DNA of 64,000 nt from Paracoccaceae bacterium. Its GTDB lineage: Bacteria > Pseudomonadota > Alphaproteobacteria > Rhodobacterales > Rhodobacteraceae. The stretch is from the NCBI GenBank assembly GCA_902543185.1, contig CACBXB010000011.1:1-64000 (forward strand), written 5' to 3'. Under the pieces are notes generated by a model. The model saw only the letters and a list, made by a program, of their open reading frames with translations, was not told the origin of the DNA and ran no database searches. A program made the position numbers and the translations under genes. This document shows, in pieces, positions 1 to 64,000 of this stretch (its first letter is position 1; the number at the start of each line of letters is the position of its first letter).

Positions 1-1756
1 GGTGGCAACACCAGAATTTTTTACTAGAACGCAGGTAGGTTCACCAGAATTTTTTACTAGTAGAGAGGTAGCTGTACCCGAGTTTTTTACTAGAACGGAA
101 GCAGCTTCACCCGAGTTTTTTACTAGAATTGATGACTCATCAGCTTCGCCAGAATTTTTCACTAGATCTGCCGGTACTGTTTCTTACTCAAATTCTATAA
201 GTCATTATCAAAGACCTGTAATAACAGACTACGACCGGCAGGAAATTACTGGATATAGTCGAGAAGAAGTAGCTTTCTATACAAGAAATAAGCAATTGAG
301 GACCGCAGTTAATATTTCGGGTCAGGTTGAAAAATACATCGGCGAAACGCGGGTAACGAATAACCCAGATGGTTCTGTAATCAGAGCGCACGTGGGCTGG
401 GAGCGCGATAATCAAGTTTATGTAAATAACTGGAAGATGTACGATGATCGTGTCGAATTTGGTTCAACGTTTCAAGTTTTTGATACTGACGGATCTTATG
501 CATGGAACGGAGACGGGACGGGATATAATCCAGCAGACGTACCTTCGATAACTGTACCAACGCCAACGCTGGATCAAATGGCTAAGCCTAATTATGGTTC
601 GTTCACACGCTTAAATGGATCACCTGGTAATCCGGCTATTAAAAATAGAGATGATGCGGCAACTGTACCGGTAGTGCAAAGTGGTGGCGAGGATGTGCGA
701 GATTATGGCGATACTTTCTCTCTTGATACACCAGATGTGCCAATAGGCCTTGTATCGGATGATACTGTAACGGATCCTTTTTCTGGGGCAGCTATGGAGC
801 TATTTACCGGAAAATTAAAATTTGAGGATAGTGCAGCTTTTGGTATCTACCACGGTCCGGCCATTGTAAGCGAACAATTTTCTGCGGAGGCGGGCCAATT
901 TCTAAAACTTAACTACAGTGCTGCAGGAGATGTAGATGATTATCACGTCGCCGGTTATATTTATAAAGTAGACGCAGCTACTGGAGATCCTATCCTAGAT
1001 GAAAATGGTGATCCTAAAATTTTTATGGCCCTGAATGAGACTGGTACCGTTGAACTGAATGGTCGTGCATCAGTGGAAATTGAGGATAGTGGTGACTATA
1101 GATTTGTCTTTATCGTAGGAACTTTCGATAAAACTGGGGGATTAGCAGCTGGCGCTAGTATGAGAATAGACAATATTGTTGCAGAATTTCCATTTATAGC
1201 GGATGAGGAAACTATTGCTGCTCTTATAAAAGCGGTGAACTATTCTAATTCTGATATTGTTGAAAGCGAAACAAGTTCGATCACGTCATCTATAAGAAAT
1301 AATAATGATGATCGATTTTCAACGGATGACATAATTACCAACCTTGGAGAAGATGATCCTGAATCTTCCAGAAGTATAGCTGCAACACTGGTTTCAACTG
1401 TGGGTGACGAGGCTGCTGATAATGGTAATATAACTAAGATAAGTGAAGAAATTGACACTAGCATATTAACTTCAAAAATTGATCGGGTTCAGCAACTTCT
1501 TAATAAGGCGCGTGAGCAGGCGGGTTCGCAATACTCTGCTCTTGAGAGTTTGGTAATATCTACTACAGACCTAACGTCTGAGTACGAGACAAAATACAAC
1601 GAGGTTAGTCGTGTTGACTTTGCTTCGGAGACAGCTCTCTTAGCTAAAAAGCAAATATTAAAGGATACCGCTACCGCTGTTTTGGCTCAGGCTGGTGAGG
1701 GCCAGCAGCATCTCTTGAAGTTACTGAAAGACTCTCAAAAATTGCCGAAGTATTAA
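1..1756 (+). CDS. Large flagellin-like protein, 5' end outside the window
   Basis: The last ~90 residues match the conserved flagellin C-terminal (D0/D1) helix: a Lys/Arg-rich amphipathic segment with REQAGSQYSALES, then SRVDFASETALLAKKQIL and TAVLAQAGEGQQ. That domain packs against the N-terminal helix to polymerise the filament. In front of it lie about 490 residues of non-conserved surface sequence. They begin with a tandem 11-residue repeat built on PEFFTR, and near residues 275-395 a beta-rich module contains GTFDKTGG and a downstream IDNI. The gene is open at the left edge, so the true start, the N-terminal flagellin domain and more repeats are missing from view. It ends as a convergent neighbour of a small leftward gene. 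The flagellin assignment rests on the C terminus; a hook-associated protein (FlgL type) is the main alternative. Confidence 0.78.
   Translation, partial: VATPEFFTRTQVGSPEFFTSREVAVPEFFTRTEAASPEFFTRIDDSSASPEFFTRSAGTVSYSNSISHYQRPVITDYDRQEITGYSREEVAFYTRNKQLRTAVNISGQVEKYIGETRVTNNPDGSVIRAHVGWERDNQVYVNNWKMYDDRVEFGSTFQVFDTDGSYAWNGDGTGYNPADVPSITVPTPTLDQMAKPNYGSFTRLNGSPGNPAIKNRDDAATVPVVQSGGEDVRDYGDTFSLDTPDVPIGLVSDDTVTDPFSGAAMELFTGKLKFEDSAAFGIYHGPAIVSEQFSAEAGQFLKLNYSAAGDVDDYHVAGYIYKVDAATGDPILDENGDPKIFMALNETGTVELNGRASVEIEDSGDYRFVFIVGTFDKTGGLAAGASMRIDNIVAEFPFIADEETIAALIKAVNYSNSDIVESETSSITSSIRNNNDDRFSTDDIITNLGEDDPESSRSIAATLVSTVGDEAADNGNITKISEEIDTSILTSKIDRVQQLLNKAREQAGSQYSALESLVISTTDLTSEYETKYNEVSRVDFASETALLAKKQILKDTATAVLAQAGEGQQHLLKLLKDSQKLPKY
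11..166 (+). repeat. 33-bp in-frame tandem repeat encoding PEFFTR
   Basis: Five copies of a PEFFTR-type codon block start at 11, 44, 77, 110 and 149. The spacings are 33, 33, 33 and 39 bp, so the reading frame is kept and the last unit has two extra codons. Copy 2 reads PEFFTS. The array probably continues beyond the left edge. Variable residues between cores (for example TQVGS, TEAAS) keep an acidic/Ala/Ser character. Copies differ at synonymous positions (cca or ccc for Pro, gaa or gag for Glu), so they are not the product of a very recent duplication. Confidence 0.9.
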
Positions 1757-1758
1757 CA

Positions 1759-2118
1759 TTATTTTAAATTTTTAATTTGACCTTCACCGATGGTTTTGGC
1801 TAAATTGAATGCTTCAAAAACGATGTCGACCACTTCTTGTTTTGTGTAAGAATCTTTAGACATGTTATTATCTAGTTTTTGGGATACTTCATTCATGGAA
1901 GTCATATATGCTTCCATTATGGCTTTGACGAACTGGCTCGTTTCAATCAATGTATAGATTTTTTGTTTTTTGTTGTCTTCCGTGGGGTTTGAATTTTCAA
2001 GCCATTCCAAAAAATTTTTATCATAATAACATGTAAAGTCCGTTCCAGTTTCTTTTGAATAGGTCTGACATAATTTTTTGATTTGTTTTTGAGTGCATGT
2101 GTCTTTCAAGGGCTTCAA
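1759..2118 (-). CDS. Hypothetical protein, 119 aa
   Basis: Not recognised. The predicted protein is soluble, Lys/Glu/Asn-rich and mostly helical. It has three cysteines in its first 30 residues (CTQ, CQT, CYY) and no signal peptide or membrane segment. The longest reading uses a TTG start at 2118 with only a weak upstream TAGGA, and an in-frame stop lies a few codons upstream, so the start is uncertain. The gene converges with the flagellin-like gene, leaving 2 bp between the stops. A role in the same process is possible but unsupported. Confidence 0.5.
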   Translation of the reverse strand: MKPLKDTCTQKQIKKLCQTYSKETGTDFTCYYDKNFLEWLENSNPTEDNKKQKIYTLIETSQFVKAIMEAYMTSMNEVSQKLDNNMSKDSYTKQEVVDIVFEAFNLAKTIGEGQIKNLK

Positions 2119-2156
2119 TCCTATATCAAATTTAGATCAAATTGTTGCAGTAAGTT

Positions 2157-2492
2157 TTAAAATTGCATATCTGCCAGAACAATACCTCTAGTAGGTGTAA
2201 TTCGCCAAGAGATACCAGTTTTTTTTACAAACTCGGCTTCTGCAACTCGAAATAATTTTTGGCAAGAATTAAACGCTTTTTCATCTTTATATTCCCACAT
2301 GAAGCCCAGCTTAAAAGTACCTTTCCTATTCCAAATTTGGGATACCGTCTGCCTTAAAGCCCCAGCTTTTTTGAAATCTTCTTGCATATCTTCAATAATT
2401 TTTACCCAGGCTTCATGAGCAACTGTTTGATCGCTTTTACTAAGAAGGTCACAAACAATATAACTCATTAAAAGTGTTTCAGATTTTGACAT
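2157..2492 (-). CDS. Small protein, possible dimeric alpha/beta-barrel fold
   Basis: A 111-residue soluble protein with no signal peptide. Its ATG (2490-2492) follows the TAA of the upstream gene (2493-2495) with no gap, which indicates an operon and probable translational coupling. The pattern of alternating strands and helices (IWNRKGTFKLGFMWEYKDEK, then a helix, then GISWRITP) resembles the small ferredoxin-like, monooxygenase-like proteins, as does its partner upstream. The fold is inferred from the pattern only, and no catalytic residues can be named. Confidence 0.55.
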   Translation of the reverse strand: MSKSETLLMSYIVCDLLSKSDQTVAHEAWVKIIEDMQEDFKKAGALRQTVSQIWNRKGTFKLGFMWEYKDEKAFNSCQKLFRVAEAEFVKKTGISWRITPTRGIVLADMQF

Positions 2493-2813
2493 TTATTTCC
2501 ACTCAACTTTTACTTCATTCGCTTTAGAATTTTCAAAATAAGTAATATCACCTTCATAATAAAAACTATCAACAACAGTAAATTTATCTTTTAAAATATC
2601 CTGAAATTCTTTTCTTTTAGTCAGGTTTGTCTCTGCATCTTCGTAACTGGAGTATACAGCAAATGACAAAATCGAGGTGGGGCCTGTGCGCACATTAATA
2701 ACTGTCTGCGCATTACCAAACCACTCTTTTTGTATCGTTTGATAGAAATTTTCAGATTCGGCCATTTCCTTTTCTGACAAAAATTCCATCATTGTTATTC
2801 TGGCTATAGACAT
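2493..2813 (-). CDS. Small ABM-like (dimeric alpha/beta-barrel) protein
   Basis: A 106-residue protein beginning MSIARITMMEF. This start is chosen over one ten codons upstream because AAGGAAA sits about 5-8 nt before the ATG at 2813. The N-terminal beta strand, a long helix, then TVINVRTGPTSILSFAVYSS followed by a helix resembles single-domain ferredoxin-like proteins of the antibiotic-biosynthesis-monooxygenase superfamily. It is the first gene of a two-gene unit with the gene ending at 2157. Function and ligand are unknown. Confidence 0.6.
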   Translation of the reverse strand: MSIARITMMEFLSEKEMAESENFYQTIQKEWFGNAQTVINVRTGPTSILSFAVYSSYEDAETNLTKRKEFQDILKDKFTVVDSFYYEGDITYFENSKANEVKVEWK

Positions 2814-2922
2814 AATAGTTTCCTTGTGAGTTTTAGCGCTCACAGCATCAGCGCCGCAGATGCGTTATATAGTTAGAAGAACGTGTTTCGTTTTATCGAG
2901 TTTACGAAATTAAAGCTATAAA

Positions 2923-3249
2923 TTAGCCAGCCGTTAAGTACGGTATCGTTCCAGCTGCATCAGTATCATCTATTAACTGGAAACTGTTAATCGCACCTTC
3001 TTGTCTCGCTTTGCCATGTGGAGCATACTCTGGATCTGTTGCGAATGCCTCCGCAGATCCTGCGTCTGGAAACTGTAATATTGCGATAAAAGTATTGCCC
3101 CTGTCCTCGCCTTCCAAAACTTTTATGTTAGCGCTTCGAGATAAATACTTCCCGCCATGCTTTTCCACAAGCGGATGAACATTTGCAGCATAATCTGGAA
3201 CCCACTTATCATCCGTAACTTTTATTTCTGCAATTAAGTAAACAGTCAT
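2923..3249 (-). CDS. DUF1330 family protein
   Basis: A 108-residue protein with the DUF1330 pattern: MTVYLIAEIKV at the start, HPLVEKHGGKYLSRS in the middle (the conserved GGKYL), then a strand with LEGEDRG and a helix after FPDAGSAEAF. DUF1330 proteins adopt a dimeric alpha/beta-barrel fold; their biochemical function is not established. The ATG at 3249 is preceded by AAAGGGACTAAA, a good ribosome-binding site, so the five-codon-longer start is rejected. The protein lies upstream of two other small genes with a similar fold pattern. Confidence 0.85.
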   Translation of the reverse strand: MTVYLIAEIKVTDDKWVPDYAANVHPLVEKHGGKYLSRSANIKVLEGEDRGNTFIAILQFPDAGSAEAFATDPEYAPHGKARQEGAINSFQLIDDTDAAGTIPYLTAG

Positions 3250-3484
3250 TTTAGTCCCTTTCATAATTCTAGTTTAAATACTTTTGATGAAAACATAAGA
3301 AAGCCGTAAGTCAATAATAATAAATAGGGCCACAAAAGACGTTATAAAAATTCAAATTCCATAGCTCAAACAACTTCTAACGCCGCCATTTTTAGGTTCA
3401 CCCTTAGTTGCATAATTACAAACCGAACCTTTGGTTAACAATAAATTAATTTTTTATTAATAAAATCAGTAAGTTAAGGAAAAA

Positions 3485-3560
<76 letters not shown>

Positions 3561-3629
3561 GACTTGCCCTATCTACTTAAACACTTAATTTTAGGCAAGG
3601 GCATTTGTACAACTTTTTATAAACAAATC

Positions 3630-6035
3630 TTAGTGTTTAATTGTCTGGCTTTGCTTCTGTTCCTCGAGAGCTTTTGCAGCCGCTGCCTCTTCTGCAGCTT
3701 CGTCCCATTCGATTGGGCTTGGAGAATGAGTAAGTGCGATCTTCAAAACTTCGGAAACATTCTTGACGGCTATAATTTCTAGAGAAGATTTTACATTATC
3801 AGGAATGTCCACAAGGTCTTTTTCATTTTCCTCGGGAATAAGTACTGTTTTGATTCCGCCTCTGAGAGCGGCAAGTAACTTCTCTTTAAGCCCACCTATT
3901 GCTAGCGCGTTTCCTCGCAAAGTAACTTCTCCTGTCATCGCTAAATCTTTCCTCACAGGGATGCCGGTTAATACGGACACAATTGATGTTACCATTGCTA
4001 AACCGGCGCTTGGCCCATCTTTTGGTGTAGCTCCTTCTGGCACATGAACGTGAATATCAGTTTTGTCAAATTTGGGTGGCTTAATTCCAACTTCAGCGCT
4101 TATTGAGCGAACATACGAATTTGCTGCATCAATACTTTCCTTCATTACATCTCCCAGTTTACCAGTAGTCTTCATTCTGCCTTTACCTGGTAACTTAAGC
4201 GCTTCGATATGTAATAAATCACCGCCAACAGAAGTCCAAGCCAAACCTGTAACAACCCCTATTTGATCATCTTGTTCAGCTAAACCAAACCTAAATTTCT
4301 TAACACCAAGAAAGTCGCCAAGGTTATCCATAGTGACCTTGATGTCTTTATTTTCATTTTTAACGATCTTAGTAACAGATTTACGAGCTAATTTTGAAAT
4401 TTCGCGCTCCAAATTTCTTACACCCGCTTCTCTTGTATAGTAACGAACGATACCTGTTAAAGCACCATCAGTTAGCTCAAACTCTCCTTTTCTTAAGCCA
4501 TGGTTTTTTATGGCTTTATCGATTAAGTGCCTTTTAGCAATTTCAATTTTTTCGTCTTCTGTATAGCCCTCCAGCGGTATGATTTCCATTCTGTCTAATA
4601 GGGGGGCCGGCATGTTGTAGCTATTTGCCGTTGTAATAAACATTACATTAGAGAGATCGTACTCGACTTCCAAATAGTGATCCGTAAAAGTACTATTTTG
4701 TTCTGGATCGAGAACCTCAAGCATAGCACTAGCCGGATCTCCACGAAAATCCTGTCCCATTTTATCAATTTCATCCAATAAAATCAATGGGTTAGTTGTT
4801 TTTGCCTTTTTAAGTGCTTGAATAATTTTCCCAGGCATTGAGCCGATATATGTTCTTCTGTGTCCACGAATTTCGCTTTCGTCTCTGACACCTCCAAGAG
4901 AAATTCTTATAAATTCACGGCCAGTAGCTTTTGCTACTGACTTGCCAAGCGATGTTTTGCCCACACCTGGTGGGCCAACGAGGCACATTATTGGACCTTT
5001 CAATTTAGAGCTTCGTTTCTGAACGGCTAGGTATTCAATTATTCTTTCTTTAACTTTCTCTAAGCTGTAGTGATCTTTATCGAGAACTGTTTCGGCTTTA
5101 TATAGATCTTTCTTGACCCGTGATTTCGTTCCCCATGGAATAGAAAGCAGCCAATCTAAATAATTTCTGACCACGGTTGCTTCAGCGGACATTGGGCTCA
5201 TATTTTTAAGTTTTTTGAGTTCTGCGTCTGCTTTTTCGCGAGCTTCTTTCGTAAATTTGGTGTTATTTATACGCTCTTCAATCTCAGCAGCTTCATTTTG
5301 ACCATCCTCGCCATCTCCGAGCTCTTTTTGTATAGCTTTCATCTGTTCATTTAAATAATACTCTCTTTGGGTGCGTTCCATTTGCGATTTTACGCGTGTC
5401 TTAATTTTTTTCTCTACTTTTAAAACACCCATTTCCCCTTGCATTAGTGAAAAAACTTTTTCTAGTCTTTCACTTACTGAAAGCGTCTCCAACAGATCTT
5501 GCTTCTGCTCAATCTCTATTCCAAGATGACCAGAAACCAAATCCGATAATTTAGCCGGATCATTGGTACTGGCAATTGTTGTAATTGCTTCATCTGGGAT
5601 ATTTTTCTTTACTTTAGCATATCGATCAAACTCTTGGGATACTGTTTTCACAAGCACAATATTGGCCTTTTCGTCACCTAGCGTTTCATCAATTTTTTCG
5701 CATTTTGCCTCAAAAAATAATTCATTTTCTACAAAATCGGTTATCAAAACCCTTGTTTGTCCTTCGACCAAGACTTTCACTGTACCGTCTGGTAATTTTA
5801 GTAGTTGGAGGACATTTGCAAGAACACCTGTTTTAAATATACTATTTTCAGTTGGCTGATCTTCTGTGGGATCGACTTGACTTGACAACAAAATTTGTTC
5901 GTTGTCTTTCATCACTTCTTCCAGCGCTCTAACTGATTTTTCCCTACCTACAAATAGAGGAACAATCATGTGTGGAAAAACAACAATGTCTCTCAAGGGT
6001 AGGACGGGAAAGGTTGTATTTTTTTCATCTAGCAT
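3630..6035 (-). CDS. lon: ATP-dependent protease Lon
   Basis: Cytosolic AAA+ serine protease that unfolds and degrades misfolded and regulatory proteins. In order: the N-terminal LON substrate-binding domain (PVLPLRDIVVFPHM), a coiled-coil region, the AAA+ module with Walker A GPPGVGKT at about 354-361 and Walker B LILLDEIDKM, and the C-terminal protease domain with catalytic Ser676 in DGPSAG and Lys719 in GGLKEKLL. The length of 801 residues is normal. The ATG at 6035 is preferred to a TTG two codons upstream because GAGGA precedes it. The C terminus carries a short Ala/Glu-rich tail. Transcription is leftward toward tRNA-Val. Confidence 0.98.
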   Translation of the reverse strand: MLDEKNTTFPVLPLRDIVVFPHMIVPLFVGREKSVRALEEVMKDNEQILLSSQVDPTEDQPTENSIFKTGVLANVLQLLKLPDGTVKVLVEGQTRVLITDFVENELFFEAKCEKIDETLGDEKANIVLVKTVSQEFDRYAKVKKNIPDEAITTIASTNDPAKLSDLVSGHLGIEIEQKQDLLETLSVSERLEKVFSLMQGEMGVLKVEKKIKTRVKSQMERTQREYYLNEQMKAIQKELGDGEDGQNEAAEIEERINNTKFTKEAREKADAELKKLKNMSPMSAEATVVRNYLDWLLSIPWGTKSRVKKDLYKAETVLDKDHYSLEKVKERIIEYLAVQKRSSKLKGPIMCLVGPPGVGKTSLGKSVAKATGREFIRISLGGVRDESEIRGHRRTYIGSMPGKIIQALKKAKTTNPLILLDEIDKMGQDFRGDPASAMLEVLDPEQNSTFTDHYLEVEYDLSNVMFITTANSYNMPAPLLDRMEIIPLEGYTEDEKIEIAKRHLIDKAIKNHGLRKGEFELTDGALTGIVRYYTREAGVRNLEREISKLARKSVTKIVKNENKDIKVTMDNLGDFLGVKKFRFGLAEQDDQIGVVTGLAWTSVGGDLLHIEALKLPGKGRMKTTGKLGDVMKESIDAANSYVRSISAEVGIKPPKFDKTDIHVHVPEGATPKDGPSAGLAMVTSIVSVLTGIPVRKDLAMTGEVTLRGNALAIGGLKEKLLAALRGGIKTVLIPEENEKDLVDIPDNVKSSLEIIAVKNVSEVLKIALTHSPSPIEWDEAAEEAAAAKALEEQKQSQTIKH

Positions 6036-6097
6036 GCTCAATCCTCATCTTATAGTAGGTATTATAACTCGTTTAATTCTTTTTGTTTTACATTGTT

Positions 6098-6127
6098 ATA
6101 TTTGGTTCTCTACCAATTGTTTTTCAA
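6098..6127 (-). promoter_or_regulatory. Possible lon promoter
   Basis: On the minus strand, TTGAAA (6122-6127) is followed after 18 nt by AAATAT (6098-6103), about 60 nt upstream of the lon start. The preceding C gives CTTGAAA, which also resembles the -35 of heat-shock sigma-32 promoters, as would suit lon. The -10 is poor for either class, so this is tentative. Confidence 0.3.
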
Positions 6128-6282
6128 GTCTATCTTCAAACAAAATCGTGAACTATAACTAAGAATTAGCGAATATCTTTTATTTTCTGATAGAACTCGC
6201 AAAAAATAACTAAAATTTCCACTAGAATCCTTGACGATCGTATGCCCCAAGTTTAAACCCACATCTACGCCTAGAGCGAAGC

Positions 6283-6359
6283 GCGGTTGTAGCTCAGCTG
6301 GTTAGAGTACCGGCCTGTCACGCCGGGGGTCGCGGGTTCGAGCCCCGTCAACCGCGCCA
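6283..6359 (+). tRNA. tRNA-Asp (anticodon GUC)
   Basis: The acceptor arms GCGGTTG and CAACCGC pair, with discriminator G and an encoded CCA (6357-6359). The anticodon stem CCGGC/GCCGG encloses CTGTCAC, giving GTC. The T-arm GCGGGTTCGAGCCCCGT is canonical. Length is 77 nt. It is transcribed away from lon. Confidence 0.97.
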
Positions 6360-6386
6360 TTACTTTCCTAATAAAATCAATACTTT

Positions 6387-6404
6387 AGCCCTTTTTTAAG
6401 GGCT
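6387..6404 (+). terminator. Hairpin downstream of tRNA-Asp
   Basis: AGCCCTT (6387-6393), a 4-nt T loop and AAGGGCT (6398-6404) form a perfect 7-bp hairpin 28 nt after the tRNA 3' end. No T-run follows on the plus strand, so it may be a processing or weak termination element rather than a standard intrinsic terminator. The following 160 bp to the next gene hold nothing I recognise. Confidence 0.4.
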
Positions 6405-6570
6405 CCCAGTGCCTTGGCCAGTGCCGTAAAAATGAAAGGGGTGACGGGGAAATTCTTATAACCATATGATTTTAAATAATTAATTTGTTTAATTATAACA
6501 CATCTAATTTTGTAAAAATTTAGTAGTATAGATGTGTCTTCTGATTTCTTACAAACCAGATTTTTAGACT

Positions 6571-6909
6571 TCAGATATAAACAAGTAATACATTGTGTTT
6601 CTTCGCAGTTTCACTAGATACAGGGTAAGTTACTGTATTTACTAATAAAACAGCCTTTATATTAGGCGACCCGATGGCTTCCCCAAGCTCTATTGCTAAC
6701 TCTACCGTGTAGCGAATTACTCTTCCTACTTCTTTGAATAATTCTCCATCGTGATTACAATTGGACATTCCAACTACAAACTTTTCTTTACCCGGAGCAT
6801 GTATTAGCAGTGGAATAATCGAGCCCAAAGTGGTTTCGTGTTCAAACTCGAGCTCTTTGCCTTCTTCTACTCCAAGAATCTCCGGGTGCACTTCAATTAG
6901 ATCTTTCAA
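6571..6909 (-). CDS. Unrecognised ORF, possible gene remnant
   Basis: 112 codons of protein-like sequence (for example VEEGKELEFEHETTLG and a C-terminal stretch ending in LLVYI), with no recognised family. The only long start is a TTG at 6909, placed directly after an in-frame TAG and without a good ribosome-binding site. The same frame upstream reads 13 protein-like codons (STEKTLLINWENK) and then the TAA that ends the membrane hydrolase gene. It is therefore either a short gene translated after the hydrolase or the 3' remnant of a decayed gene. No membrane segment or signal peptide is present. Confidence 0.45.
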   Translation of the reverse strand: MKDLIEVHPEILGVEEGKELEFEHETTLGSIIPLLIHAPGKEKFVVGMSNCNHDGELFKEVGRVIRYTVELAIELGEAIGSPNIKAVLLVNTVTYPVSSETAKKHNVLLVYI

Positions 6910-6951
6910 CTATTTGTTTTCCCAATTGATAAGTAAAGTTTTTTCTGTGCT

Positions 6952-8406
6952 TTAGAGTGCAAAAATTGGATTTGTAGCTGCAAAAGCAAACGATAGAAAC
7001 AATCCATGGGCTAGGCCAACCTTTAAGTGCCCAATTTTTTTTCGCTGATGTTTCCCAATATAACCAAAAACAATGAAGTAAAGAATATAGATTAGAACTG
7101 TAGTGAACATTAAGCCGTATTGTTCTGGGAATAAAATTAAAAGAATTGAAAAACCAATAATTGGTAAGCCTCGTAATAAGATAGAAACCCAAATTGAACA
7201 AGTAGCTATCAATTTTTCAATAACCAAACAAAACAGAGTAATTGGTAAAATTAGTATAATAAATGCATTCATTCGATTTTCGGATAAAGTAAATGAACCG
7301 ATATAGCGATTTATTAAGAAGCATAATAATCCAAAACACAAAATAAGTTTTAACCAAGGTAGAATGTCAATTTTGAGTTTCGAAATTTGATAATTAAAAG
7401 AAAATAAATAAGCAAAAAGCCCGATTAACCCAAAATAAAATGCAATTCTTTCAAACCCATAAATAGGTATAAGGTTTATTTGAATAAGTCCGGACGATAG
7501 AGAAAAAATTGTAGCTAACAATATTTTGCGTAAAGCTCTTTTATCTTCTGCATCCGATATGTTTTGGTGGACTAAATTCGCATTCAATCGAGAAATGCCA
7601 AATACAATAAAAGTGACGCTTATTATAATCCATCCAATTTGGGTTTTCCAAAAGGGCCGGTCATAATTTTCAAGTTTTAGCCAATCAATGATAATTCTTG
7701 AGGTTTGCGGGGCATAAATAACACTAACGTGGCCGGTATTCTCTATAAAGGAAGCTTTTCTTCTGATTTTTTCATATACGTATTCCGTATTTTCCTTAGC
7801 CTCAGGTTTAAAAGTTTTTACCATTTGTAAAGCATGCGATCTTAAATGACTTTCAAATTGGCCTGATATTAGCAAAAGATCTTTTGGAAAATCCTTAGTT
7901 ATTCCAGTAGAATATGGAGAAATAGCGACAACAGACTTAGTTCTTTTATCGGCACTTGCTCTAATCACGATATCTGAAGCCATAGAATGCCCGACTAAAG
8001 ATATACTGATTTCATCCCCAAATTTATCGTAAACAAATTTTATAATGTCTGATAATTGATTAACTAATTGCTGGGTAGTACCTGTAATCTCCGTTGGCTG
8101 ATTTATAAGCTTATGCTGGTTTGAGCCATGGCCGATGAAATCGAACAGCACAGCATTACTTCCTGCGTTAGCAATATCATAGGCTATTTGTCTCATCATT
8201 TCTTTTGAGCCAGCAAAGCCATGGCTAATAATTGTAAACTCTTTTGACGGGCGAATACTTTTAATAATTTCGATATTGCTATCTGAATTATTGAAAATAT
8301 TGCTCTCATACGACCGTCGGTCTAATTCGACGAACATCAAGCCGAATAACCCAAATATGATGAAAATAAATGGAAGTTTAAAAAATTTTACAAAAAAAAT
8401 TGACAC
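6952..8406 (-). CDS. Membrane-embedded alpha/beta hydrolase
   Basis: An N-terminal membrane anchor (about 10-27) precedes an alpha/beta-hydrolase domain (about 55-250). This has an oxyanion-type ISHGFAGSKE, the acidic turn VLFDFIGHG, the nucleophile elbow GHSMAS with Ser141, and a late His in ENTGHVS. The rest of the 484 residues forms about eight hydrophobic segments. This suggests a serine esterase or lipase facing the periplasm or membrane surface; the substrate is unknown. GTG start at 8406, with GAGGG about 8 nt upstream. The coupling of a hydrolase to a polytopic C-terminal membrane domain is uncommon. The unrecognised ORF at 6571-6909 follows in the same frame after the stop. Confidence 0.75.
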   Translation of the reverse strand: MSIFFVKFFKLPFIFIIFGLFGLMFVELDRRSYESNIFNNSDSNIEIIKSIRPSKEFTIISHGFAGSKEMMRQIAYDIANAGSNAVLFDFIGHGSNQHKLINQPTEITGTTQQLVNQLSDIIKFVYDKFGDEISISLVGHSMASDIVIRASADKRTKSVVAISPYSTGITKDFPKDLLLISGQFESHLRSHALQMVKTFKPEAKENTEYVYEKIRRKASFIENTGHVSVIYAPQTSRIIIDWLKLENYDRPFWKTQIGWIIISVTFIVFGISRLNANLVHQNISDAEDKRALRKILLATIFSLSSGLIQINLIPIYGFERIAFYFGLIGLFAYLFSFNYQISKLKIDILPWLKLILCFGLLCFLINRYIGSFTLSENRMNAFIILILPITLFCLVIEKLIATCSIWVSILLRGLPIIGFSILLILFPEQYGLMFTTVLIYILYFIVFGYIGKHQRKKIGHLKVGLAHGLFLSFAFAATNPIFAL

Positions 8407-8537
8407 TTTTTTCCCTCAGAAAACCGTCTTTGCCCTTGAGATAGTTTGTTTATGAGTTGATCCAAGTGAATTTGGGTTTGAGCGCTCGTCAAGCGCGTCA
8501 TCAAATTGGAAAATAATAAAAAGAATAATTGAAGACC

Positions 8538-8909
8538 TCAGCGTGATAGTAAATCAACAGTAATCACAAGCCAGGCTATGCCTGTAGCGATTGCAGTAAT
8601 AGCTACAGCTGCACTACCAGCATCTTTTGCATGTTTCGCTGCTGGTCTTTGTTTAATACTTATATCATCTACAATGCGTTCTATAGCTGTGTTGAGACAC
8701 TCAGCTGCCAATATCAAAATACCACCAGCTAGTATTATCGCCTGCTGGGTAAAAGTTATGGGTAAGAAAAAAGTTAAAGAACCAGAAATGATATTTGCGA
8801 TTATCCACTGCCATAAGCTTCCTTCGGTTTTGGCAACATGGTGGAAACCATACCAGGACCAAACAGTTCTATTTTTTATTTTGATTAGTTCTCGTAGTAT
8901 TAATCTCAT
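8538..8909 (-). CDS. dgkA: Diacylglycerol kinase DgkA
   Basis: A 123-residue inner-membrane enzyme that phosphorylates diacylglycerol to phosphatidic acid, recycling lipid released during envelope synthesis. The family signature ECLNTAIE (Glu and Asn of the active site) and KHAKDAGSAAV are present, and three hydrophobic segments fit the small trimeric kinase. Length matches the family (about 120). The neighbour upstream is ispG, 36 bp away on the same strand. Confidence 0.95.
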   Translation of the reverse strand: MRLILRELIKIKNRTVWSWYGFHHVAKTEGSLWQWIIANIISGSLTFFLPITFTQQAIILAGGILILAAECLNTAIERIVDDISIKQRPAAKHAKDAGSAAVAITAIATGIAWLVITVDLLSR

Positions 8910-8945
8910 GAAAATTTTACTTTTAAATGCTCAAGTTGGTATGAT

Positions 8946-10073
8946 TTATTCCGCAGGTTCTTGAACCTTTTCCGCATCAATTTCTTTCGCACGCTTTTCA
9001 ACAAGATCAACAATATGTTCGACCATATCATCATTGCTAATACGGTGATCCTGTTTTCCAGCCCAATAAATCATACCATTTCCGGCTCCACCACCAGTGA
9101 ACCCTATATCTGTCATTAGAGCTTCTCCTGGGCCATTAACGACGCATCCGATTATTGATAGGCTCATTGGTGTTTTAACGTGGGCAAGACGGTCTTCTAA
9201 AATTTGAACCGTTTCTATAACGTTAAAGCCTTGCCTTGCGCAGGATGGGCATGAAATTATATTCACCCCCCGATGCCTTAGCCCAAGGGATTTCAATATA
9301 TCATAGCCAACTTTTACCTCTTCTACAGGATCGGCGGACAAAGAAACTCTAATAGTATCACCTATGCCTAACCAAAGAAGGCTGCCTAAACCAATAGAAG
9401 ACTTTATAGTACCGCTCATCAAGCCCCCCGCTTCAGTAATCCCCAGATGTAACGGCGCATCAGTAGCGTCTGCAAGAGCTTGATAAGCTGCTGCAGATAA
9501 AAAAACATCAGATGCTTTGACGCTTATTTTAAATTCGTGGAAATCATTATCTTCTAAAATTTTAATATGATCCAATCCGCTTTCTACCATTGCCTCTGGA
9601 CAAGGTTCACCATACTTTTCAAGCAAATCTTTTTCTAATGATCCAGCATTTACACCAATACGCATAGAGCAATTATTATCCTTTGCCGCTCGAATAACCT
9701 CTTTAACTCTCTCTTCAGCCCCAATGTTTCCTGGATTTATTCTCAAGCAGGCTGCCCCTGCTTCTGCAGCCTCTATGCCTCTTTTGTAATGGAAATGAAT
9801 ATCTGCAACGATTGGAACTGGGCTTTCCTTAACAATTTCTTTCAGTGCTTTACTACTGTCTAGATCTGGCACTGAAACCCTGACAAGATCTGCGCCGGCT
9901 TCGGAAGCAGCAATTACTTGTTTAATTGTGCTTTTTACGTCTGTGGTTAGTGTATTAGTCATTGTTTGGACTGCAATAGGGGCGTCACCACCAATAGGAA
10001 CGTTTCCAACATTTATTTTGCGTGATTTACGCCTGTAAATATTCCGCCAAGGCCTAATATGGTTTTCAGACAT
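8946..10073 (-). CDS. ispG: 4-hydroxy-3-methylbut-2-enyl diphosphate synthase IspG
   Basis: Iron-sulfur enzyme of the MEP isoprenoid pathway that converts MEcPP to HMBPP. The TIM-barrel part opens with [12 protein letters not shown], and the C-terminal part carries the [4Fe-4S] ligands in SCPSC and [10 protein letters not shown]. The ATG at 10073 (MSENHIRPW) gives 375 residues, the usual length; the longer TTG reading adds eleven unlikely residues. The gene follows the RodZ-like gene closely (59 bp), suggesting joint transcription. Confidence 0.97.
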
Positions 10074-10132
10074 TTCTTTACCGTTCTTATGACACTCATA
10101 TGCCAATTGTTTTATGAACGATAAATAGCCTT

Positions 10133-11371
10133 TTAGTCCAGTTTAAACTTCTGTAAACTCGGAAAATTTCCTTCAGAAATCAACTCGGCAATCAGTTTTT
10201 TATTCAGAAGATCGGGCGTCTGTAAATTCGAAACAATATTAGCAGCAGATAGTTCAACATTTTTTCTAACTGATGTGCCACTTCCCACCGGTCCAAAAAG
10301 TTCACCATTTACAGAGAAATAGACATAACCGGACATTCCTGCTCTAAGTTGTGGTGGAATTTCCAATTGAGGTAAAATAAATTCTTCTCCTGGAAGCATT
10401 ATATTTTCATAAATTACCGTACCATCAGAAGCAGTAATCTGCACCCAAGCGTTTTCAGTTACCAAGACTGCAATGGTAGGTGGAAGATCTTGAACAACCT
10501 GGATTGATGCCTCTTCGATATTATTGGCAAGCACTTTTTCAGCTAAGTTGATTTCTAATCCATCATTTGTAATTTGAGGAATATTTAACTTTTGATCCAT
10601 ATCAAAATTATTGGAAAAAGATGGATCTAAGGTGGAGATAGGACCATCCCTAGATGTAAGAACTGGCACATCTAAAGCCTGAGGTCGATATAATCGATCT
10701 AATCGATCATTTGACACCCGGTCTATTGCTAGGCTGGCTACATTTTCTTCCCTTATAAGTTCTGAGCTGATCTCGGTAAGAACTACTGGCGTTGCGTCAG
10801 AGGGTGAAATTTTAACTGTTTGCATTTGATTAAATAGCGTTAATCCACCATAACCAATTCCACATAAGACAAGTAATAATGCAGCTAAAGATCCTATGGC
10901 TCCAGGTTCAATTTTGTCAAAAGTTTTTGCGGAGTTGTCCAATATTGCTGAAGGAGATTTATTAAAAAGTTCTTCTCCATCAATAAAAGTTTCAGATGGC
11001 AGTAATACGGATTGCGTATTGGATTTGACTGACGACGCTTTATCTGACATTCCATGAACAGTAGAAAAGCCACTTTCCACACAAAACTTCTCAAAAGTTT
11101 CATCGGGGTCCAAATTCAAATAGCGAGCGTAAGAGCGTACGTAACCGGAAACGAATCCGGGAGTATCAAATGCGAGAGGGTCACAATTTTCTATAGCTGA
11201 AATATAGGCGGCTTTAATTTTTAGCTCACTTTGAACTTCTACAAGGGACTTTCCTAAGGTTGCTCGTTCGCCACGCAGAGTGTCTCCTAGTTTCAACTCA
11301 AAGTCGTCGAAACCCTTTGGTTTATTTTTATTATCTTCCTGACTATTATAAGCCAGTTTATATTTAGCCAT
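10133..11371 (-). CDS. RodZ-like HTH membrane protein (DUF4115)
   Basis: An N-terminal helix-turn-helix of the Xre type (about 25-95: [19 protein letters not shown] through [12 protein letters not shown]), one membrane segment near 160-182 ([18 protein letters not shown]), a low-complexity periplasmic linker, and a C-terminal beta domain (DUF4115) with [16 protein letters not shown]. This is the layout of RodZ, which tethers MreB to the membrane for rod-shape growth. Rhodobacterales copies beside ispG are usually annotated this way. 412 residues from the ATG at 11371; a TTG two codons upstream is possible. The 114-bp gap upstream contains an imperfect GC-rich hairpin (11402-11433). Confidence 0.85.
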
Positions 11372-11484
11372 AACCAATTTACCCCAAGTGCCTTAACCCC
11401 AGCCGAAAGCAATTAGCGAATCGCTTTCACGGCACATAACCCACTGTTTATCACAATAAACTTGTTTTTGCACTTACATCAAAC

Positions 11485-12729
11485 TTATGCGCTTAACTCG
11501 GCACGATTCAGCGCACAATGAGACCAAAGGTAGTCCATCGATGCTACCAAGTGATCTATCTCTTTTGGCCCGTGCACGGGAGACGGAGTAAACCTAAGAC
11601 GTTCGGTGCCTCGTGGAACGGTTGGGTAATTTATTGGTTGCACATAGATATCAAAATCTGACAATAGCATATCAGAAAGTTTTTTCGTATGGATGGGGTC
11701 ACCTACAACAACTGGTATTATATGGCTTCCATGATCAATTATAGGAAGGCCCAAAGCCTTCAACCTAGCTTTCAGAACCTTTGCTTGTAGTTGGTGTTGC
11801 TCTCGGAGCAGATGATTAGCTTTTAAGTGTTCTACAGATGCGGCCGCGCCAGCCGCAATTGCAGGCGGTAGAGAGGTTGTAAATATAAACCCTGGTGCAT
11901 ATGATCTTAAAGCATCGCAAAGTTTCTCAGATGAAGCAATGTATCCACCCATGACTCCAAAAGCTTTTGCCAAGGTTCCGTTAATAATATCAATGCGAGA
12001 TAGTAAATTATACTGTTCAGCTAGTCCACCACCGGTTTTCCCATACATTCCAACAGCATGGACCTCATCAATGTATGTTAAAGCTGAAAATTCCTCACCT
12101 AAATCACATATCTCTTTGATAGGCGCAAAATCGCCATCCATAGAATAAATGGATTCAAAGGCTATCAGTTTGGGAACTTTTGGATCATCAGCCTTTAAAA
12201 GTTTGCGCAAGTGTTCTACGTCATTATGACGAAAAATTCTCCGCTCACAACCATTTCTACGTATTCCTTCGATCATTGAAGCATGATTCAACTCGTCAGA
12301 GTATATAATTAAATCGGGCAAGAGCTTTGAGAGAGTTGAAAGAGCTGAATCGTTAGCAACGTAGGCGCTTGTGAATAAAAGACAAGCCTCTTTGTCATGC
12401 AGGCTGGCTAACTGATGTTCAAGTTTTTTGTGATGCACAGTAGTTCCAGATATATTTCTAGTACCTCCAGAACCAGCACCAGCGCTACTAAGCGCGTCTT
12501 GCATTGCTTTTAAAACAATATCGCTTTGGCCCATGCCGAGGTAATCGTTACCGCACCAGACAGTGACTGATCTTTCTGTATTATCTTTTGCTATCCATCG
12601 TGCATTTGGGAAATTGCCTCTAGCGCGCTCAATTTCAATAAAAGTGCGATATCTTCCCTCTAAATGCAGGCTTTTTAACGCAGCATCGAGTTTCTGCTCA
12701 TAAAAACTTTTATCTATGTCTTTTGTCAT
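11485..12729 (-). CDS. hemA: 5-aminolevulinate synthase
   Basis: PLP enzyme that condenses glycine with succinyl-CoA to 5-aminolevulinate, the first committed step of haem synthesis in alphaproteobacteria (Shemin pathway). The 414-residue length is typical. Visible landmarks: [21 protein letters not shown], the cofactor Asp in [12 protein letters not shown], and the Schiff-base Lys in NGTLAKAFG. The ribosome-binding site is weak. A near-perfect inverted repeat lies 20-43 nt upstream of the start and may control the gene. Confidence 0.98.
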
Positions 12730-12748
12730 CAGACGTTTTCTTTTTTTG

Positions 12749-12772
12749 ACCTTGATGCTAAATTATCAAGGT
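12749..12772. promoter_or_regulatory. Inverted repeat upstream of hemA
   Basis: ACCTTGAT (12749-12756), 8 nt, ATCAAGGT (12765-12772): two perfect 8-bp arms. The inner TTGAT...ATCAA half-sites equal those of FNR-family sites, but the spacer is 8 nt rather than the usual 4. It could be an operator for another dimeric regulator or, in the hemA mRNA, a stable hairpin ending 19 nt before the start codon. Confidence 0.5.
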
Positions 12773-12882
12773 TTACTATCTAAATTTACGCTTTTATTTT
12801 TTGCCTTGTTCGTGCGACAATCAACGTCTAGGCTAAATTTCTTACACGTTACAGATATTCGTAAATATGAGGGTTTCAATAG

Positions 12883-14268
12883 ATGCTAGATGCCACTTTG
12901 TCGCGCATAGACAGTGAAATGGAACAAAATCTCAAGAGGTTGTTTGATTTTCTGAAAATAAAATCAATATCCACCGATCCAGAGTTTGAAAAAGACTGTG
13001 CTGAAGCGGCAGATTGGTTAGTAGCGGATCTGAATTCTTTTGGCGCAAAAGTAGAAAAATATGAAACTGGAGGACATCCCTTAGTTTTAGGAGACTTAGG
13101 ATGTGACAGTGGACTCCACATCCTATTTTACGGACATTACGATGTACAGCCTGTTGACCCATTAGAATTATGGGACAATGACCCATTTGAACCGATTATC
13201 GAAAAACTGCCAAACGGACCTGTCATACGTGCTCGTGGATCATCAGATGATAAAGGGCAACTAATGACATTTGTTGAAGCTTGCAGGGTTTGGATTGCTC
13301 AAAATGGTTCACTTCCATTTAAGGTAACTTTTTTCTTTGAGGGTGAAGAAGAAAGCGGATCTCCAAACTTAGTTCCATTCATGAAAAAATATAAAAAGCA
13401 AATATCGTCAGATATTGTTCTAATATGCGATACTTGGTTATTTGAAAGTAGAGTGCCTTCGATTGTAACTATGTTGAGGGGTATTCTTAAAGAAGAAATT
13501 ATTATAACCGGACCAGATAAAGATCTTCATTCTGGAATGTACGGAGGTATTTCTACCAACCCAGCACGGCTACTTACTAATGTTTTATCTGCTCTGCATG
13601 ATAAAGATGGCGCTGTAACAATACCAGGTTTTTACGATGGCGTTTCAGAATTATCCAATAATATTAAAGATCAATGGAAAAATCTAAATTTTAAACATGA
13701 TCAATTCCTTAGTGACGTTGGTTTATCTATACCAGCAGGAGAAAAAGGTAGGTCTCCGCTTGAGATGATATGGTCGAGACCAACTTGTGAAATTAATGGC
13801 ATAAAATCTGGTTATATAAATGCGGGATTTAAAACGGTTTTACCATCTCAAGCCTCAGCAAAAATAAGCTTTAGATTGGTAGGAAACCAAGATCCTTTAA
13901 AAATCCGCAAGTCTTTCCGAAAAATGATTCAAAATCTTGTCCCCATTGACTGTACAGTTACATTTTTAGAACACGAAGCCTCAAAAGCTAGCCAAATGGA
14001 TACCTCGTCTCCAGAGTTTGAAAAAGCAAGAGAAGCGATTTCAGAAGAATGGGGAATTGAGGCCGCTTTCGTTGGTTGCGGCGGTTCTATTCCGATTGCT
14101 GGTCATTTCCAGCAAATAACTGGGGTAGATCCAATGCTGATAGGGTTTGCTAAAGATGATGACCAAATTCATAGCCCAAACGAGAAATATGATCTTGAGA
14201 GTTTTCGAAAAGGTATCCGTAGCTGGGTAAGAGTGATAAATTCCTTTTCTGAGTTGCAAAATGTTTGA
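12883..14268 (+). CDS. M20 family metallopeptidase (dipeptidase-like)
   Basis: A 461-residue di-zinc hydrolase of the M20/M28 clan. Metal and catalytic residues are visible in GHYDVQP, in SSDDKGQ and in the Glu pair of EGEEESGS. The later dimerisation domain contains GPDKDLHSGMYGG, and a C-terminal His lies in the DDQIHSPNE motif. It probably cleaves dipeptides or N-acyl amino acids in the cytosol; no signal peptide is present. The start codon is the ATG at 12883, with GAGGG upstream. Its last 8 bp overlap the dehalogenase-like gene, so the two are probably co-translated. Confidence 0.9.
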   Translation: MLDATLSRIDSEMEQNLKRLFDFLKIKSISTDPEFEKDCAEAADWLVADLNSFGAKVEKYETGGHPLVLGDLGCDSGLHILFYGHYDVQPVDPLELWDNDPFEPIIEKLPNGPVIRARGSSDDKGQLMTFVEACRVWIAQNGSLPFKVTFFFEGEEESGSPNLVPFMKKYKKQISSDIVLICDTWLFESRVPSIVTMLRGILKEEIIITGPDKDLHSGMYGGISTNPARLLTNVLSALHDKDGAVTIPGFYDGVSELSNNIKDQWKNLNFKHDQFLSDVGLSIPAGEKGRSPLEMIWSRPTCEINGIKSGYINAGFKTVLPSQASAKISFRLVGNQDPLKIRKSFRKMIQNLVPIDCTVTFLEHEASKASQMDTSSPEFEKAREAISEEWGIEAAFVGCGGSIPIAGHFQQITGVDPMLIGFAKDDDQIHSPNEKYDLESFRKGIRSWVRVINSFSELQNV

Positions 14269-15148
14269 AGATTTTGTGCTCTCGAATGCCAAAGTGAATG
14301 GTATAGAAATAAATTTTAGAATAAAAAATAAAGATAACGCATCTGAAAATGCGGTTTTGTTTCTTCATGGATTTCCTCAAACTCATGCAATGTGGGCAGG
14401 AATAGCTGACAAGTTCCCTGAAAATTATCCTATTATCTGTTCCGACCTAAGAGGGTATGGTAACTCGGAAAAGCCAATTGGTTTTGAAAATTTTAGTTTT
14501 AGACATATGGCTGAGGACCAATTTCAATTAATGTCCCACTTGGGTTTCAAAAAATTTCATATTGTGGGTCACGATAGAGGAGGGCGAGTAGCTTATAGAA
14601 TGGCACTCGATGAGACTGATCGAGTAAAAACTATCACATTAATGGATATAGTCCCCACAGAACTTTTGCTCTCTGGGTTAACAACTCAGGTTGCCCAAAG
14701 CTATTATCATTGGTTATTTTTGGCCCAAAAATCACCGTTCCCAGAAAAATTGATTTCTGCGGATCCTGATTATTTTTATGAATCTTGTCTTTTGGGTTGG
14801 GGCGCAGCAAATCTTGACAGCTTCGACCCAGAAAAACTCAGCCAATACAGAAAATCTTGGAATAACGTAGATACAATTCGTGCTATGTGTGACGACTATA
14901 GAGCAGCAATTCATTTCGACTGGGCTCTTGATAAAGAGGATCGAAATCGTTGTCTTGAGATCCCAGCTTGCGTGATGTGGGGAAAAACAGGAGCAATGGC
15001 TCGGCACTTCGATGTGCCTGCAACTTGGAGTAAAAATTTTTTAAATATTGAAAAAAAACCGATGGAAGGCGGGCATTTTTTTCCTGATCAATATCCACAA
15101 GAAACTGTAAGTGCTTTACTCTCTTTTATTATTAACAATATTAATTAA
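14261..15148 (+). CDS. Fluoroacetate/haloacetate dehalogenase-like hydrolase
   Basis: A 295-residue alpha/beta hydrolase whose whole length resembles fluoroacetate dehalogenase. Residues known to matter in that family are all present in order: nucleophile Asp105 and the carboxylate-binding Arg106 and Arg109 in GHDRGGR, Asp129 in LMDIVPT, the halide-binding His150-Trp151 and Tyr213 (CDDYRA), and base His272 in GGHFF. The enzyme hydrolyses the carbon-halogen bond of haloacetates to glycolate. The start overlaps the M20 peptidase gene by 8 bp. Actual halide specificity (F or Cl) cannot be read from sequence; an epoxide hydrolase is the alternative, made less likely by the HW pair. Confidence 0.85.
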   Translation: MFEDFVLSNAKVNGIEINFRIKNKDNASENAVLFLHGFPQTHAMWAGIADKFPENYPIICSDLRGYGNSEKPIGFENFSFRHMAEDQFQLMSHLGFKKFHIVGHDRGGRVAYRMALDETDRVKTITLMDIVPTELLLSGLTTQVAQSYYHWLFLAQKSPFPEKLISADPDYFYESCLLGWGAANLDSFDPEKLSQYRKSWNNVDTIRAMCDDYRAAIHFDWALDKEDRNRCLEIPACVMWGKTGAMARHFDVPATWSKNFLNIEKKPMEGGHFFPDQYPQETVSALLSFIINNIN

Positions 15149-15853
15149 AGCATCGAACGGAACATAGCCCCGAATTAATTCATCATTCATAACAAAGGTT
15201 GGAGTTCCGCTTATTTTCAGCCTTTCAGCCAGATTGCGAGTATAAGCAATCATACCATTGACCTCATTACTTTCCATTGCACTTTCAACAAGGTTGGCAT
15301 CTAAATTTAGGTTACTTATAATTTGTTCTAAGGCTTTCTCACTTGGCGGACCTTTCAATTTAATTAAAATGTCGTGAACTAGCTTATACATTTCATCGCC
15401 ATGTACGATTTTAACTGCCAAAGAAAATTTAGATAATAATAGAGAGTCGTCGCCTAATATAGGAAACTCCTTTATTACAAAACGAATATTTCCGTCAGTA
15501 CTCAGAAGCTTTTCCACCTCATTATGGGCTTTCTTGCAATAACCACACCTGTAATCAACAAACTCCACCAGCGTGATATCTCCATTTGGATTTCCGCCAA
15601 TGAACGAAAAGCCATCTTCAAAAATAGCTTTTTCATGCTTTTTCACTAACTCAAAATCAGATTGTATCGCTGCTTGCTGCTCTTTTTTCCTCAACACTTC
15701 AACGGCTTCCATGATAACTTCAGGGTTTTCCAGTAGGTATAGTCGAATTTCTTCTTGCAATATCGCTCTTTCAGCTTCGCTTATTTTAGAGAGGTCTAAA
15801 GCAAATGATTGAGTTGCCAATAAAAATAAAAACGAAATTACCATTCTAAACAT
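15116..15853 (-). CDS. DsbA-family periplasmic thiol oxidoreductase
   Basis: A cleavable signal peptide (about 1-18, ending FALD), a helical N-terminal extension (about 20-85), and a thioredoxin-like domain with the redox motif CGYC (Cys103, Cys106) and the cis-Pro loop SGTPTF. This layout (helical extension plus DsbA fold) resembles Com1/ScsC-type proteins that make or isomerise disulfides in the periplasm. Its 3' end overlaps the dehalogenase-like gene tail-to-tail by 33 bp. The 236 bp upstream, shared with the aminotransferase gene, are AT-rich and show no clear site. Confidence 0.93.
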   Translation of the reverse strand: MFRMVISFLFLLATQSFALDLSKISEAERAILQEEIRLYLLENPEVIMEAVEVLRKKEQQAAIQSDFELVKKHEKAIFEDGFSFIGGNPNGDITLVEFVDYRCGYCKKAHNEVEKLLSTDGNIRFVIKEFPILGDDSLLLSKFSLAVKIVHGDEMYKLVHDILIKLKGPPSEKALEQIISNLNLDANLVESAMESNEVNGMIAYTRNLAERLKISGTPTFVMNDELIRGYVPFDALINIVNNKRE

Positions 15854-16089
15854 TGTTTGGACCTATTATTTGGATTAACTCGACTGTGGTTTTTAGAGAT
15901 TGCATTTTCCTTAATATGGTAAATATATTTTCTCACCCACTTGCCATAGGGTTAAATCAATTTTTAAATAGTGCAACCTTCTAAATTAGATTAAAAATGT
16001 AACATGAAAATTTGTTATAAATTTTACCGACAGTCAAAGCTTATTTATCCTGGAAAACTTGGATCTAAAAAATATGGGGAAGCAATCGC

Positions 16090-17241
16090 ATGAAATACTC
16101 GATGAGAGGGAATGTAGATCCATTCATTGTCATGGATGTTATGGAAAATGCCAGACAAGCTGAAGAAGGTGGCCGTAAAATTATACATATGGAGGTCGGC
16201 CAGCCTAGTACGGCGGCACCATCTGATGCCCTAGAGCGAACGTCTCAAATAATTAAAAGCAACCCTCTTGGATATACAGTTGCACTAGGCTTGCCAGAAT
16301 TAAGAAAAAAAATCTCACAATTATACGGCCATTGGTACAATTTAGACTTAGATCCATCGCGTGTAATTGTAACATCAGGTTCTTCGGGAGCTTTCATCCT
16401 ATCTTTTACCGCTCTTTTTGAGGAAGGTGAGAGGGTGGGTATAGGTGCTCCTGGTTACCCCAGTTATCGACAAATTTTGAAATCACTTGGAATATCACCA
16501 GTTGATATCATTACAAATTTCGAAAATAAATTTCAACCTACGGCAAAAGATGTTGTGTCTCAAAATTTAGATGGATTGCTCGTTGCGTCACCTTCAAACC
16601 CCACGGGCAGCATGTTGAGTAAGGATGAGCTTACTGATTTAATAGAAGCATCTCATTCTATTGGTGCAAATTTCATAAGTGATGAAATATATCATGGCAT
16701 ACAGTATGAAAAAAAAGCTGTTTCAGCCTTAGAAGTTACCGATGAGTGTTATGTAATCAATTCGTTTTCAAAATTTTTTTCTATGACTGGATGGCGCGTT
16801 GGTTGGATGGTTGTTCCCCAAAATCATATCAGAGTCGTGGAGCGTTTAGCTCAAAATTTATTTATATGTTCTCCACACGTTTCTCAGTTTGCGGCTTTAG
16901 AAGCTATGAGTTGTGAAGACGAGCTGTCTCGAAATTTAAATATTTATCGCAAAAATCGTCAAATTATCATGAAGGGATTGAAAAAGATAGGATTACAAAG
17001 CTTTGCCCCTCCCGATGGGGCATTTTATTTCTACATAGATATCTCTCAATTTAGTGATAACAGTTTATCTTTTTGCAATGAAATTTTGGAAGAAGTTGGT
17101 GTGGCTATAACTCCGGGCGTAGATTTCGATCCAGAGAGAGGCAAAACGACAATTAGAATTTCATATGCTAGATCAACTGAAGAAATAACAGAGGGCATGG
17201 AGAGGCTAGACCAATTTATGAAAAAACGAGGGTATTTTTGA
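16090..17241 (+). CDS. PLP-dependent class I/II aminotransferase
   Basis: A 383-residue fold-type I aminotransferase. Visible: VGQPS near the N terminus, GYTVALGLPELR, the cofactor-contacting SNPTG and SDEIYHG, the Schiff-base Lys in NSFSKFFSMTGWRVGW, and the substrate-carboxylate Arg near the C terminus in TTIRISYA. GGGGAAG precedes the ATG. The amino acid substrate cannot be told from sequence; aspartate, aromatic or alanine-type enzymes all share these motifs. The amiC gene begins within its stop codon, so the two are coupled. Confidence 0.93.
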   Translation: MKYSMRGNVDPFIVMDVMENARQAEEGGRKIIHMEVGQPSTAAPSDALERTSQIIKSNPLGYTVALGLPELRKKISQLYGHWYNLDLDPSRVIVTSGSSGAFILSFTALFEEGERVGIGAPGYPSYRQILKSLGISPVDIITNFENKFQPTAKDVVSQNLDGLLVASPSNPTGSMLSKDELTDLIEASHSIGANFISDEIYHGIQYEKKAVSALEVTDECYVINSFSKFFSMTGWRVGWMVVPQNHIRVVERLAQNLFICSPHVSQFAALEAMSCEDELSRNLNIYRKNRQIIMKGLKKIGLQSFAPPDGAFYFYIDISQFSDNSLSFCNEILEEVGVAITPGVDFDPERGKTTIRISYARSTEEITEGMERLDQFMKKRGYF

Positions 17242-18443
17242 TAAAATTTTTTTATACAGTCGTTTTTTTAGTTTTTGCCGTGCCAGCAGAATCAGAAGTT
17301 AGTTTTGCTAGACTATTATATGAAAATTCTTTTGCAAAGGATCGATTTTTTGGTGGCCTTGAAATTAATCTTAGCTTAAGCCAGGGTGTTCCTTACAAAA
17401 TAAGATTTTTAGAGGATCCAATAAGCTTAATCATCGATTTTAATATAGTGAACTTTGCTGATATAGATCCACAAAAAATTAATCATAGTAAGCATATAAA
17501 ATTTATAAAATTTGAAGAATTAGACTCTAAATGGTCAAGGCTTTCGATCCAATTTGAGGACTTCTGGAGTATTGAAAATACTGAAATGAGGATTGATCCA
17601 CGCGATAGTAGCGCAACAGTTTCAATTTTATTACAATCTGTATCTGAAGATGTTTTTAAATCAGAAAATATAAATGATAACAATTTCTTAAAGAGTAAAA
17701 ATTCGGAACAAAAACAAAAAAGTGCAGTTATTGCAAATGAGGAATTTGTAGTTGTTTTGGACCCTGGGCATGGTGGTAAAGATCCCGGTGCTGAGGCCAG
17801 TGGTTATCTTGAATCTAATCTAATGTTGGAGTTGGCCACAGCGGTCAAAGAAAGTTTAATTAGAAACACTGAATTTAAGGTTGTTTTGACGAGGGAAGAA
17901 GACATATTTCTTTCTCTTGAGGATCGGATAACTATAGCAGCACAATCCGGTGCAGATCTTTTCATTTCATTGCATGCAGACGCTGTAATTGAAGGAGAGG
18001 CGAGCGGGACAACGGTTTATCTTTTAAGTGAAAATGCAACTGATAAAATGAGTGCCCAGTTAGCTTCGAGGCACGACCGGTCAGAAATTTTAAGAGATGT
18101 TGATCTGAGTGGCGTAGATAGCCAGGTCGCTTCTGTATTAATTGACATGGCAAGGCAAGAAACAAAGCCACGAAATGAAGCCGTTGCTTCTTTTATTCTT
18201 CAAGTTTTTAAGGAAAAAATCACGGAGCTCAGTTCGCAGCCGTTAAGGTATGCAGCATTTTCCGTTTTAAAATCTCCAGATATTCCATCAATTCTGATAG
18301 AGGCGGGCTTTATGTCTACATCCTCCGATTTACAAAATTTAATTACACCACAGTGGCGGGTAGAATTTGCTGATGCACTTTCTGAAGCAATATTTCGATG
18401 GCAAATAAAAGATAAACAGCAGAAATTTTTAAAAAAGGAATAA
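17238..18443 (+). CDS. amiC: N-acetylmuramoyl-L-alanine amidase (AmiC type)
   Basis: A periplasmic zinc amidase that cuts the stem peptide from peptidoglycan during daughter-cell separation. An N-terminal signal segment is followed by an AMIN-like beta domain (about 20-130), a linker, and an Amidase_3 domain with zinc ligands in DPGHGGKDPGA (His), in the following ESNLML (Glu) and in SLHADA (His), and the catalytic Glu in ILIEAGFMS. The TTG start at 17238 overlaps the aminotransferase stop (TTGA). Gene order amiC - PBP1A - prfB is common in Rhodobacterales. Confidence 0.95.
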   Translation: MIKFFYTVVFLVFAVPAESEVSFARLLYENSFAKDRFFGGLEINLSLSQGVPYKIRFLEDPISLIIDFNIVNFADIDPQKINHSKHIKFIKFEELDSKWSRLSIQFEDFWSIENTEMRIDPRDSSATVSILLQSVSEDVFKSENINDNNFLKSKNSEQKQKSAVIANEEFVVVLDPGHGGKDPGAEASGYLESNLMLELATAVKESLIRNTEFKVVLTREEDIFLSLEDRITIAAQSGADLFISLHADAVIEGEASGTTVYLLSENATDKMSAQLASRHDRSEILRDVDLSGVDSQVASVLIDMARQETKPRNEAVASFILQVFKEKITELSSQPLRYAAFSVLKSPDIPSILIEAGFMSTSSDLQNLITPQWRVEFADALSEAIFRWQIKDKQQKFLKKE

Positions 18444-18539
18444 TCTTAAAATTGGACCTATTTAATCAAAAACATATTGTAAGTATTCCAGAGCATGGGT
18501 AATTTGTTCACTACATTTGAGACTGTTAAGGGATAAACA

Positions 18540-21080
18540 TTGTTTAGGCCGTTAATAAATATTATTGGATCGGTTTTTACCATCTTAACTTTGGGTGCAA
18601 TTGGAGCTGCTATTACTATCGGAGCAGTTTTTTGGATATATGGACGAGATCTTCCAAGTCATGAATCGCTATCTCAATATAAACCTCCAACAATTAGCCG
18701 AATTTACTCTGTAGAGGGGCAAATAATAGATGAGTTTGCTCGAGAGCGAAGGCTATTCACGCCAGTTGATGAAGTCCCGAGTTCAATTAAAAATGCATTT
18801 ATATCTGCGGAGGATAAAAATTTTTACTTACATCCTGGCTATGATGTCCGAGGAATAATTTCAGCTATTATTGATGCAGTTCGTTCTGGCGGACAGGTAG
18901 TAAGGGGAGCATCAACTATTACTCAACAAGTTATGAAGAACTTTTTGTTAGATGGTTCACGTCAAGCTGAGCGGAAAATTAAAGAAATAATATTAGCAAC
19001 GCGAATAGAGAACACGCTACCTAAAAGTAAAATACTTGAGCTATATTTGAATGAAATTTTCCTTGGACAGAACTCTTACGGTGTAACGGCTGCCGCCCAA
19101 ACTTATTTTAATAAAACATTGGACCAATTAGCTCCTCATGAAGCCGCGTTTCTTGCTGCCTTACCAAAAGCTCCCTCTAAATTTCATCCAGTAAGAAAAA
19201 AAGATCGCTTACTAGAGAGAAGGAATTATGTTCTCCGCGAAATGTGGCAGAATGGTTATCTCAACGAAACTGAATATAAATTGGAACTTCAAAAGCCACT
19301 AAAATCTGTTCAAAATGGTGACTTTCCCTCATTTAAATCATCTCTTCCTGCGCGTGACTATTTTACAGATGAAATTCGAAGGCAGCTAAGTAGAAATTTT
19401 GGTGAAGAAGAGTTTTTTACATCCGGAATGACAGTTAGGGCAACATTGGATCCGGAGATGCAGACTGCTGCAGCCACTGCATTGCAAAGGGCACTTGAAG
19501 CTTTTGACAGGAAACAAGGAGCTTGGAGAGGGACTGGACTGAAATTGACGGTACCTCAGTTAGATTATTGGAGAGAAGCTCTCTTTGAACTTCCTATGTC
19601 GCGCAAAATCAACTTAGATGGGCGTTGGTATCCTGCTGTTGTTCTAGGGTTCAAAGGTGATAGTGCAATCATTGGGATAGAAGGAGTTCCTGACGATCCA
19701 AGAGGGCATTATATTTCTTATAAAGATGTAACTTGGGCTCACAAAAAGACCAATGAAGAAGGCATGCAGTCCAAGGCAAAAAGGGCACAGGACATCTTGT
19801 CTTTAGGTGATGCTGTTTATGTAAGAGCACTAATTGATGAAAATAAAGAGTTTAAGAGATGGACATTGAGACAGATAAGCGAAGTTCAGGGAGCGTTCAT
19901 GGCCATGGACGTCAACACAGGCCGCGTTCTCGCTATGCAAGGTGGCTTTGATTATGACCATTCTGTTTTCAATCGCGCTACCCAAGCAGATCGTCAGCCA
20001 GGTTCAAGTTTTAAACCATTTGTTTATGCATCTGCACTTGATAGTAAGTACACGCCTGCCACCATAGTTATCGATGCACCAATCGAATTCAATACGCCGG
20101 AAGGTCTTTGGCGTCCCAAGAATGCTTCAAGTAAGTTTTATGGCCCAACGCCCCTAAGGACTGGTATAGAAAAGTCTAGAAATTTAATGACTATTAGAGT
20201 TGCGCAAGATGTTGGAATGAAAACTATAGCAGATTATGCTGAACGTTTCGGAGTTTATATGAATATGCGTCCATATTTGGCTAATTCTTTGGGTGCGGAA
20301 GAAACTACACTTTACAAGATGGTTGCTGCCTACGCCATGTTTGCTAATGGTGGCGAGCGAGTAGAACCAACGTTGGTTGATCGTATTCAAGATAGGTTTG
20401 GCAAGACAGTTTACCGACATGATCCAAGAATATGTGAGGATTGTGTGAAGGATTTTTTGCCACAGGGTTTGGGACCGAAAATCACTTCGGAAAGAGAAAG
20501 AGTTATGGATGCCGTAACGGCTTATCAACTGACTTCAATGATGGAGGGTGTTGTCACTAGAGGTACAGCATCTAGAACAGTAAAGTTACCAGTTCCAACT
20601 GCCGGAAAAACAGGAACGACTAATGAAGCTAAAGATGCATGGTTTGTGGGGTTTACCAGCAATATTGTTGCTGGTTGTTATATAGGCTATGATATACCCG
20701 CACCGCTTGGTCGAGGAACTGGTGGTGGTAGTACCTGTGGTCCGGTATTTAATGAATTTATGCTTTCAGCTATCAAGAAATATGGTGGAGGTGATTTTAA
20801 GGTGCCGGCTGGCGGAAAATTTATTAATCTCCATCGTCTTACAGGTGATCGATTAGATGAAAAAGCCGAAGGAGACTTCGTGGTTGCAGAATATTTTCGC
20901 GATGGAGAGGAACCAACATTTGGGGATGCTGTAAATGGAGGTTTTGCAATGGGAAGCAATATTGAACTTTTTTCCGAAGAGGATGAGCAACTTGTTCATA
21001 CTACAAGTTCCAGTGGTGAAATTGTAACCTTTGGTGGTGCAGCAAGCTTAGGTACTCTGACTTCTGGTGGTCTTTACTAG
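18540..21080 (+). CDS. mrcA: Penicillin-binding protein 1A
   Basis: A bifunctional peptidoglycan synthase of 846 residues. One N-terminal membrane anchor (about 10-34), then a GT51 glycosyltransferase domain with catalytic Glu in SAEDKNFY (about 91) and GASTITQQ (123-130), an OB-like insert, and a transpeptidase domain with SSFK (Ser at about 489), SRN (about 544) and KTGTT (about 688). The TTG start is supported by AAGGGA 8 nt upstream. The C-terminal tail is acidic then Gly/Ser-rich. The 97 bp before it hold only the ribosome-binding site. Confidence 0.97.
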   Translation: MFRPLINIIGSVFTILTLGAIGAAITIGAVFWIYGRDLPSHESLSQYKPPTISRIYSVEGQIIDEFARERRLFTPVDEVPSSIKNAFISAEDKNFYLHPGYDVRGIISAIIDAVRSGGQVVRGASTITQQVMKNFLLDGSRQAERKIKEIILATRIENTLPKSKILELYLNEIFLGQNSYGVTAAAQTYFNKTLDQLAPHEAAFLAALPKAPSKFHPVRKKDRLLERRNYVLREMWQNGYLNETEYKLELQKPLKSVQNGDFPSFKSSLPARDYFTDEIRRQLSRNFGEEEFFTSGMTVRATLDPEMQTAAATALQRALEAFDRKQGAWRGTGLKLTVPQLDYWREALFELPMSRKINLDGRWYPAVVLGFKGDSAIIGIEGVPDDPRGHYISYKDVTWAHKKTNEEGMQSKAKRAQDILSLGDAVYVRALIDENKEFKRWTLRQISEVQGAFMAMDVNTGRVLAMQGGFDYDHSVFNRATQADRQPGSSFKPFVYASALDSKYTPATIVIDAPIEFNTPEGLWRPKNASSKFYGPTPLRTGIEKSRNLMTIRVAQDVGMKTIADYAERFGVYMNMRPYLANSLGAEETTLYKMVAAYAMFANGGERVEPTLVDRIQDRFGKTVYRHDPRICEDCVKDFLPQGLGPKITSERERVMDAVTAYQLTSMMEGVVTRGTASRTVKLPVPTAGKTGTTNEAKDAWFVGFTSNIVAGCYIGYDIPAPLGRGTGGGSTCGPVFNEFMLSAIKKYGGGDFKVPAGGKFINLHRLTGDRLDEKAEGDFVVAEYFRDGEEPTFGDAVNGGFAMGSNIELFSEEDEQLVHTTSSSGEIVTFGGAASLGTLTSGGLY

Positions 21081-21121
21081 GAAAATTCAAAAAATATTAG
21101 TGGTAAATAAAAAGAAAAACT

Positions 21122-22249
21122 ATGAGAGCAGATATTGAAAATTTAGTTAACTCAGTTGAAAAATCTTTGGAACTACTTCGCCAAAGAATGGACTGGGATA
21201 CTGCTTCTAACCGTCTAGAAGAATTTAATGCTCGTGTGGAAGACCCCAATCTTTGGGATAAACCTGCTCAGGCTCAGAAGTTGATGAGAGAGAGACAATC
21301 ATTAGTTGACGCCATGGAGGGGCATAATCAAATTAGAGATGATCTACTCTATAATATCGAAATGATTGAACTAGGTGAACAGGAAGAAGATAGCGAAATT
21401 ATTGATGAAGCTGAAAAAGCTATAAACCTTTTAGCTAAAAATGCAGCCTCAAGAGAGCTTGAAGCGCTTTTGAATGGTGAGGCTGATGCAAACGATACGT
21501 TCCTTGAAATTCATGCGGGTGCTGGCGGTACAGAAAGTTGTGATTGGGCGGCAATGTTGGCTCGTATGTATTTAAGGTGGGCTCAAAAAACGGGATATAA
21601 TGTCGATTTGCAATCTGAAACCCCTGGGGAAGAAGTTGGCATTAAATCTGTGACTTACAAAATAAGTGGTCATAATTCCTATGGTTGGTTAAAATCGGAA
21701 AGTGGCGTTCATAGACTTGTTAGGATTTCACCTTTTGATAGTTCAGCTAAAAGGCATACTTCTTTTTGTTCAATCTGGGTTTACCCAGTAGTGGATGATA
21801 ATATTGATGTTGAGGTAAATCCAGCAGACATTCGAATAGACACTTTTCGCTCCTCTGGGGCTGGTGGACAACACGTTAACACAACTGACTCAGCCGTTAG
21901 AATAACGCATAATCCCACGGGAATTGTCGTGACAAGCTCAGAAAAATCTCAGCATCAAAATCGCGATATTGCAATGAAAGCGCTAAAATCACGGTTATAC
22001 CAACTGGAGTTAGATCGTAGAAGTGCTGAGGTTGTGGAGGCCCATGAGAATAAAGGAGATGCGGGTTGGGGCAACCAAATAAGGTCTTACGTTTTACAAC
22101 CTTATCAGATGGTCAAAGACCTTAGAACCGGACACGAAACTTCTGATACAAAAGGAGTATTAGATGGTGATCTTGACGATTTTATGGCCGCTACTTTAGC
22201 AATGAATGTTTCTGGAAAATCAAGGGCTGAGGCAAACGATAGCGATTAA
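21122..22249 (+). CDS. prfB: Peptide chain release factor 2
   Basis: Recognises UGA and UAA stop codons and triggers peptide release. The GGQ peptidyl-hydrolysis loop lies in SSGAGGQHVN, and the region ISPFDSSAKRHTSF carries the SPF stop-codon recognition tripeptide diagnostic of RF2. The gene is a single uninterrupted frame of 375 codons; the in-frame UGA and +1 frameshift site that autoregulate E. coli prfB are absent. Confidence 0.97.
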   Translation: MRADIENLVNSVEKSLELLRQRMDWDTASNRLEEFNARVEDPNLWDKPAQAQKLMRERQSLVDAMEGHNQIRDDLLYNIEMIELGEQEEDSEIIDEAEKAINLLAKNAASRELEALLNGEADANDTFLEIHAGAGGTESCDWAAMLARMYLRWAQKTGYNVDLQSETPGEEVGIKSVTYKISGHNSYGWLKSESGVHRLVRISPFDSSAKRHTSFCSIWVYPVVDDNIDVEVNPADIRIDTFRSSGAGGQHVNTTDSAVRITHNPTGIVVTSSEKSQHQNRDIAMKALKSRLYQLELDRRSAEVVEAHENKGDAGWGNQIRSYVLQPYQMVKDLRTGHETSDTKGVLDGDLDDFMAATLAMNVSGKSRAEANDSD

Positions 22250-22285
22250 ATTAAGAGCAGTGAAAATTAGATTAAAGATAACATT

Positions 22286-23659
22286 TTGACAGTTGAACGA
22301 TCAATAACAGAGAAAATTGAATTTAGGCTTGCGCAAATTCGTAAATGGAATCCTGAAGTGAATGCAATTGTTTCGATGCGGGAAGAAAATGATATTCTAG
22401 ATGAGGCTCATAATAAAGAAAAATTGCCTATTGAGGAGCAAGGTGATCTTCATGGCGAGATCATCGCAATAAAAGATTTAGCGAATGCAAAGGGGTTTAG
22501 GACAACTCAAGGCTCGCCGATTTTTGCAAATGAAATAGCCGATAATGATGACATAATTGTTGCTAGGATGCGTGAGGCTGGCGCTATTATTATCGGGAAA
22601 ACAAATACGCCAGAGCTTGGCTTGGGTAGTAATACTTTTAATCCAGTTTTTGGGACTACAAAAAACCCCTACAATTTGAGTAAATCAGCTGGAGGGTCCT
22701 CTGGCGGTGCAGCGGTTGCTTTGGCATGTGATATGGTGAAATATGCTGACGGATCTGATATGATGGGGTCTCTTCGGAACCCTGCTGCTTGGAATAATGT
22801 CTATGGGATGCGACCTACCTGGGGCTTAGTACCCAGTGAACCTAGTGATGAGTTATATTTGCACAAGTTGTCAACCAATGGACCAATGGCCAAAAATCCC
22901 CAGGATTTGGCAATTTTATTGAGGGTTATGGCTGGTAAAGACGAACGGCAACCTAATGGCGTTCCTTTTTTTGATATTGACGTTTCGTTAAAGGATCGCT
23001 CATTTAAAAATAAAAGGATAATATCTTTTATGGGTTGGGATCTTCCAGTTGAAGAAGAAATAAGAGATCTCACTGAGCAATCGTTAAAAAAATTTGAGAA
23101 ACTAGGCGCCTCAATAGAGGTTGTTGATTTACCCATGGATATGGAAAAAGTTTGGAAAGCTTGGATTACTTTGCGATCTTGGTCCGTGGCAAACTCGCTT
23201 GCAAAGGAATTTAGTGATTCAAAAAAACGAAAACTGATGAAGAAACCACTAATATGGGAAATAAAGCGAGGGCTTTCGCTCAAAAACGATGAGATAATAC
23301 AAGCTTCTAAGATCCGAAGCGAGTGGTTTAAAAAAATGGCTTCAGTACTTGCCCAATGTGATGCTGCTGTATTGCCGTCAACACAGGTACAGCCGTTTAA
23401 TATCGAAAAAGAATATCCAGAATTTATTTCCAACTACCCCATGGACACATACCATCGATGGATGCAGGTCGTAGTGCCGGTAAGTTTAATAGGGCTTCCA
23501 GCTATTAATCTTCCAGCTGGTTTTTGCAAAAATAAATTACCATTTGGCATTCAGTTAATTGGCAAACAGTTTTCTGATAATAACCTTTTAAATATAGCCG
23601 AAAATTGGCATAGCGCTACAAGTTTTCCTGAAAAATATCCGCCTATTTTTTCAAATTAA
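22286..23659 (+). CDS. Amidase-signature family hydrolase
   Basis: A 457-residue amidase-signature enzyme with the Ser-cisSer-Lys triad: Lys63 in IAIKDL, cis-Ser138/139 in AGGSSGGAA, and nucleophile Ser162 in the segment reading GSDMMGSLRNPA. The usual Gly at 160 is Met, so the oxyanion-hole stretch is unusual. It may hydrolyse small amides. It resembles GatA, but gatC and gatB are not adjacent, so a tRNA amidotransferase role is unlikely. TTG start at 22286, no strong ribosome-binding site. It stands alone between prfB and fabD. Confidence 0.88.
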   Translation: MTVERSITEKIEFRLAQIRKWNPEVNAIVSMREENDILDEAHNKEKLPIEEQGDLHGEIIAIKDLANAKGFRTTQGSPIFANEIADNDDIIVARMREAGAIIIGKTNTPELGLGSNTFNPVFGTTKNPYNLSKSAGGSSGGAAVALACDMVKYADGSDMMGSLRNPAAWNNVYGMRPTWGLVPSEPSDELYLHKLSTNGPMAKNPQDLAILLRVMAGKDERQPNGVPFFDIDVSLKDRSFKNKRIISFMGWDLPVEEEIRDLTEQSLKKFEKLGASIEVVDLPMDMEKVWKAWITLRSWSVANSLAKEFSDSKKRKLMKKPLIWEIKRGLSLKNDEIIQASKIRSEWFKKMASVLAQCDAAVLPSTQVQPFNIEKEYPEFISNYPMDTYHRWMQVVVPVSLIGLPAINLPAGFCKNKLPFGIQLIGKQFSDNNLLNIAENWHSATSFPEKYPPIFSN

Positions 23660-23717
23660 AAGGATTGCATGATTTCAACAAGACAGATATCTGCAATTTA
23701 CATGTAAGGAGTTATTC

Positions 23718-24650
23718 GTGGTTAGAGCTTTAGTATGCCCTGGACAAGGGGCTCAGAGTATAGGAATGGGCAAATTACTTGCTGACAAATATTCGTCAGC
23801 CAAAGCCCTGTTTGAGGAAGTTGACGATGCATTAGGCGAAAACCTATCTTCCCTAATATGGGAGGGTGGCATTGAAGAATTAACTCTCACCCAAAACGCT
23901 CAGCCAGCATTAATGGCGATGAGCTTAGCGGCATTAAGAGGATTAGAAAGTGAAGGTTTTGAAATTGACAACTGTGCTTACCTAGCCGGGCACTCTTTGG
24001 GTGAATATTCTGCTCTAGCGATGAGTAAAGCTATTTCTGTTTCGGATGCGGCAAGACTTCTGCGAGCTAGAGGGCTTGCTATGCAAGACGCAGTTCCCGT
24101 GGGGTTTGGAGCTATGGCTGCTATATTGGGGTTAAACTTCGCGACGGTTCAGTCTTTGACTGTCGAAGCTCAAGCAGCAGGTATTTGTCAGGCGGCAAAT
24201 GATAATGATCCTTCGCAAGTTGTTATATCTGGTGAAAAAACTGCCGTGGAGTTCGCTATTGAGCTTGCTAAGAATAGTGGTGCGAAAAGAGCTATAATGC
24301 TACCTGTTAGTGCCCCGTTTCACTGTGAGTTGATGGCTCCTGCAGCGGAAAAAATGAAGATTGAACTGGAAGCCATAAAAATTGAGCCGCCAATTGTTCC
24401 GGTTGTATCAAATGTAAGCGCTGAAGCTATTTCAGACCCCGTTGAGATAAAAAAATTATTAGTTAGTCAGGTTACTGGGTCAGTTAGATGGCGTGAATCA
24501 ATCATGTGGATGGCAAAAAATAATGTGGATGAAATCTGGGAAATTGGATCGGGTAAAGCCTTGAGTGGAATGATAAGGAGGATCGATAAAAATATAAATC
24601 TCATGACTATCTCCTCACCTGAGGATATTAGAAAAGTAAATTTTAAATGA
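23718..24650 (+). CDS. fabD: Malonyl-CoA:ACP transacylase FabD
   Basis: Transfers malonyl groups from CoA to acyl carrier protein to feed fatty-acid elongation. The N-terminal CPGQGAQ, the nucleophile motif GHSLGEYSAL, and the catalytic His in APFHCELM are visible. 310 residues, normal length. The GTG start follows AAGGAG by 6 nt. It is the first gene of fabD-fabG-acpP-fabF-mltG; fabG follows after 14 bp. Confidence 0.97.
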   Translation: MVRALVCPGQGAQSIGMGKLLADKYSSAKALFEEVDDALGENLSSLIWEGGIEELTLTQNAQPALMAMSLAALRGLESEGFEIDNCAYLAGHSLGEYSALAMSKAISVSDAARLLRARGLAMQDAVPVGFGAMAAILGLNFATVQSLTVEAQAAGICQAANDNDPSQVVISGEKTAVEFAIELAKNSGAKRAIMLPVSAPFHCELMAPAAEKMKIELEAIKIEPPIVPVVSNVSAEAISDPVEIKKLLVSQVTGSVRWRESIMWMAKNNVDEIWEIGSGKALSGMIRRIDKNINLMTISSPEDIRKVNFK

Positions 24651-24664
24651 AGAAGTTTAATTAA

Positions 24665-25402
24665 ATGTTTGATCTGAAAAATAAAAAAGTCCTAGTCACT
24701 GGTGCTTCTGGTGGGATAGGTGGGGAAATAGCTAAAACTCTTAATGATGCTGGAGCGGAGGTTGCAATTAGTGGAACCCGACTGGAGAGTTTGAAGGCTT
24801 TATCAGATACATTGGGTGGCAACACTCAAATTTTCCCATGTAATCTGAGAGATCCTAAAGAAATCGAGGGTCTTTTAAAAGATGTTGTTGAAAAGATGGG
24901 TGGTATAGATGTTTTGGTAAACAACGCGGGTATTACGCGGGATAATTTGTTCATGCGGATGTCAGATGAAGAGTGGCAGACAGTTTTAAATATTAATTTA
25001 ACGGCAACAATGAAACTTTGTAAGGGCGCTATCCGTGGTATGATGAAAAATCGTTGGGGTCGCATAATCAATATCAGCTCAGTGGTTGGATCTACAGGTA
25101 ATCCTGGGCAAGCTAATTATGCAGCTTCCAAGGCTGGAATGGTGGGGATGTCTAAGTCACTAGCTTTTGAGGTGGCAAGTCGGGGTATTACGGTTAACAT
25201 TATTGCTCCAGGGTTTATTGAAACGCCGATGACGGATAAATTAACTGAGGATCAAAAAACTAACATAATGACTCAGATCCCTGCAGGAAGAATGGGAACT
25301 GCCGCCGAAATAGCATCTGCTGTACTATATTTAGCAAGCCAAGATGCAAGTTATTTGACTGGAGCGACACTTCATATCAATGGTGGCATGGCTATGATCT
25401 AA
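24665..25402 (+). CDS. fabG: 3-oxoacyl-ACP reductase FabG
   Basis: NADPH-dependent short-chain dehydrogenase that reduces 3-oxoacyl-ACP. The Rossmann GASGGIGG motif lies near residue 12, then NNAG, catalytic Ser in NISSVVG and YxxxK in YAASKAG. 245 residues. The C-terminal GGMAMI ending is typical of FabG. It lies between fabD and acpP. Confidence 0.97.
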   Translation: MFDLKNKKVLVTGASGGIGGEIAKTLNDAGAEVAISGTRLESLKALSDTLGGNTQIFPCNLRDPKEIEGLLKDVVEKMGGIDVLVNNAGITRDNLFMRMSDEEWQTVLNINLTATMKLCKGAIRGMMKNRWGRIINISSVVGSTGNPGQANYAASKAGMVGMSKSLAFEVASRGITVNIIAPGFIETPMTDKLTEDQKTNIMTQIPAGRMGTAAEIASAVLYLASQDASYLTGATLHINGGMAMI

Positions 25403-25578
25403 AATTTAAGGATTTTATTATTTCGTAAACAAATTTGAAATTTAGCATTCTTTTTAATGCAAAACATTTGCTAATTTAAATTCTTATGTTATAGCGCTCG
25501 TGAAAAGTTAATTTGAGTTGTTTAAATAAAAAATAGCTTTCTAGCTTTAGTTAATATAACCGCCCGATAGGGCAAAAA

Positions 25579-25615
25579 CCCCGTAATATTTAGGGGTAAA
25601 TTGGGTTCAATCCCC
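25579..25615 (+). promoter_or_regulatory. Structured 5' leader of acpP
   Basis: CCCC (25579-25582) can pair with GGGG (25593-25596), or that GGGG can pair with CCCC (25612-25615): two mutually exclusive hairpins 20-56 nt upstream of the acpP start. The rest of the 232-bp gap after fabG is AT-rich. Whether the structure regulates anything is unknown. Confidence 0.35.
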
Positions 25616-25634
25616 GCAGAATGAGGAATATACG

Positions 25635-25868
25635 ATGAGCGATACCGCAGACCGAGTTAAAAAAATTGTTGTAGAACATTTAGGCGTTGATGAAGATAAA
25701 GTTGTTGATAATGCATCGTTTATTGACGATTTAGGTGCCGATAGCTTGGATACGGTTGAGTTAGTAATGGCATTTGAAGAAGAGTTTGGCATCGAAATAC
25801 CAGATGATGCTGCGGAAAATATTCAAACTTTCGGAGATGCTGTTAAGTTCATCGGAGAAGCTGCTTAG
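25635..25868 (+). CDS. acpP: Acyl carrier protein
   Basis: A 77-residue, strongly acidic four-helix protein carrying growing acyl chains on a phosphopantetheine arm. The attachment Ser lies in [15 protein letters not shown] precedes the ATG by 8 nt. A clear intrinsic terminator follows, and a long structured leader precedes, so acpP can be expressed separately from fabG and fabF, as expected for a very abundant protein. Confidence 0.99.
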
Positions 25869-25890
25869 TTAAAGCCTTTGCTGATTAGAG

Positions 25891-25914
25891 CCCTCGCAAA
25901 CGCGAGGGTTTTTT
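25891..25914 (+). terminator. Intrinsic terminator after acpP
   Basis: CCCTCGC (25891-25897), loop AAAC, GCGAGGG (25902-25908), then six T: a textbook rho-independent terminator 22 bp after the acpP stop. AGAGCCCTC at 25887-25895 is also perfectly complementary to GAGGGCTCT at 25952-25960, so an alternative pairing exists if transcription passes the hairpin. Confidence 0.93.
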
Positions 25915-26002
25915 ATTTGCTTCGTGATAGGAGCCCACAAGACTTGCCCTAGAGGGCTCTTACACGCTATTAGCAAATAAAGCGGTCTAAAATGAGTAAA
26001 AC

Positions 26003-27259
26003 ATGCGTAGAGTAGTGATTACGGGATTAGGGTTGATATCGCCTCTGGCCAGTGGCGTCGAGGAAACTTGGTCACGTATTCTTAATGGAGACTCTGGTGC
26101 AGGTTTAATAACGCGTTTTAACGCTGACCGGGTTGCAACAAAGTATGCATGTGAAGTGCCCCACGGAGACGGCCAGAATGGAACATTCAATGCCGATGAT
26201 TGGATGGAGCCAAAGGAAAGAAGAAAAGTAGACGACTTTATCTTGTATGGTATTGCTGCTTCTGAAATGGCCATAAAGGATGCTAATTGGAAGCCTACGG
26301 AAGAGGCCAGCTTACTTCGCACAGGTGTAATGATTGGCTCAGGTATTGGCGGTTTGAATTCTATAGCGGAAACCGCAGTAATGATTAATGAGCGTGGACC
26401 TAGAAGGATTTCACCATTTTTTATACCGGGTGCATTAATTAATTTGATATCTGGGCAGGTTAGTATTCGATTTGGCTTCAAAGGCCCTAATCATTCAGTT
26501 GTAACTGCCTGTTCAACTGGAGCACATGCAATCGGTGATGCGGCCAGGCTTATTGGTGCTAATGATGCTGATGTAATGATAGCAGGTGGAGCTGAGGCTG
26601 CCATCTCCGAAATAGGAATTGGTGGGTTTAACGCCTGTAAAGCACTATCAACCAAAAGAGCTGATGATCCCACGAAGGCGTCTCGCCCGTATGATATAGA
26701 TCGTGATGGATTTGTAATGGGTGAGGGGGCTGGTATTGTTGTTTTGGAAGAGTATGAGCATGCAAAAAGTCGAGGAGCTAAAATATACGCTGAAGTTGTC
26801 GGATATGGGTTATCGGGAGATGCTTATCATATAACCGCGCCTTCTGAAGATGGCGAAGGTGGACAAAGATCTATGCTTGCTGCATTAAAAAAAGCCGGTA
26901 TCGAACCTGGTCAGTTAGATTACATAAACGCGCATGGTACTTCAACCATGGCGGACGTTATCGAATTAGCAGCAGTTGAGCGAATGATGGGAGATAAGTC
27001 TGGGCAATTAACGATGTCATCTACTAAGTCATCAACTGGTCACTTACTGGGTGCAGCGGGAGCAATAGAGGCTATTTTTACTATTTTGGCAATTCGTGAT
27101 CAGGTCGCACCACCAACAATCAATTTAGATAATCCTGCAACAGAAACACAAATCGATTTGGCTCCAAATCAAAAAGTATCAAGAGAAGTAAACTACGCTA
27201 TGTCTAACTCCTTTGGTTTTGGGGGAACGAACGCCAGTTTGCTTTTGGCGAAAGTATAA
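26003..27259 (+). CDS. fabF: 3-oxoacyl-ACP synthase II FabF
   Basis: Condenses acyl-ACP with malonyl-ACP in fatty-acid elongation. The Cys-His-His triad is visible: Cys in TACSTGAHAIGD, His in NAHGTST, His in STGHLLGAAG. 418 residues. The C-terminal FGFGGTNASL is diagnostic. mltG begins 1 bp after the stop. Confidence 0.97.
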   Translation: MRRVVITGLGLISPLASGVEETWSRILNGDSGAGLITRFNADRVATKYACEVPHGDGQNGTFNADDWMEPKERRKVDDFILYGIAASEMAIKDANWKPTEEASLLRTGVMIGSGIGGLNSIAETAVMINERGPRRISPFFIPGALINLISGQVSIRFGFKGPNHSVVTACSTGAHAIGDAARLIGANDADVMIAGGAEAAISEIGIGGFNACKALSTKRADDPTKASRPYDIDRDGFVMGEGAGIVVLEEYEHAKSRGAKIYAEVVGYGLSGDAYHITAPSEDGEGGQRSMLAALKKAGIEPGQLDYINAHGTSTMADVIELAAVERMMGDKSGQLTMSSTKSSTGHLLGAAGAIEAIFTILAIRDQVAPPTINLDNPATETQIDLAPNQKVSREVNYAMSNSFGFGGTNASLLLAKV

Positions 27260-27260
27260 A

Positions 27261-28409
27261 ATGTGGCGAAGTGCTGCCTCAAACATAATTTCTTTACTCG
27301 TCGTATTAATGCTTTTGGCTGGCGGCATTGGTCTAACGGCAAAGACATTTTATATTTCTGCGGGTCCTTTGGAAACCGCAATATGCATTCGCATCCCCGG
27401 CGGTAGTTCAATTCGTACAGTTTCTGAAGAATTGGAAAAAAAAGGTGCACTTCAGTCTGCTTGGTTTTTTAGGGTAGGCGTCCGGTATCAAGAAAAAGAT
27501 ACTAAGTTGAAAGCTGGTAGTTTTCTTATTCCGCCGTTTTCAACAATGCAGGATATTTCTAATATAGTTACACAAGGTGGCGCAAATACTTGCGGCACAG
27601 AAATCATCTACGGAGTAGGGATTGTGTCAACAACCATCAGAGTTCGAGAGCTAGATCCGAAAACTTCAAAATTAGAAGAAAAGTTTGCTTTCAAATCTAG
27701 CGATGAGAGACCGTCAGCATTTAATTCTTTTGTAGATGATAAAAGTACTAGGCACAGAATTGTAATTTCAGAAGGCGCTACTTCATGGAGAATAGTACAG
27801 GCCTTAAATGAAATAAGCTACCTTAATGGGGAGATAAACGAAATACCCCAAGAGGGCAGTTTGGCTCCAGATAGTTACGAATTTGGTCAAAAAGATTCTA
27901 GGTCAACAATATTGAAGCAAATGTCTGTGAAGCAAGATAGTATTTTACAAAGAGCTTGGCAGTCTAAATTAGATGACTTGCCATTTAAAACACCGGAAGA
28001 AGCGTTAATTCTGGCTTCAATCATCGAAAAAGAGACTGGGCTTAAAAGTGAACGGCGGATTATTTCGAGCGTATTCATCAACCGCCTAAAAAAGGGTATG
28101 CCACTACAAACTGATCCAACAGTAATATACGGAATAACTAAGGGTAAAAAAATTTTAGGCCGGGGCCTTAGACAAAGTGAGCTTCGAAAGGATACCCCCT
28201 GGAATACATATTTAAGGGGAGGCTTGCCTCCAACACCAATTGCAAATCCTGGTGAGGAAAGTATTTTTGCTGCCTTGAATCCAGAAAATACGGACTTCAT
28301 ATTTTTTGTTGCAGATGGAACTGGCGGGCATGCATTTGCTACAAATTTAACTGATCACAATAAAAATGTTTCTAAGTGGAGAACACTTGAAAAAAATAGC
28401 AAAGACTAG
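27261..28409 (+). CDS. mltG: Endolytic transglycosylase MltG
   Basis: A membrane-anchored lytic transglycosylase (YceG family) that cuts nascent glycan strands and sets their length. One N-terminal membrane segment (about 8-29), a LysM-like region around IRIPGGSSIRTV, and the catalytic Glu in LASIIEKETG with RxxxxSVFxNRL after it. 382 residues. The ATG at 27261 directly follows the fabF stop (1 bp); a longer reading inside fabF is rejected. The fabF-mltG pair is widespread in proteobacteria. Confidence 0.95.
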   Translation: MWRSAASNIISLLVVLMLLAGGIGLTAKTFYISAGPLETAICIRIPGGSSIRTVSEELEKKGALQSAWFFRVGVRYQEKDTKLKAGSFLIPPFSTMQDISNIVTQGGANTCGTEIIYGVGIVSTTIRVRELDPKTSKLEEKFAFKSSDERPSAFNSFVDDKSTRHRIVISEGATSWRIVQALNEISYLNGEINEIPQEGSLAPDSYEFGQKDSRSTILKQMSVKQDSILQRAWQSKLDDLPFKTPEEALILASIIEKETGLKSERRIISSVFINRLKKGMPLQTDPTVIYGITKGKKILGRGLRQSELRKDTPWNTYLRGGLPPTPIANPGEESIFAALNPENTDFIFFVADGTGGHAFATNLTDHNKNVSKWRTLEKNSKD

Positions 28410-28490
28410 ATCTCAGCAAAAGATTTTATGAAAATATTGAGATTTGATCCTTTGACCACTATATACCTATTATAATGAAGGGTTCAGTCT

Positions 28491-29297
28491 ATGGTAGATT
28501 TGGAAAAAAAATATGCTCAGTTAGATCCCGTTTGGGACAGATTGCGTAATGAGGCAGAAGAAGCTGTGGACGCAGAACCAGCGATTGGCGGATTTATTTA
28601 TACTAGTATCCTTCAACATCCGAGCTTTGAGAACGCTCTAGCCCATCGGGTTGCTTCCAAATTAGCATCGGCTGAAATTTCTGAGCAAACTCTGAGAGAT
28701 ATTTGCAGCAAGGCTATTTCTAACGATCCGCAGGTTGCCAATTCTGCAAGAGCCGATGTTATGGCGGTGGTAGATAGGGACCCGGCTTGTAACAGGTACA
28801 TGCAGCCTCTTTTGTATTTCAAGGGCTTTCTTGCAGTCCAAGCCTATCGGGTTTCAAACTGGCTTTGGATTAATAGTCAAAGAAATATGGCATATTTTTT
28901 CCAAATGAGAACCTCAGAAGTTTTTGGAATAGACATACATCCAGCAGCAAAAATTGGAAAAGGATTGATGATAGATCATGCGCATTCGATTGTAGTTGGT
29001 GAAACATCGGTTGTTGGTGATAATGTCTCTATGCTCCATTCGGTTACTTTAGGTGGCACTGGCAAGGAAGATGAGGATCGTCATCCCAAAATAGGTGATG
29101 GCGTGATGATAGGAGCTGGTGCTAAGGTTCTAGGCAATATAAAAGTCGGAAGTTGCTCTCGTATTGCAGCAGGCTCGGTTGTATTACAAGAGATACCACC
29201 TAAGAAAACGGTTGCGGGTGTTCCGGCTAAAATAGTTGGTGAGGCTGGGTGTAGCACGCCTTCGATCAAAATGGATCAGATACTGTCCTCGGACTGA
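28491..29297 (+). CDS. cysE: Serine O-acetyltransferase
   Basis: Acetylates serine with acetyl-CoA, the first step of cysteine synthesis. The N-terminal helical domain precedes a left-handed beta-helix of hexapeptide repeats, with FGIDIHPAAKIGKG, DHAHSIVVGET and HSVTLGGTGKE (His and Asp of the active site). The C-terminal tail may provide feedback sensitivity to cysteine. 268 residues. It converges on pdhC with 3 bp between stops. An inverted repeat (ATCTCA...TGAGAT) lies in the 81-bp gap before it. Confidence 0.97.
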   Translation: MVDLEKKYAQLDPVWDRLRNEAEEAVDAEPAIGGFIYTSILQHPSFENALAHRVASKLASAEISEQTLRDICSKAISNDPQVANSARADVMAVVDRDPACNRYMQPLLYFKGFLAVQAYRVSNWLWINSQRNMAYFFQMRTSEVFGIDIHPAAKIGKGLMIDHAHSIVVGETSVVGDNVSMLHSVTLGGTGKEDEDRHPKIGDGVMIGAGAKVLGNIKVGSCSRIAAGSVVLQEIPPKKTVAGVPAKIVGEAGCSTPSIKMDQILSSD

Positions 29298-29300
29298 TAG

Positions 29301-30587
29301 TCACGTTAACATGAGTACTGGGTCTTCAAGGTATTTGGTAATATTTTGGAGCAATTTTGCGCCCAGAGCGCCATCAATCACACGATGATCTAAGGAAAGA
29401 GTCAGTGACATCAAATTAGCCACTGAAATAGATTCATCTTCATTTACTATTGGTTTTTGAAGAACTCTGCCAACTGCTAGTATGGCTCCATGAGGAGGAT
29501 TTATAACGGCATCAAAATTATCTACTCCAAACATGCCCAGGTTTGAAATTGAAAAACTTCCTCCTTGATATTCACTTGGCATGAGTTTTTTGGAGCGAGC
29601 TTTATCAGCCAATTCTTTCATTTCTTTTGAAATACTGGATAAGCTTTTAGTATCGGCATCTCGTATAACGGGAGTAAAAAGCCCATCCTCTACGGAAACA
29701 GCTATTGCAATATCAGAAGGTTTAAGTTGAAGAATTTTGTCCTCGGCCCAGACTGCATTTGCAGTTGGCACCGATTGCAGTGCTAAAGCGCAGGATTTTA
29801 TAATAAAATCGTTAATTGAAAGCTTATTATTTTTTTCCACCAAATGTACATTCAATCTTGCTCTTACCCGTAATAATTCGTCTATTCTAGCTTCTTTTCT
29901 AAGGTAGAAGTGGGGAATATTTTGTTTTGCTTCTGTTAGCCTAGAGGCAACTGTTTTTCTCATACTGTTTAGAGGAATTTCTTTAAATTCTCTGTCAGCG
30001 TAAAGATTTGTTATTGATGATCCAGAAGCTTTTTGAACATTAGTTTTTAAAACCGGGTTTACCAAACTTTCTTGACTGGTATCTACGCTAGAGACGTTTA
30101 GATCTAAAATATCAGTTTTTACTATTCTCCCATGGGGACCCGAACCGCTAATACTTTCTAAATCAACGCCTTTTTCTCTAGCTAATCTTCTTGCGAGCGG
30201 GGTAGCAAAGACACGCGTATCGGAATTCTTAATAGCATTCATTGAGGGCTTTTTATTCTCCACAACGTCTTCTTTAGCGATTTTAGGCTTTGTGTGATCT
30301 GTATCCATAACCTGATCAGCTGTTTCATTTACTTTTAGTTCTTCACCATCATCTAAAATAACAGCAATTGGAGTGTTGACTTTGACGCTCTCGCTACCTT
30401 CAGAGACTAAAAGTTTGCCGATTATTCCCTCATCAATAGCTTCAAACTCCATTGTTGCTTTGTCGGTTTCAATTTCAGCAATTAGATCCCCACTTTGTAT
30501 CTTATCTCCCTCTTTAACAAGCCACTTAGCGAGGGTACCTTCTTCCATTGTGGGCGAAAGTGCAGGCATTAATATATTAACAGACAC
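29301..30587 (-). CDS. pdhC: Pyruvate dehydrogenase E2 (dihydrolipoamide acetyltransferase)
   Basis: The core enzyme of the pyruvate dehydrogenase complex, moving acetyl groups from the lipoyl arm to CoA. One N-terminal lipoyl domain with lipoylated Lys43 in ETDKATMEF, a linker, an E3/E1-binding domain (TPLARRLAREKGVDL, GPHGRIVKTDI), and a catalytic domain ending with DHRVIDGA. 428 residues. It lies 12 bp downstream of pdhB. No E3 (lpd) gene is in the window. Confidence 0.97.
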   Translation of the reverse strand: MSVNILMPALSPTMEEGTLAKWLVKEGDKIQSGDLIAEIETDKATMEFEAIDEGIIGKLLVSEGSESVKVNTPIAVILDDGEELKVNETADQVMDTDHTKPKIAKEDVVENKKPSMNAIKNSDTRVFATPLARRLAREKGVDLESISGSGPHGRIVKTDILDLNVSSVDTSQESLVNPVLKTNVQKASGSSITNLYADREFKEIPLNSMRKTVASRLTEAKQNIPHFYLRKEARIDELLRVRARLNVHLVEKNNKLSINDFIIKSCALALQSVPTANAVWAEDKILQLKPSDIAIAVSVEDGLFTPVIRDADTKSLSSISKEMKELADKARSKKLMPSEYQGGSFSISNLGMFGVDNFDAVINPPHGAILAVGRVLQKPIVNEDESISVANLMSLTLSLDHRVIDGALGAKLLQNITKYLEDPVLMLT

Positions 30588-30599
30588 TGATACTCTCCT

Positions 30600-31958
30600 T
30601 TATCGATAGCAAACTTTTTTTGCAGCACTAATGACTTCCTCAGTCGTCACAAGAGCGAGCTTTTCTAAGTTTGCGGCGTAAGGCATAGGAACATCCTTGC
30701 CAGTACAATTTATTATTGGTGCATCTAGATAGTCGAATGCGTTTTCCATTACGTAGGCCGATAAATGATTTCCTATTGACGCGACTGGAAAACCTTCTTC
30801 TACTGTAATACAACGGTTTGTTTTGGAAACCGATTGGATTATTGTTTCGTAGTCAATTGGCCTAATAGTTCTTAAATCTAAAACTTCTGCTTCTATTCCC
30901 TGAGCAGCCAGCTCTTCTGCAGCATTTAGTGCGTATTGCATGCCTATACCAAACGAAACTATAGTGATATCGGTTCCTTTACGCCAAATTCTAGCTTTAC
31001 CGAATGGGACGATATAGTCTTCGATATCAGGCACATCAAAGCTGCGCCCATAAAGAATTTCGTTTTCAAGAAAGATTACTGGATTATCATCCCTGACTGC
31101 CGATTTTAGTAAGCCTTTGGCATCTGACGCGGAATATGGTGCTGCTACTTTTAGACCTGGGATATGGGCGTACCAAGAAGTATAGTCTTGACTGTGTTGT
31201 GCGCCTACTCTGGCTGCTGCTCCATTTGGCCCACGGAACACCATTGGTGCTCCCATCTGTCCACCAGACATATAAAGCGTCTTTGCTGCGGAGTTTACAA
31301 TCTGATCGATTGCCTGCATCGCAAAATTAAAGGTCATGAATTCAACAATAGGCCTTAGTCCAGCAAAGGAAGCGCCAGTGGCTATGCCTGCAAAGCCGTG
31401 CTCAGTAATTGGAGTATCAATAACTCTTTTTGAACCGAATTCTTCGAGAAGTCCTTGGCTTACTTTATACGCTCCTTGGTATTCAGCCACCTCTTCTCCC
31501 ATAAGAAACACTTTTTCATCGCGTCTCATCTCTTCAGCCATAGCATCCCTAAGGGCTTCTCTGACGGTTTGCTGACTAACTTGTGTCGCATCGGTCCATT
31601 CGGGTTCAGAGATTGCCTCTATGATAGATGTCTTTAATTTTGATTCTGAATTATTAGTGTCTGCAACTGGCTTTTCTTTTGATACATCACTTACTTCTAA
31701 CTTTGAGATGTTCTCTCCATCATCCGCTAATATAGCTATTGGGCTATTAACTTTAATTCCTTCCGAACCTTCTGATACCAATATTTTGCTGATGGTGCCT
31801 TCCTCAACAGCTTCGAATTCCATGGTTGCCTTATCAGTTTCTATCTCCGCAAGGATATCACCTGCGGATACTGTGTCGCCTTCTTTGACTAACCATTTTG
31901 CCAATGTTCCCTCTTCCATTGTTGGTGATAGGGCAGGCATTAAAATTTCAGTTGTCAT
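30600..31958 (-). CDS. pdhB: Pyruvate dehydrogenase E1 beta with N-terminal lipoyl domain
   Basis: The thiamine-dependent E1 beta subunit. An extra lipoyl domain (residues 1-80, Lys43) is fused in front of the beta subunit proper ([29 protein letters not shown]). It is very similar to the E2 lipoyl domain, with its Lys at the same residue number. This fusion is known in alphaproteobacteria. The ATG at 31958 is chosen because GAGGGGA precedes it; the gene starts 12 bp after the pdhA stop. Confidence 0.97.
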
Positions 31959-31969
31959 TTGCGATCCCC

Positions 31970-32959
31970 TCACGCGTAAATATTAGTATAAAGTTCATTA
32001 AGTTCTGGTTCAGGGCTGGCTTTGGCAAATTCCGCAGATTCATTTACGATTGTCTTAATTTCCTTATCAATCGACTTTAATTCATCTTCGCTTGCATGTT
32101 TCCCAGTCAACAATATAGATCTAATATTTTCGATGGCGTCCCGTTCTTCCCGCATTTTTTGAACCTCTTCTCGAGTTCTATATTTTGCTGGATCAGACAT
32201 TGAGTGTCCTCGGTATCGATAAGTTTTGATTTCAAGGATATAGGGGCCTTTACCGGCTCGGCAGTGTTTAACCGCCTTATCTCCGGCAGCTTTTACAGAA
32301 AGAACATCCATTCCATCAACGGCCTCTCCCGGTATATCAAAGCCAGCGCCTCTAGTGTAAATGTCTGGCGTTGAGGTTGAGCGTAGTTGCGACGTGCCCA
32401 TAGCGTACTGATTATTTTCAATTACGAAGATTACCGGTAGTTTCCAAAGCGATGCCATATTAAATGTCTCATAGACCTGACCTTGGTTGGCAGCGCCATC
32501 GCCAAAATAAGTAAAAGTTACTCGATCATTTTCTAAATATTTATCTGCAAAAGCTAGTCCAGCTCCAAGAGGAACTTGTGCTCCAACAATTCCATGCCCG
32601 CCGAAGAAATTCTTTTCTTTGCTAAACATATGCATCGAACCACCTTTTCCTTTAGAGTAACCACCTTTTCTACCTGTGAGTTCAGCCATGACACCCTTAG
32701 GGTCCATACCGCAAGCAAGCATATGTCCGTGGTCGCGATAGGAAGTAATTCTTTTATCTCCTTCTTCTGCTGAAGCCTCTAGTCCAACAACAACAGCCTC
32801 TTGGCCTATATAAAGGTGGCAAAAGCCGCCTATCAAACCCATTCCATAGAGCTGACCAGCTTTTTCCTCAAACCGCCTAATTAAAAGCATATCTTTGTAA
32901 AAAGAGAGCAATTCTTGTGTGTTTACGTTGGTTTTTTTTGAAACTTTGCGAGAAGTCAT
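31970..32959 (-). CDS. pdhA: Pyruvate dehydrogenase E1 alpha
   Basis: Decarboxylates pyruvate using thiamine diphosphate and passes the acetyl group to lipoyl arms. The thiamine-binding stretch [12 protein letters not shown]...ENNQ lies at about 170-200, and the mobile loop [11 protein letters not shown] near 267. 329 residues. First gene of pdhA-pdhB-pdhC; a triple TAAACTAT element lies directly upstream. Confidence 0.98.
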
Positions 32960-32975
32960 ATGAGCTCACCTTAAA

Positions 32976-33006
32976 ATAGTTTAGCGTTAAACTATCTTTA
33001 AACTAT
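32976..33006. promoter_or_regulatory. Triple TAAACTAT operator-like site at pdhA
   Basis: ATAGTTTA (32976-32983), 4 nt, TAAACTAT (32988-32995) form a perfect 8-bp-arm palindrome; a third TAAACTAT lies at 32999-33006, exactly 11 bp after the second. The element is 17-47 nt upstream of the pdhA start, where a leftward promoter would lie. It looks like a regulator binding site; the regulator is not known. Confidence 0.55.
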
Positions 33007-33132
33007 TTAATTGGTAAATGCGATAGCAAAATAAAAAATGCATAATTAATGTAAAATAGTTGATCAAAAGATACAAGACTCGCAGCTTGAATTTTAAGTC
33101 TTTTAGACTGGAGGATCATTTGAAGCCTAAGT

Positions 33133-33435
33133 TTATTGAATTATTACCTCGTCAGAACGAATTTGACCTAGTATGTCTCGCGCCTGTTCATCTAAAAGGT
33201 CTAAGTCTAGGTACTCATCTGACAATCTCAGGGTTAGATTGCGCATTTTATCAACCTCAATTTGAAGTACGATAAGTTCTGCCTCTAATTTTTTCGCATC
33301 ATTTAATATTTCCGCTCTTCTAAATAACCCATAGTCACCTTGTACGGCAGCAAAAGTAAAATAAAGACCAAGCATCAATGTTACAGCAAATACTACCAAC
33401 ATGACCCAAGGTATTGATAATTTAGCCGAATTCAT
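33133..33435 (-). CDS. ftsB: Septum formation initiator FtsB
   Basis: A 100-residue bitopic membrane protein of the divisome, forming the FtsQLB complex. One membrane segment (about 10-30), then a coiled coil (about 35-72) and an acidic C-terminal tail (SDEYLDLDLLDEQAR), the usual DivIC/FtsB layout. It lies between aldolase and pdhA on the same strand, as in other Rhodobacterales. Three GANTC sites lie 41-68 nt upstream of its start. Confidence 0.93.
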   Translation of the reverse strand: MNSAKLSIPWVMLVVFAVTLMLGLYFTFAAVQGDYGLFRRAEILNDAKKLEAELIVLQIEVDKMRNLTLRLSDEYLDLDLLDEQARDILGQIRSDEVIIQ

Positions 33436-33475
33436 AACCTACCTTTATTGCCCAATGAACGGGATTAGGTCGATA

Positions 33476-33503
33476 GAATCACATAATGATTCGCAAGGGA
33501 ATC
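33476..33503. promoter_or_regulatory. Cluster of three GANTC methylation sites upstream of ftsB
   Basis: GAATC (33476-33480), GATTC (33488-33492) and GAATC (33499-33503) at spacings of 12 and 11 bp. The first two form an inverted repeat with a 7-nt spacer. GANTC is methylated by CcrM in alphaproteobacteria and read by GcrA at cell-cycle promoters. The position fits the ftsB promoter. Confidence 0.45.
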
Positions 33504-33533
33504 CCTAAAATAAAAAAAAATCATTTTTTTTAT

Positions 33534-34436
33534 TTAAGTTCCTGATGCAGCAGCTATTCCGGATATGGTCTGATCTAGAGCTGAATTAAATTCATTAGCA
33601 GTTTGATGAACAAATAAGCTTTGGGTTAATGCTCTTGAGAAGGAGGCGACCACCCCAGAATTTTCTTCTAAGCGTTTGGTTGCTTCTTCAAGTGAATAAC
33701 CTCCAGATAACGCAACGACTCTCAGAACATTTGGATGATTAACTAAATCTTCATAAAAGTTATTTTGCTCTGGAAGTGTTAATTTGAGTAAAACATTCTG
33801 TTTAGGCGGTAATTTATTTAAATATTTTATTAAACTTTTTTTAAGATTTTTCTCAGCTTGAGATTTCTGAGACATCGTTATGGTTACTTCTGGTTCAATG
33901 ATGGGTATTAAACCGGAACCTAAAATTATTTTCCCAAATTCAAATTGTTGATCTACAATTTTATCTATTCCTAAGCTGTTGTCTTCATCGATAACGGATC
34001 TCATTTTAGTTCCAAAGATTCCATATTCTGCAGCTTTTTTTAAAGTTCCATGCAAATCTGGTATGTCTTTCATGAGGCGAACACCATCTTTCAGATCTTT
34101 TAATCCCCTATCAACCTTTAAAAATGGAACAATTTTTTTTGTTTTCCAAAGATAATCTGCGGTTGGCACCCCAGAGACAAGCCGCTCCATAGTTTGTTCA
34201 AATAATATTGCTCCAATTATGTGGCTTTGGCTGAAAGAAGGGCTGGTGATTATTCTTGTTCGCATATCATGAATTAGTTTGAACATTTCTTCTTCATCTT
34301 GGTACTGATCTTCAGAAATTCCATATAATTGGAGGGCTTTAGGTGTAGATCCTCCGCTTTGGTCTAAGGCAGCTATAAAGCCTTTATCTGTTCTTATTCT
34401 TTTCAGCTGTTCAGTGTTATTCACGGCTGTCTCCAT
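33534..34436 (-). CDS. Class I fructose-bisphosphate aldolase
   Basis: A 300-residue Schiff-base aldolase interconverting fructose 1,6-bisphosphate and triose phosphates. The family opening KGFIAALDQSGGSTPKAL, the strand VPFLKVDRGL, IIEPEV, and the Schiff-base-type LLKLTLPE are visible, and the C-terminal SGGYS binds phosphate. It lies 92 bp downstream of pgk on the same strand, so both probably serve gluconeogenesis or glycolysis. It is unrelated to the zinc-dependent class II FbaA. Confidence 0.95.
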   Translation of the reverse strand: METAVNNTEQLKRIRTDKGFIAALDQSGGSTPKALQLYGISEDQYQDEEEMFKLIHDMRTRIITSPSFSQSHIIGAILFEQTMERLVSGVPTADYLWKTKKIVPFLKVDRGLKDLKDGVRLMKDIPDLHGTLKKAAEYGIFGTKMRSVIDEDNSLGIDKIVDQQFEFGKIILGSGLIPIIEPEVTITMSQKSQAEKNLKKSLIKYLNKLPPKQNVLLKLTLPEQNNFYEDLVNHPNVLRVVALSGGYSLEEATKRLEENSGVVASFSRALTQSLFVHQTANEFNSALDQTISGIAAASGT

Positions 34437-34528
34437 TTTACTTGAGAATTGATGTAAGAGACTGAGGAATACAATTCAATCCTGGTTGCGCTACCATAAT
34501 ACTCGAAAATTATAAAATTGATCGCGAT

Positions 34529-35722
34529 TTAATTTTCCGTGAGGCAGGCAACTCCAGGTAACTCTTTACCTTCTAACCATTCTAAAAATGCGCCGCCTGC
34601 CGTTGAAACATAAGTGAATGAATCGGTTACGCCGGCTTTATTGAGAGCTGCTACAGTATCTCCACCTCCCGCGACGGATATTAAATCACCATTTTTTGTC
34701 CTTAAAGAGGCATACTTAGCAGCCTGAATAGTGGCTTCATCAAAAGGAAACACCTCAAATGCACCTAATGGCCCATTCCATAAAAGTGTTTTAGAACTAT
34801 TAATACATTGTTTTATGATATCGACTGTTGATGGTCCCGCATCCAGTATCATATAATTTTCTGGACATTCATTAGCCGAAACAACTGACGTGGGTGTGTT
34901 GTGTGATAGCTCTTTTGCGATAATTACGTCTGTTGGTAAAATGACTTTGCACGAATATTTTTCTGCCTTTTTAAGAATTTTTAGCGCAGTCGGCTTTAAA
35001 CTTTCTTCCACCAATGATCGACCAACATTGAACCCTTTTGAAAAAAGGAAAGTATTAGCCATAGCTCCGCCTATAATGATGCAGTCCACCTTTTCTATCA
35101 GATTTTCTAGAAGTGCAATTTTTGTAGAAATTTTAGCTCCACCTACTACGGTAACGACTGGCCGCTCGGGTTGGTCTAAAACACTCTCCAAAGCCTTAAG
35201 TTCAGCTACCATCAATTTTCCAGCGCACGAAGGTAAATATTTTGCTAAACCAGATGTGCTTGCGTGGGCTCGATGAGAAGCTGAAAAAGCGTCATTGCAA
35301 AAAATATCAGCCAGTGCTGCTAATGAAGCAGCAAATTTTGGATCATTCTCTTCTTCTCCTGGATAAAAGCGAGTATTTTCAAGTAGGATTATTTCACCTT
35401 TTTTTACAATTTGAAGGGCAGTTTCGGCGCTAGGCCCAATGCACTCTGCAGCAAAAATAACTTTAGACTTAAAATAAGTTTGCAAATCTGCTTGAAGCTG
35501 TGAAAGGCTTAAGTTTTGATGTCTCTTGCCTTTAGGACGTCCCATATGGGCAAGTAAAATCGGAATTCCACCTTTCTTGGTAATTTCGTTTATCGTAGGA
35601 ACGATTTTTTCAATACGTGTTGCATCAGCAATTTTTCCATCGACCATGGGCACATTAAGGTCTACCCTAGTCAGAACACGTTTCCCGTGTAAATCTATTT
35701 GGCAAAGTGTTTTACGAGACAT
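34529..35722 (-). CDS. pgk: Phosphoglycerate kinase
   Basis: Interconverts 1,3-bisphosphoglycerate and 3-phosphoglycerate with ATP formation. Landmarks: GKRVLTRVDLNVPM, LLAHMGRPKG, LLENTRFYPGEE, the nucleotide-binding VVGGAKISTK, and the C-terminal SVAGGGDT and STAGGAFLEWLEG. 397 residues from the ATG at 35722; a GTG one codon upstream is possible. Divergent from the cyclophilin pair. Confidence 0.98.
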   Translation of the reverse strand: MSRKTLCQIDLHGKRVLTRVDLNVPMVDGKIADATRIEKIVPTINEITKKGGIPILLAHMGRPKGKRHQNLSLSQLQADLQTYFKSKVIFAAECIGPSAETALQIVKKGEIILLENTRFYPGEEENDPKFAASLAALADIFCNDAFSASHRAHASTSGLAKYLPSCAGKLMVAELKALESVLDQPERPVVTVVGGAKISTKIALLENLIEKVDCIIIGGAMANTFLFSKGFNVGRSLVEESLKPTALKILKKAEKYSCKVILPTDVIIAKELSHNTPTSVVSANECPENYMILDAGPSTVDIIKQCINSSKTLLWNGPLGAFEVFPFDEATIQAAKYASLRTKNGDLISVAGGGDTVAALNKAGVTDSFTYVSTAGGAFLEWLEGKELPGVACLTEN

Positions 35723-35841
35723 CACATTTATTCAGTTTGAAATATTTTCTTTTTCTTTAGACTTTTATTCTGCGTCAAGCCATATCTTGTTCTTATGGTT
35801 TGTAAAGCGTAGGAAGGGGGAAATCTTAAAAGGAGTAACCG

Positions 35842-36348
35842 ATGGCTGAAATAAAAGATGCGGAGAATACAATCTTAATGGAATTAAAGAATGGAACCGT
35901 TACAATTGAGCTTTTGCCAGATATAGCGCCAGGGCATTGTGATCGAATGAAGGAATTGGCGCGATCAGGTAAATATGATAATGTTTCGTTTCATCGCGTT
36001 ATTGAAGGCTTTATGGCGCAAACAGGTGATGTTGAATATGGAAATATGGAAAATGAATATCAGCCACATAGAGCAGGCACAGGGGGATCAGAGTTACCAA
36101 ACTTAAAGGCGGAGTTTTCGGGAATTCCCCATGACAGAGGCACTTTAGGAGCTGCGCGAAGCCAGAACCCCGATAGTGCTAATAGCCAGTTCTTTATAAA
36201 TTTTAACGACAACCATTTTTTGAACCGTCAGTATACAGTTTATGGGCGCGTAATAGATGGCATGGATCTCGTGGATGAAATTGTTAGAGGCGAACCGCCT
36301 GCAAATCCAGATAGGATGGTGAGCGTCAAGGTTGCGGCTGATGTATAA
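35842..36348 (+). CDS. Peptidyl-prolyl cis-trans isomerase (cyclophilin, cytosolic)
   Basis: A 168-residue cyclophilin that catalyses proline isomerisation during protein folding. Core motifs: FHRVIEGFMAQTGDVEYGN and ARSQNPDSANSQFFINF, with active-site Arg in FHR and the QTGD loop. No signal peptide, so cytosolic. GGAGT precedes the ATG. The next cyclophilin gene overlaps its 3' end by 8 bp. Confidence 0.95.
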   Translation: MAEIKDAENTILMELKNGTVTIELLPDIAPGHCDRMKELARSGKYDNVSFHRVIEGFMAQTGDVEYGNMENEYQPHRAGTGGSELPNLKAEFSGIPHDRGTLGAARSQNPDSANSQFFINFNDNHFLNRQYTVYGRVIDGMDLVDEIVRGEPPANPDRMVSVKVAADV

Positions 36349-36886
36349 AGTCGTATATTTATTGTTTGTATTAGGGTCTCCAATTTTTGCGTCAAGTTTA
36401 AAAATTACTATTGGCGGAACTGCGCAGGGGCAAATCGAAATTGACCTTTTTGAAGAGATTGCGCCATTACACGTGGCTCAAATTTCAAAACTGGCAGAAC
36501 AGGGACAGTATGATAACATTGTTTTCCACCGTGTAATTGAAGGTTTTATGGCTCAAACTGGCGACGTTGAATATGGAAAGGCTGGAGGTGATATAGCTTT
36601 TGCAGGTCGTGGTGGATCAGCGCTTCCCGATTTACCAGCTGAATTTTCTGATGTAAAATTTGATAGGGGTATTGTTGGCATGGCCCGAACTCAGGACCCA
36701 AATAGTGCCAATAGTCAATTTTTTATAATGTTTGAACCTGGATATTTTTTAAATGGCCAATACACGGTTATAGGACGGGTTGAGTCCGGAATGGAAGTTG
36801 TCGATCAAATAAAGATAGGTAAGGGGCCAAACGGAGCAGTTTTAGGAGAACCCGACAAGATGGTCTCTGTAGAGGTGTCGCGTTAA
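36341..36886 (+). CDS. Peptidyl-prolyl cis-trans isomerase (cyclophilin, periplasmic)
   Basis: A second cyclophilin, closely similar to the preceding one through FHRVIEGFMAQTGDVEYGK and PNSANSQFFIMF, but with a signal peptide (about 1-18, MYKVVYLLFVLGSPIFASS). It therefore acts in the periplasm. The ATG at 36341 overlaps the upstream stop (ATGTATAA); a TTG three codons earlier is less likely. The pair arose by tandem duplication with one copy becoming exported. Confidence 0.95.
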   Translation: MYKVVYLLFVLGSPIFASSLKITIGGTAQGQIEIDLFEEIAPLHVAQISKLAEQGQYDNIVFHRVIEGFMAQTGDVEYGKAGGDIAFAGRGGSALPDLPAEFSDVKFDRGIVGMARTQDPNSANSQFFIMFEPGYFLNGQYTVIGRVESGMEVVDQIKIGKGPNGAVLGEPDKMVSVEVSR

Positions 36887-36940
36887 GTAATTTTTTTAAG
36901 GAACATTAGTAGCACTAAAATTTGCAAAAAACTTTGTTTA

Positions 36941-38197
36941 TTAGCTGGAAATAAGAGTAACTAGGGCATGGCGTTTTTTCCCAGCGGAAAGCTTCACAGG
37001 CCTCGCCAGCATTTCGGAAGTAAGGGTTAAATTTGCGCTCGTGACTAATTCGTCATCAAGTTTGGCTCCATTTTCGGAAATTAAACGTTTTGCCTCTTTT
37101 CCAGACTTGGCTAACCCTGCTTTAACGAAAGCTTGGATTATTGGTAAGCCGTCGGATACTTCTCTTTGCTCAAAAGTAAAAGTTGGTAAATCTTCTCCGA
37201 TACCACCCTTTTCGAAAACTTCTGCAGATGTTTTGGCTGCCGCATTTGCAGCATCTCTTCCGTGCAGAAGTGTTGTAACCTCGTTAGCTAATACAACTTT
37301 GGCATCATTGATTTCGGAACCTTCAAGTTTACCGAGGACATTACACTCATCTAAAGAGAGCTCTGTGTATAATTTTAAAAACCGGGCCACATCTGCATCT
37401 GATGTATTTCGCCAAAACTGCCAAAACTCATATGGAGAAAGCATATTTGCATTTAACCAAATGGCACCGTCCTGAGATTTCCCCATTTTTTTGCCGTCAG
37501 AAGTTGTTAGCAAAGGAGAGGTTAGTCCAAAAACTCGTGCGTCCGAAATACGACGAGTTAATTCCATACCGTTTATAATATTTCCGAGCTGATCTGAGCC
37601 ACCCATTTGGAGTTTGCAGCCATACCTCTTATTAAGCTCATAAAAATCATAAGCCTGAAGTATCATGTAATTAAATTCTAGGAATGATAGGCTTTGCTCT
37701 CTTTCCAAGCGCGATTTAACACTTTCAAAACTTAACATTCTGTTCACGCTAAAGTGGCGTCCAACATCCCGTAGAAATTCCAAGTAATTCAAACCAGATA
37801 GCCATTCATCATTATTAATCATTAGAGCATCATCTGATTTATCACCATAATGTAGATATGCTGAAAAAACTCTTTTTATGCCAGATATATTATTTTCAAT
37901 TTGCGTTTCGCCCAGTAAAGGCCTTTCTTCTGCCCTAAAGGAAGGATCGCCGACTTTAGTTGTGCCACCACCCATGAGGGTTATAGGTTGCCCCCCTGTC
38001 TTTTGTAACCATCGTAGCATCATGATTTGAATTAAACTGCCAACATGTAATGATTTAGCAGTTGCATCAAAACCTATGTAGGCAGCAATATTTCCTTCAA
38101 CTATTACACTATCAAGACCTTCATAGTCAGTACAATCCGCTACAAAACCTCGCTCGATCATTATCTTCAAGAAGTCGCTTTTGGGTGTGTAAGACAT
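36941..38197 (-). CDS. tyrS: Tyrosyl-tRNA synthetase
   Basis: Class I aminoacyl-tRNA synthetase. The HIGH-like motif is HVGS (about 51-54), the KMSKS-like motif KMGKS lies near 236, and a C-terminal S4 RNA-binding domain holds [21 protein letters not shown]. 418 residues. GAGG precedes the ATG. It converges with the cyclophilins and diverges from zwf across a 259-bp gap. Confidence 0.98.
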
Positions 38198-38406
38198 GCT
38201 GGGCCTCGTTAATTCAGTGCATAAACGTTCTGTAATGGGCTATAGCTAAGAAAATTAGGATATAGCAAGGCAAAGTTTTTAAATGTTTTTGTATGTTTTA
38301 CGTTTGTCTTTTACTAATGTCATGCAAAACTTGGTATTTGCTAATGTTCATCTGCTTAAGAAGCATTTTTGGTGTAATAATCATGTGTAAACATTTTTAG
38401 CTTTTC

Positions 38407-38418
38407 GTTAGCGCTAAC
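38407..38418. promoter_or_regulatory. LacI-type palindrome upstream of zwf
   Basis: GTTAGCGCTAAC is a perfect 12-bp palindrome with a central GCGC, 38 bp upstream of the zwf ATG. A central CG flanked by inverted TNA/TNA half-sites is the common form of LacI-family operators. The remainder of the tyrS/zwf gap is AT-rich without other clear sites. Confidence 0.5.
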
Positions 38419-38456
38419 ACATGTTAGGGAGCGTTGGTGATTAAAAGAAGGTAGAT

Positions 38457-39905
38457 ATGGTATCTCGAGTTATCCCTGTTGAGTCATTTGATTTGGTCAT
38501 TTTTGGAGCAACAGGTGATCTGGCAAAGAGAAAGATTTTTCCTGGATTATTTAGAAGGTTTCTTGCAGGTCAAATGCCAAAGAAGTCTCAGGTAGTTGGT
38601 GCTGCCCGATCAAGTTTATCACAAAAAACATTCAATGATCTCGTAGAAAATTCTATCAAAAGTTTTACTGAAATAAATTTTAGAGATAATGATCTTAAAA
38701 ATTTTTTACTTTGCCTAAATTACATCCAGATTGATGCTAATGGTTCAAAAGGGTGGAATGAATTAAAGACAGCTCTTAGACCAAAAATAATACGGGCTTT
38801 TTACTTTTCTGTTTCACCTTCATTATTTGGAAGTTTAGCAGAGCGTTTACATAAACACGAAATAACTACTGAAAATAGTCGTATTGTTTTAGAAAAGCCA
38901 TTTGGGCGAAATTTGAAAACTTCAAAACAGCTGAACGCAATTTTAGCAGAGCATTTTACTGAAGAACAAATATATCGCATCGACCACTACTTGGGCAAAG
39001 AAACAGTACAGAATTTAATGGCTATAAGATTTGGGAATATGTTGTTTGAGCCGCTTTGGAACGCTCAGTATGTTGATCATATCCAAATCACAGTATCCGA
39101 AACTGTTGGGGTTGGGGGTCGAGGTGAATATTATGATCACTCGGGCGCAATGAGAGATATGGTTCAAAATCACCTAATGCAATTATTATGCTTAATTGCT
39201 ATGGAGCCCCCTGCGCGCTTCGAACCTGACTCTGTGCGAGATGAAAAATTAAAGGTAATAAGAGCACTTGATCCCGTGGCTCCACATCACATCGTGCGGG
39301 GTCAGTATGGATCAGGCGTTGATCACCCAGATTATCGGACAGGTGTAAACAATAAAAACTCCAAGACTGAAAGTTTCGTAGCCCTTAAAGTTAACATAAG
39401 TAATTATCGCTGGGCTGGCGTACCTTTTTATCTGCGTACCGGTAAGCGACTTAAAGCACGAAAATCGGAAATAGCTGTTATATTTAAGGAAAAACCTCAC
39501 AGTATTTTTGGCCCAGAAGCCGGAAACCATCAAAATGCTCTTATCATTAGGCTTCAGCCTGACGAAGGAATTACGATGGATGTAACCATAAAAGAACCAG
39601 GTCCTGGTGGTATGCGTTTGATTGATGTGCCATTGGATATGACATTTTCTGAAACCCTGGGAATTGAAGAAAACGCAGTGCCGGATGCTTATGAGAGATT
39701 GATAATGGACGTCATTCGAGGAAATCAAACTCTATTTATGCGAGGAGACGAAGTTGAGGCGGCTTGGGCATGGACAGACCCGATAATTAATGGATGGGTT
39801 GACAGAAACGACGTTCCAAAACCTTATGATAGCGGAAGTTCTGGTCCACAGGATAGCCTGACCCTTTTGGAGCGTGAAGGCCGCAAGTGGCGCGAAATAC
39901 CTTGA
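38457..39905 (+). CDS. zwf: Glucose-6-phosphate 1-dehydrogenase
   Basis: Oxidises glucose 6-phosphate to 6-phosphogluconolactone with NAD(P). Rossmann motif IFGATGDLAKRKI at the N terminus, EKPFGRNL, and the active-site RIDHYLGKE. 482 residues. It is the first gene of zwf-pgl-pgi, the entry to the Entner-Doudoroff or pentose-phosphate routes. A LacI-type palindrome lies upstream, and AGAAGG precedes the ATG. Confidence 0.98.
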   Translation: MVSRVIPVESFDLVIFGATGDLAKRKIFPGLFRRFLAGQMPKKSQVVGAARSSLSQKTFNDLVENSIKSFTEINFRDNDLKNFLLCLNYIQIDANGSKGWNELKTALRPKIIRAFYFSVSPSLFGSLAERLHKHEITTENSRIVLEKPFGRNLKTSKQLNAILAEHFTEEQIYRIDHYLGKETVQNLMAIRFGNMLFEPLWNAQYVDHIQITVSETVGVGGRGEYYDHSGAMRDMVQNHLMQLLCLIAMEPPARFEPDSVRDEKLKVIRALDPVAPHHIVRGQYGSGVDHPDYRTGVNNKNSKTESFVALKVNISNYRWAGVPFYLRTGKRLKARKSEIAVIFKEKPHSIFGPEAGNHQNALIIRLQPDEGITMDVTIKEPGPGGMRLIDVPLDMTFSETLGIEENAVPDAYERLIMDVIRGNQTLFMRGDEVEAAWAWTDPIINGWVDRNDVPKPYDSGSSGPQDSLTLLEREGRKWREIP

Positions 39906-40576
39906 TTGATTTTTTAAAGTATAATCACAGAGAGGATTTGGTTTCTGAAGTTGCACAAATTCTAGCTTCTGATTTGTCTGCATCAATACAAAAAAGAAAA
40001 AACGTTATTTTTTCTGTTCCAGGTGGCAGCACCCCAGGCCCAATTTTTGATAAGCTTTGTGAATTTGATTTGGATTGGAAAAGAGTAAGTATAATTTTGA
40101 ATGATGAGCGCTGGGTACCTGAAAGTAATGAACGTTCAAACACAAAGTTACTTCAGGAAAGACTATTGATTAAAAAAGCTGCCTTGGCGAAATATATCTC
40201 GATGTACTCTGGTGCGTTAACTCCAGAACTCGGTATTCCTCAATTGCAAGAATGTATAGAACGGAGTTTGCCTATTTCTGTTTTACTTTTTGGTATGGGT
40301 ACGGATATGCACACGGCATCACTATTTCCTGGTGGTGATAATCTTGAGAAAGCACTTTCGAGTAATGCACCGACCTTACTACCTATGCGAGCTGAAGGTG
40401 CTTTAGAGGTAAGAATAACGCTTACTGCCCAAGTCTTGAATAGTTCCAGAATTAAGCATTTAGTGATTTTTGGTGAGGAAAAACGCGCAGCCTTTGAAAA
40501 GGCCGTCGATTTGCCCCCTAGCATTGCGCCTATTTCAGCTATTTTGCCAGGCGCCAGTGTACACTGGGCCGCATAA
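39887..40576 (+). CDS. pgl: 6-phosphogluconolactonase
   Basis: Hydrolyses 6-phosphogluconolactone to 6-phosphogluconate. Family motifs: VPGGSTPGPIFDKL, ILNDERWVPESNERSN, and GMGTDMHTASLFPG. 229 residues with the GTG start at 39887, which has AAGG 6 nt upstream; a TTG at 39902 forming a TTGA overlap with the zwf stop is an alternative. The overlap of 4-19 bp shows tight coupling to zwf. Confidence 0.95.
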   Translation: MARNTLIDFLKYNHREDLVSEVAQILASDLSASIQKRKNVIFSVPGGSTPGPIFDKLCEFDLDWKRVSIILNDERWVPESNERSNTKLLQERLLIKKAALAKYISMYSGALTPELGIPQLQECIERSLPISVLLFGMGTDMHTASLFPGGDNLEKALSSNAPTLLPMRAEGALEVRITLTAQVLNSSRIKHLVIFGEEKRAAFEKAVDLPPSIAPISAILPGASVHWAA

Positions 40577-40590
40577 TTAATGAGATTTTG

Positions 40591-42195
40591 ATGTTTGATC
40601 AGTTATTAAAATACTTTCAAAAAGTAAAAGATAGAAAAATCACCTCCTTGTTTGATCAAGACAAAAAACGAGCAATGAATTTCTCGGTGTTACAAGAAGA
40701 TTTATTTCTAGATTTTTCCAAAACAAACATTGATCAGCCAGCACTTGAGTTACTGATTAATTTAGCCAAATTTAGAGGCATTTCTGAGGCGCGAGATGCC
40801 ATGTTTAGAGGCGAATTAATTAATACTAGTGAAAGTAGGGCTGTCTTGCACACGGCGCTCAGGAATTTAGAAGCTACCCCGATTTATGTAAATAAATTAG
40901 ATGTTATGCCTTCTATTTTGCAAACTTTGGAACAAATGAAAGTATTTTCTGACCGTGTAAAGTCTGGTCAGTTTTCCGGTCAAGGTGGCACTATAACTGA
41001 TGTGGTTAATATTGGTATAGGAGGGTCTGACTTAGGACCTGCTATGGTTGTTAAAGCTTTAGCACCATATCACGATGGACCAAACTGTCATTTTATTTCT
41101 AATGTAGATGGGGCAAATGTTCACGACGTATTGTCAAAATTAAATCCTGAAACGACCCTAGTTATTATTGCTTCCAAAACATTTACTACTTCGGAAACAA
41201 TGAAAAATGCTCAAACTGCCTATGACTGGATGTCTGGAACTGTAATTGAGCCGTCCTTGCAATTTGCCGCTGTATCTACAGCAATTCAAAAAACTGATGA
41301 ATTTGGCATTTCTCGCGATCATGTTTTTGAATTTGGAGATTGGGTAGGGGGCCGTTACTCACTGTGGGGTCCAATAGGCCTCTCGATAATTATTGCTATA
41401 GGAGCAGAGGCCTTTGAGTCACTTTTAAATGGAGCTTATGAAATGGATGTTCATTTTAAAAGTGCTGAGATGGAAAAAAACTTACCCATATTACTGGCTT
41501 TAATTGGAGTATGGCACAATCAAATTTGCAATTATTCAACTAGAGCAGTGCTGCCCTATGATCAAAGGCTTAGCAGGCTTCCAGCCTATTTGCAGCAATT
41601 GGAAATGGAAAGTAATGGCAAGAGCGTAGATCTTGACGGAAGTCTTTTAGATTTTCATTCTGCTCCAGTGATTTGGGGTGAAGCAGGAACCAATGGTCAG
41701 CACGCCTTCTTCCAGTTGTTACACCAAGGTACGAGAGTAATACCTTGTGAATTTTTAGTAGCGGCTCAATCACATGAGCCTCATTTAGATCATCATCATA
41801 AATCGTTATTATCGAATTGCTTTGCTCAGTCAGAGGCTTTGATGCAGGGGCGCAGTTTTGAGGAAGTATGCTCTAAGTTAAGTAGTGATGATATTCACCA
41901 TGAAAAATTTGAGGAACAAGCGCGACATAGAGTTTTTCTTGGAAACCGACCCTCCACGACTCTTTTATATCCTAAGTTGACACCAAAAGTTTTAGGTAAA
42001 ATAATTGCACTTTATGAGCATAGGGTTTTTGTAGAGGGTAAAATTTTAGGGATAAATAGTTTTGACCAATGGGGCGTCGAACTAGGTAAAGAATTAGCTG
42101 CTGGGCTGGAAAAGTTTTTAGTGACAGGTTTAGAAAATAAAGATTTAAATGCTTCAACCCAAAACTTGGTCAAGGTTGCGAAAACTATGTGGTAA
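40591..42195 (+). CDS. pgi: Glucose-6-phosphate isomerase
   Basis: Interconverts glucose 6-phosphate and fructose 6-phosphate. Signatures: IGIGGSDLGPAMV, SKTFTTSETM, FEFGDWVGGRYSLWGPIG, and the catalytic Glu-His region near GTNGQHAFFQLLHQGT. 534 residues from the ATG at 40591 (a TTG one codon earlier is possible). It ends the zwf-pgl-pgi operon and converges with the M48 peptidase gene across 5 bp. Confidence 0.98.
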   Translation: MFDQLLKYFQKVKDRKITSLFDQDKKRAMNFSVLQEDLFLDFSKTNIDQPALELLINLAKFRGISEARDAMFRGELINTSESRAVLHTALRNLEATPIYVNKLDVMPSILQTLEQMKVFSDRVKSGQFSGQGGTITDVVNIGIGGSDLGPAMVVKALAPYHDGPNCHFISNVDGANVHDVLSKLNPETTLVIIASKTFTTSETMKNAQTAYDWMSGTVIEPSLQFAAVSTAIQKTDEFGISRDHVFEFGDWVGGRYSLWGPIGLSIIIAIGAEAFESLLNGAYEMDVHFKSAEMEKNLPILLALIGVWHNQICNYSTRAVLPYDQRLSRLPAYLQQLEMESNGKSVDLDGSLLDFHSAPVIWGEAGTNGQHAFFQLLHQGTRVIPCEFLVAAQSHEPHLDHHHKSLLSNCFAQSEALMQGRSFEEVCSKLSSDDIHHEKFEEQARHRVFLGNRPSTTLLYPKLTPKVLGKIIALYEHRVFVEGKILGINSFDQWGVELGKELAAGLEKFLVTGLENKDLNASTQNLVKVAKTMW

Positions 42196-42200
42196 GTAGC

Positions 42201-42887
42201 TTATCTATGATATATTTTTGCCTGTAATTTTTTGATTGAATCTATTCTCTCTTGTGTTGGTGGATGACTCATTAACCAAGCCGGTACAGTACCTTGCAGG
42301 TTTGATATTTTATCCAACTTTTTAAACATAGAAATTTGTGGTTCTATCCCGAGACCAGATTTTATCATTAAAGCAGAAGCATATTCATCTGCCTCATACT
42401 CATCGCGCCTTGATAGCTTAGCCATCAGTAAATTTCCAATAATACTAGCAATAAAACCTCCCAACCCAGGAAGCAAACGAGAGAGTAGGGCACCAAGAGC
42501 TGCCCGAACGGCATTTTGTCCCGAAAAATCAATCATTCGTCTTCTAACATGACCTAATGCGACGTGTCCCAATTCATGCGCCACTACGGAGGATATTTCT
42601 TCAACTGTAATATCTCCATTTTGATATTTTTTATAAAAGCCTCTTGTAATAAAAATTCTACCGTCAGGCGCAGCTAGGCCATTTATCGGTTCAATCTCAA
42701 AAATGTTTATTCGGATCTTTTCAACTTCAAGAACATTTGCGAACTTGCCCGTTATTCTTTCTAAGTTTTTATCTATCAGTGGGTTTGATTGCCTCGATAG
42801 CTGCCTTTTCAAAGACCAAGCGGAAAATTGAAACATGACGATACCATAGAGGCCTGCCAATACTATAGTTATTAGTACAGTTGACAT
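42201..42887 (-). CDS. M48 family metallopeptidase
   Basis: A 228-residue zinc peptidase with an N-terminal membrane segment (about 4-23), HELGH (104-108) as two zinc ligands and active-site Glu105, and the third ligand in DEYEADEYA. It resembles HtpX/LoiP-like peptidases, which degrade or clip envelope proteins. A second hydrophobic stretch (about 128-155) may contact the membrane. It lies 22 bp downstream of the CoxE-like gene, which suggests one cassette. Confidence 0.9.
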   Translation of the reverse strand: MSTVLITIVLAGLYGIVMFQFSAWSLKRQLSRQSNPLIDKNLERITGKFANVLEVEKIRINIFEIEPINGLAAPDGRIFITRGFYKKYQNGDITVEEISSVVAHELGHVALGHVRRRMIDFSGQNAVRAALGALLSRLLPGLGGFIASIIGNLLMAKLSRRDEYEADEYASALMIKSGLGIEPQISMFKKLDKISNLQGTVPAWLMSHPPTQERIDSIKKLQAKIYHR

Positions 42888-42909
42888 ATGAAAAATGACC
42901 TAAAATTTT

Positions 42910-44094
42910 TCAACGAGCTAATTCTTTCATACCCTTCTCCAAACCCTCAAGTGTCATTGGCACCATTTTATCCTCAAAAATATCTTTCACCATTTCTATA
43001 GACTGAGTATAGCCCCAAAGATTTTGTTTCACTGGGTTTATCCAAATACTATTTGGCCATTGAGAACGAATTCTGTCTAACCAAACCTGGCCGGATTCAG
43101 CATTGTAATGTTCATTAGCCCCACCTGGGAAAGCTATTTCATAAGGCGACATTGAAGCATCTCCAACGCATATGCATTTATAATCATTACCATAAGTCCG
43201 AATTATTTCGTCTGTTGGTATTTGCTCTGTCCACCTTCTTTGATTATCTTTCCAGACACCTTCATAAATACAGTTGTGGAAATAAAAATATTCTAAATGC
43301 TTAAATTCACTTCTAGCAGCGGAGAAGAGTTCTTCGACTAATTTTATATAAGGGTCCATTGAGCCACCAACATCCAAAAAGAGCAGAACTTTCACGGCAT
43401 TTCGCCGCTCTGGACGGGTTTTTACATCCAAATAGCCATTTTCTGCCGTTGACTGGATTGTTTTATCAATATCTAGCTCTTCGTCTGCTCCATCTCGTGC
43501 CCATTTACGTAGTCTTTTCAATGCAACTTTGATATTTCTTGTTCCTATTTCGATAGTGTCATCTAGGTTTTTGAAATTTCGCTTGTCCCAAACTTTGACG
43601 GCTCTTTTATGGCGAGTCTCATTTTGACCTATTCTTATTCCCTCTGGATTATATCCATATGCGCCGAAAGGGCTTGTTCCCGCCGTTCCTATCCATTTAT
43701 TACCACCTTGGTGTCTGGCCTTTTGTTCTTCAAGGCGTTTTTTTAATGTATCCATTAACTTTTCAAATCCGCCTAAAGACTTAATTTCTGCCATTTCTTC
43801 CGCACTTAAGTGTTTTTCAGCCAGTTTTTTTAACCAGTTGTCAGGCAACTCTGTTTTACTAATAACTTCTTCTAGAGAAAGCTCATCTAAACCATTGAAA
43901 CTATGAGAAAAAGCTATATCAAATCGATCTAAGTGCCTTTCGTCTTTTACCATGATGGTTCGAGCTAGAATATAAAAGTTTTCAATTTCATAGGTGCCAA
44001 TATTCTTACTCAAGGCTTCCAGAAAAGTTAGATATTCTCTGAGACTTACAGGAATTCCTGATTTGCGCAAATTATGGAAAAAATTTATAAACAT
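42910..44094 (-). CDS. CoxE-like VWA-domain protein
   Basis: A 394-residue protein with a CoxE-type von Willebrand A domain. The MIDAS-like motif DVGGSMDP lies near 243, with ERRNAVKVLLF just before it, and ASMSPYEI near 320. Such proteins pair with MoxR AAA+ ATPases as chaperones for metal-cofactor insertion or complex assembly. It starts 4 bp after the small membrane-protein gene, with the MoxR gene upstream of that. The client complex is not evident. Confidence 0.92.
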   Translation of the reverse strand: MFINFFHNLRKSGIPVSLREYLTFLEALSKNIGTYEIENFYILARTIMVKDERHLDRFDIAFSHSFNGLDELSLEEVISKTELPDNWLKKLAEKHLSAEEMAEIKSLGGFEKLMDTLKKRLEEQKARHQGGNKWIGTAGTSPFGAYGYNPEGIRIGQNETRHKRAVKVWDKRNFKNLDDTIEIGTRNIKVALKRLRKWARDGADEELDIDKTIQSTAENGYLDVKTRPERRNAVKVLLFLDVGGSMDPYIKLVEELFSAARSEFKHLEYFYFHNCIYEGVWKDNQRRWTEQIPTDEIIRTYGNDYKCICVGDASMSPYEIAFPGGANEHYNAESGQVWLDRIRSQWPNSIWINPVKQNLWGYTQSIEMVKDIFEDKMVPMTLEGLEKGMKELAR

Positions 44095-44098
44095 CTAT

Positions 44099-44266
44099 TC
44101 ATGCAAAGTTACGGTAAATTATTAAAGTGATAACTAATGAGACTAAAGCAAATGCGATGGAATAACCAGCTGCGTAAAAAGCAACATCCAGACTTGAACC
44201 TTTTCTCTTTTTTGCAGTTCTTGCCCCTATAAAAGCACCGATAAGTGCCATGACTAAATTAATCAA
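44099..44266 (-). CDS. Small membrane protein, 55 aa
   Basis: A short gene between the MoxR and CoxE-like genes. TTG start at 44266 with AGGA about 6 nt upstream, and TGA ending 4 bp before the CoxE ATG. The predicted protein has two hydrophobic segments (INLVMALIGAFIGA and a stretch ending ALVSLVITLIIY) around a basic turn, ARTAKKRKG. Two membrane segments with positive charges between them suggest a cytoplasmic loop. No family is recognised. Confidence 0.75.
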   Translation of the reverse strand: MINLVMALIGAFIGARTAKKRKGSSLDVAFYAAGYSIAFALVSLVITLIIYRNFA

Positions 44267-44294
44267 TTTTTTTCCTAAATTTTAATCCAAAGGT

Positions 44295-45134
44295 TTAACG
44301 TTCGTTTCGTGCGATAAAGGCTAATCGTTCAAAAAGCTGAACGTCTTGTTCGTTTTTTAAAAGCGCTCCATGCAATTTTGGCAAGGCTGATGAACTATCT
44401 CGACGCAAATCCTCTGGCTTCAAATCGTCGGCAAGCAATAGTTTCAACCAATCTAGCACCTCAGAAGTTGAGGGCTTTTTCTTCAGACCAGACTGCTCTC
44501 TAATTTCGAAAAATTGGCTTAAGGCCGTGGAAAGAAGATTATCTTTTATGTCAGGATAATGAACTTTTACTATCTTACGCAAAGTTTCTTGATCCGGAAA
44601 TTTAATATAATGAAAAAAACACCTCCGCAAAAATGCATCCGGCAGTTCTTTCTCATTATTTGAAGTAATTATTACAACTGGTCTTTGTTTAGCAGAAATA
44701 GTTTGCCCAGTTTCGTAGACATAAAACGACATTTTATCTAATTCTTGAAGAAGATCGTTTGGAAACTCAATGTCCGCCTTATCTATTTCATCGATGAGCA
44801 AAACCACTTTTTGCTTACTTTCAAAGGCATCCCAAAGTTTGCCTTTTCGAATGTAATTTGAGACATCATTTACCCGCTCGTCGCCAAGCTGGCTGTCTCG
44901 TAATCGCGATACTGCATCATATTCATAAAGTCCTTGTTGGGCTTTAGTTGTAGATTTTATATTCCATTCCAGCATTTTTAATTTTAAGCCAAGGGATACT
45001 TGTTTTGCGAGTTCCGTTTTGCCTGTTCCTGGTTCTCCCTTAATTAAAAGCGGTCGTTCCAAAGTAACGGCAGCATTCACTGCGATCATTAAATCTTCAG
45101 TAGCTATATAATTATCTGTGCCGTTAAATTTCAT
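44295..45134 (-). CDS. MoxR-family AAA+ ATPase
   Basis: A 279-residue AAA+ ATPase. Walker A GEPGTGKTE, Walker B LLIDEIDKAD, sensor ITSNNEKELPDAFLRRC with an Arg finger. MoxR proteins work with VWA partners to mature enzyme complexes. The ATG at 45134 has GAGGA 5 nt upstream, so the four-codon-longer start is rejected. First gene of the MoxR / small membrane protein / CoxE / M48 cassette. Confidence 0.94.
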   Translation of the reverse strand: MKFNGTDNYIATEDLMIAVNAAVTLERPLLIKGEPGTGKTELAKQVSLGLKLKMLEWNIKSTTKAQQGLYEYDAVSRLRDSQLGDERVNDVSNYIRKGKLWDAFESKQKVVLLIDEIDKADIEFPNDLLQELDKMSFYVYETGQTISAKQRPVVIITSNNEKELPDAFLRRCFFHYIKFPDQETLRKIVKVHYPDIKDNLLSTALSQFFEIREQSGLKKKPSTSEVLDWLKLLLADDLKPEDLRRDSSSALPKLHGALLKNEQDVQLFERLAFIARNER

Positions 45135-45313
45135 ACTGTTCCTCATTTTTAACGATATGTAAAAATAACCAAATAATTAAAAAGCTTCAATCTTTTGATT
45201 TGGCTAGTGACAAATTACCCTAGGTAGTTTAACTCGACCCTACAGGGATATAAAGATGAACATAAAAAGAGGTCTGCATGTCCAATCTTGAAACGCTTGA
45301 GGGGAGGGTGATT

Positions 45314-45736
45314 ATGAAGCCTGAAGTTTTTCTGGCAGATGATTATAGACCGGCCGAAGATGAGCCGTTTATGAACGACCGCCAACTAGAATACTTTAAA
45401 CGTAAGTTATTAATTTGGAAAGCAGATTTAATGTCTGATAGCAAGGATACCATTGAGGGTCTTCAGGATAGTACTCGTAATATCCCTGACATAGCAGACA
45501 GAGCGAGTGAGGAAACAGATCGCGCTTTAGAACTACGTACAAGAGACCGTCAAAGAAAGCTTGTTGCAAAAATTGATTCTGCATTACGGCGTATTGACGA
45601 AGGGGAGTACGGGTACTGTGAAAAAACTGGAGATCCCATTTCTCTTAGAAGGTTGGATGCCAGACCGATTGCTACCATGACTTTGGAAGCTCAAGAAAAA
45701 CATGAGCGTAAAGAAAAAGTACACAGAGACGAATAG
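45314..45736 (+). CDS. dksA: RNA polymerase-binding transcription factor DksA
   Basis: Binds the RNA polymerase secondary channel and, with ppGpp, tunes rRNA and stress transcription. A coiled coil (DTIEGLQDSTRNIPDIADRASEE region, with the Asp residues at its tip) is followed by a degenerate zinc finger: GYCEKTGDPIS keeps one Cys and RPIATMT has none, as is usual in alphaproteobacterial DksA. GGGAGG lies about 6 nt before this ATG. An ATG at 45278 with AGAGG is equally possible and would add 12 residues. Confidence 0.95.
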   Translation: MKPEVFLADDYRPAEDEPFMNDRQLEYFKRKLLIWKADLMSDSKDTIEGLQDSTRNIPDIADRASEETDRALELRTRDRQRKLVAKIDSALRRIDEGEYGYCEKTGDPISLRRLDARPIATMTLEAQEKHERKEKVHRDE

Positions 45737-45780
45737 TGCTCTGTTAGCTTGGGTCTGTTTGCCTTAATCTTATCGATGAG

Positions 45781-46932
45781 GTGAGTTTTGAGCATAATAC
45801 TTTGTTGAAAGTCGCAGTAATTGGAGCAGGTGTTTCTGGATTAAGTGTTGCCAGTCTCTTAGCTGCGGCTGGTCATAAAGTATCCGTTTTTGAGAAAAAT
45901 CAAAAAATTAGAGAAATAGGAGCAGGAATACAAATTTCGCCAAACGGTTTTTGCGTACTGAAAGAACTAGGTCTTTCTGAAAATATTTTCAAAAATTCTG
46001 TTCATAATAATTCGATTTTAATATGTGATTATCACAAAGGTAAAAAATTACTACAATTTGATCAAAGGTCTGTTTTAGGGAATAAAGATTTTCGGCTCAT
46101 GCATAGGGCAGACTTAGTCAAAATTTTATACCGGTCAGCTTTAAGTAATAAAGTAACTTTTAATCTAGGCTATGATGCTGACGCAAAATCATTGAGTAAT
46201 CAATATTCTTTTGTAATTGCAGCCGACGGTGTGCATTCAAAAACAAGAGCGTTACTAAACCCCATTAAAAGAAAGAATAGAAGATCTGACTACTTTGCCT
46301 GGCGTTCCATTGTTCCCAACAAAATAAAACACCATAACGGTGTAAGATTAACTGTCGCGCCGAATAAACATGTTGTTTCTTATCCTATAAGGGGCCGTGA
46401 TCAATTAAATCTAGTTCTAATCCAAGAAGCTGAAAATAACGAAATTTTTGAGTGGGGTATGACGGAGAGACCAGAAGAAATAAAACGTCTTTTTTCTGGA
46501 TTTGGGGGTGATTTGAAAGAAGCTTTGGATTCAATTGAAACGGCTCATAAATGGGGGTTAAGTTCTCACGAAGTTCCAGTTAATTGGGCGACTGGTAATG
46601 TCTTTTTAATTGGAGACGCTTTGCATCCAATGCTTCCATTTTTGGCCCAAGGAGCAAATTCTGCTCTAGAAGATGCATTTGTTTTAGCGAAGTTAATAAC
46701 GTTACTTGATCCGAGTGAGGCTGCTGATAAATATCATGAAATAAGAAAACCGCGTTTGTCACGTTTAATGAAACAGATTAAAAATAATGCGTGGAAGTTC
46801 CACTTAGAACATAGTTTTTTTAGAGCCTGCACACATAGCGGTTTGCGTTTCCTAGATAAAAGTTTTCCCCAGTCAGCAAGTTTACCTTTTCGTTGGCTAT
46901 ATAATTATGATGTTACCAAGTTAAACATTTAA
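45781..46932 (+). CDS. FAD-dependent aromatic-type monooxygenase
   Basis: A 383-residue class A flavoprotein monooxygenase. N-terminal FAD-binding VIGAGVSGLSVASLLAAAG, the DG motif VIAADGVHS, and the GD motif GDALHPMLPFLAQGANSALEDA. These enzymes hydroxylate salicylate, 3-hydroxybenzoate, ubiquinone precursors and similar rings; the substrate is not clear. GTG start at 45781 without a strong ribosome-binding site. Its end overlaps xthA tail-to-tail by 12 bp. Confidence 0.9.
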   Translation: MSFEHNTLLKVAVIGAGVSGLSVASLLAAAGHKVSVFEKNQKIREIGAGIQISPNGFCVLKELGLSENIFKNSVHNNSILICDYHKGKKLLQFDQRSVLGNKDFRLMHRADLVKILYRSALSNKVTFNLGYDADAKSLSNQYSFVIAADGVHSKTRALLNPIKRKNRRSDYFAWRSIVPNKIKHHNGVRLTVAPNKHVVSYPIRGRDQLNLVLIQEAENNEIFEWGMTERPEEIKRLFSGFGGDLKEALDSIETAHKWGLSSHEVPVNWATGNVFLIGDALHPMLPFLAQGANSALEDAFVLAKLITLLDPSEAADKYHEIRKPRLSRLMKQIKNNAWKFHLEHSFFRACTHSGLRFLDKSFPQSASLPFRWLYNYDVTKLNI

Positions 46933-47700
46933 TTTGACCCAAATGGGAACATGGTCGGACGGTTTCTCGCGTGCCCTTATATTGCTGTCAATTTTGCAAT
47001 CATTTAACAGATCTGCGCAGTGAGGAGACAATAGAAAATGATCAATCCTAATCCCATCATTTCGATCCCAAGCACCAGCTTGGTAATCCCAGAAACTATA
47101 ATGTCCGGGACCCTCATTACATACCCTGAATGCATCTGAAAAACCTAAATTTAAAATTTTTCTAAATTTTGCTCGGCCTTCCATTTTGAACAAGGCATCG
47201 TTTTTCCATACTTCTGGTGTTGCGGCGTCTTCTGTTTGAGGAATAATATTAAAGTCACCTGCCATTAATGAAGTCTGCTCAGAGCGAAGCAACTCTTGCG
47301 CTCTTACATAAAGTCTATCCATCCATGCTAATTTATAATCATATTTTGGTCCTGGGAGAGGGTTTCCGTTTGGAAGATATAAGCAGCAGATTTTTATCTC
47401 ATTGGATGCACAAATGGTGCCTTCAATCCATCTAGCTTGTTCATCACTTTTATCGCCTGGTAATCCGCGCCTGATTTCTCGTAGAGGGTATTTTGACAAA
47501 ATTGCCACGCCGTTGAAAGACTTCTGTCCATGAGTTTCAACATTATATCCTAAATCTTCAAAAGTTTCTTTGGGAAAAGCTTCATCTACTGATTTGATTT
47601 CTTGAAGTAGTGCTACATCTGGGTTCGACTCTTCCAGCCAATTGATTAGAGCAGGTGTCCTAGCTTTGATGCCATTAATGTTGAAGCTTGCTATTTTCAT
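46921..47700 (-). CDS. xthA: Exodeoxyribonuclease III
   Basis: DNA repair nuclease with AP-endonuclease activity. MKIASFNINGIKAR at the N terminus, catalytic Glu in LLQEIKS, GDFNIIP (Asp, Asn), and the C-terminal SDHVPIWV (Asp-His). 259 residues from the ATG at 47700; a longer reading would run back through erpA and is rejected. It follows erpA by 10 bp. Confidence 0.96.
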   Translation of the reverse strand: MKIASFNINGIKARTPALINWLEESNPDVALLQEIKSVDEAFPKETFEDLGYNVETHGQKSFNGVAILSKYPLREIRRGLPGDKSDEQARWIEGTICASNEIKICCLYLPNGNPLPGPKYDYKLAWMDRLYVRAQELLRSEQTSLMAGDFNIIPQTEDAATPEVWKNDALFKMEGRAKFRKILNLGFSDAFRVCNEGPGHYSFWDYQAGAWDRNDGIRIDHFLLSPHCADLLNDCKIDSNIRAREKPSDHVPIWVKLNV

Positions 47701-47710
47701 TAAACAGATT

Positions 47711-48034
47711 TCAAACTGAAAAACTGGTACCACACCCGCAAGAAGAACTAGCATTAGGGTTGTCGATGATAAAACGGGCGCCAATCAGCTCTTCAGAAAA
47801 GTCTATTGTGGCATCAGTCAGAAAGGGTAATGAAGTACTATCGATAAAAACTTTGCTACCTTCTTTTTCTAAAATCAGGTCATCTTCGTGTTTTATATCC
47901 AATTCTATATTATATTGAAATCCAGAGCATCCACCACCTTCAACGGCTACACGTAAACCTTTTTCGGAACTTGCTGGAATAATTTCAGCAAGCCTTTCAA
48001 AAGCACGATTGGTAACTTTCGGCGGAAGCTGCAT
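47711..48034 (-). CDS. erpA: Iron-sulfur cluster insertion protein ErpA
   Basis: A-type carrier that receives and donates iron-sulfur clusters. Cluster-binding cysteines in GGGCSGFQY and in the C-terminal SCGCG. 107 residues from the ATG giving MQLPPKV, the usual N terminus; the extra eleven residues of a longer TTG reading are rejected. xthA follows. Confidence 0.95.
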   Translation of the reverse strand: MQLPPKVTNRAFERLAEIIPASSEKGLRVAVEGGGCSGFQYNIELDIKHEDDLILEKEGSKVFIDSTSLPFLTDATIDFSEELIGARFIIDNPNASSSCGCGTSFSV

Positions 48035-48123
48035 TTTTATCTCCACTTTATTAAACATAGATAGCAATAAATATCACTTATAATTATATAGAGATTGTAG
48101 AAACTTTAAACAAGGAAATATCT

Positions 48124-49287
48124 ATGATGCTTGCTCGATTTGCTGCCAATCCAAGCTTTGAAAAAAATCTTTCAAATTATAGATATTTTAGTGAAAGGGA
48201 AAGTAATTATCGCTCTTGTTACCAGAGAGATCGCGATCGTATTTTACATTGTTCAGCTTTCCGAAGATTAAAACATAAAACTCAAGTCTTTGTAGAGGAT
48301 GAAGGTGATTACTTTCGTACTCGGTTGACGCATACCCTCGAAGTTGCCCAAGTTGCTAGAACCATAAGCACAGCTTTAGATCTTAATTATGATTTATCGG
48401 AGGCAATCGCCCTCGCGCATGATTTAGGTCATACTCCATTCGGTCATACTGGTGAGGAAGCTTTAGACGAATTGATGATGAAATATGGTGGATTTGATCA
48501 TAACGCACAAGCATTGAGAATAGTCACCAAACTTGAGCAACATTATGCTGATTTTGATGGGCTTAACCTTACTTGGGATACGCTAGAGGGAATTGCGAAG
48601 CATAATGGTCCGATTAAAGAACCAGTACCATTTGCACTTAGGCAATATAATGCTATGCAAAGTCTTAGATTGAATAGCTTTGCGAGCGCAGAGGCCCAGG
48701 TTGCGGCTATTTCAGACGATATCGCTTATAATAGTCATGACTTACATGATGGGTTACGAGCAAAACTATTTACCGATAATGACATAAAGAGCTTACCATT
48801 AATTGAAAAATGTTATGATGAAGTTGATAAAATTTATCCGAATTTAGATCAATATCGGCGCAGACATGAGGCTTTACGCCGTTTTTTTGGTATTCTGGTT
48901 GAGGATGTTATTTCCACGTCAAAAAATATTATCTTGGAGCTTTCACCCAATTCGATAGAGGATATTCGGAATGCTGGTGAGCCGGTAATCCGATTCTCAG
49001 ATGAAATATTTTCAGCCATAAAAGAAATAAAATCATTTTTATTCAATAATATGTATCGCTCTCCTGAAGTTATTAAGATGCGAAAAATAGTTACTTTTAA
49101 ATTAAAAAATCTATTCAAAAAATATATTGATGATCCCAATTATTTGCCCTCTGATTGGAAACAAAAATCTTATCTGTCATCCAATAAAACTGAGCTGGCG
49201 AGATTGATTGCTGATTATATTTCCGGGATGACGGATCGGTATGCATTAACTCAACACGGTAAAGTGTTTGACAAAGAATATCTGTAG
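48124..49287 (+). CDS. dgt: Deoxyguanosinetriphosphate triphosphohydrolase-like protein
   Basis: An HD-domain enzyme that removes triphosphate from dNTPs. HD residues: the His of LTHTLEVAQVA and the HD pair in ALAHDLGHTPFGHTGEEAL, plus a later Asp in AAISDDIAYNSHD. 387 residues. AAGGAAA precedes the ATG. Divergent from erpA and upstream of argS, an order common in Rhodobacterales. Confidence 0.95.
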   Translation: MMLARFAANPSFEKNLSNYRYFSERESNYRSCYQRDRDRILHCSAFRRLKHKTQVFVEDEGDYFRTRLTHTLEVAQVARTISTALDLNYDLSEAIALAHDLGHTPFGHTGEEALDELMMKYGGFDHNAQALRIVTKLEQHYADFDGLNLTWDTLEGIAKHNGPIKEPVPFALRQYNAMQSLRLNSFASAEAQVAAISDDIAYNSHDLHDGLRAKLFTDNDIKSLPLIEKCYDEVDKIYPNLDQYRRRHEALRRFFGILVEDVISTSKNIILELSPNSIEDIRNAGEPVIRFSDEIFSAIKEIKSFLFNNMYRSPEVIKMRKIVTFKLKNLFKKYIDDPNYLPSDWKQKSYLSSNKTELARLIADYISGMTDRYALTQHGKVFDKEYL

Positions 49288-49382
49288 ATAAGCAATATAA
49301 AGACATTTAATTTAATTAGTGTGGCTTGATCTTGACGTAGCTGCAGACCCTGTTAAACCGCAAAACAGAGGAAAAAAGGCTT

Positions 49383-51128
49383 ATGGATCTCTTTTACACA
49401 GTAAGACAGCATGTGCTGAATGAACTTGAAGGCATGGTTGCTGCTGGAGAACTTCCCTCTGGCTTGGATATGACCAGCGTGGCAGTTGAGCCTCCTCGAG
49501 ACCCGTTGCATGGTGATATGGCGACTAACGCAGCTATGGTTTTGTCTAAAAGCGCAAAAAAAAATCCAAGGGAAATTGCTGAAACATTGGCAAATCGATT
49601 GTCTAACGTGGACATTATTGAAAATTCACAAGTTGCTGGTCCTGGTTTTCTAAATCTTCGAATAAGCATCAAAGCCTGGCAATTAATCTTGAATACAATT
49701 TTAGAGTTGGGGAGCGCCTATGGCAGAACAGGATTAGGTAAAAATTTGCGCGTCAATGTTGAATTTGTTTCAGCAAACCCAACAGGGCCGCTTCATGTTG
49801 GACATACTCGTGGAGCCGTTTTTGGAGATGCTCTTTCAGAATTATTAAGTTTTGCCGGATTTAAAGTCACGCGTGAGTATTATATAAATGACGGTGGATC
49901 TCAGGTGGATACATTAGCTCGGTCAGTGTATCTTCGCTATCTCGAGGCTCACGGTCAAGATGTTGCTTTCGAAGATGGAACATATCCGGGTGATTACCTT
50001 ATCCCAGTGGGACAGTCGCTTAAAGAAAAAGTTGGTTCTGATTATATCGATAAACCAGAGCATTACTGGTTGGAAGATGTTCGTAAATTTTCAACAGATG
50101 CTATGATGAAACTGATAAAAGATGACCTCGCCGCATTGGGAGTCAAGATGGACACCTTTTTTTCAGAAAAATCTTTATACGGTGGCGGCAAAATAGAGGA
50201 AGCAATTGAAAGTCTTAAAAGCAAAAATTTGATATATGAAGGAATTTTGGATTCTCCCAAGGGTAAGAAAGTAGAGGATTGGGAGCCTAGGGTTCAAACT
50301 TTATTTAAATCCACCTCTCATGGCGATGACGTAGATCGCCCTATTAAAAAGTCTGATGGGGCGTGGACTTACTTTGCCCCAGACATTGCTTATCACTTTG
50401 ATAAAGTAGAGCGAAATTTTGATCAATTGATTGACATTTTTGGGGCTGATCATGGTGGATACGTGAAGCGAATGAAGGCCGCTGTTTCTGCGCTTTCAGA
50501 TGACAAAGTCAAATTCGACATAAAATTAACCCAGCTAGTGAAGTTGTTCAAACGTGGAGAGCCATTTAAAATGTCAAAAAGGGCAGGGACATTTGTAACT
50601 TTGCGGGACCTAGTGGATCAGGTCGGTTCTGACGTAACTCGTTTCGTCATGCTAACACGAAAAAATGATGCCCCATTGGACTTTGACTTTGAAAAGGTTC
50701 TTGAGCAAAGCAAAGACAACCCTGTTTATTACGTTCAGTATGCTAGTGCCAGAATTCATAGCGTGTTCCGAAAAGCTAAACAAGCTGGAATACATTTTGA
50801 TGAGGAGCAGGCGAGATCCGAAACATTTAGCAAAATCACACACGAGGCAGAAATTAAAATTGCGAGAAAGTTAGCCGAGTGGCCTCGACTTGTTGAAATC
50901 TCTGCTAAAACTCATGAGCCACATCGTATAGCTTTCTACCTCTATGAGCTAGCAAGTGATTTTCATAGTTTATGGAATAAGGGCAATGAAAATGATGCGC
51001 TGAGATTTATCCAAGAAAAGGACCACAATGCAACTTACACAAAAATGGCCATGATTTCGGCTGTTTTAGTTGTTATTTCCTCAGGTCTTGGTATTCTAGG
51101 TGTAGAGCCAGCAACTCATATGAATTAA
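49383..51128 (+). CDS. argS: Arginyl-tRNA synthetase
   Basis: Class I aminoacyl-tRNA synthetase of 581 residues. Arg-specific N-terminal domain with DPLHGDMATNAAM, the HIGH motif HVGH (about 138) within NPTGPLHVGHTRGA, and KMSKRAGTF (about 397). The C-terminal anticodon-binding helical domain ends after ASDFHSLW. AGGAAAAAAGG precedes the ATG. A SPOR-domain gene follows after 50 bp. Confidence 0.98.
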   Translation: MDLFYTVRQHVLNELEGMVAAGELPSGLDMTSVAVEPPRDPLHGDMATNAAMVLSKSAKKNPREIAETLANRLSNVDIIENSQVAGPGFLNLRISIKAWQLILNTILELGSAYGRTGLGKNLRVNVEFVSANPTGPLHVGHTRGAVFGDALSELLSFAGFKVTREYYINDGGSQVDTLARSVYLRYLEAHGQDVAFEDGTYPGDYLIPVGQSLKEKVGSDYIDKPEHYWLEDVRKFSTDAMMKLIKDDLAALGVKMDTFFSEKSLYGGGKIEEAIESLKSKNLIYEGILDSPKGKKVEDWEPRVQTLFKSTSHGDDVDRPIKKSDGAWTYFAPDIAYHFDKVERNFDQLIDIFGADHGGYVKRMKAAVSALSDDKVKFDIKLTQLVKLFKRGEPFKMSKRAGTFVTLRDLVDQVGSDVTRFVMLTRKNDAPLDFDFEKVLEQSKDNPVYYVQYASARIHSVFRKAKQAGIHFDEEQARSETFSKITHEAEIKIARKLAEWPRLVEISAKTHEPHRIAFYLYELASDFHSLWNKGNENDALRFIQEKDHNATYTKMAMISAVLVVISSGLGILGVEPATHMN

Positions 51129-51178
51129 AAAACAAGAGCTGGCCGAGGCAAATTACTAGAGATTTCTCTGGAGGCAGT

Positions 51179-52099
51179 ATGTTAAAAGGTAGTGAGGCAG
51201 CTTCAGTTGGCGGCGAAAAACAGGTAAATTTCAAACTAAATGTGATTTTTTATTGGACTGGCGCAGCGTTGTCGTTACTCCTGATGGTTGGTGCTATTGG
51301 TTGGAGTTACCAGTTAATTGTCAGGGACATAAATCAGATCCCGATCGTTAGGGCTCAATTGGGTCCACTTAGAGTAGCTCCCGATGATCCGGGTGGTCTT
51401 ACCGCTGCAAATCAAGGTTTATCAGTGACGCAACTTGCTGTAACGGAAAAGCCTTTGTCGTCGAATGAAATACATCTTGCACCGGCAGCACAGATTTTGA
51501 ATGCGGAAAATTTAAAATTGGAAGTTACTGAAGAAGTTCGATCAAGTACAGATGGTGGAACATTTGAAATTAAAGAGGTTATTGCTGATAATAGTATAAA
51601 TTTGAGAGCGTTATCGAGTGAAATAGAGGCAGATAAAAAGTCAAAAGAGACAGCGCTTATTTCTAAAGTGGCATTTTCCCAAAAGAAAATAGAAATAGAA
51701 AATGCAGTGTCTCTAGCGCTATCAATTACTGGTGATTCTGCAGCTTCGGTCATCTCATTACGACCCAAAATTCGTCCTTTGGTTTTTGGAAAAAATAACA
51801 AAACAGCTGGAAGCCAGGTTGTTACTAACGAACCAATTTTTGAATTAACTAAAGGGAGCGCGGTTGTACAGCTTGGGGCCTTTGATAGTAAAATCTTGGC
51901 AAAGAATGAGTGGCAACGTTTTGAAAAACTTCTTGGTTCCTTGTTATTTTCGAAGAAAATGGTTGTTCAAGAGGCAGAAAGCGGGGGTAAAATATTTTAT
52001 CGTTTACGAGCCGCAGGTTTTGATGACATTTCGGATGCTAGACAATTCTGCACAGCGATAAGTGATAAAGTGGCATGTATTCCCGTCGTGATGCGCTGA
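51179..52099 (+). CDS. SPOR-domain membrane protein
   Basis: A 306-residue bitopic protein. One membrane segment (about 27-48), a long low-complexity periplasmic region, and a C-terminal SPOR domain (about 225-305) opening with SAVVQLGAFDSK. SPOR domains bind denuded glycan strands at the division septum. A perfect GGAGG precedes the ATG. nagZ begins immediately after its stop. Confidence 0.92.
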   Translation: MLKGSEAASVGGEKQVNFKLNVIFYWTGAALSLLLMVGAIGWSYQLIVRDINQIPIVRAQLGPLRVAPDDPGGLTAANQGLSVTQLAVTEKPLSSNEIHLAPAAQILNAENLKLEVTEEVRSSTDGGTFEIKEVIADNSINLRALSSEIEADKKSKETALISKVAFSQKKIEIENAVSLALSITGDSAASVISLRPKIRPLVFGKNNKTAGSQVVTNEPIFELTKGSAVVQLGAFDSKILAKNEWQRFEKLLGSLLFSKKMVVQEAESGGKIFYRLRAAGFDDISDARQFCTAISDKVACIPVVMR

Positions 52100-53068
52100 A
52101 TGATATCAGAACCAATCAAAAATGCAGTTATTTTTGGATGTGAAGGCCCTAAACTAACAGAAGTTGAGTTTAAATTCTTTAAAGAGACTTTACCCTTCGG
52201 TTTTATTCTTTTTTCTAGAAATATTGTCAATGCAAAGCAAGTTAATGACTTGTGCCAATCTTTGAGAGATTCGGTCGGTTGGTATGCTCCAATTTTAATT
52301 GATCAGGAGGGTGGCAGGGTCCAGCGTGTTAAGCCTCCTTTGGCGTTAGATAGGTTGCCGCCTTTAGATGAGGCCCAAAAGGCTGGACCCAATGCTAAAA
52401 GTATTTTTAAACTGCGATTCTCAGCAATTGCAAACGAATTGCTTTCGCTCGGTATTGATTTTAATTGCGCTCCTGTGCTTGATATTGCCCGGCCAAGTAC
52501 TCATAGATTTTTGCGCAATAGATGTTATGGTGCGAATAAGTTTGATGTCATCTCGCTTGGCAGAATTGCATATGATGCTTTAAAATCGCGAGGTGTTTTC
52601 CCTATAATTAAACATATGCCCGGTCATGGACTAGCAACCCATGATAGTCACTTTGGATTACCTGTTGTTAAAGCTAGCAAGAAAGAGCTTTTTGCGAATG
52701 ATTTTGCAGTCTTTAAGGCTTTTTATGATGCTGAAATAGCAATGTTGGCTCATGTTCTGTTTGAGGCTATAGATCCGTATTCGGTAGGAAGCACCTCTAA
52801 AAGACTGATAGATATCATTCGAAACGATCTAAAATTTTCTGGACTTTTAATTAGTGATGATATTTCCATGGCTGCTTTGTCGGGTGAAATAAAAGAACGC
52901 ACTAATAATTTAATAGAAGCTGGAAATGATGTTATATTGCATTGTAATGGAAACCTTATTGAGATGAAAGAAATCATTAATTCTGGAGTAGTTCCAAACA
53001 CTTTGACATTATCCCGGATGGCCTCTGTTATTGAAGAAAGAAAAAAGATACAGCATAATAAAATTTAG
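52100..53068 (+). CDS. nagZ: Beta-N-acetylhexosaminidase NagZ
   Basis: A GH3 enzyme that removes N-acetylglucosamine from anhydro-muropeptides during cell-wall recycling. KHMPGHG carries the substrate-binding Lys-His and general acid His near 171, and the nucleophile Asp lies in LLISDDISMAAL. 322 residues. The ATG abuts the SPOR gene stop (TGAATG), so the two are translated together. Confidence 0.95.
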   Translation: MISEPIKNAVIFGCEGPKLTEVEFKFFKETLPFGFILFSRNIVNAKQVNDLCQSLRDSVGWYAPILIDQEGGRVQRVKPPLALDRLPPLDEAQKAGPNAKSIFKLRFSAIANELLSLGIDFNCAPVLDIARPSTHRFLRNRCYGANKFDVISLGRIAYDALKSRGVFPIIKHMPGHGLATHDSHFGLPVVKASKKELFANDFAVFKAFYDAEIAMLAHVLFEAIDPYSVGSTSKRLIDIIRNDLKFSGLLISDDISMAALSGEIKERTNNLIEAGNDVILHCNGNLIEMKEIINSGVVPNTLTLSRMASVIEERKKIQHNKI

Positions 53069-53091
53069 AGTTTAGAGTCGTCACAGAGTTC

Positions 53092-53907
53092 GTGAAGCAA
53101 ATGGTAATTAATAGCAAACATCAAAGTGAAAATTTTGATTCTAATTCTTTTTCATCTGAATTGATGTCTTCAGATGAATTGATTATTGATCTTGACGGTT
53201 TTGAAGGTCCATTGGATCTTCTTCTAAGTTTGTCACGTACTCAAAAACTAGATTTAATGAAGATTTCCATTCTTCAGTTGGCAGAGCAGTATTTGGATTT
53301 TATTGAAAAAGCGCGCTCATTAAAGATAGAGCTTGCTGCTGATTATTTAGTTATGGCGGCTTGGCTTGCTTTTTTGAAATCTCGATTACTGCTTCCTCCT
53401 GATCCGGACGAAAATGAGCCGACTGGAGAAGAATTGGCAGCACATCTAGCGTTTCAACTCGAAAGATTACAAGCGATGCGCGACGCAGCAGCTAAGTTAA
53501 TGGCTAGAGATCAACTTGGTAGAGATTTTTTTGCAAAAGGAATTGAAGAGAAAGTAGAAAAAATCAAGCGTGTAAAATATGAAGCTTCTCTTTTAGATCT
53601 AATCCAAGCTTATGCTCGAACAAAAACAAAGGATGAGTTTCGACCATTTGTTGTGGATCGAGACGATATTTATACACTTGAGCAGGCCTTGGAGCGAATG
53701 CGGGGGTTGATTGGCTATACTATTGGTTGGATAGACATTTCAACCTTTTTACCAGATGGTTGGACTTCTTCAGCAGGCCGTGTTCGCGCTGCGACAGCTT
53801 CAACTTTCGCTGCAACATTAGAATTGGCTAAAACCGGTGATCTTGAGTTGCGCCAAGGTGATAGTTTTGGGCCAATACAATTAAGATCAAAAGGGACTAA
53901 TAAATGA
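53092..53907 (+). CDS. scpA: Segregation and condensation protein A
   Basis: The kleisin of the bacterial Smc complex, which organises and segregates chromosomes. FEGPLDLLLSL near the N terminus binds the Smc neck, and a C-terminal winged-helix domain follows. 271 residues from a GTG; an ATG three codons later is possible. scpB overlaps its end by 4 bp (ATGA). Confidence 0.95.
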   Translation: MKQMVINSKHQSENFDSNSFSSELMSSDELIIDLDGFEGPLDLLLSLSRTQKLDLMKISILQLAEQYLDFIEKARSLKIELAADYLVMAAWLAFLKSRLLLPPDPDENEPTGEELAAHLAFQLERLQAMRDAAAKLMARDQLGRDFFAKGIEEKVEKIKRVKYEASLLDLIQAYARTKTKDEFRPFVVDRDDIYTLEQALERMRGLIGYTIGWIDISTFLPDGWTSSAGRVRAATASTFAATLELAKTGDLELRQGDSFGPIQLRSKGTNK

Positions 53908-54551
53908 TCGAAGAAGAAAAATTTACAGAGCCTCTATTTGAGGCTCCTAAAATCGATCAACAAGAAAGAATGGTGGAAGCTATTCTGTTTGCTAGTTCAG
54001 ACCCGGTGACAGTTAAAGAAATAATCGGTCGCTTACCGCATGGTAGTGAGCCGGAAAAGGCGCTGAAAAATCTAAAAGAAAAATACAAGAGTAGAGGTAT
54101 AAATTTAGTAAAGGTTGGTGATTGCTGGGCCTTACGTACTGCCTCGGACCTTAGTTTTCTGATGAAGAAGGAAACAGTTGAAGTTAGAAAACTTTCTCGG
54201 GCTGCTGTGGAAACACTCGCAATAATAGCGTATCACCAACCTGTTACTCGAGCGGAAATTGAAGAGATCCGAGGTGTGAGTGTTTCTCGTGGAACAATTG
54301 ATCTGTTAATGGACTTAGATTGGATTAAGATTGGGAGAAGACGAATGTCGCCAGGTAGGCCTGTTACCTTTGCCATTACGCAAAACTTTCTTGATCATTT
54401 TGGCCTTGAAAGTGCTCGTGATCTACCTGGCTTAAAAGAGTTAAAATCTGCAGGACTTCTCGAAAGCCCTCCTCCGCCTGGGTCGCCTGTGCCGAAAGAA
54501 CTTTTGGAGGGTGAAGGTGAAGATCAACAGAGCGAGCTTTTTAATGAATAA
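53904..54551 (+). CDS. scpB: Segregation and condensation protein B
   Basis: A kite subunit of Smc-ScpAB with two winged-helix domains. ERMVEAILFASSDPVT at the N terminus and VETLAIIAYHQPVTRAEIEEIRGV in the middle are the family hallmarks. 215 residues with an acidic tail. It converges with dcd across 4 bp, so the tat genes that often follow scpB in Rhodobacterales are not here. Confidence 0.96.
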   Translation: MIEEEKFTEPLFEAPKIDQQERMVEAILFASSDPVTVKEIIGRLPHGSEPEKALKNLKEKYKSRGINLVKVGDCWALRTASDLSFLMKKETVEVRKLSRAAVETLAIIAYHQPVTRAEIEEIRGVSVSRGTIDLLMDLDWIKIGRRRMSPGRPVTFAITQNFLDHFGLESARDLPGLKELKSAGLLESPPPPGSPVPKELLEGEGEDQQSELFNE

Positions 54552-54555
54552 AAAA

Positions 54556-55638
54556 TCATTTAAAGTGCTTTGATAACTTTAACCCTTGGCCTTGGTAATT
54601 AGACTTTATATTCTCACCATATAATTCGTCTGGAATTTCAGCCATTCTTTCGTATACTAATCTTCCCACAATTTGGCCGTGCTCTAAAACAAAAGGCGCT
54701 TCGTGACATCGAACCTCTAAAACCCCACGAGAGCCTGAGCCACCTGCGTTAGCATGACCAAACCCTGGGTCAAAGAACCCAGCATAATGGACCCGAAATT
54801 CTCCTACCATTGCAAGGTAAGGGGCCATTTCTGCAGCATAAGCAGGTGGGATGTGAACAGCCTCTTTGCTTACAAGAATATAAAAAGCATCAGGGTCCAA
54901 GATAATTTTACTATTTGAGCTGTGAATTTCTTGCCAAAAATCCTCACGTTTGTAGGTTTTTACGTTATCTAAGTCTATTATCCCCGTATGTGGTTTTGCC
55001 TGATAGCCAACTAAGGAACCTTTTACTGGTTGCAAGTCGACTGAAAATCCCAAACCGGCATCAATTTTTGGCACGCTGTCTATTAGCTTTTCTTTATTAT
55101 GAAGTTTTAGTAGCTCTTCGTCAGTTAAAATAACCTTGCCTTTTCTGAAGCGGATTTGGTTTAAACGCATACCCGGCCGAACTAGTACGGAAAATGACCG
55201 GGGGCATATTTCAACAAATAATTGGCCATTATATCCAGCAGGAATTCTGTCAAATTCAGTTCCTCTATTGGTTATAATCCGTGTTAAAAGATCTAAACGA
55301 CCGGTTGAACTCTTTGCATTAGCTATAGCACTTAAATCTGCTGGTAATCTCAAGTTCTCTTCTATTGGGATTAAATAGACGCAACCCTTTTCTAAAACGG
55401 CGCCTTCTGTCATATCGATTTGATGCATTTTGAATTCATTCAACAAATCTGATACTTCATTGTCTTTTCCAGTTAGGAAAGATGCTCTTACTCGCCAGGC
55501 TACATTCCCAAGACGAAGATCGAGGCTGGCAGGTTGAATTTGACCATCTTCTATTTCTCTATTTGCAAATATAATTTTTTTTGAAATTAATTCACTGATA
55601 GTTTGACTTGGCAAGAGACCCAAAATTTTCAGCTCCAT
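54556..55638 (-). CDS. dcd: dCTP deaminase, long form
   Basis: Converts dCTP to dUTP for thymidylate synthesis. At 360 residues it is about twice E. coli Dcd and has two related trimeric-dUTPase-like halves. The first holds QPASLDLRLGN and AKSSTGRLDLLTRI; the second holds the segment ending GHANAGGSGSRGVLEVR. This long form is typical of alphaproteobacteria. It reads toward scpB, with tRNA-Pro just upstream. Confidence 0.93.
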   Translation of the reverse strand: MELKILGLLPSQTISELISKKIIFANREIEDGQIQPASLDLRLGNVAWRVRASFLTGKDNEVSDLLNEFKMHQIDMTEGAVLEKGCVYLIPIEENLRLPADLSAIANAKSSTGRLDLLTRIITNRGTEFDRIPAGYNGQLFVEICPRSFSVLVRPGMRLNQIRFRKGKVILTDEELLKLHNKEKLIDSVPKIDAGLGFSVDLQPVKGSLVGYQAKPHTGIIDLDNVKTYKREDFWQEIHSSNSKIILDPDAFYILVSKEAVHIPPAYAAEMAPYLAMVGEFRVHYAGFFDPGFGHANAGGSGSRGVLEVRCHEAPFVLEHGQIVGRLVYERMAEIPDELYGENIKSNYQGQGLKLSKHFK

Positions 55639-55671
55639 AAACTATATAACTGAGAAAATCCAACAGCTATT

Positions 55672-55748
55672 TGGTCGGGCTAGCAGGACTTGAACCTGCG
55701 ACCTTCCGTCCCCCAGACGGACGCGCTACCAGGCTGCGCCATAGCCCG
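55672..55748 (-). tRNA. tRNA-Pro (anticodon GGG)
   Basis: Minus-strand acceptor arms CGGGCTA and TAGCCCG pair, with discriminator A and an encoded CCA. The anticodon stem TCCGT/ACGGA encloses CTGGGGG, giving GGG. T-arm GCAGGTTCAAGTCCTGC. Length is 77 nt. Confidence 0.97.
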
Positions 55749-55809
55749 ACTGTAATTGTTATTTCTTGATTTTTAGTTGAGAACAAGAAGAAAGTTCAAT
55801 CTTAAAAAA

Positions 55810-56379
55810 TTAGGCTCTTTTTTTTATGGCCACTTCGATAGAAGTTAATATTTTTTTGAATAAAACCTTATCACTATAAGAAAATGTTTTTTTGGATAAA
55901 GTATCTGAAATAGATTTAAAAGTTGCCTCTGACTGCAATGGTTCTAAAGTACCATTCACGGGTTCATCCGAAAACATAGAGAATTGACCATCTACCTCAT
56001 TAAATTTATTGTTATATTTTTCTTCGTTGATTGGACCACCTAGATTTTCCTTAGTTTCTTGCGATACTTTTTTTTGTATTTCACTTGTATTTATTTCCAC
56101 CGTTTCGAGTGGCGGAGAAAGATCTGAAATATAATTTAGGCCCTTTTCTTTAATAATTCTTTGTGTACCTTTTATTGTAATACCATCTTCGTGCAGAAGT
56201 TTTTTAATTCCACCGATAATTAACATATCTTTTGGTCGGTAATATCTCCGACCACCAGCTCTTTTTACAGGTTTTATTTGACTAAATTTACTCTCCCAAA
56301 ACCTTAAAACATGGGTCTCTGTATCTAGCCAGCTCGCTACTTCGCTTATTGTCCTAAAGGCATCTGCTGATTTTTTCAT
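55810..56379 (-). CDS. MerR-family transcriptional regulator
   Basis: An N-terminal MerR winged helix (about 8-75) with [20 protein letters not shown] and RRYYRPKD, then a disordered Lys/Glu/Asn-rich linker and a short C-terminal helix. No cysteine pattern for metal sensing is visible. The gene sits 9 bp downstream of ihfA, a conserved pairing in alphaproteobacteria. Its target is not known from sequence. 189 residues. Confidence 0.92.
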
Positions 56380-56388
56380 TTTAGTAAC

Positions 56389-56688
56389 TTAGGAATTACC
56401 GGTTGCCACGCGGTCCTTTAGTAAATGTGATGGCCGAAAAGTTAATACTCGCCGTGGAGCAATTGGGGCTTCATCACCAGTCTTTGGATTTCTTCCTACT
56501 CGTGCGCTTTTATCCCTTAAACTGAAAGTTCCGAATGATGATATTTTGACTTGCTCACCTTTTACCATAGCACTACTAATGTGGTTAAGAACGCTTTCAA
56601 CTAAATCTGCAGATTCATTTCGAGATAGGCCTACTTCGCGAAATACAGCTTCATTTAAGTCCATTCGCGTTAGTGTTTTATCTGCCAT
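56389..56688 (-). CDS. ihfA: Integration host factor subunit alpha
   Basis: DNA-bending nucleoid protein; half of the IhfA/IhfB heterodimer. [32 protein letters not shown] and the DNA-intercalating loop [12 protein letters not shown] are present. 99 residues. A strong GGGAGG and a clear sigma-70 promoter precede it. Confidence 0.97.
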
Positions 56689-56709
56689 TATATCCTCCCG
56701 TTTGGTATC

Positions 56710-56739
56710 ATTTTAAAGCGCACGGTTTTTAACTGTCAA
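56710..56739 (-). promoter_or_regulatory. Sigma-70 promoter of ihfA
   Basis: On the minus strand, consensus -35 TTGACA (56734-56739), an 18-nt spacer, and -10 TAAAAT (56710-56715), 22 nt upstream of the ATG with GGGAGGATAT between. This makes ihfA-merR separable from fabH. Confidence 0.6.
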
Positions 56740-56786
56740 CAATATTGAGACGTTTTATCTAATTTTTGGTGCAATTAAAGAATATT

Positions 56787-57758
56787 TCACCACCTTAGTA
56801 CTATTGCTCCCCAGGCCAGGCCTCCACCGATAGCTTCAGTTACGATTAAATCATTTTGTTCTATTTGTCCGGACTTCGAAGCAACTGATAGTGCCAAGGG
56901 AATTGACGCTGCAGATGTATTACCGTGATCTTGAACAGTTTTGATCACCTTTTCATCGGGTATGCCCATCTTACGTGCAGTACCTTGTATGATCCTCACG
57001 TTAGCTTGATGAGGGACAACCCAATCAACTTCACTAGACTTTATTCCTGCTTTGGCCATTGCATTTTCTGATGTTTTTGCCAATTTCTCCACTGCGTGTT
57101 TAAAGACTTCTTTTCCTTCCATTTTTAAATAACCGGTTGTTCTATGAGAAACTCCGCCGTCAACGTATAATATATCCTTAAAGCTACCATCTGAATTAAG
57201 ATCTACTGACAAAATACCACGGTCTTCTTTAGTCCCCTTTGCATGATGGCCCTCTAAGACGACGGCACCAGCCCCATCACCAAATAGCACACAAGTTGAT
57301 CGATCGCTCCAATCCATTAAATTAGAAAAAGTTTCAGAACCAATTACCAATATTTTATTTGCTTGACCGGAAACTATCTGAGCATTCGCGGTCGATAATG
57401 CATAGATAAAACCTGCACAAACTGCTTGAACATCATAAGCAAATCCATGTCTCATACCTAGACCGGCTTGAACCATTGTAGCTGCTGATGGGAAAGTCAG
57501 ATCAGCCGTAGAAGTAGCTAAAATTATGGCATCTAGGTCAGAAACTTCTATGTTTGCATCTTCTATCGCTTGTTTTCCAGCTAAGACAGCCATTTTTGAT
57601 GTGGTTTCATTTTCATTTGAGAAATGCCTTTGTCTTATTCCGCTCCGTGTTATGATCCAATCATCGCTAGTATTAAGATTTTTCTCGAATTCTGAATTGA
57701 GAACTATTCTTTTGGGGAGGTAATGGCCAACACCCGTAATTACTGCTCTTTTAGTCAT
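56787..57758 (-). CDS. fabH: 3-oxoacyl-ACP synthase III FabH
   Basis: Condenses acetyl-CoA with malonyl-ACP to start fatty-acid synthesis. Cys-His-Asn triad: Cys near 112 in AVCAGFIYAL, His in VPHQANVRI, Asn in GNTSAAS. 323 residues from the ATG (MTKRAVITGVG); a longer reading would extend back over plsX and is rejected. It follows plsX by 28 bp. Confidence 0.97.
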   Translation of the reverse strand: MTKRAVITGVGHYLPKRIVLNSEFEKNLNTSDDWIITRSGIRQRHFSNENETTSKMAVLAGKQAIEDANIEVSDLDAIILATSTADLTFPSAATMVQAGLGMRHGFAYDVQAVCAGFIYALSTANAQIVSGQANKILVIGSETFSNLMDWSDRSTCVLFGDGAGAVVLEGHHAKGTKEDRGILSVDLNSDGSFKDILYVDGGVSHRTTGYLKMEGKEVFKHAVEKLAKTSENAMAKAGIKSSEVDWVVPHQANVRIIQGTARKMGIPDEKVIKTVQDHGNTSAASIPLALSVASKSGQIEQNDLIVTEAIGGGLAWGAIVLRW

Positions 57759-57786
57759 ATTATAGACTGACCTTCTTCTACTCTTT

Positions 57787-58857
57787 TTAATTTTGGTCCA
57801 TAGTGTTTGCTGATGCAACCCGAGCGGCAATTTTTTCTGAGAAATTATTTTCCGCTAACTGAACGGCTAGTTTAATAGCCGCGGCGACTCCAGTCGCATC
57901 AGCGGAGCCATGGCTCTTTACAACAGTTCCGTTTAAACCTAAAAAAACACCGCCGTTTACTCTACGTGGATCAATTCTTTTTCTTAACCTTCTCAATGAG
58001 GTAACCGCTAAAAATGATGCTAGGCGAGATAGTGGGGTGTAGGCAAATGCTTCCTTCAATAAGTTTCCAATTAAAGCCGCTGTGCCTTCACCTGTTTTGA
58101 GGGCAACATTGCCAGTAAAACCATCTGTCACAATAACATCAGCTTTATCGGTAGTGATATCACCGCCCTCAACAAATCCTACAAAAGAAAAAGTAGATGG
58201 ATCACAATTTTTTTCGATAAGTTCATGCGCCCTACGCAACTCAGCTCGGCCCTTGTGTTCTTCGGTGCCAACATTAAGAAGTCCTACTTTAGGTTTTTCT
58301 AAGTTAAGACCGTTCCTCGCATATGAGACACCCATCAACGCGTATTGCAGTAAATCATTCGCCTCTGCCTTAATGTCAGCGCCAACATCAAGAACAATGT
58401 TAAATCCCACTTTTGCTCTCGAAGGCCAAAGCACAGCTATTGCGGGTCGGTTAATGCCTTCTAATTTCCGAAGACGTATCATTGATATGGCCATCAAAGC
58501 GCCAGTGTTTCCGCATGAAACACAAACATCGGCCTCGCCGTTTTTTACATATTCTAGTGCCGACCACATAGATGAATTTTTTCCACTGCGCACAACTTGG
58601 CTGGGCTTATCGCTCATTCTTATTACATCCGTCGAATTTACTATCTTCACACAATTTTTTAGCCGACGTCGTCTATTTACTAAGCGATTTAATACGTCTT
58701 CGGGGCCATGCAATATGAAGTAGAGGTTTGGATTATTTGCGGCAGAGCGCGCTACACCTGCAACAACTGCGGGTGGCCCTAAGTCGCCTCCCATTGCGTC
58801 AACACTTAACACAATGCGCCTATTATTTGTTTGGTTTTCTCGAGTATTGTGCGTCAT
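57787..58857 (-). CDS. plsX: Phosphate acyltransferase PlsX
   Basis: Makes acyl-phosphate from acyl-ACP for phospholipid synthesis. SVDAMGGDLGP at the N terminus, VSCGNTGALM, and DGFTGNVALKTGEG. 356 residues from the ATG at 58857 (a GTG two codons earlier is possible). It sits between rpmF and fabH, the classic order. Confidence 0.96.
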   Translation of the reverse strand: MTHNTRENQTNNRRIVLSVDAMGGDLGPPAVVAGVARSAANNPNLYFILHGPEDVLNRLVNRRRRLKNCVKIVNSTDVIRMSDKPSQVVRSGKNSSMWSALEYVKNGEADVCVSCGNTGALMAISMIRLRKLEGINRPAIAVLWPSRAKVGFNIVLDVGADIKAEANDLLQYALMGVSYARNGLNLEKPKVGLLNVGTEEHKGRAELRRAHELIEKNCDPSTFSFVGFVEGGDITTDKADVIVTDGFTGNVALKTGEGTAALIGNLLKEAFAYTPLSRLASFLAVTSLRRLRKRIDPRRVNGGVFLGLNGTVVKSHGSADATGVAAAIKLAVQLAENNFSEKIAARVASANTMDQN

Positions 58858-58876
58858 CTGCACACGACGATACAGC

Positions 58877-59083
58877 TTAAGCTGCGTCCTCGTCTATATC
58901 TATTTCCTCTGCAGTAAGTATAACTTCTTTTTCGCCGTAGTATCCGCATGATGCACAGACATGATGGGGACGCTTCAATTCACCACAGTTTGGACACTCG
59001 TTTGGATTAAAAGGACTAAGTGAATCGTGCGCGCGTCTATTGTTTCTGCGAGACTTAGATACTTTATTTTGTTGGACAGCCAT
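58877..59083 (-). CDS. rpmF: 50S ribosomal protein L32
   Basis: A 68-residue ribosomal protein. [13 protein letters not shown] is basic, and a zinc ribbon holds Cys30, Cys33, Cys43 and Cys46 (CPNC and CASC). The tail is acidic. Zinc-binding form of L32. The 152-bp gap from DUF177 is AT-rich without a clear site. Confidence 0.97.
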
Positions 59084-59235
59084 GCCTCAACCTCGATAGT
59101 TTAAGAGCCGAAAGCTCAGAAGTTATATTTATAATCTGCAGTCTCTTACATGATCTACTAATAGAAACACAATAGAAAATTTAAACTCTTCTTTAAAAAT
59201 TATCTTCTATGCTTTTCAATTTTCTTTTTTAAGAT

Positions 59236-59781
59236 TTAGTTTTTCTTAAATAGTTTGTCTTTAAGCTCTGAAAGTTGTGCAAAGGGTTTTACATTTTCTT
59301 CATTTAGAGGCTTTGCGCCTGGTTCAGTTACCGAATAGCAACCCAACTCCGCCCCTTCTATTTTTGGATATAGTGGTAATATTAAGTTTAGTTCTTCGAA
59401 AATTATCTCAGCTAAATCTATTTCATCATTAAGCTCGTGAAGACTGTCATCAAAAATTACTGGAGAAGTTCCATCATCATCCGCTTCGTAATTATTCTGT
59501 GAAGCCGAAGGAGAAAAAGTCCTTCTGATCGTCTCATTGACTATCGTTTGAACAGGTTTAAAGCTGATAACGCATTTTTGTTTTACATTAGCTTTTAATA
59601 CAGCTTTTAGCCTCCATTCATCAATACTTAACGGGGCTAATGAACCAACCAAAGAAACTTTTTTGATGTTTAATAGATCGAGACCTTTAATTAACTCAGA
59701 AACTTTTTGATTTGAAAGTCTCAAATGAAACTCAAATGGTTTTGATTGATTTAGCTCTGAGAGGCGTAAGAGTGATTCCAT
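59236..59781 (-). CDS. DUF177 (YceD) family protein
   Basis: A 181-residue protein with the DUF177 pattern: a first half with LKANVKQKCVISFKPVQTIV, and acidic DEIDLAEIIFEELNLILPLYP. YceD proteins accompany rpmF; a role in 23S rRNA processing is reported for plant and bacterial members. The ATG at 59781 has GGAG 8 nt upstream. Divergent from bamE. Confidence 0.9.
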   Translation of the reverse strand: MESLLRLSELNQSKPFEFHLRLSNQKVSELIKGLDLLNIKKVSLVGSLAPLSIDEWRLKAVLKANVKQKCVISFKPVQTIVNETIRRTFSPSASQNNYEADDDGTSPVIFDDSLHELNDEIDLAEIIFEELNLILPLYPKIEGAELGCYSVTEPGAKPLNEENVKPFAQLSELKDKLFKKN

Positions 59782-59842
59782 ATTAAAAACTCCATACAAA
59801 ATGTTCGTTTAATAAACACATTAATGGTAGGAATTAAGGTAA

Positions 59843-60319
59843 TTGATTCAAAAAGCCCATAGTTTAGGATTTAAAAAATTGAGTAATCTAAGATTATTTG
59901 TTGTTTTAGTGTTCGCCTGTTTCGCATTTTCCTGCACTACAAATATAAGAAACCACGGATACATTCCATCGAAATCAGAGCTGGATACTTTGATAATTGG
60001 TAAAGATAACAAACAAAGTGTTAGTAAAAAAATTGGTCTTCCTGCTACAGCCGGTTGGGAAGGATCTTACTATTATTATGTCAGATCAACACTCAACAAT
60101 CCCAATCTTGTGTCCGACCAACTTATTGAGCGAACAGTTGTACTAATATCGTTTGATGAGCGCAGTCTTTTGAAAAACATTGAGACTTTTAGCGTTAATA
60201 ATTCAACCATAGTTAGGTTGGACTATCGAGTAACTGAAATTGGACTAGATAATAAAAATATAATTCAGCAAATAATAAGATCAATTAGTGGACCTTCTGC
60301 TTCAAGTCTTGGTCTTTAA
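59843..60319 (+). CDS. bamE: Outer membrane assembly lipoprotein BamE (SmpA/OmlA)
   Basis: A lipoprotein of the BAM complex that assembles outer-membrane proteins. Signal peptide with lipobox FAFSC, then the domain with LIIGKDNKQSVSKKIGLPAT and a YYYVRS strand. 158 residues from a TTG; a later TTG at 59879 would give a 19-residue signal of more usual length and is possible. Each has an upstream AGG-type site. Confidence 0.9.
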   Translation: MIQKAHSLGFKKLSNLRLFVVLVFACFAFSCTTNIRNHGYIPSKSELDTLIIGKDNKQSVSKKIGLPATAGWEGSYYYYVRSTLNNPNLVSDQLIERTVVLISFDERSLLKNIETFSVNNSTIVRLDYRVTEIGLDNKNIIQQIIRSISGPSASSLGL

Positions 60320-60364
60320 AAAGGAGTAGAAATTCATAGACAGTTTTGAAAAAGTGCTTTTGCA

Positions 60365-61099
60365 GTGGAAATAGTTAGGGTGGGTCGATATCGAGCGAGA
60401 TTTGCAACGTCTCAAAGTGAGGTATTAGCTGCTCAAGTATTGCGTCATCAATGTTTTAATTTGTTAAATAAAGTTGAGTTAGACATCGATGATTTTGATA
60501 CAATTTGCCAACATGTGTTAATTGAAAACCTAAAAACAAAGAAATTAACTTGCTGTTATAGAATTTTGAGTTTCGAGAACGGAAAAAATATCTCTAATAG
60601 TTATTCGGCGCAATTCTATGACTTAAAAGCTATTGAGAGTTATCCAAAGCCGATGATTGAAGTTGGTAGATTTTGCATAGATCCAGAAGTAAATGATCCA
60701 AGTGTCGCACTAACGGCGTGGGCGGCTTTGGCACAGATTGTTGGTCAAAGCCAAACGGAACTTCTTTTTGGTTGTTCTTCTTTTGAAGGTATTGATAAAA
60801 GGAGGTATCTTGATAGTTTTGCATTGCTGCGCGATCGGTATATAGCGCCAGTCCGTTGGCGCCCGCAGATAAAGTCAGCAAAGATTTTTTGTTATTCTAA
60901 AGATTTAAACTACAAGGTGGATAAAAAGAAGGCTTTGTTAAATATGCCACCATTATTAAAAACTTACCTTTCTATGGGAGCTTGGGTCAGCGATCACGCT
61001 GTGGTTGATTTGAATATGAAAACTCTCCATTTGTTTACAGGAATGGAAATATCTAAAATACCAAAAAGTAGAAAACAATTTTTGTTAAGATTAGCATGA
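60365..61099 (+). CDS. olsB: Ornithine N-acyltransferase OlsB-like
   Basis: A 244-residue GNAT-type acyltransferase (Acetyltransf_5) resembling OlsB, which adds a 3-hydroxy acyl chain to ornithine in phosphorus-free ornithine lipids. RYRARFATSQSEVLAAQVLRHQCF and VGRFCIDP are family features. GTG start, weak ribosome-binding site. The partner olsA (acyltransferase) usually follows, but here an ABC-F gene does. A haemolysin-like annotation is the common alternative name. Confidence 0.85.
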   Translation: MEIVRVGRYRARFATSQSEVLAAQVLRHQCFNLLNKVELDIDDFDTICQHVLIENLKTKKLTCCYRILSFENGKNISNSYSAQFYDLKAIESYPKPMIEVGRFCIDPEVNDPSVALTAWAALAQIVGQSQTELLFGCSSFEGIDKRRYLDSFALLRDRYIAPVRWRPQIKSAKIFCYSKDLNYKVDKKKALLNMPPLLKTYLSMGAWVSDHAVVDLNMKTLHLFTGMEISKIPKSRKQFLLRLA

Positions 61100-61126
61100 T
61101 TGTTTTCCTTTCATACTAGAAATTTT

Positions 61127-62956
61127 ATGGTTGCCAGTCCGCAAATAAGTCTGAGAAATATTTTTCTCTCTTTTGGGAAAGAACCTATTTTTGAGAATTT
61201 AAATTTATTAATACATCCACGTGACCGTATTGCTTTAGTAGGAAGAAATGGGGCTGGGAAATCAACACTTCTAAAGATTCTTAAAGGTTTGGTTGTTCAG
61301 GATGAAGGCGATAGAATACTCAGTAAGGGCCTGTCGATTGGGTATATGGAGCAAGACCCCAATCTAAGTGAATTTTCTACATTATACGATTATGTTTATT
61401 CTGGAGCGTCAAAAAGCAATCTAAATTTAATTGAAATGACCGGAAAGAACCTTGGAGTTGATTTTGATATTGCTATTGCTGCTTCTTCTGGAGGTGAAAG
61501 GAGAAGGGCAGCATTAACGAAATTAATTGCTGCCGATCATGATATAATGCTTTTTGATGAACCAACAAATCACTTAGATTTGGAGGCAATAGAATGGCTA
61601 GAGTCTGAATTGAAATATTCCTCTAAAAGTTTTGTTATCATCAGCCATGACCGTACTTTTCTTTCAAATTTAACAAATGATACGGTTTGGATCGATAGGG
61701 GAAAAGCTCGCAGATGTTCTGTTGGTTTTGGAGGTTTTGAAGCATGGCGAGACAAAGTTTGGCGTGAAGAAGATGACAAAATGCATAAACTTAACAGAAA
61801 GATCCTAACTGAAAGCCGTTGGGCTGTGGAAGGAATTAGCGCCAGAAGAAAAAGAAATCAGGGACGTTTAAAAAACTTAGAGAAATTAAGAGATCAAAAG
61901 AAGTCCTACATTCGGCGAGTAGGTGCTGCAAATATGAAGCTAGTGTCTAAAAAAAAATCAGGCCAAATGGTTGTAGATGCTAAAGATCTGAACAAAAAAT
62001 TTGCTAATAAATGCATTATAAGGGATTTTTCAATTCAAATTAAAAGAGGCGATAGGATTGGAATAGTTGGCCCAAATGGTATTGGGAAAACTACCTTGCT
62101 CAAGATATTATTAGGTGAAATACAGCCGGACTCTGGAGAGATTACGTTAGGATCCAACCTAATCATAGCTAAGTTTGATCAATTGCGTGAGCAGCTAAAT
62201 TTAGAAAATTCTTTATTACAGAATTTAATAGATGACCCAAATATTCGGACTATTGGTGCAGCCGGGCAAATAATAGTTCGAGGTAAACCTAAACACGTTG
62301 CTGGCTACCTAAAAGATTTTTTATTTTCTGAGGAACAACTTCGCTCACCAGTAAAGTCATTGTCAGGAGGTGAAAAGGCAAGGCTCCTTTTGGCTAAGAT
62401 AATGGCGACAGAAAGTAATTTACTTATTCTTGACGAGCCTACCAATGATTTGGACTTGGAAACATTAGATTTACTTCAGGAAGTTATCGCAGAATATCCA
62501 GGTACCGTTTTACTGATAAGTCATGATAGAGATTTCTTAAATCGCACAGTTGAAATAAGTATAATTTTAACTGGACAAGGTAAATTTTTGAAATTTGCAG
62601 AAAGTTGGATTGATTATCAAAGTTTAAAAATAAAGAACCTCATCTCAGATAAAGTAAAACAAAGAGTAAGTAAAAGGAATTCAAAAAAAAATTCAAGTGG
62701 TCAATCGTCACTAAAGACGAGACACTCATTTGTTGATAATTACAGGTTGGAGCAACTGCCAATTTTGATTGAACGTCTAGAATACGAAATAAAAAAACTA
62801 GAAAAATTTTTATCCGATGCTGATCTTTTTTTGGAGCATCCTCTTAAATTTCAAAAAGCGTCTACGGCACTCATCGAAAGACAGACTGAATTAAAAAGCC
62901 TTGAAGATGAATGGTTTATACTAGAAGAAAAGGCTCTTAATTCTGGTAGGAATTAA
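61127..62956 (+). CDS. uup: ABC-F family ATPase (Uup-like)
   Basis: A soluble twin-ATPase without membrane segments. First domain: Walker A GRNGAGKST, signature SSGGERRRA, Walker B LFDEPTNHLD. Second: GPNGIGKTT, LSGGEKARL, LILDEPTNDLD. A basic coiled-coil C-terminal extension (about 530-609) resembles Uup, which acts on DNA or ribosomes. The ATG at 61127 is preferred to a TTG at 61100 directly after olsB. 609 residues. Confidence 0.94.
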   Translation: MVASPQISLRNIFLSFGKEPIFENLNLLIHPRDRIALVGRNGAGKSTLLKILKGLVVQDEGDRILSKGLSIGYMEQDPNLSEFSTLYDYVYSGASKSNLNLIEMTGKNLGVDFDIAIAASSGGERRRAALTKLIAADHDIMLFDEPTNHLDLEAIEWLESELKYSSKSFVIISHDRTFLSNLTNDTVWIDRGKARRCSVGFGGFEAWRDKVWREEDDKMHKLNRKILTESRWAVEGISARRKRNQGRLKNLEKLRDQKKSYIRRVGAANMKLVSKKKSGQMVVDAKDLNKKFANKCIIRDFSIQIKRGDRIGIVGPNGIGKTTLLKILLGEIQPDSGEITLGSNLIIAKFDQLREQLNLENSLLQNLIDDPNIRTIGAAGQIIVRGKPKHVAGYLKDFLFSEEQLRSPVKSLSGGEKARLLLAKIMATESNLLILDEPTNDLDLETLDLLQEVIAEYPGTVLLISHDRDFLNRTVEISIILTGQGKFLKFAESWIDYQSLKIKNLISDKVKQRVSKRNSKKNSSGQSSLKTRHSFVDNYRLEQLPILIERLEYEIKKLEKFLSDADLFLEHPLKFQKASTALIERQTELKSLEDEWFILEEKALNSGRN

Positions 62957-62959
62957 CAT

Positions 62960-63169
62960 CTATTCCTCAACCCCCTCCTTAACAAGTTTTTTATGTAAAA
63001 TTGGGGTTAAATTGTGGCCAACCTCTAAAGCGTAAATGTAGGCCTGCACTCGGAAAAAGTTTTGCTCTTGGCGTGTTGAAACATTTTCTGCCGCTTCTTG
63101 GTAAAGCTCAACTAGTAAAGAAAAGTTTTTATTATGGTGCGCATTCAGTATTTTTTTATTCAGCGACAT
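62960..63169 (-). CDS. Small hypothetical protein, 69 aa
   Basis: A helical, soluble protein starting MSLNKKILNAHHN. Its ATG (63169) overlaps the Rieske oxygenase stop by 14 bp in another frame, so it is the next gene of that operon. Alternating helices (FSLLVELYQEAAE, FRVQAYIYALEVG) suggest a TPR-like or helical-bundle fold. It may be an accessory protein for the oxygenase, but that is position only. Confidence 0.65.
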   Translation of the reverse strand: MSLNKKILNAHHNKNFSLLVELYQEAAENVSTRQEQNFFRVQAYIYALEVGHNLTPILHKKLVKEGVEE

Positions 63170-64000
63170 TAGTTGTTTTACGATTATGATTTCTAAAATC
63201 GTTAACTTTACTTGCAACCCAGTCATGAAAGCAGTGGGTTGGCTCATCCATTTTAGGTGAAAAGCGACCGCCGTCGAACTTAATTCCAAGGCGACCGGCT
63301 TGCATGCCCTCGACAACAAAAATATCTTCCTCGAAAACTTCTTTCCACTGATCTTTATTTTTTTTCTTTAAGAAAGAACTAGTATCTGGTTGTGAATAAT
63401 AGAAATGAACATTCTCAATTGTTTCAGAAAAAGACAACGGAAGCAAAATAATCACGTAGGCGTGGTCTCTATGTGCACCTAAAAGAACGTTTGGGTATAA
63501 GGCAATGTATTCAGCTCCAGTCGACCACTGCTTACTCAAATTTTTAAAATCAGGAAATTTTTGGCCCTTATCATCGGTAATTTGCTTATAAACTAAACTA
63601 CCCTGTCCTGAATGACTTCCATATTTTACAATATTATAATGATCTTCAAGACGTGAATAGCTGTTAAGCCCAGGGTGAACCCAAGGCAGGTGGTAGCTCT
63701 CGCAATAATTCTCAACTGCTAATTTCCAATTCCCTTTAACTTTTAGTGAAAATTTGCTTTCTTTACCCCCATGGTATAATTTCTGATCTAGTTCTTTCCA
63801 TCTCTCAATTGTACTAGCCATAACCTTTCTAAATGGTTCAGCGGTACCGTCTATATTAACCCAAATTACATCTCTCCAAACATGAGATCTAATTTCAACT
63901 AAAGACAATTTTGATCTATCTATTTTATCATCTGTATTTCGACCGGGTCCGCCTACGTGAGGTGTACTGACTAACTTTCCTTCAGTTGAATAACACCAGC
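63156..64000 (-). CDS. Rieske-type ring-hydroxylating oxygenase, alpha subunit, N terminus outside the window
   Basis: The C-terminal catalytic domain of a Rieske non-haem iron oxygenase. The iron ligands are in ENYCESYHLPWVHPGL (two His), with a later acidic ligand expected near the end. The frame stays open to the right edge; its last visible codons read WCYSTEGKLVSTPHVGG, the end of a Rieske cluster domain, so the start lies beyond the window. The C-terminal FDGGRFSPKMDEPTHCFHDWV resembles choline/betaine-type and aromatic dioxygenases; the substrate is unknown. Confidence 0.9.
   Translation of the reverse strand, partial: WCYSTEGKLVSTPHVGGPGRNTDDKIDRSKLSLVEIRSHVWRDVIWVNIDGTAEPFRKVMASTIERWKELDQKLYHGGKESKFSLKVKGNWKLAVENYCESYHLPWVHPGLNSYSRLEDHYNIVKYGSHSGQGSLVYKQITDDKGQKFPDFKNLSKQWSTGAEYIALYPNVLLGAHRDHAYVIILLPLSFSETIENVHFYYSQPDTSSFLKKKNKDQWKEVFEEDIFVVEGMQAGRLGIKFDGGRFSPKMDEPTHCFHDWVASKVNDFRNHNRKTTNVAE

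Follow-up and report, generated by a model that had tools for sequence, protein, structure and literature searches.

The 64,000-nucleotide stretch of DNA analysed here (the window) comes from a marine bacterium of the Rhodobacteraceae and begins with what is probably the C-terminal half of a single flagellin gene. Complete, this gene would have about 1,600 codons, and its product would carry a CBM4-like outer domain with repeat arrays on one of its loops and would serve in surface display. The features concerned are the following:

2..1756, forward strand: open reading frame for the C-terminal 584 amino acids, plus stop codon, of the putative giant flagellin (PF00700)
11..166, forward strand: PEFFT[R/S] array, five units visible (residues 4, 15, 26, 37 and 50)
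197..292, forward strand: 8-residue array ISHYQRPV / ITDYDRQE / ITGYSREE / VAFYTRNK (residues 66-97)
428..1192, forward strand: C-side part of the putative CBM4-like beta-sandwich (residues 143-397; alignment, and model plus Foldseek search of a short relative)
1475..1726, forward strand: Flagellin_C, PF00700 (residues 492-575; profile match)
Contig C8 of the same assembly, locus L028:2293-5256: flagellin N half (PF00669; open frame running off the contig)

The frame at 2-1756 is open at the left edge, with no start inside that edge. Since position 1 is also the first base of contig C11 (64,433 bases), the gene has been cut by the assembly (G000), which comprises 2.02 Mb in 49 contigs and is rated 75% complete. 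The flagellin-like C terminus reported in an earlier note on this DNA was confirmed by a match to PF00700 above its cut-off (25.6 bits versus 23, E = 1.5e-5), and the PDB sequences matched by the window protein were solved flagellins (36 sequences with E ≤ 1). Downstream of the gene lies lon (window 3630-6041); flagellin ends adjoin lon also in G004:C1 (L066) and G008:C49 (L037).

A profile search of the contigs returned the sole Flagellin_N match of the assembly on contig C8, 2.5 kb from the contig end (PF00669, 60.4 bits, cut-off 26.6), so that the N-terminal flagellin domain to be looked for according to the earlier note does exist, on another contig, and would be that of the window gene if C8 and C11 make up one gene; the whole assembly holds one PF00669 and one PF00700 match. 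The C8 frame of 988 aa (970 aa counted from a MANIG start) runs off the contig without a C domain and ends in a 168-bp (56-aa) tandem array of 5.3 copies; both contigs, C8 and C11, end in array sequence. Their ends share no exact overlap and are bridged only via the sister genome AG-461-P07 (G003, completeness 73%), itself split elsewhere. In this genome, an orthologous N half of 675 aa, running to the contig end, is identical to that of G000 at 635 of 675 residues, and a C half of 897 aa consists, in this order and in one frame, of 5.4 copies of the 168-bp unit, six PEFFTR-type units and the C half proper, which is identical to that of the window at 556 of 584 residues. When aligned to the sister, C8 reaches base 793 and the window starts from base 940, and provided that copy numbers agree, approximately 146 bp (about 49 codons) are missing between them. 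The variant order of the five 56-aa units was the same in both genomes as far as visible (DP, DR, VR and DP at a comparable place). From this sequence comparison we infer the join of C8 and C11 via the sister genome, and the missing N half of the window gene is very probably the end of contig C8. Given this join, the full protein would measure about 1,603 aa, estimated from the 970 and 584 residues seen plus the gap taken from the sister, and would exceed the 1,000 aa above which a flagellin counts as giant. The earlier proposal of a giant flagellin was supported, with a Flagellin_N half in existence and both halves bridged through the sister genome. At three loci, each in a different genome, the giant or array-bearing flagellin has an open frame of 515-543 aa upstream of it (L028:371-1915, L057:441-1985 and L058:2259-3887). 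In G014, a repetitive frame of at least 299 aa with NTSGSYNTAVG-type units (L058:4103-4999), two genes from the flagellin, had no Pfam match at E 0.01.

With regard to the repeats, TRF detected a period of 33 (3.6 copies, score 149) at 9-128 of the window, and successive PEFFT[R/S] motifs are spaced by three steps of 11 residues and one of 13. None of 10,000 shuffles attained the period-11 self-identity of the first 57 residues (21/46), whichever period between 5 and 19 was considered. These results corroborated the regular 33-bp, 11-residue PEFFTR repeat described previously, and its dissimilarity to ordinary flagellin variable sequence also held, as a search of 337 genomes of the class with the first 57 residues returned nothing but the genome of origin. 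When the whole 584 residues were compared with 101 relatives, 16 matched, and the PEFFTR array was covered in G003 only. The expectation that this array might be long was not sustained, because the sister species has only six units, the first of them degenerate (PAFFTS); the bulk of the giant protein comes from the 56-aa array and other insert sequence rather than from PEFFTR. The 8-aa array, which the earlier note does not mention, showed 12 identities at period 8 within residues 58-120; the 56-aa array lies upstream, outside the sequence available to that note.

The arrays are arranged in the order 56-aa units, PEFFTR units and 8-aa units, and their content differs greatly among members of the genus. 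In the relative G014:C69, ISHYERDN-type units occupy the place of the 8-aa array and GQQQAGDRAV units are present too, while the units at the end of G014:C1, roughly 40 aa long, are relatives of the 56-aa repeats. The 56-aa repeats resemble the FlgD Ig-like domain (PF13860) by a summed weak match (E = 3.3e-11 for the L067 array), but no single stretch passed on its own. The structure model of the arrays had a mean pLDDT of 45.1, with array blocks mostly at 24-50, a confidence too low to read. A phage origin of the arrays was considered and rejected: a 383-aa array stretch had no match in 50,697 phage records, no relative was found in viral contigs, and PHROGs gave only a weak match, in the N half (E = 0.002).

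The insertion point was located by comparison with shorter flagellins of the genus. In those of 734-752 aa (G001, G008 and G014), the NGDFxxG-NW segment carries no insertion, and it is undivided too in the flagellin of G003:C18, whose C end is cut. Against the G001 short form, the alignment of the N half stops at residue 384 and that of the window half begins at residue 385; against that of G014, the N-half alignment ends at 364 and the window-half alignment starts at 361. The insert is therefore placed at one point of the sandwich and amounts to about 864 aa (673 + 49 + 142); the first sandwich strand motif (NGDF) belongs to the N half and is separated by the insert from the part in the window. 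In G004, a short form is split between two frames that overlap, one with its N part and one with its C part, which reflects either a frameshift or an assembly error. Flagellin_N was found in 11/16 genus genomes and Flagellin_C likewise in 11/16, several members having more than one flagellin. In five genomes, the FlgK-like frame before FlgL is very long (1,443-1,460 aa; G001:C7, G002:C6, G004:C37, G007:C7 and G008:C19).

A model of the insert-free G001 flagellin had a mean pLDDT of 46, with residues ~381-570 mostly at 66-90 and a dip near 421-432. When this model was compared with the PDB by Foldseek, 68 entries matched with E no higher than 0.001 (best E 9.9e-6). The list is headed by a hyaluronan-binding module, CBM4 modules and meprin/MAM structures, and the spirochaete sheath protein FlaA1 has rank 21. 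We assign these matches to the sandwich because it is the only confident part of the model. The CBM4 entries superposed weakly (target TM 0.39-0.52, large rmsd), on a model that comes from a relative without the insert. Judged from this model, the outer domain is most likely a CBM4-like beta-sandwich, a sugar-binding-type fold; CBM4-type modules are its nearest solved folds, but the likeness of the window sandwich is one of fold, without a family-level sequence match. Indeed, no carbohydrate-binding family of Pfam reached its cut-off in the window, the C8 half or the relatives, nor did Pfam hold a family for the module. The sole CBM60 match, on an adhesin, had an E of 0.032 and fell short of its cut-off, as did the NCBIfam choice-of-anchor J match on one surface protein (E = 9e-4). 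Searching PDB sequences with a profile of the module returned nothing credible. A fold search of a viral library yielded tail proteins with poor superposition, on which we did not lean.

Relatives of the module were found at 22 loci in named genomes. Seven of these loci belong to single-cell genomes of Rhodobacteraceae, five in number, and one to a contig with the label Crocinitomicaceae; the other 14 lie elsewhere, and their parts seen are large surface proteins lacking flagellin ends. The contig labelled Crocinitomicaceae (L070, PAME01000010.1) starts with the end of such a flagellin, and its MAG label may be due to mis-binning. In giant surface proteins with VCBS or cadherin-like repeats (L075, L076, L079, L080, L082, L084 and L086), presumably of the LEPR type, the sandwich is 32-48% identical to that of the window (alignment A4), but, unlike the window protein, these have no flagellin ends in the parts seen. 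Among 385 genomes of the class, five matched including our own, the others being G441, G363, G436 and G338. The module occurs in two flagellins of G441 (519 and 951 aa) and in one of G363 (1,618 aa), which has a tail of cadherin-like repeats behind the module; all three carry PF00669 and PF00700, and the match in G436 is an adhesin-like protein. The module is undivided in the 519-aa flagellin (L125:1375-2931), and in the 951-aa one (L124:2715-5567, reverse strand) the repeat units apparently occupy a different loop. Beside the 1,618-aa flagellin lies a 735-aa frame (L123:7011-9215, reverse strand) with a matrixin/serralysin peptidase (PF00413, PF08548), a HEIGHAVGLSH motif, RTX repeats and Flagellin_C, and with no flagellin N domain seen in the frame; to judge from its domains, it is possibly a proteolytic flagellin whose peptidase belongs to a class other than that of flagellinolysin. 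Four of 398 genomes of the phylum matched, including our own, and two of these matches begin with a LEPR-type motif. Nine viral contigs (L130-L138) encode relatives of 27-38% identity, in one case (L132) as a stand-alone protein of 217 aa. The binding surface suggested in the earlier note receives weak support from the CBM4-like fold and from the sequence kinship with giant surface proteins.

Selection was estimated by the method of Nei-Gojobori between G000 and G003 in eight segments, the 56-aa array lying outside these segments. The three N-half segments gave dN/dS values of 0.108, 0.132 and 0.078, the last covering the first 360 aa of the insert, and the five C-half segments gave 0.095 (PEFFTR), 0.04, 0.036, 0.13 and 0.041, the D0/D1 segments being those at 0.108 and 0.041. 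The core and the tested insert parts are, with values of 0.036-0.132, under purifying selection. Near the start site, a 45-bp element, found by eye and then measured, ends 15 bases before the start codon. It is identical at 44/45 positions in G003, 37 in G014:C1 and 35 in the ordinary 468-aa flagellin of G001, compared with shuffle maxima of 25-26. For G002_C40 (26 identities against a shuffle maximum of 27) and for two flagellins whose module is undivided (22 and 21), the match stayed within the range of shuffled sequences. Regular expressions for sigma-54 and sigma-28 had no match upstream of nine flagellins.

Several other explanations were weighed against this one. The separate contigs, their lack of an exact overlap and the occurrence of more than one flagellin in several genus members would agree with two different flagellin genes, neither of which need be giant. 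We regard this as very unlikely, as the assembly has one N and one C domain, both contigs end in array, the sister C half bears the 56-aa units of the N contig in the same order, and the N half by itself, counted from the MANIG start, already makes a 970-aa open frame that lacks a C domain. There is scarcely any chance that the protein is the hook-filament junction protein (FlgL) and not a flagellin: although PF00669 matches FlgL too and TIGR02550 gave a weak match (25.9 bits, cut-off 127), flagellin models score higher, and a D0/D1 tree of 17 rows set the giant protein with the genus flagellins, apart from two FlgL-like proteins (presumably FlgL, to judge from their position), with 100/100 support, its place among the genus flagellins not being settled by this tree. 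Idle filler under no selection, or a phase-variable antigenic array, would suit arrays that are tandem, of an expandable kind and of greatly differing content within the genus; both the low dN/dS in PEFFTR and the tested insert part and the unit order conserved in two species speak against it, and we consider it unlikely.

It is also rather improbable that the protein is a flagellin derivative, located on the surface or secreted, that has given up filament formation, flagellar genes having been lost in the species and its sister. This would be in line with FHIPEP and Flg_bbr_C, found in 7/16 and 9/16 genus genomes, respectively, and in neither G000 (75% complete) nor G003 (73% complete), where no export or hook gene was thus seen. 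However, neither genome is complete and both lack EF-G as well, the D0/D1 segments are under purifying selection, and the start-site element is common to the ordinary flagellin of a cluster-bearing genome. In G001, the flagellar cluster is followed by fusA and ribosomal protein genes. EF-G was found in G001 and G014 but not in G000, G003, G002 or G006; because EF-G is essential, part of the fusA region must be missing from the assemblies. An unsampled flagellar cluster fits the missing EF-G without being proven by it, and two genomes limit the argument: G002 has a flagellar cluster, with another flank, yet no EF-G, and G006 had no EF-G match although it is rated 96% complete.

Giant flagellins and flagellins with foreign domains are already known (PMC6248924, PMC5595980). 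As outlined in PMC6248924, those of Oceanospirillales (Bermanella, Oleibacter) exceed 1,000 aa and contain one or two DE regions plus a DX insert, the DE-type inserts matching only flagellins. The protein described here would be like them in its length of >1,000 aa, its flagellin ends, its large central repeat-bearing insert and its marine host, and would differ from that description in its CBM4-like sandwich, its surface-protein kin and its loop-borne short tandem arrays. In the variable regions of flagellins with foreign domains, such as flagellinolysin, 61 domains have been counted, and the ten commonest in Table 1 of that report include no carbohydrate-binding module (PMC5595980). As in flagellinolysin, a domain of other origin lies inside the variable region; unlike in that enzymatic flagellin, neither half contains HExxH or, by Pfam, a peptidase. 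Both halves are free of cysteine. In the openly accessible literature, we found no prior report of an array-bearing giant flagellin with a surface-protein module, or of PEFFTR.

In the single giant flagellin that we favour, the N- and C-terminal helices would pack as D0/D1 and polymerise, and the outer domain would be a CBM4-like beta-sandwich of a kind that recurs in giant surface proteins. One sandwich loop, next to the first strand, would carry about 860 aa of 56-aa hairpin-like, PEFFTR and 8-aa units, and these arrays would stand out from the filament, making its surface larger or decorating it. We infer the filament, its thickness and any binding, and the filament may mix the giant protein with shorter flagellins. 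Its role would most likely be filament surface display, glycan adhesion or recognition being a first guess. More tentatively, a surface-adhesion module that giant surface proteins and viral-contig proteins also possess might have become the standard outer domain of the genus flagellins, with one loop loading unrelated arrays to yield a glycan-binding, adhesive propeller, a design reached in similar form in other Alphaproteobacteria (G441, G363).

This case would also show that giant flagellin genes break short-read assemblies and are therefore probably under-counted. The flagellum of this marine organism may bear an extensive surface layer. If this reading is right, the flagella of open-ocean bacteria would gain a definable outer domain with surface-protein kin, and the occurrence of undivided and array-bearing modules in one genus would offer a test of what giant flagellins are for, be it thickness, adhesion, or defence against phages or grazers.
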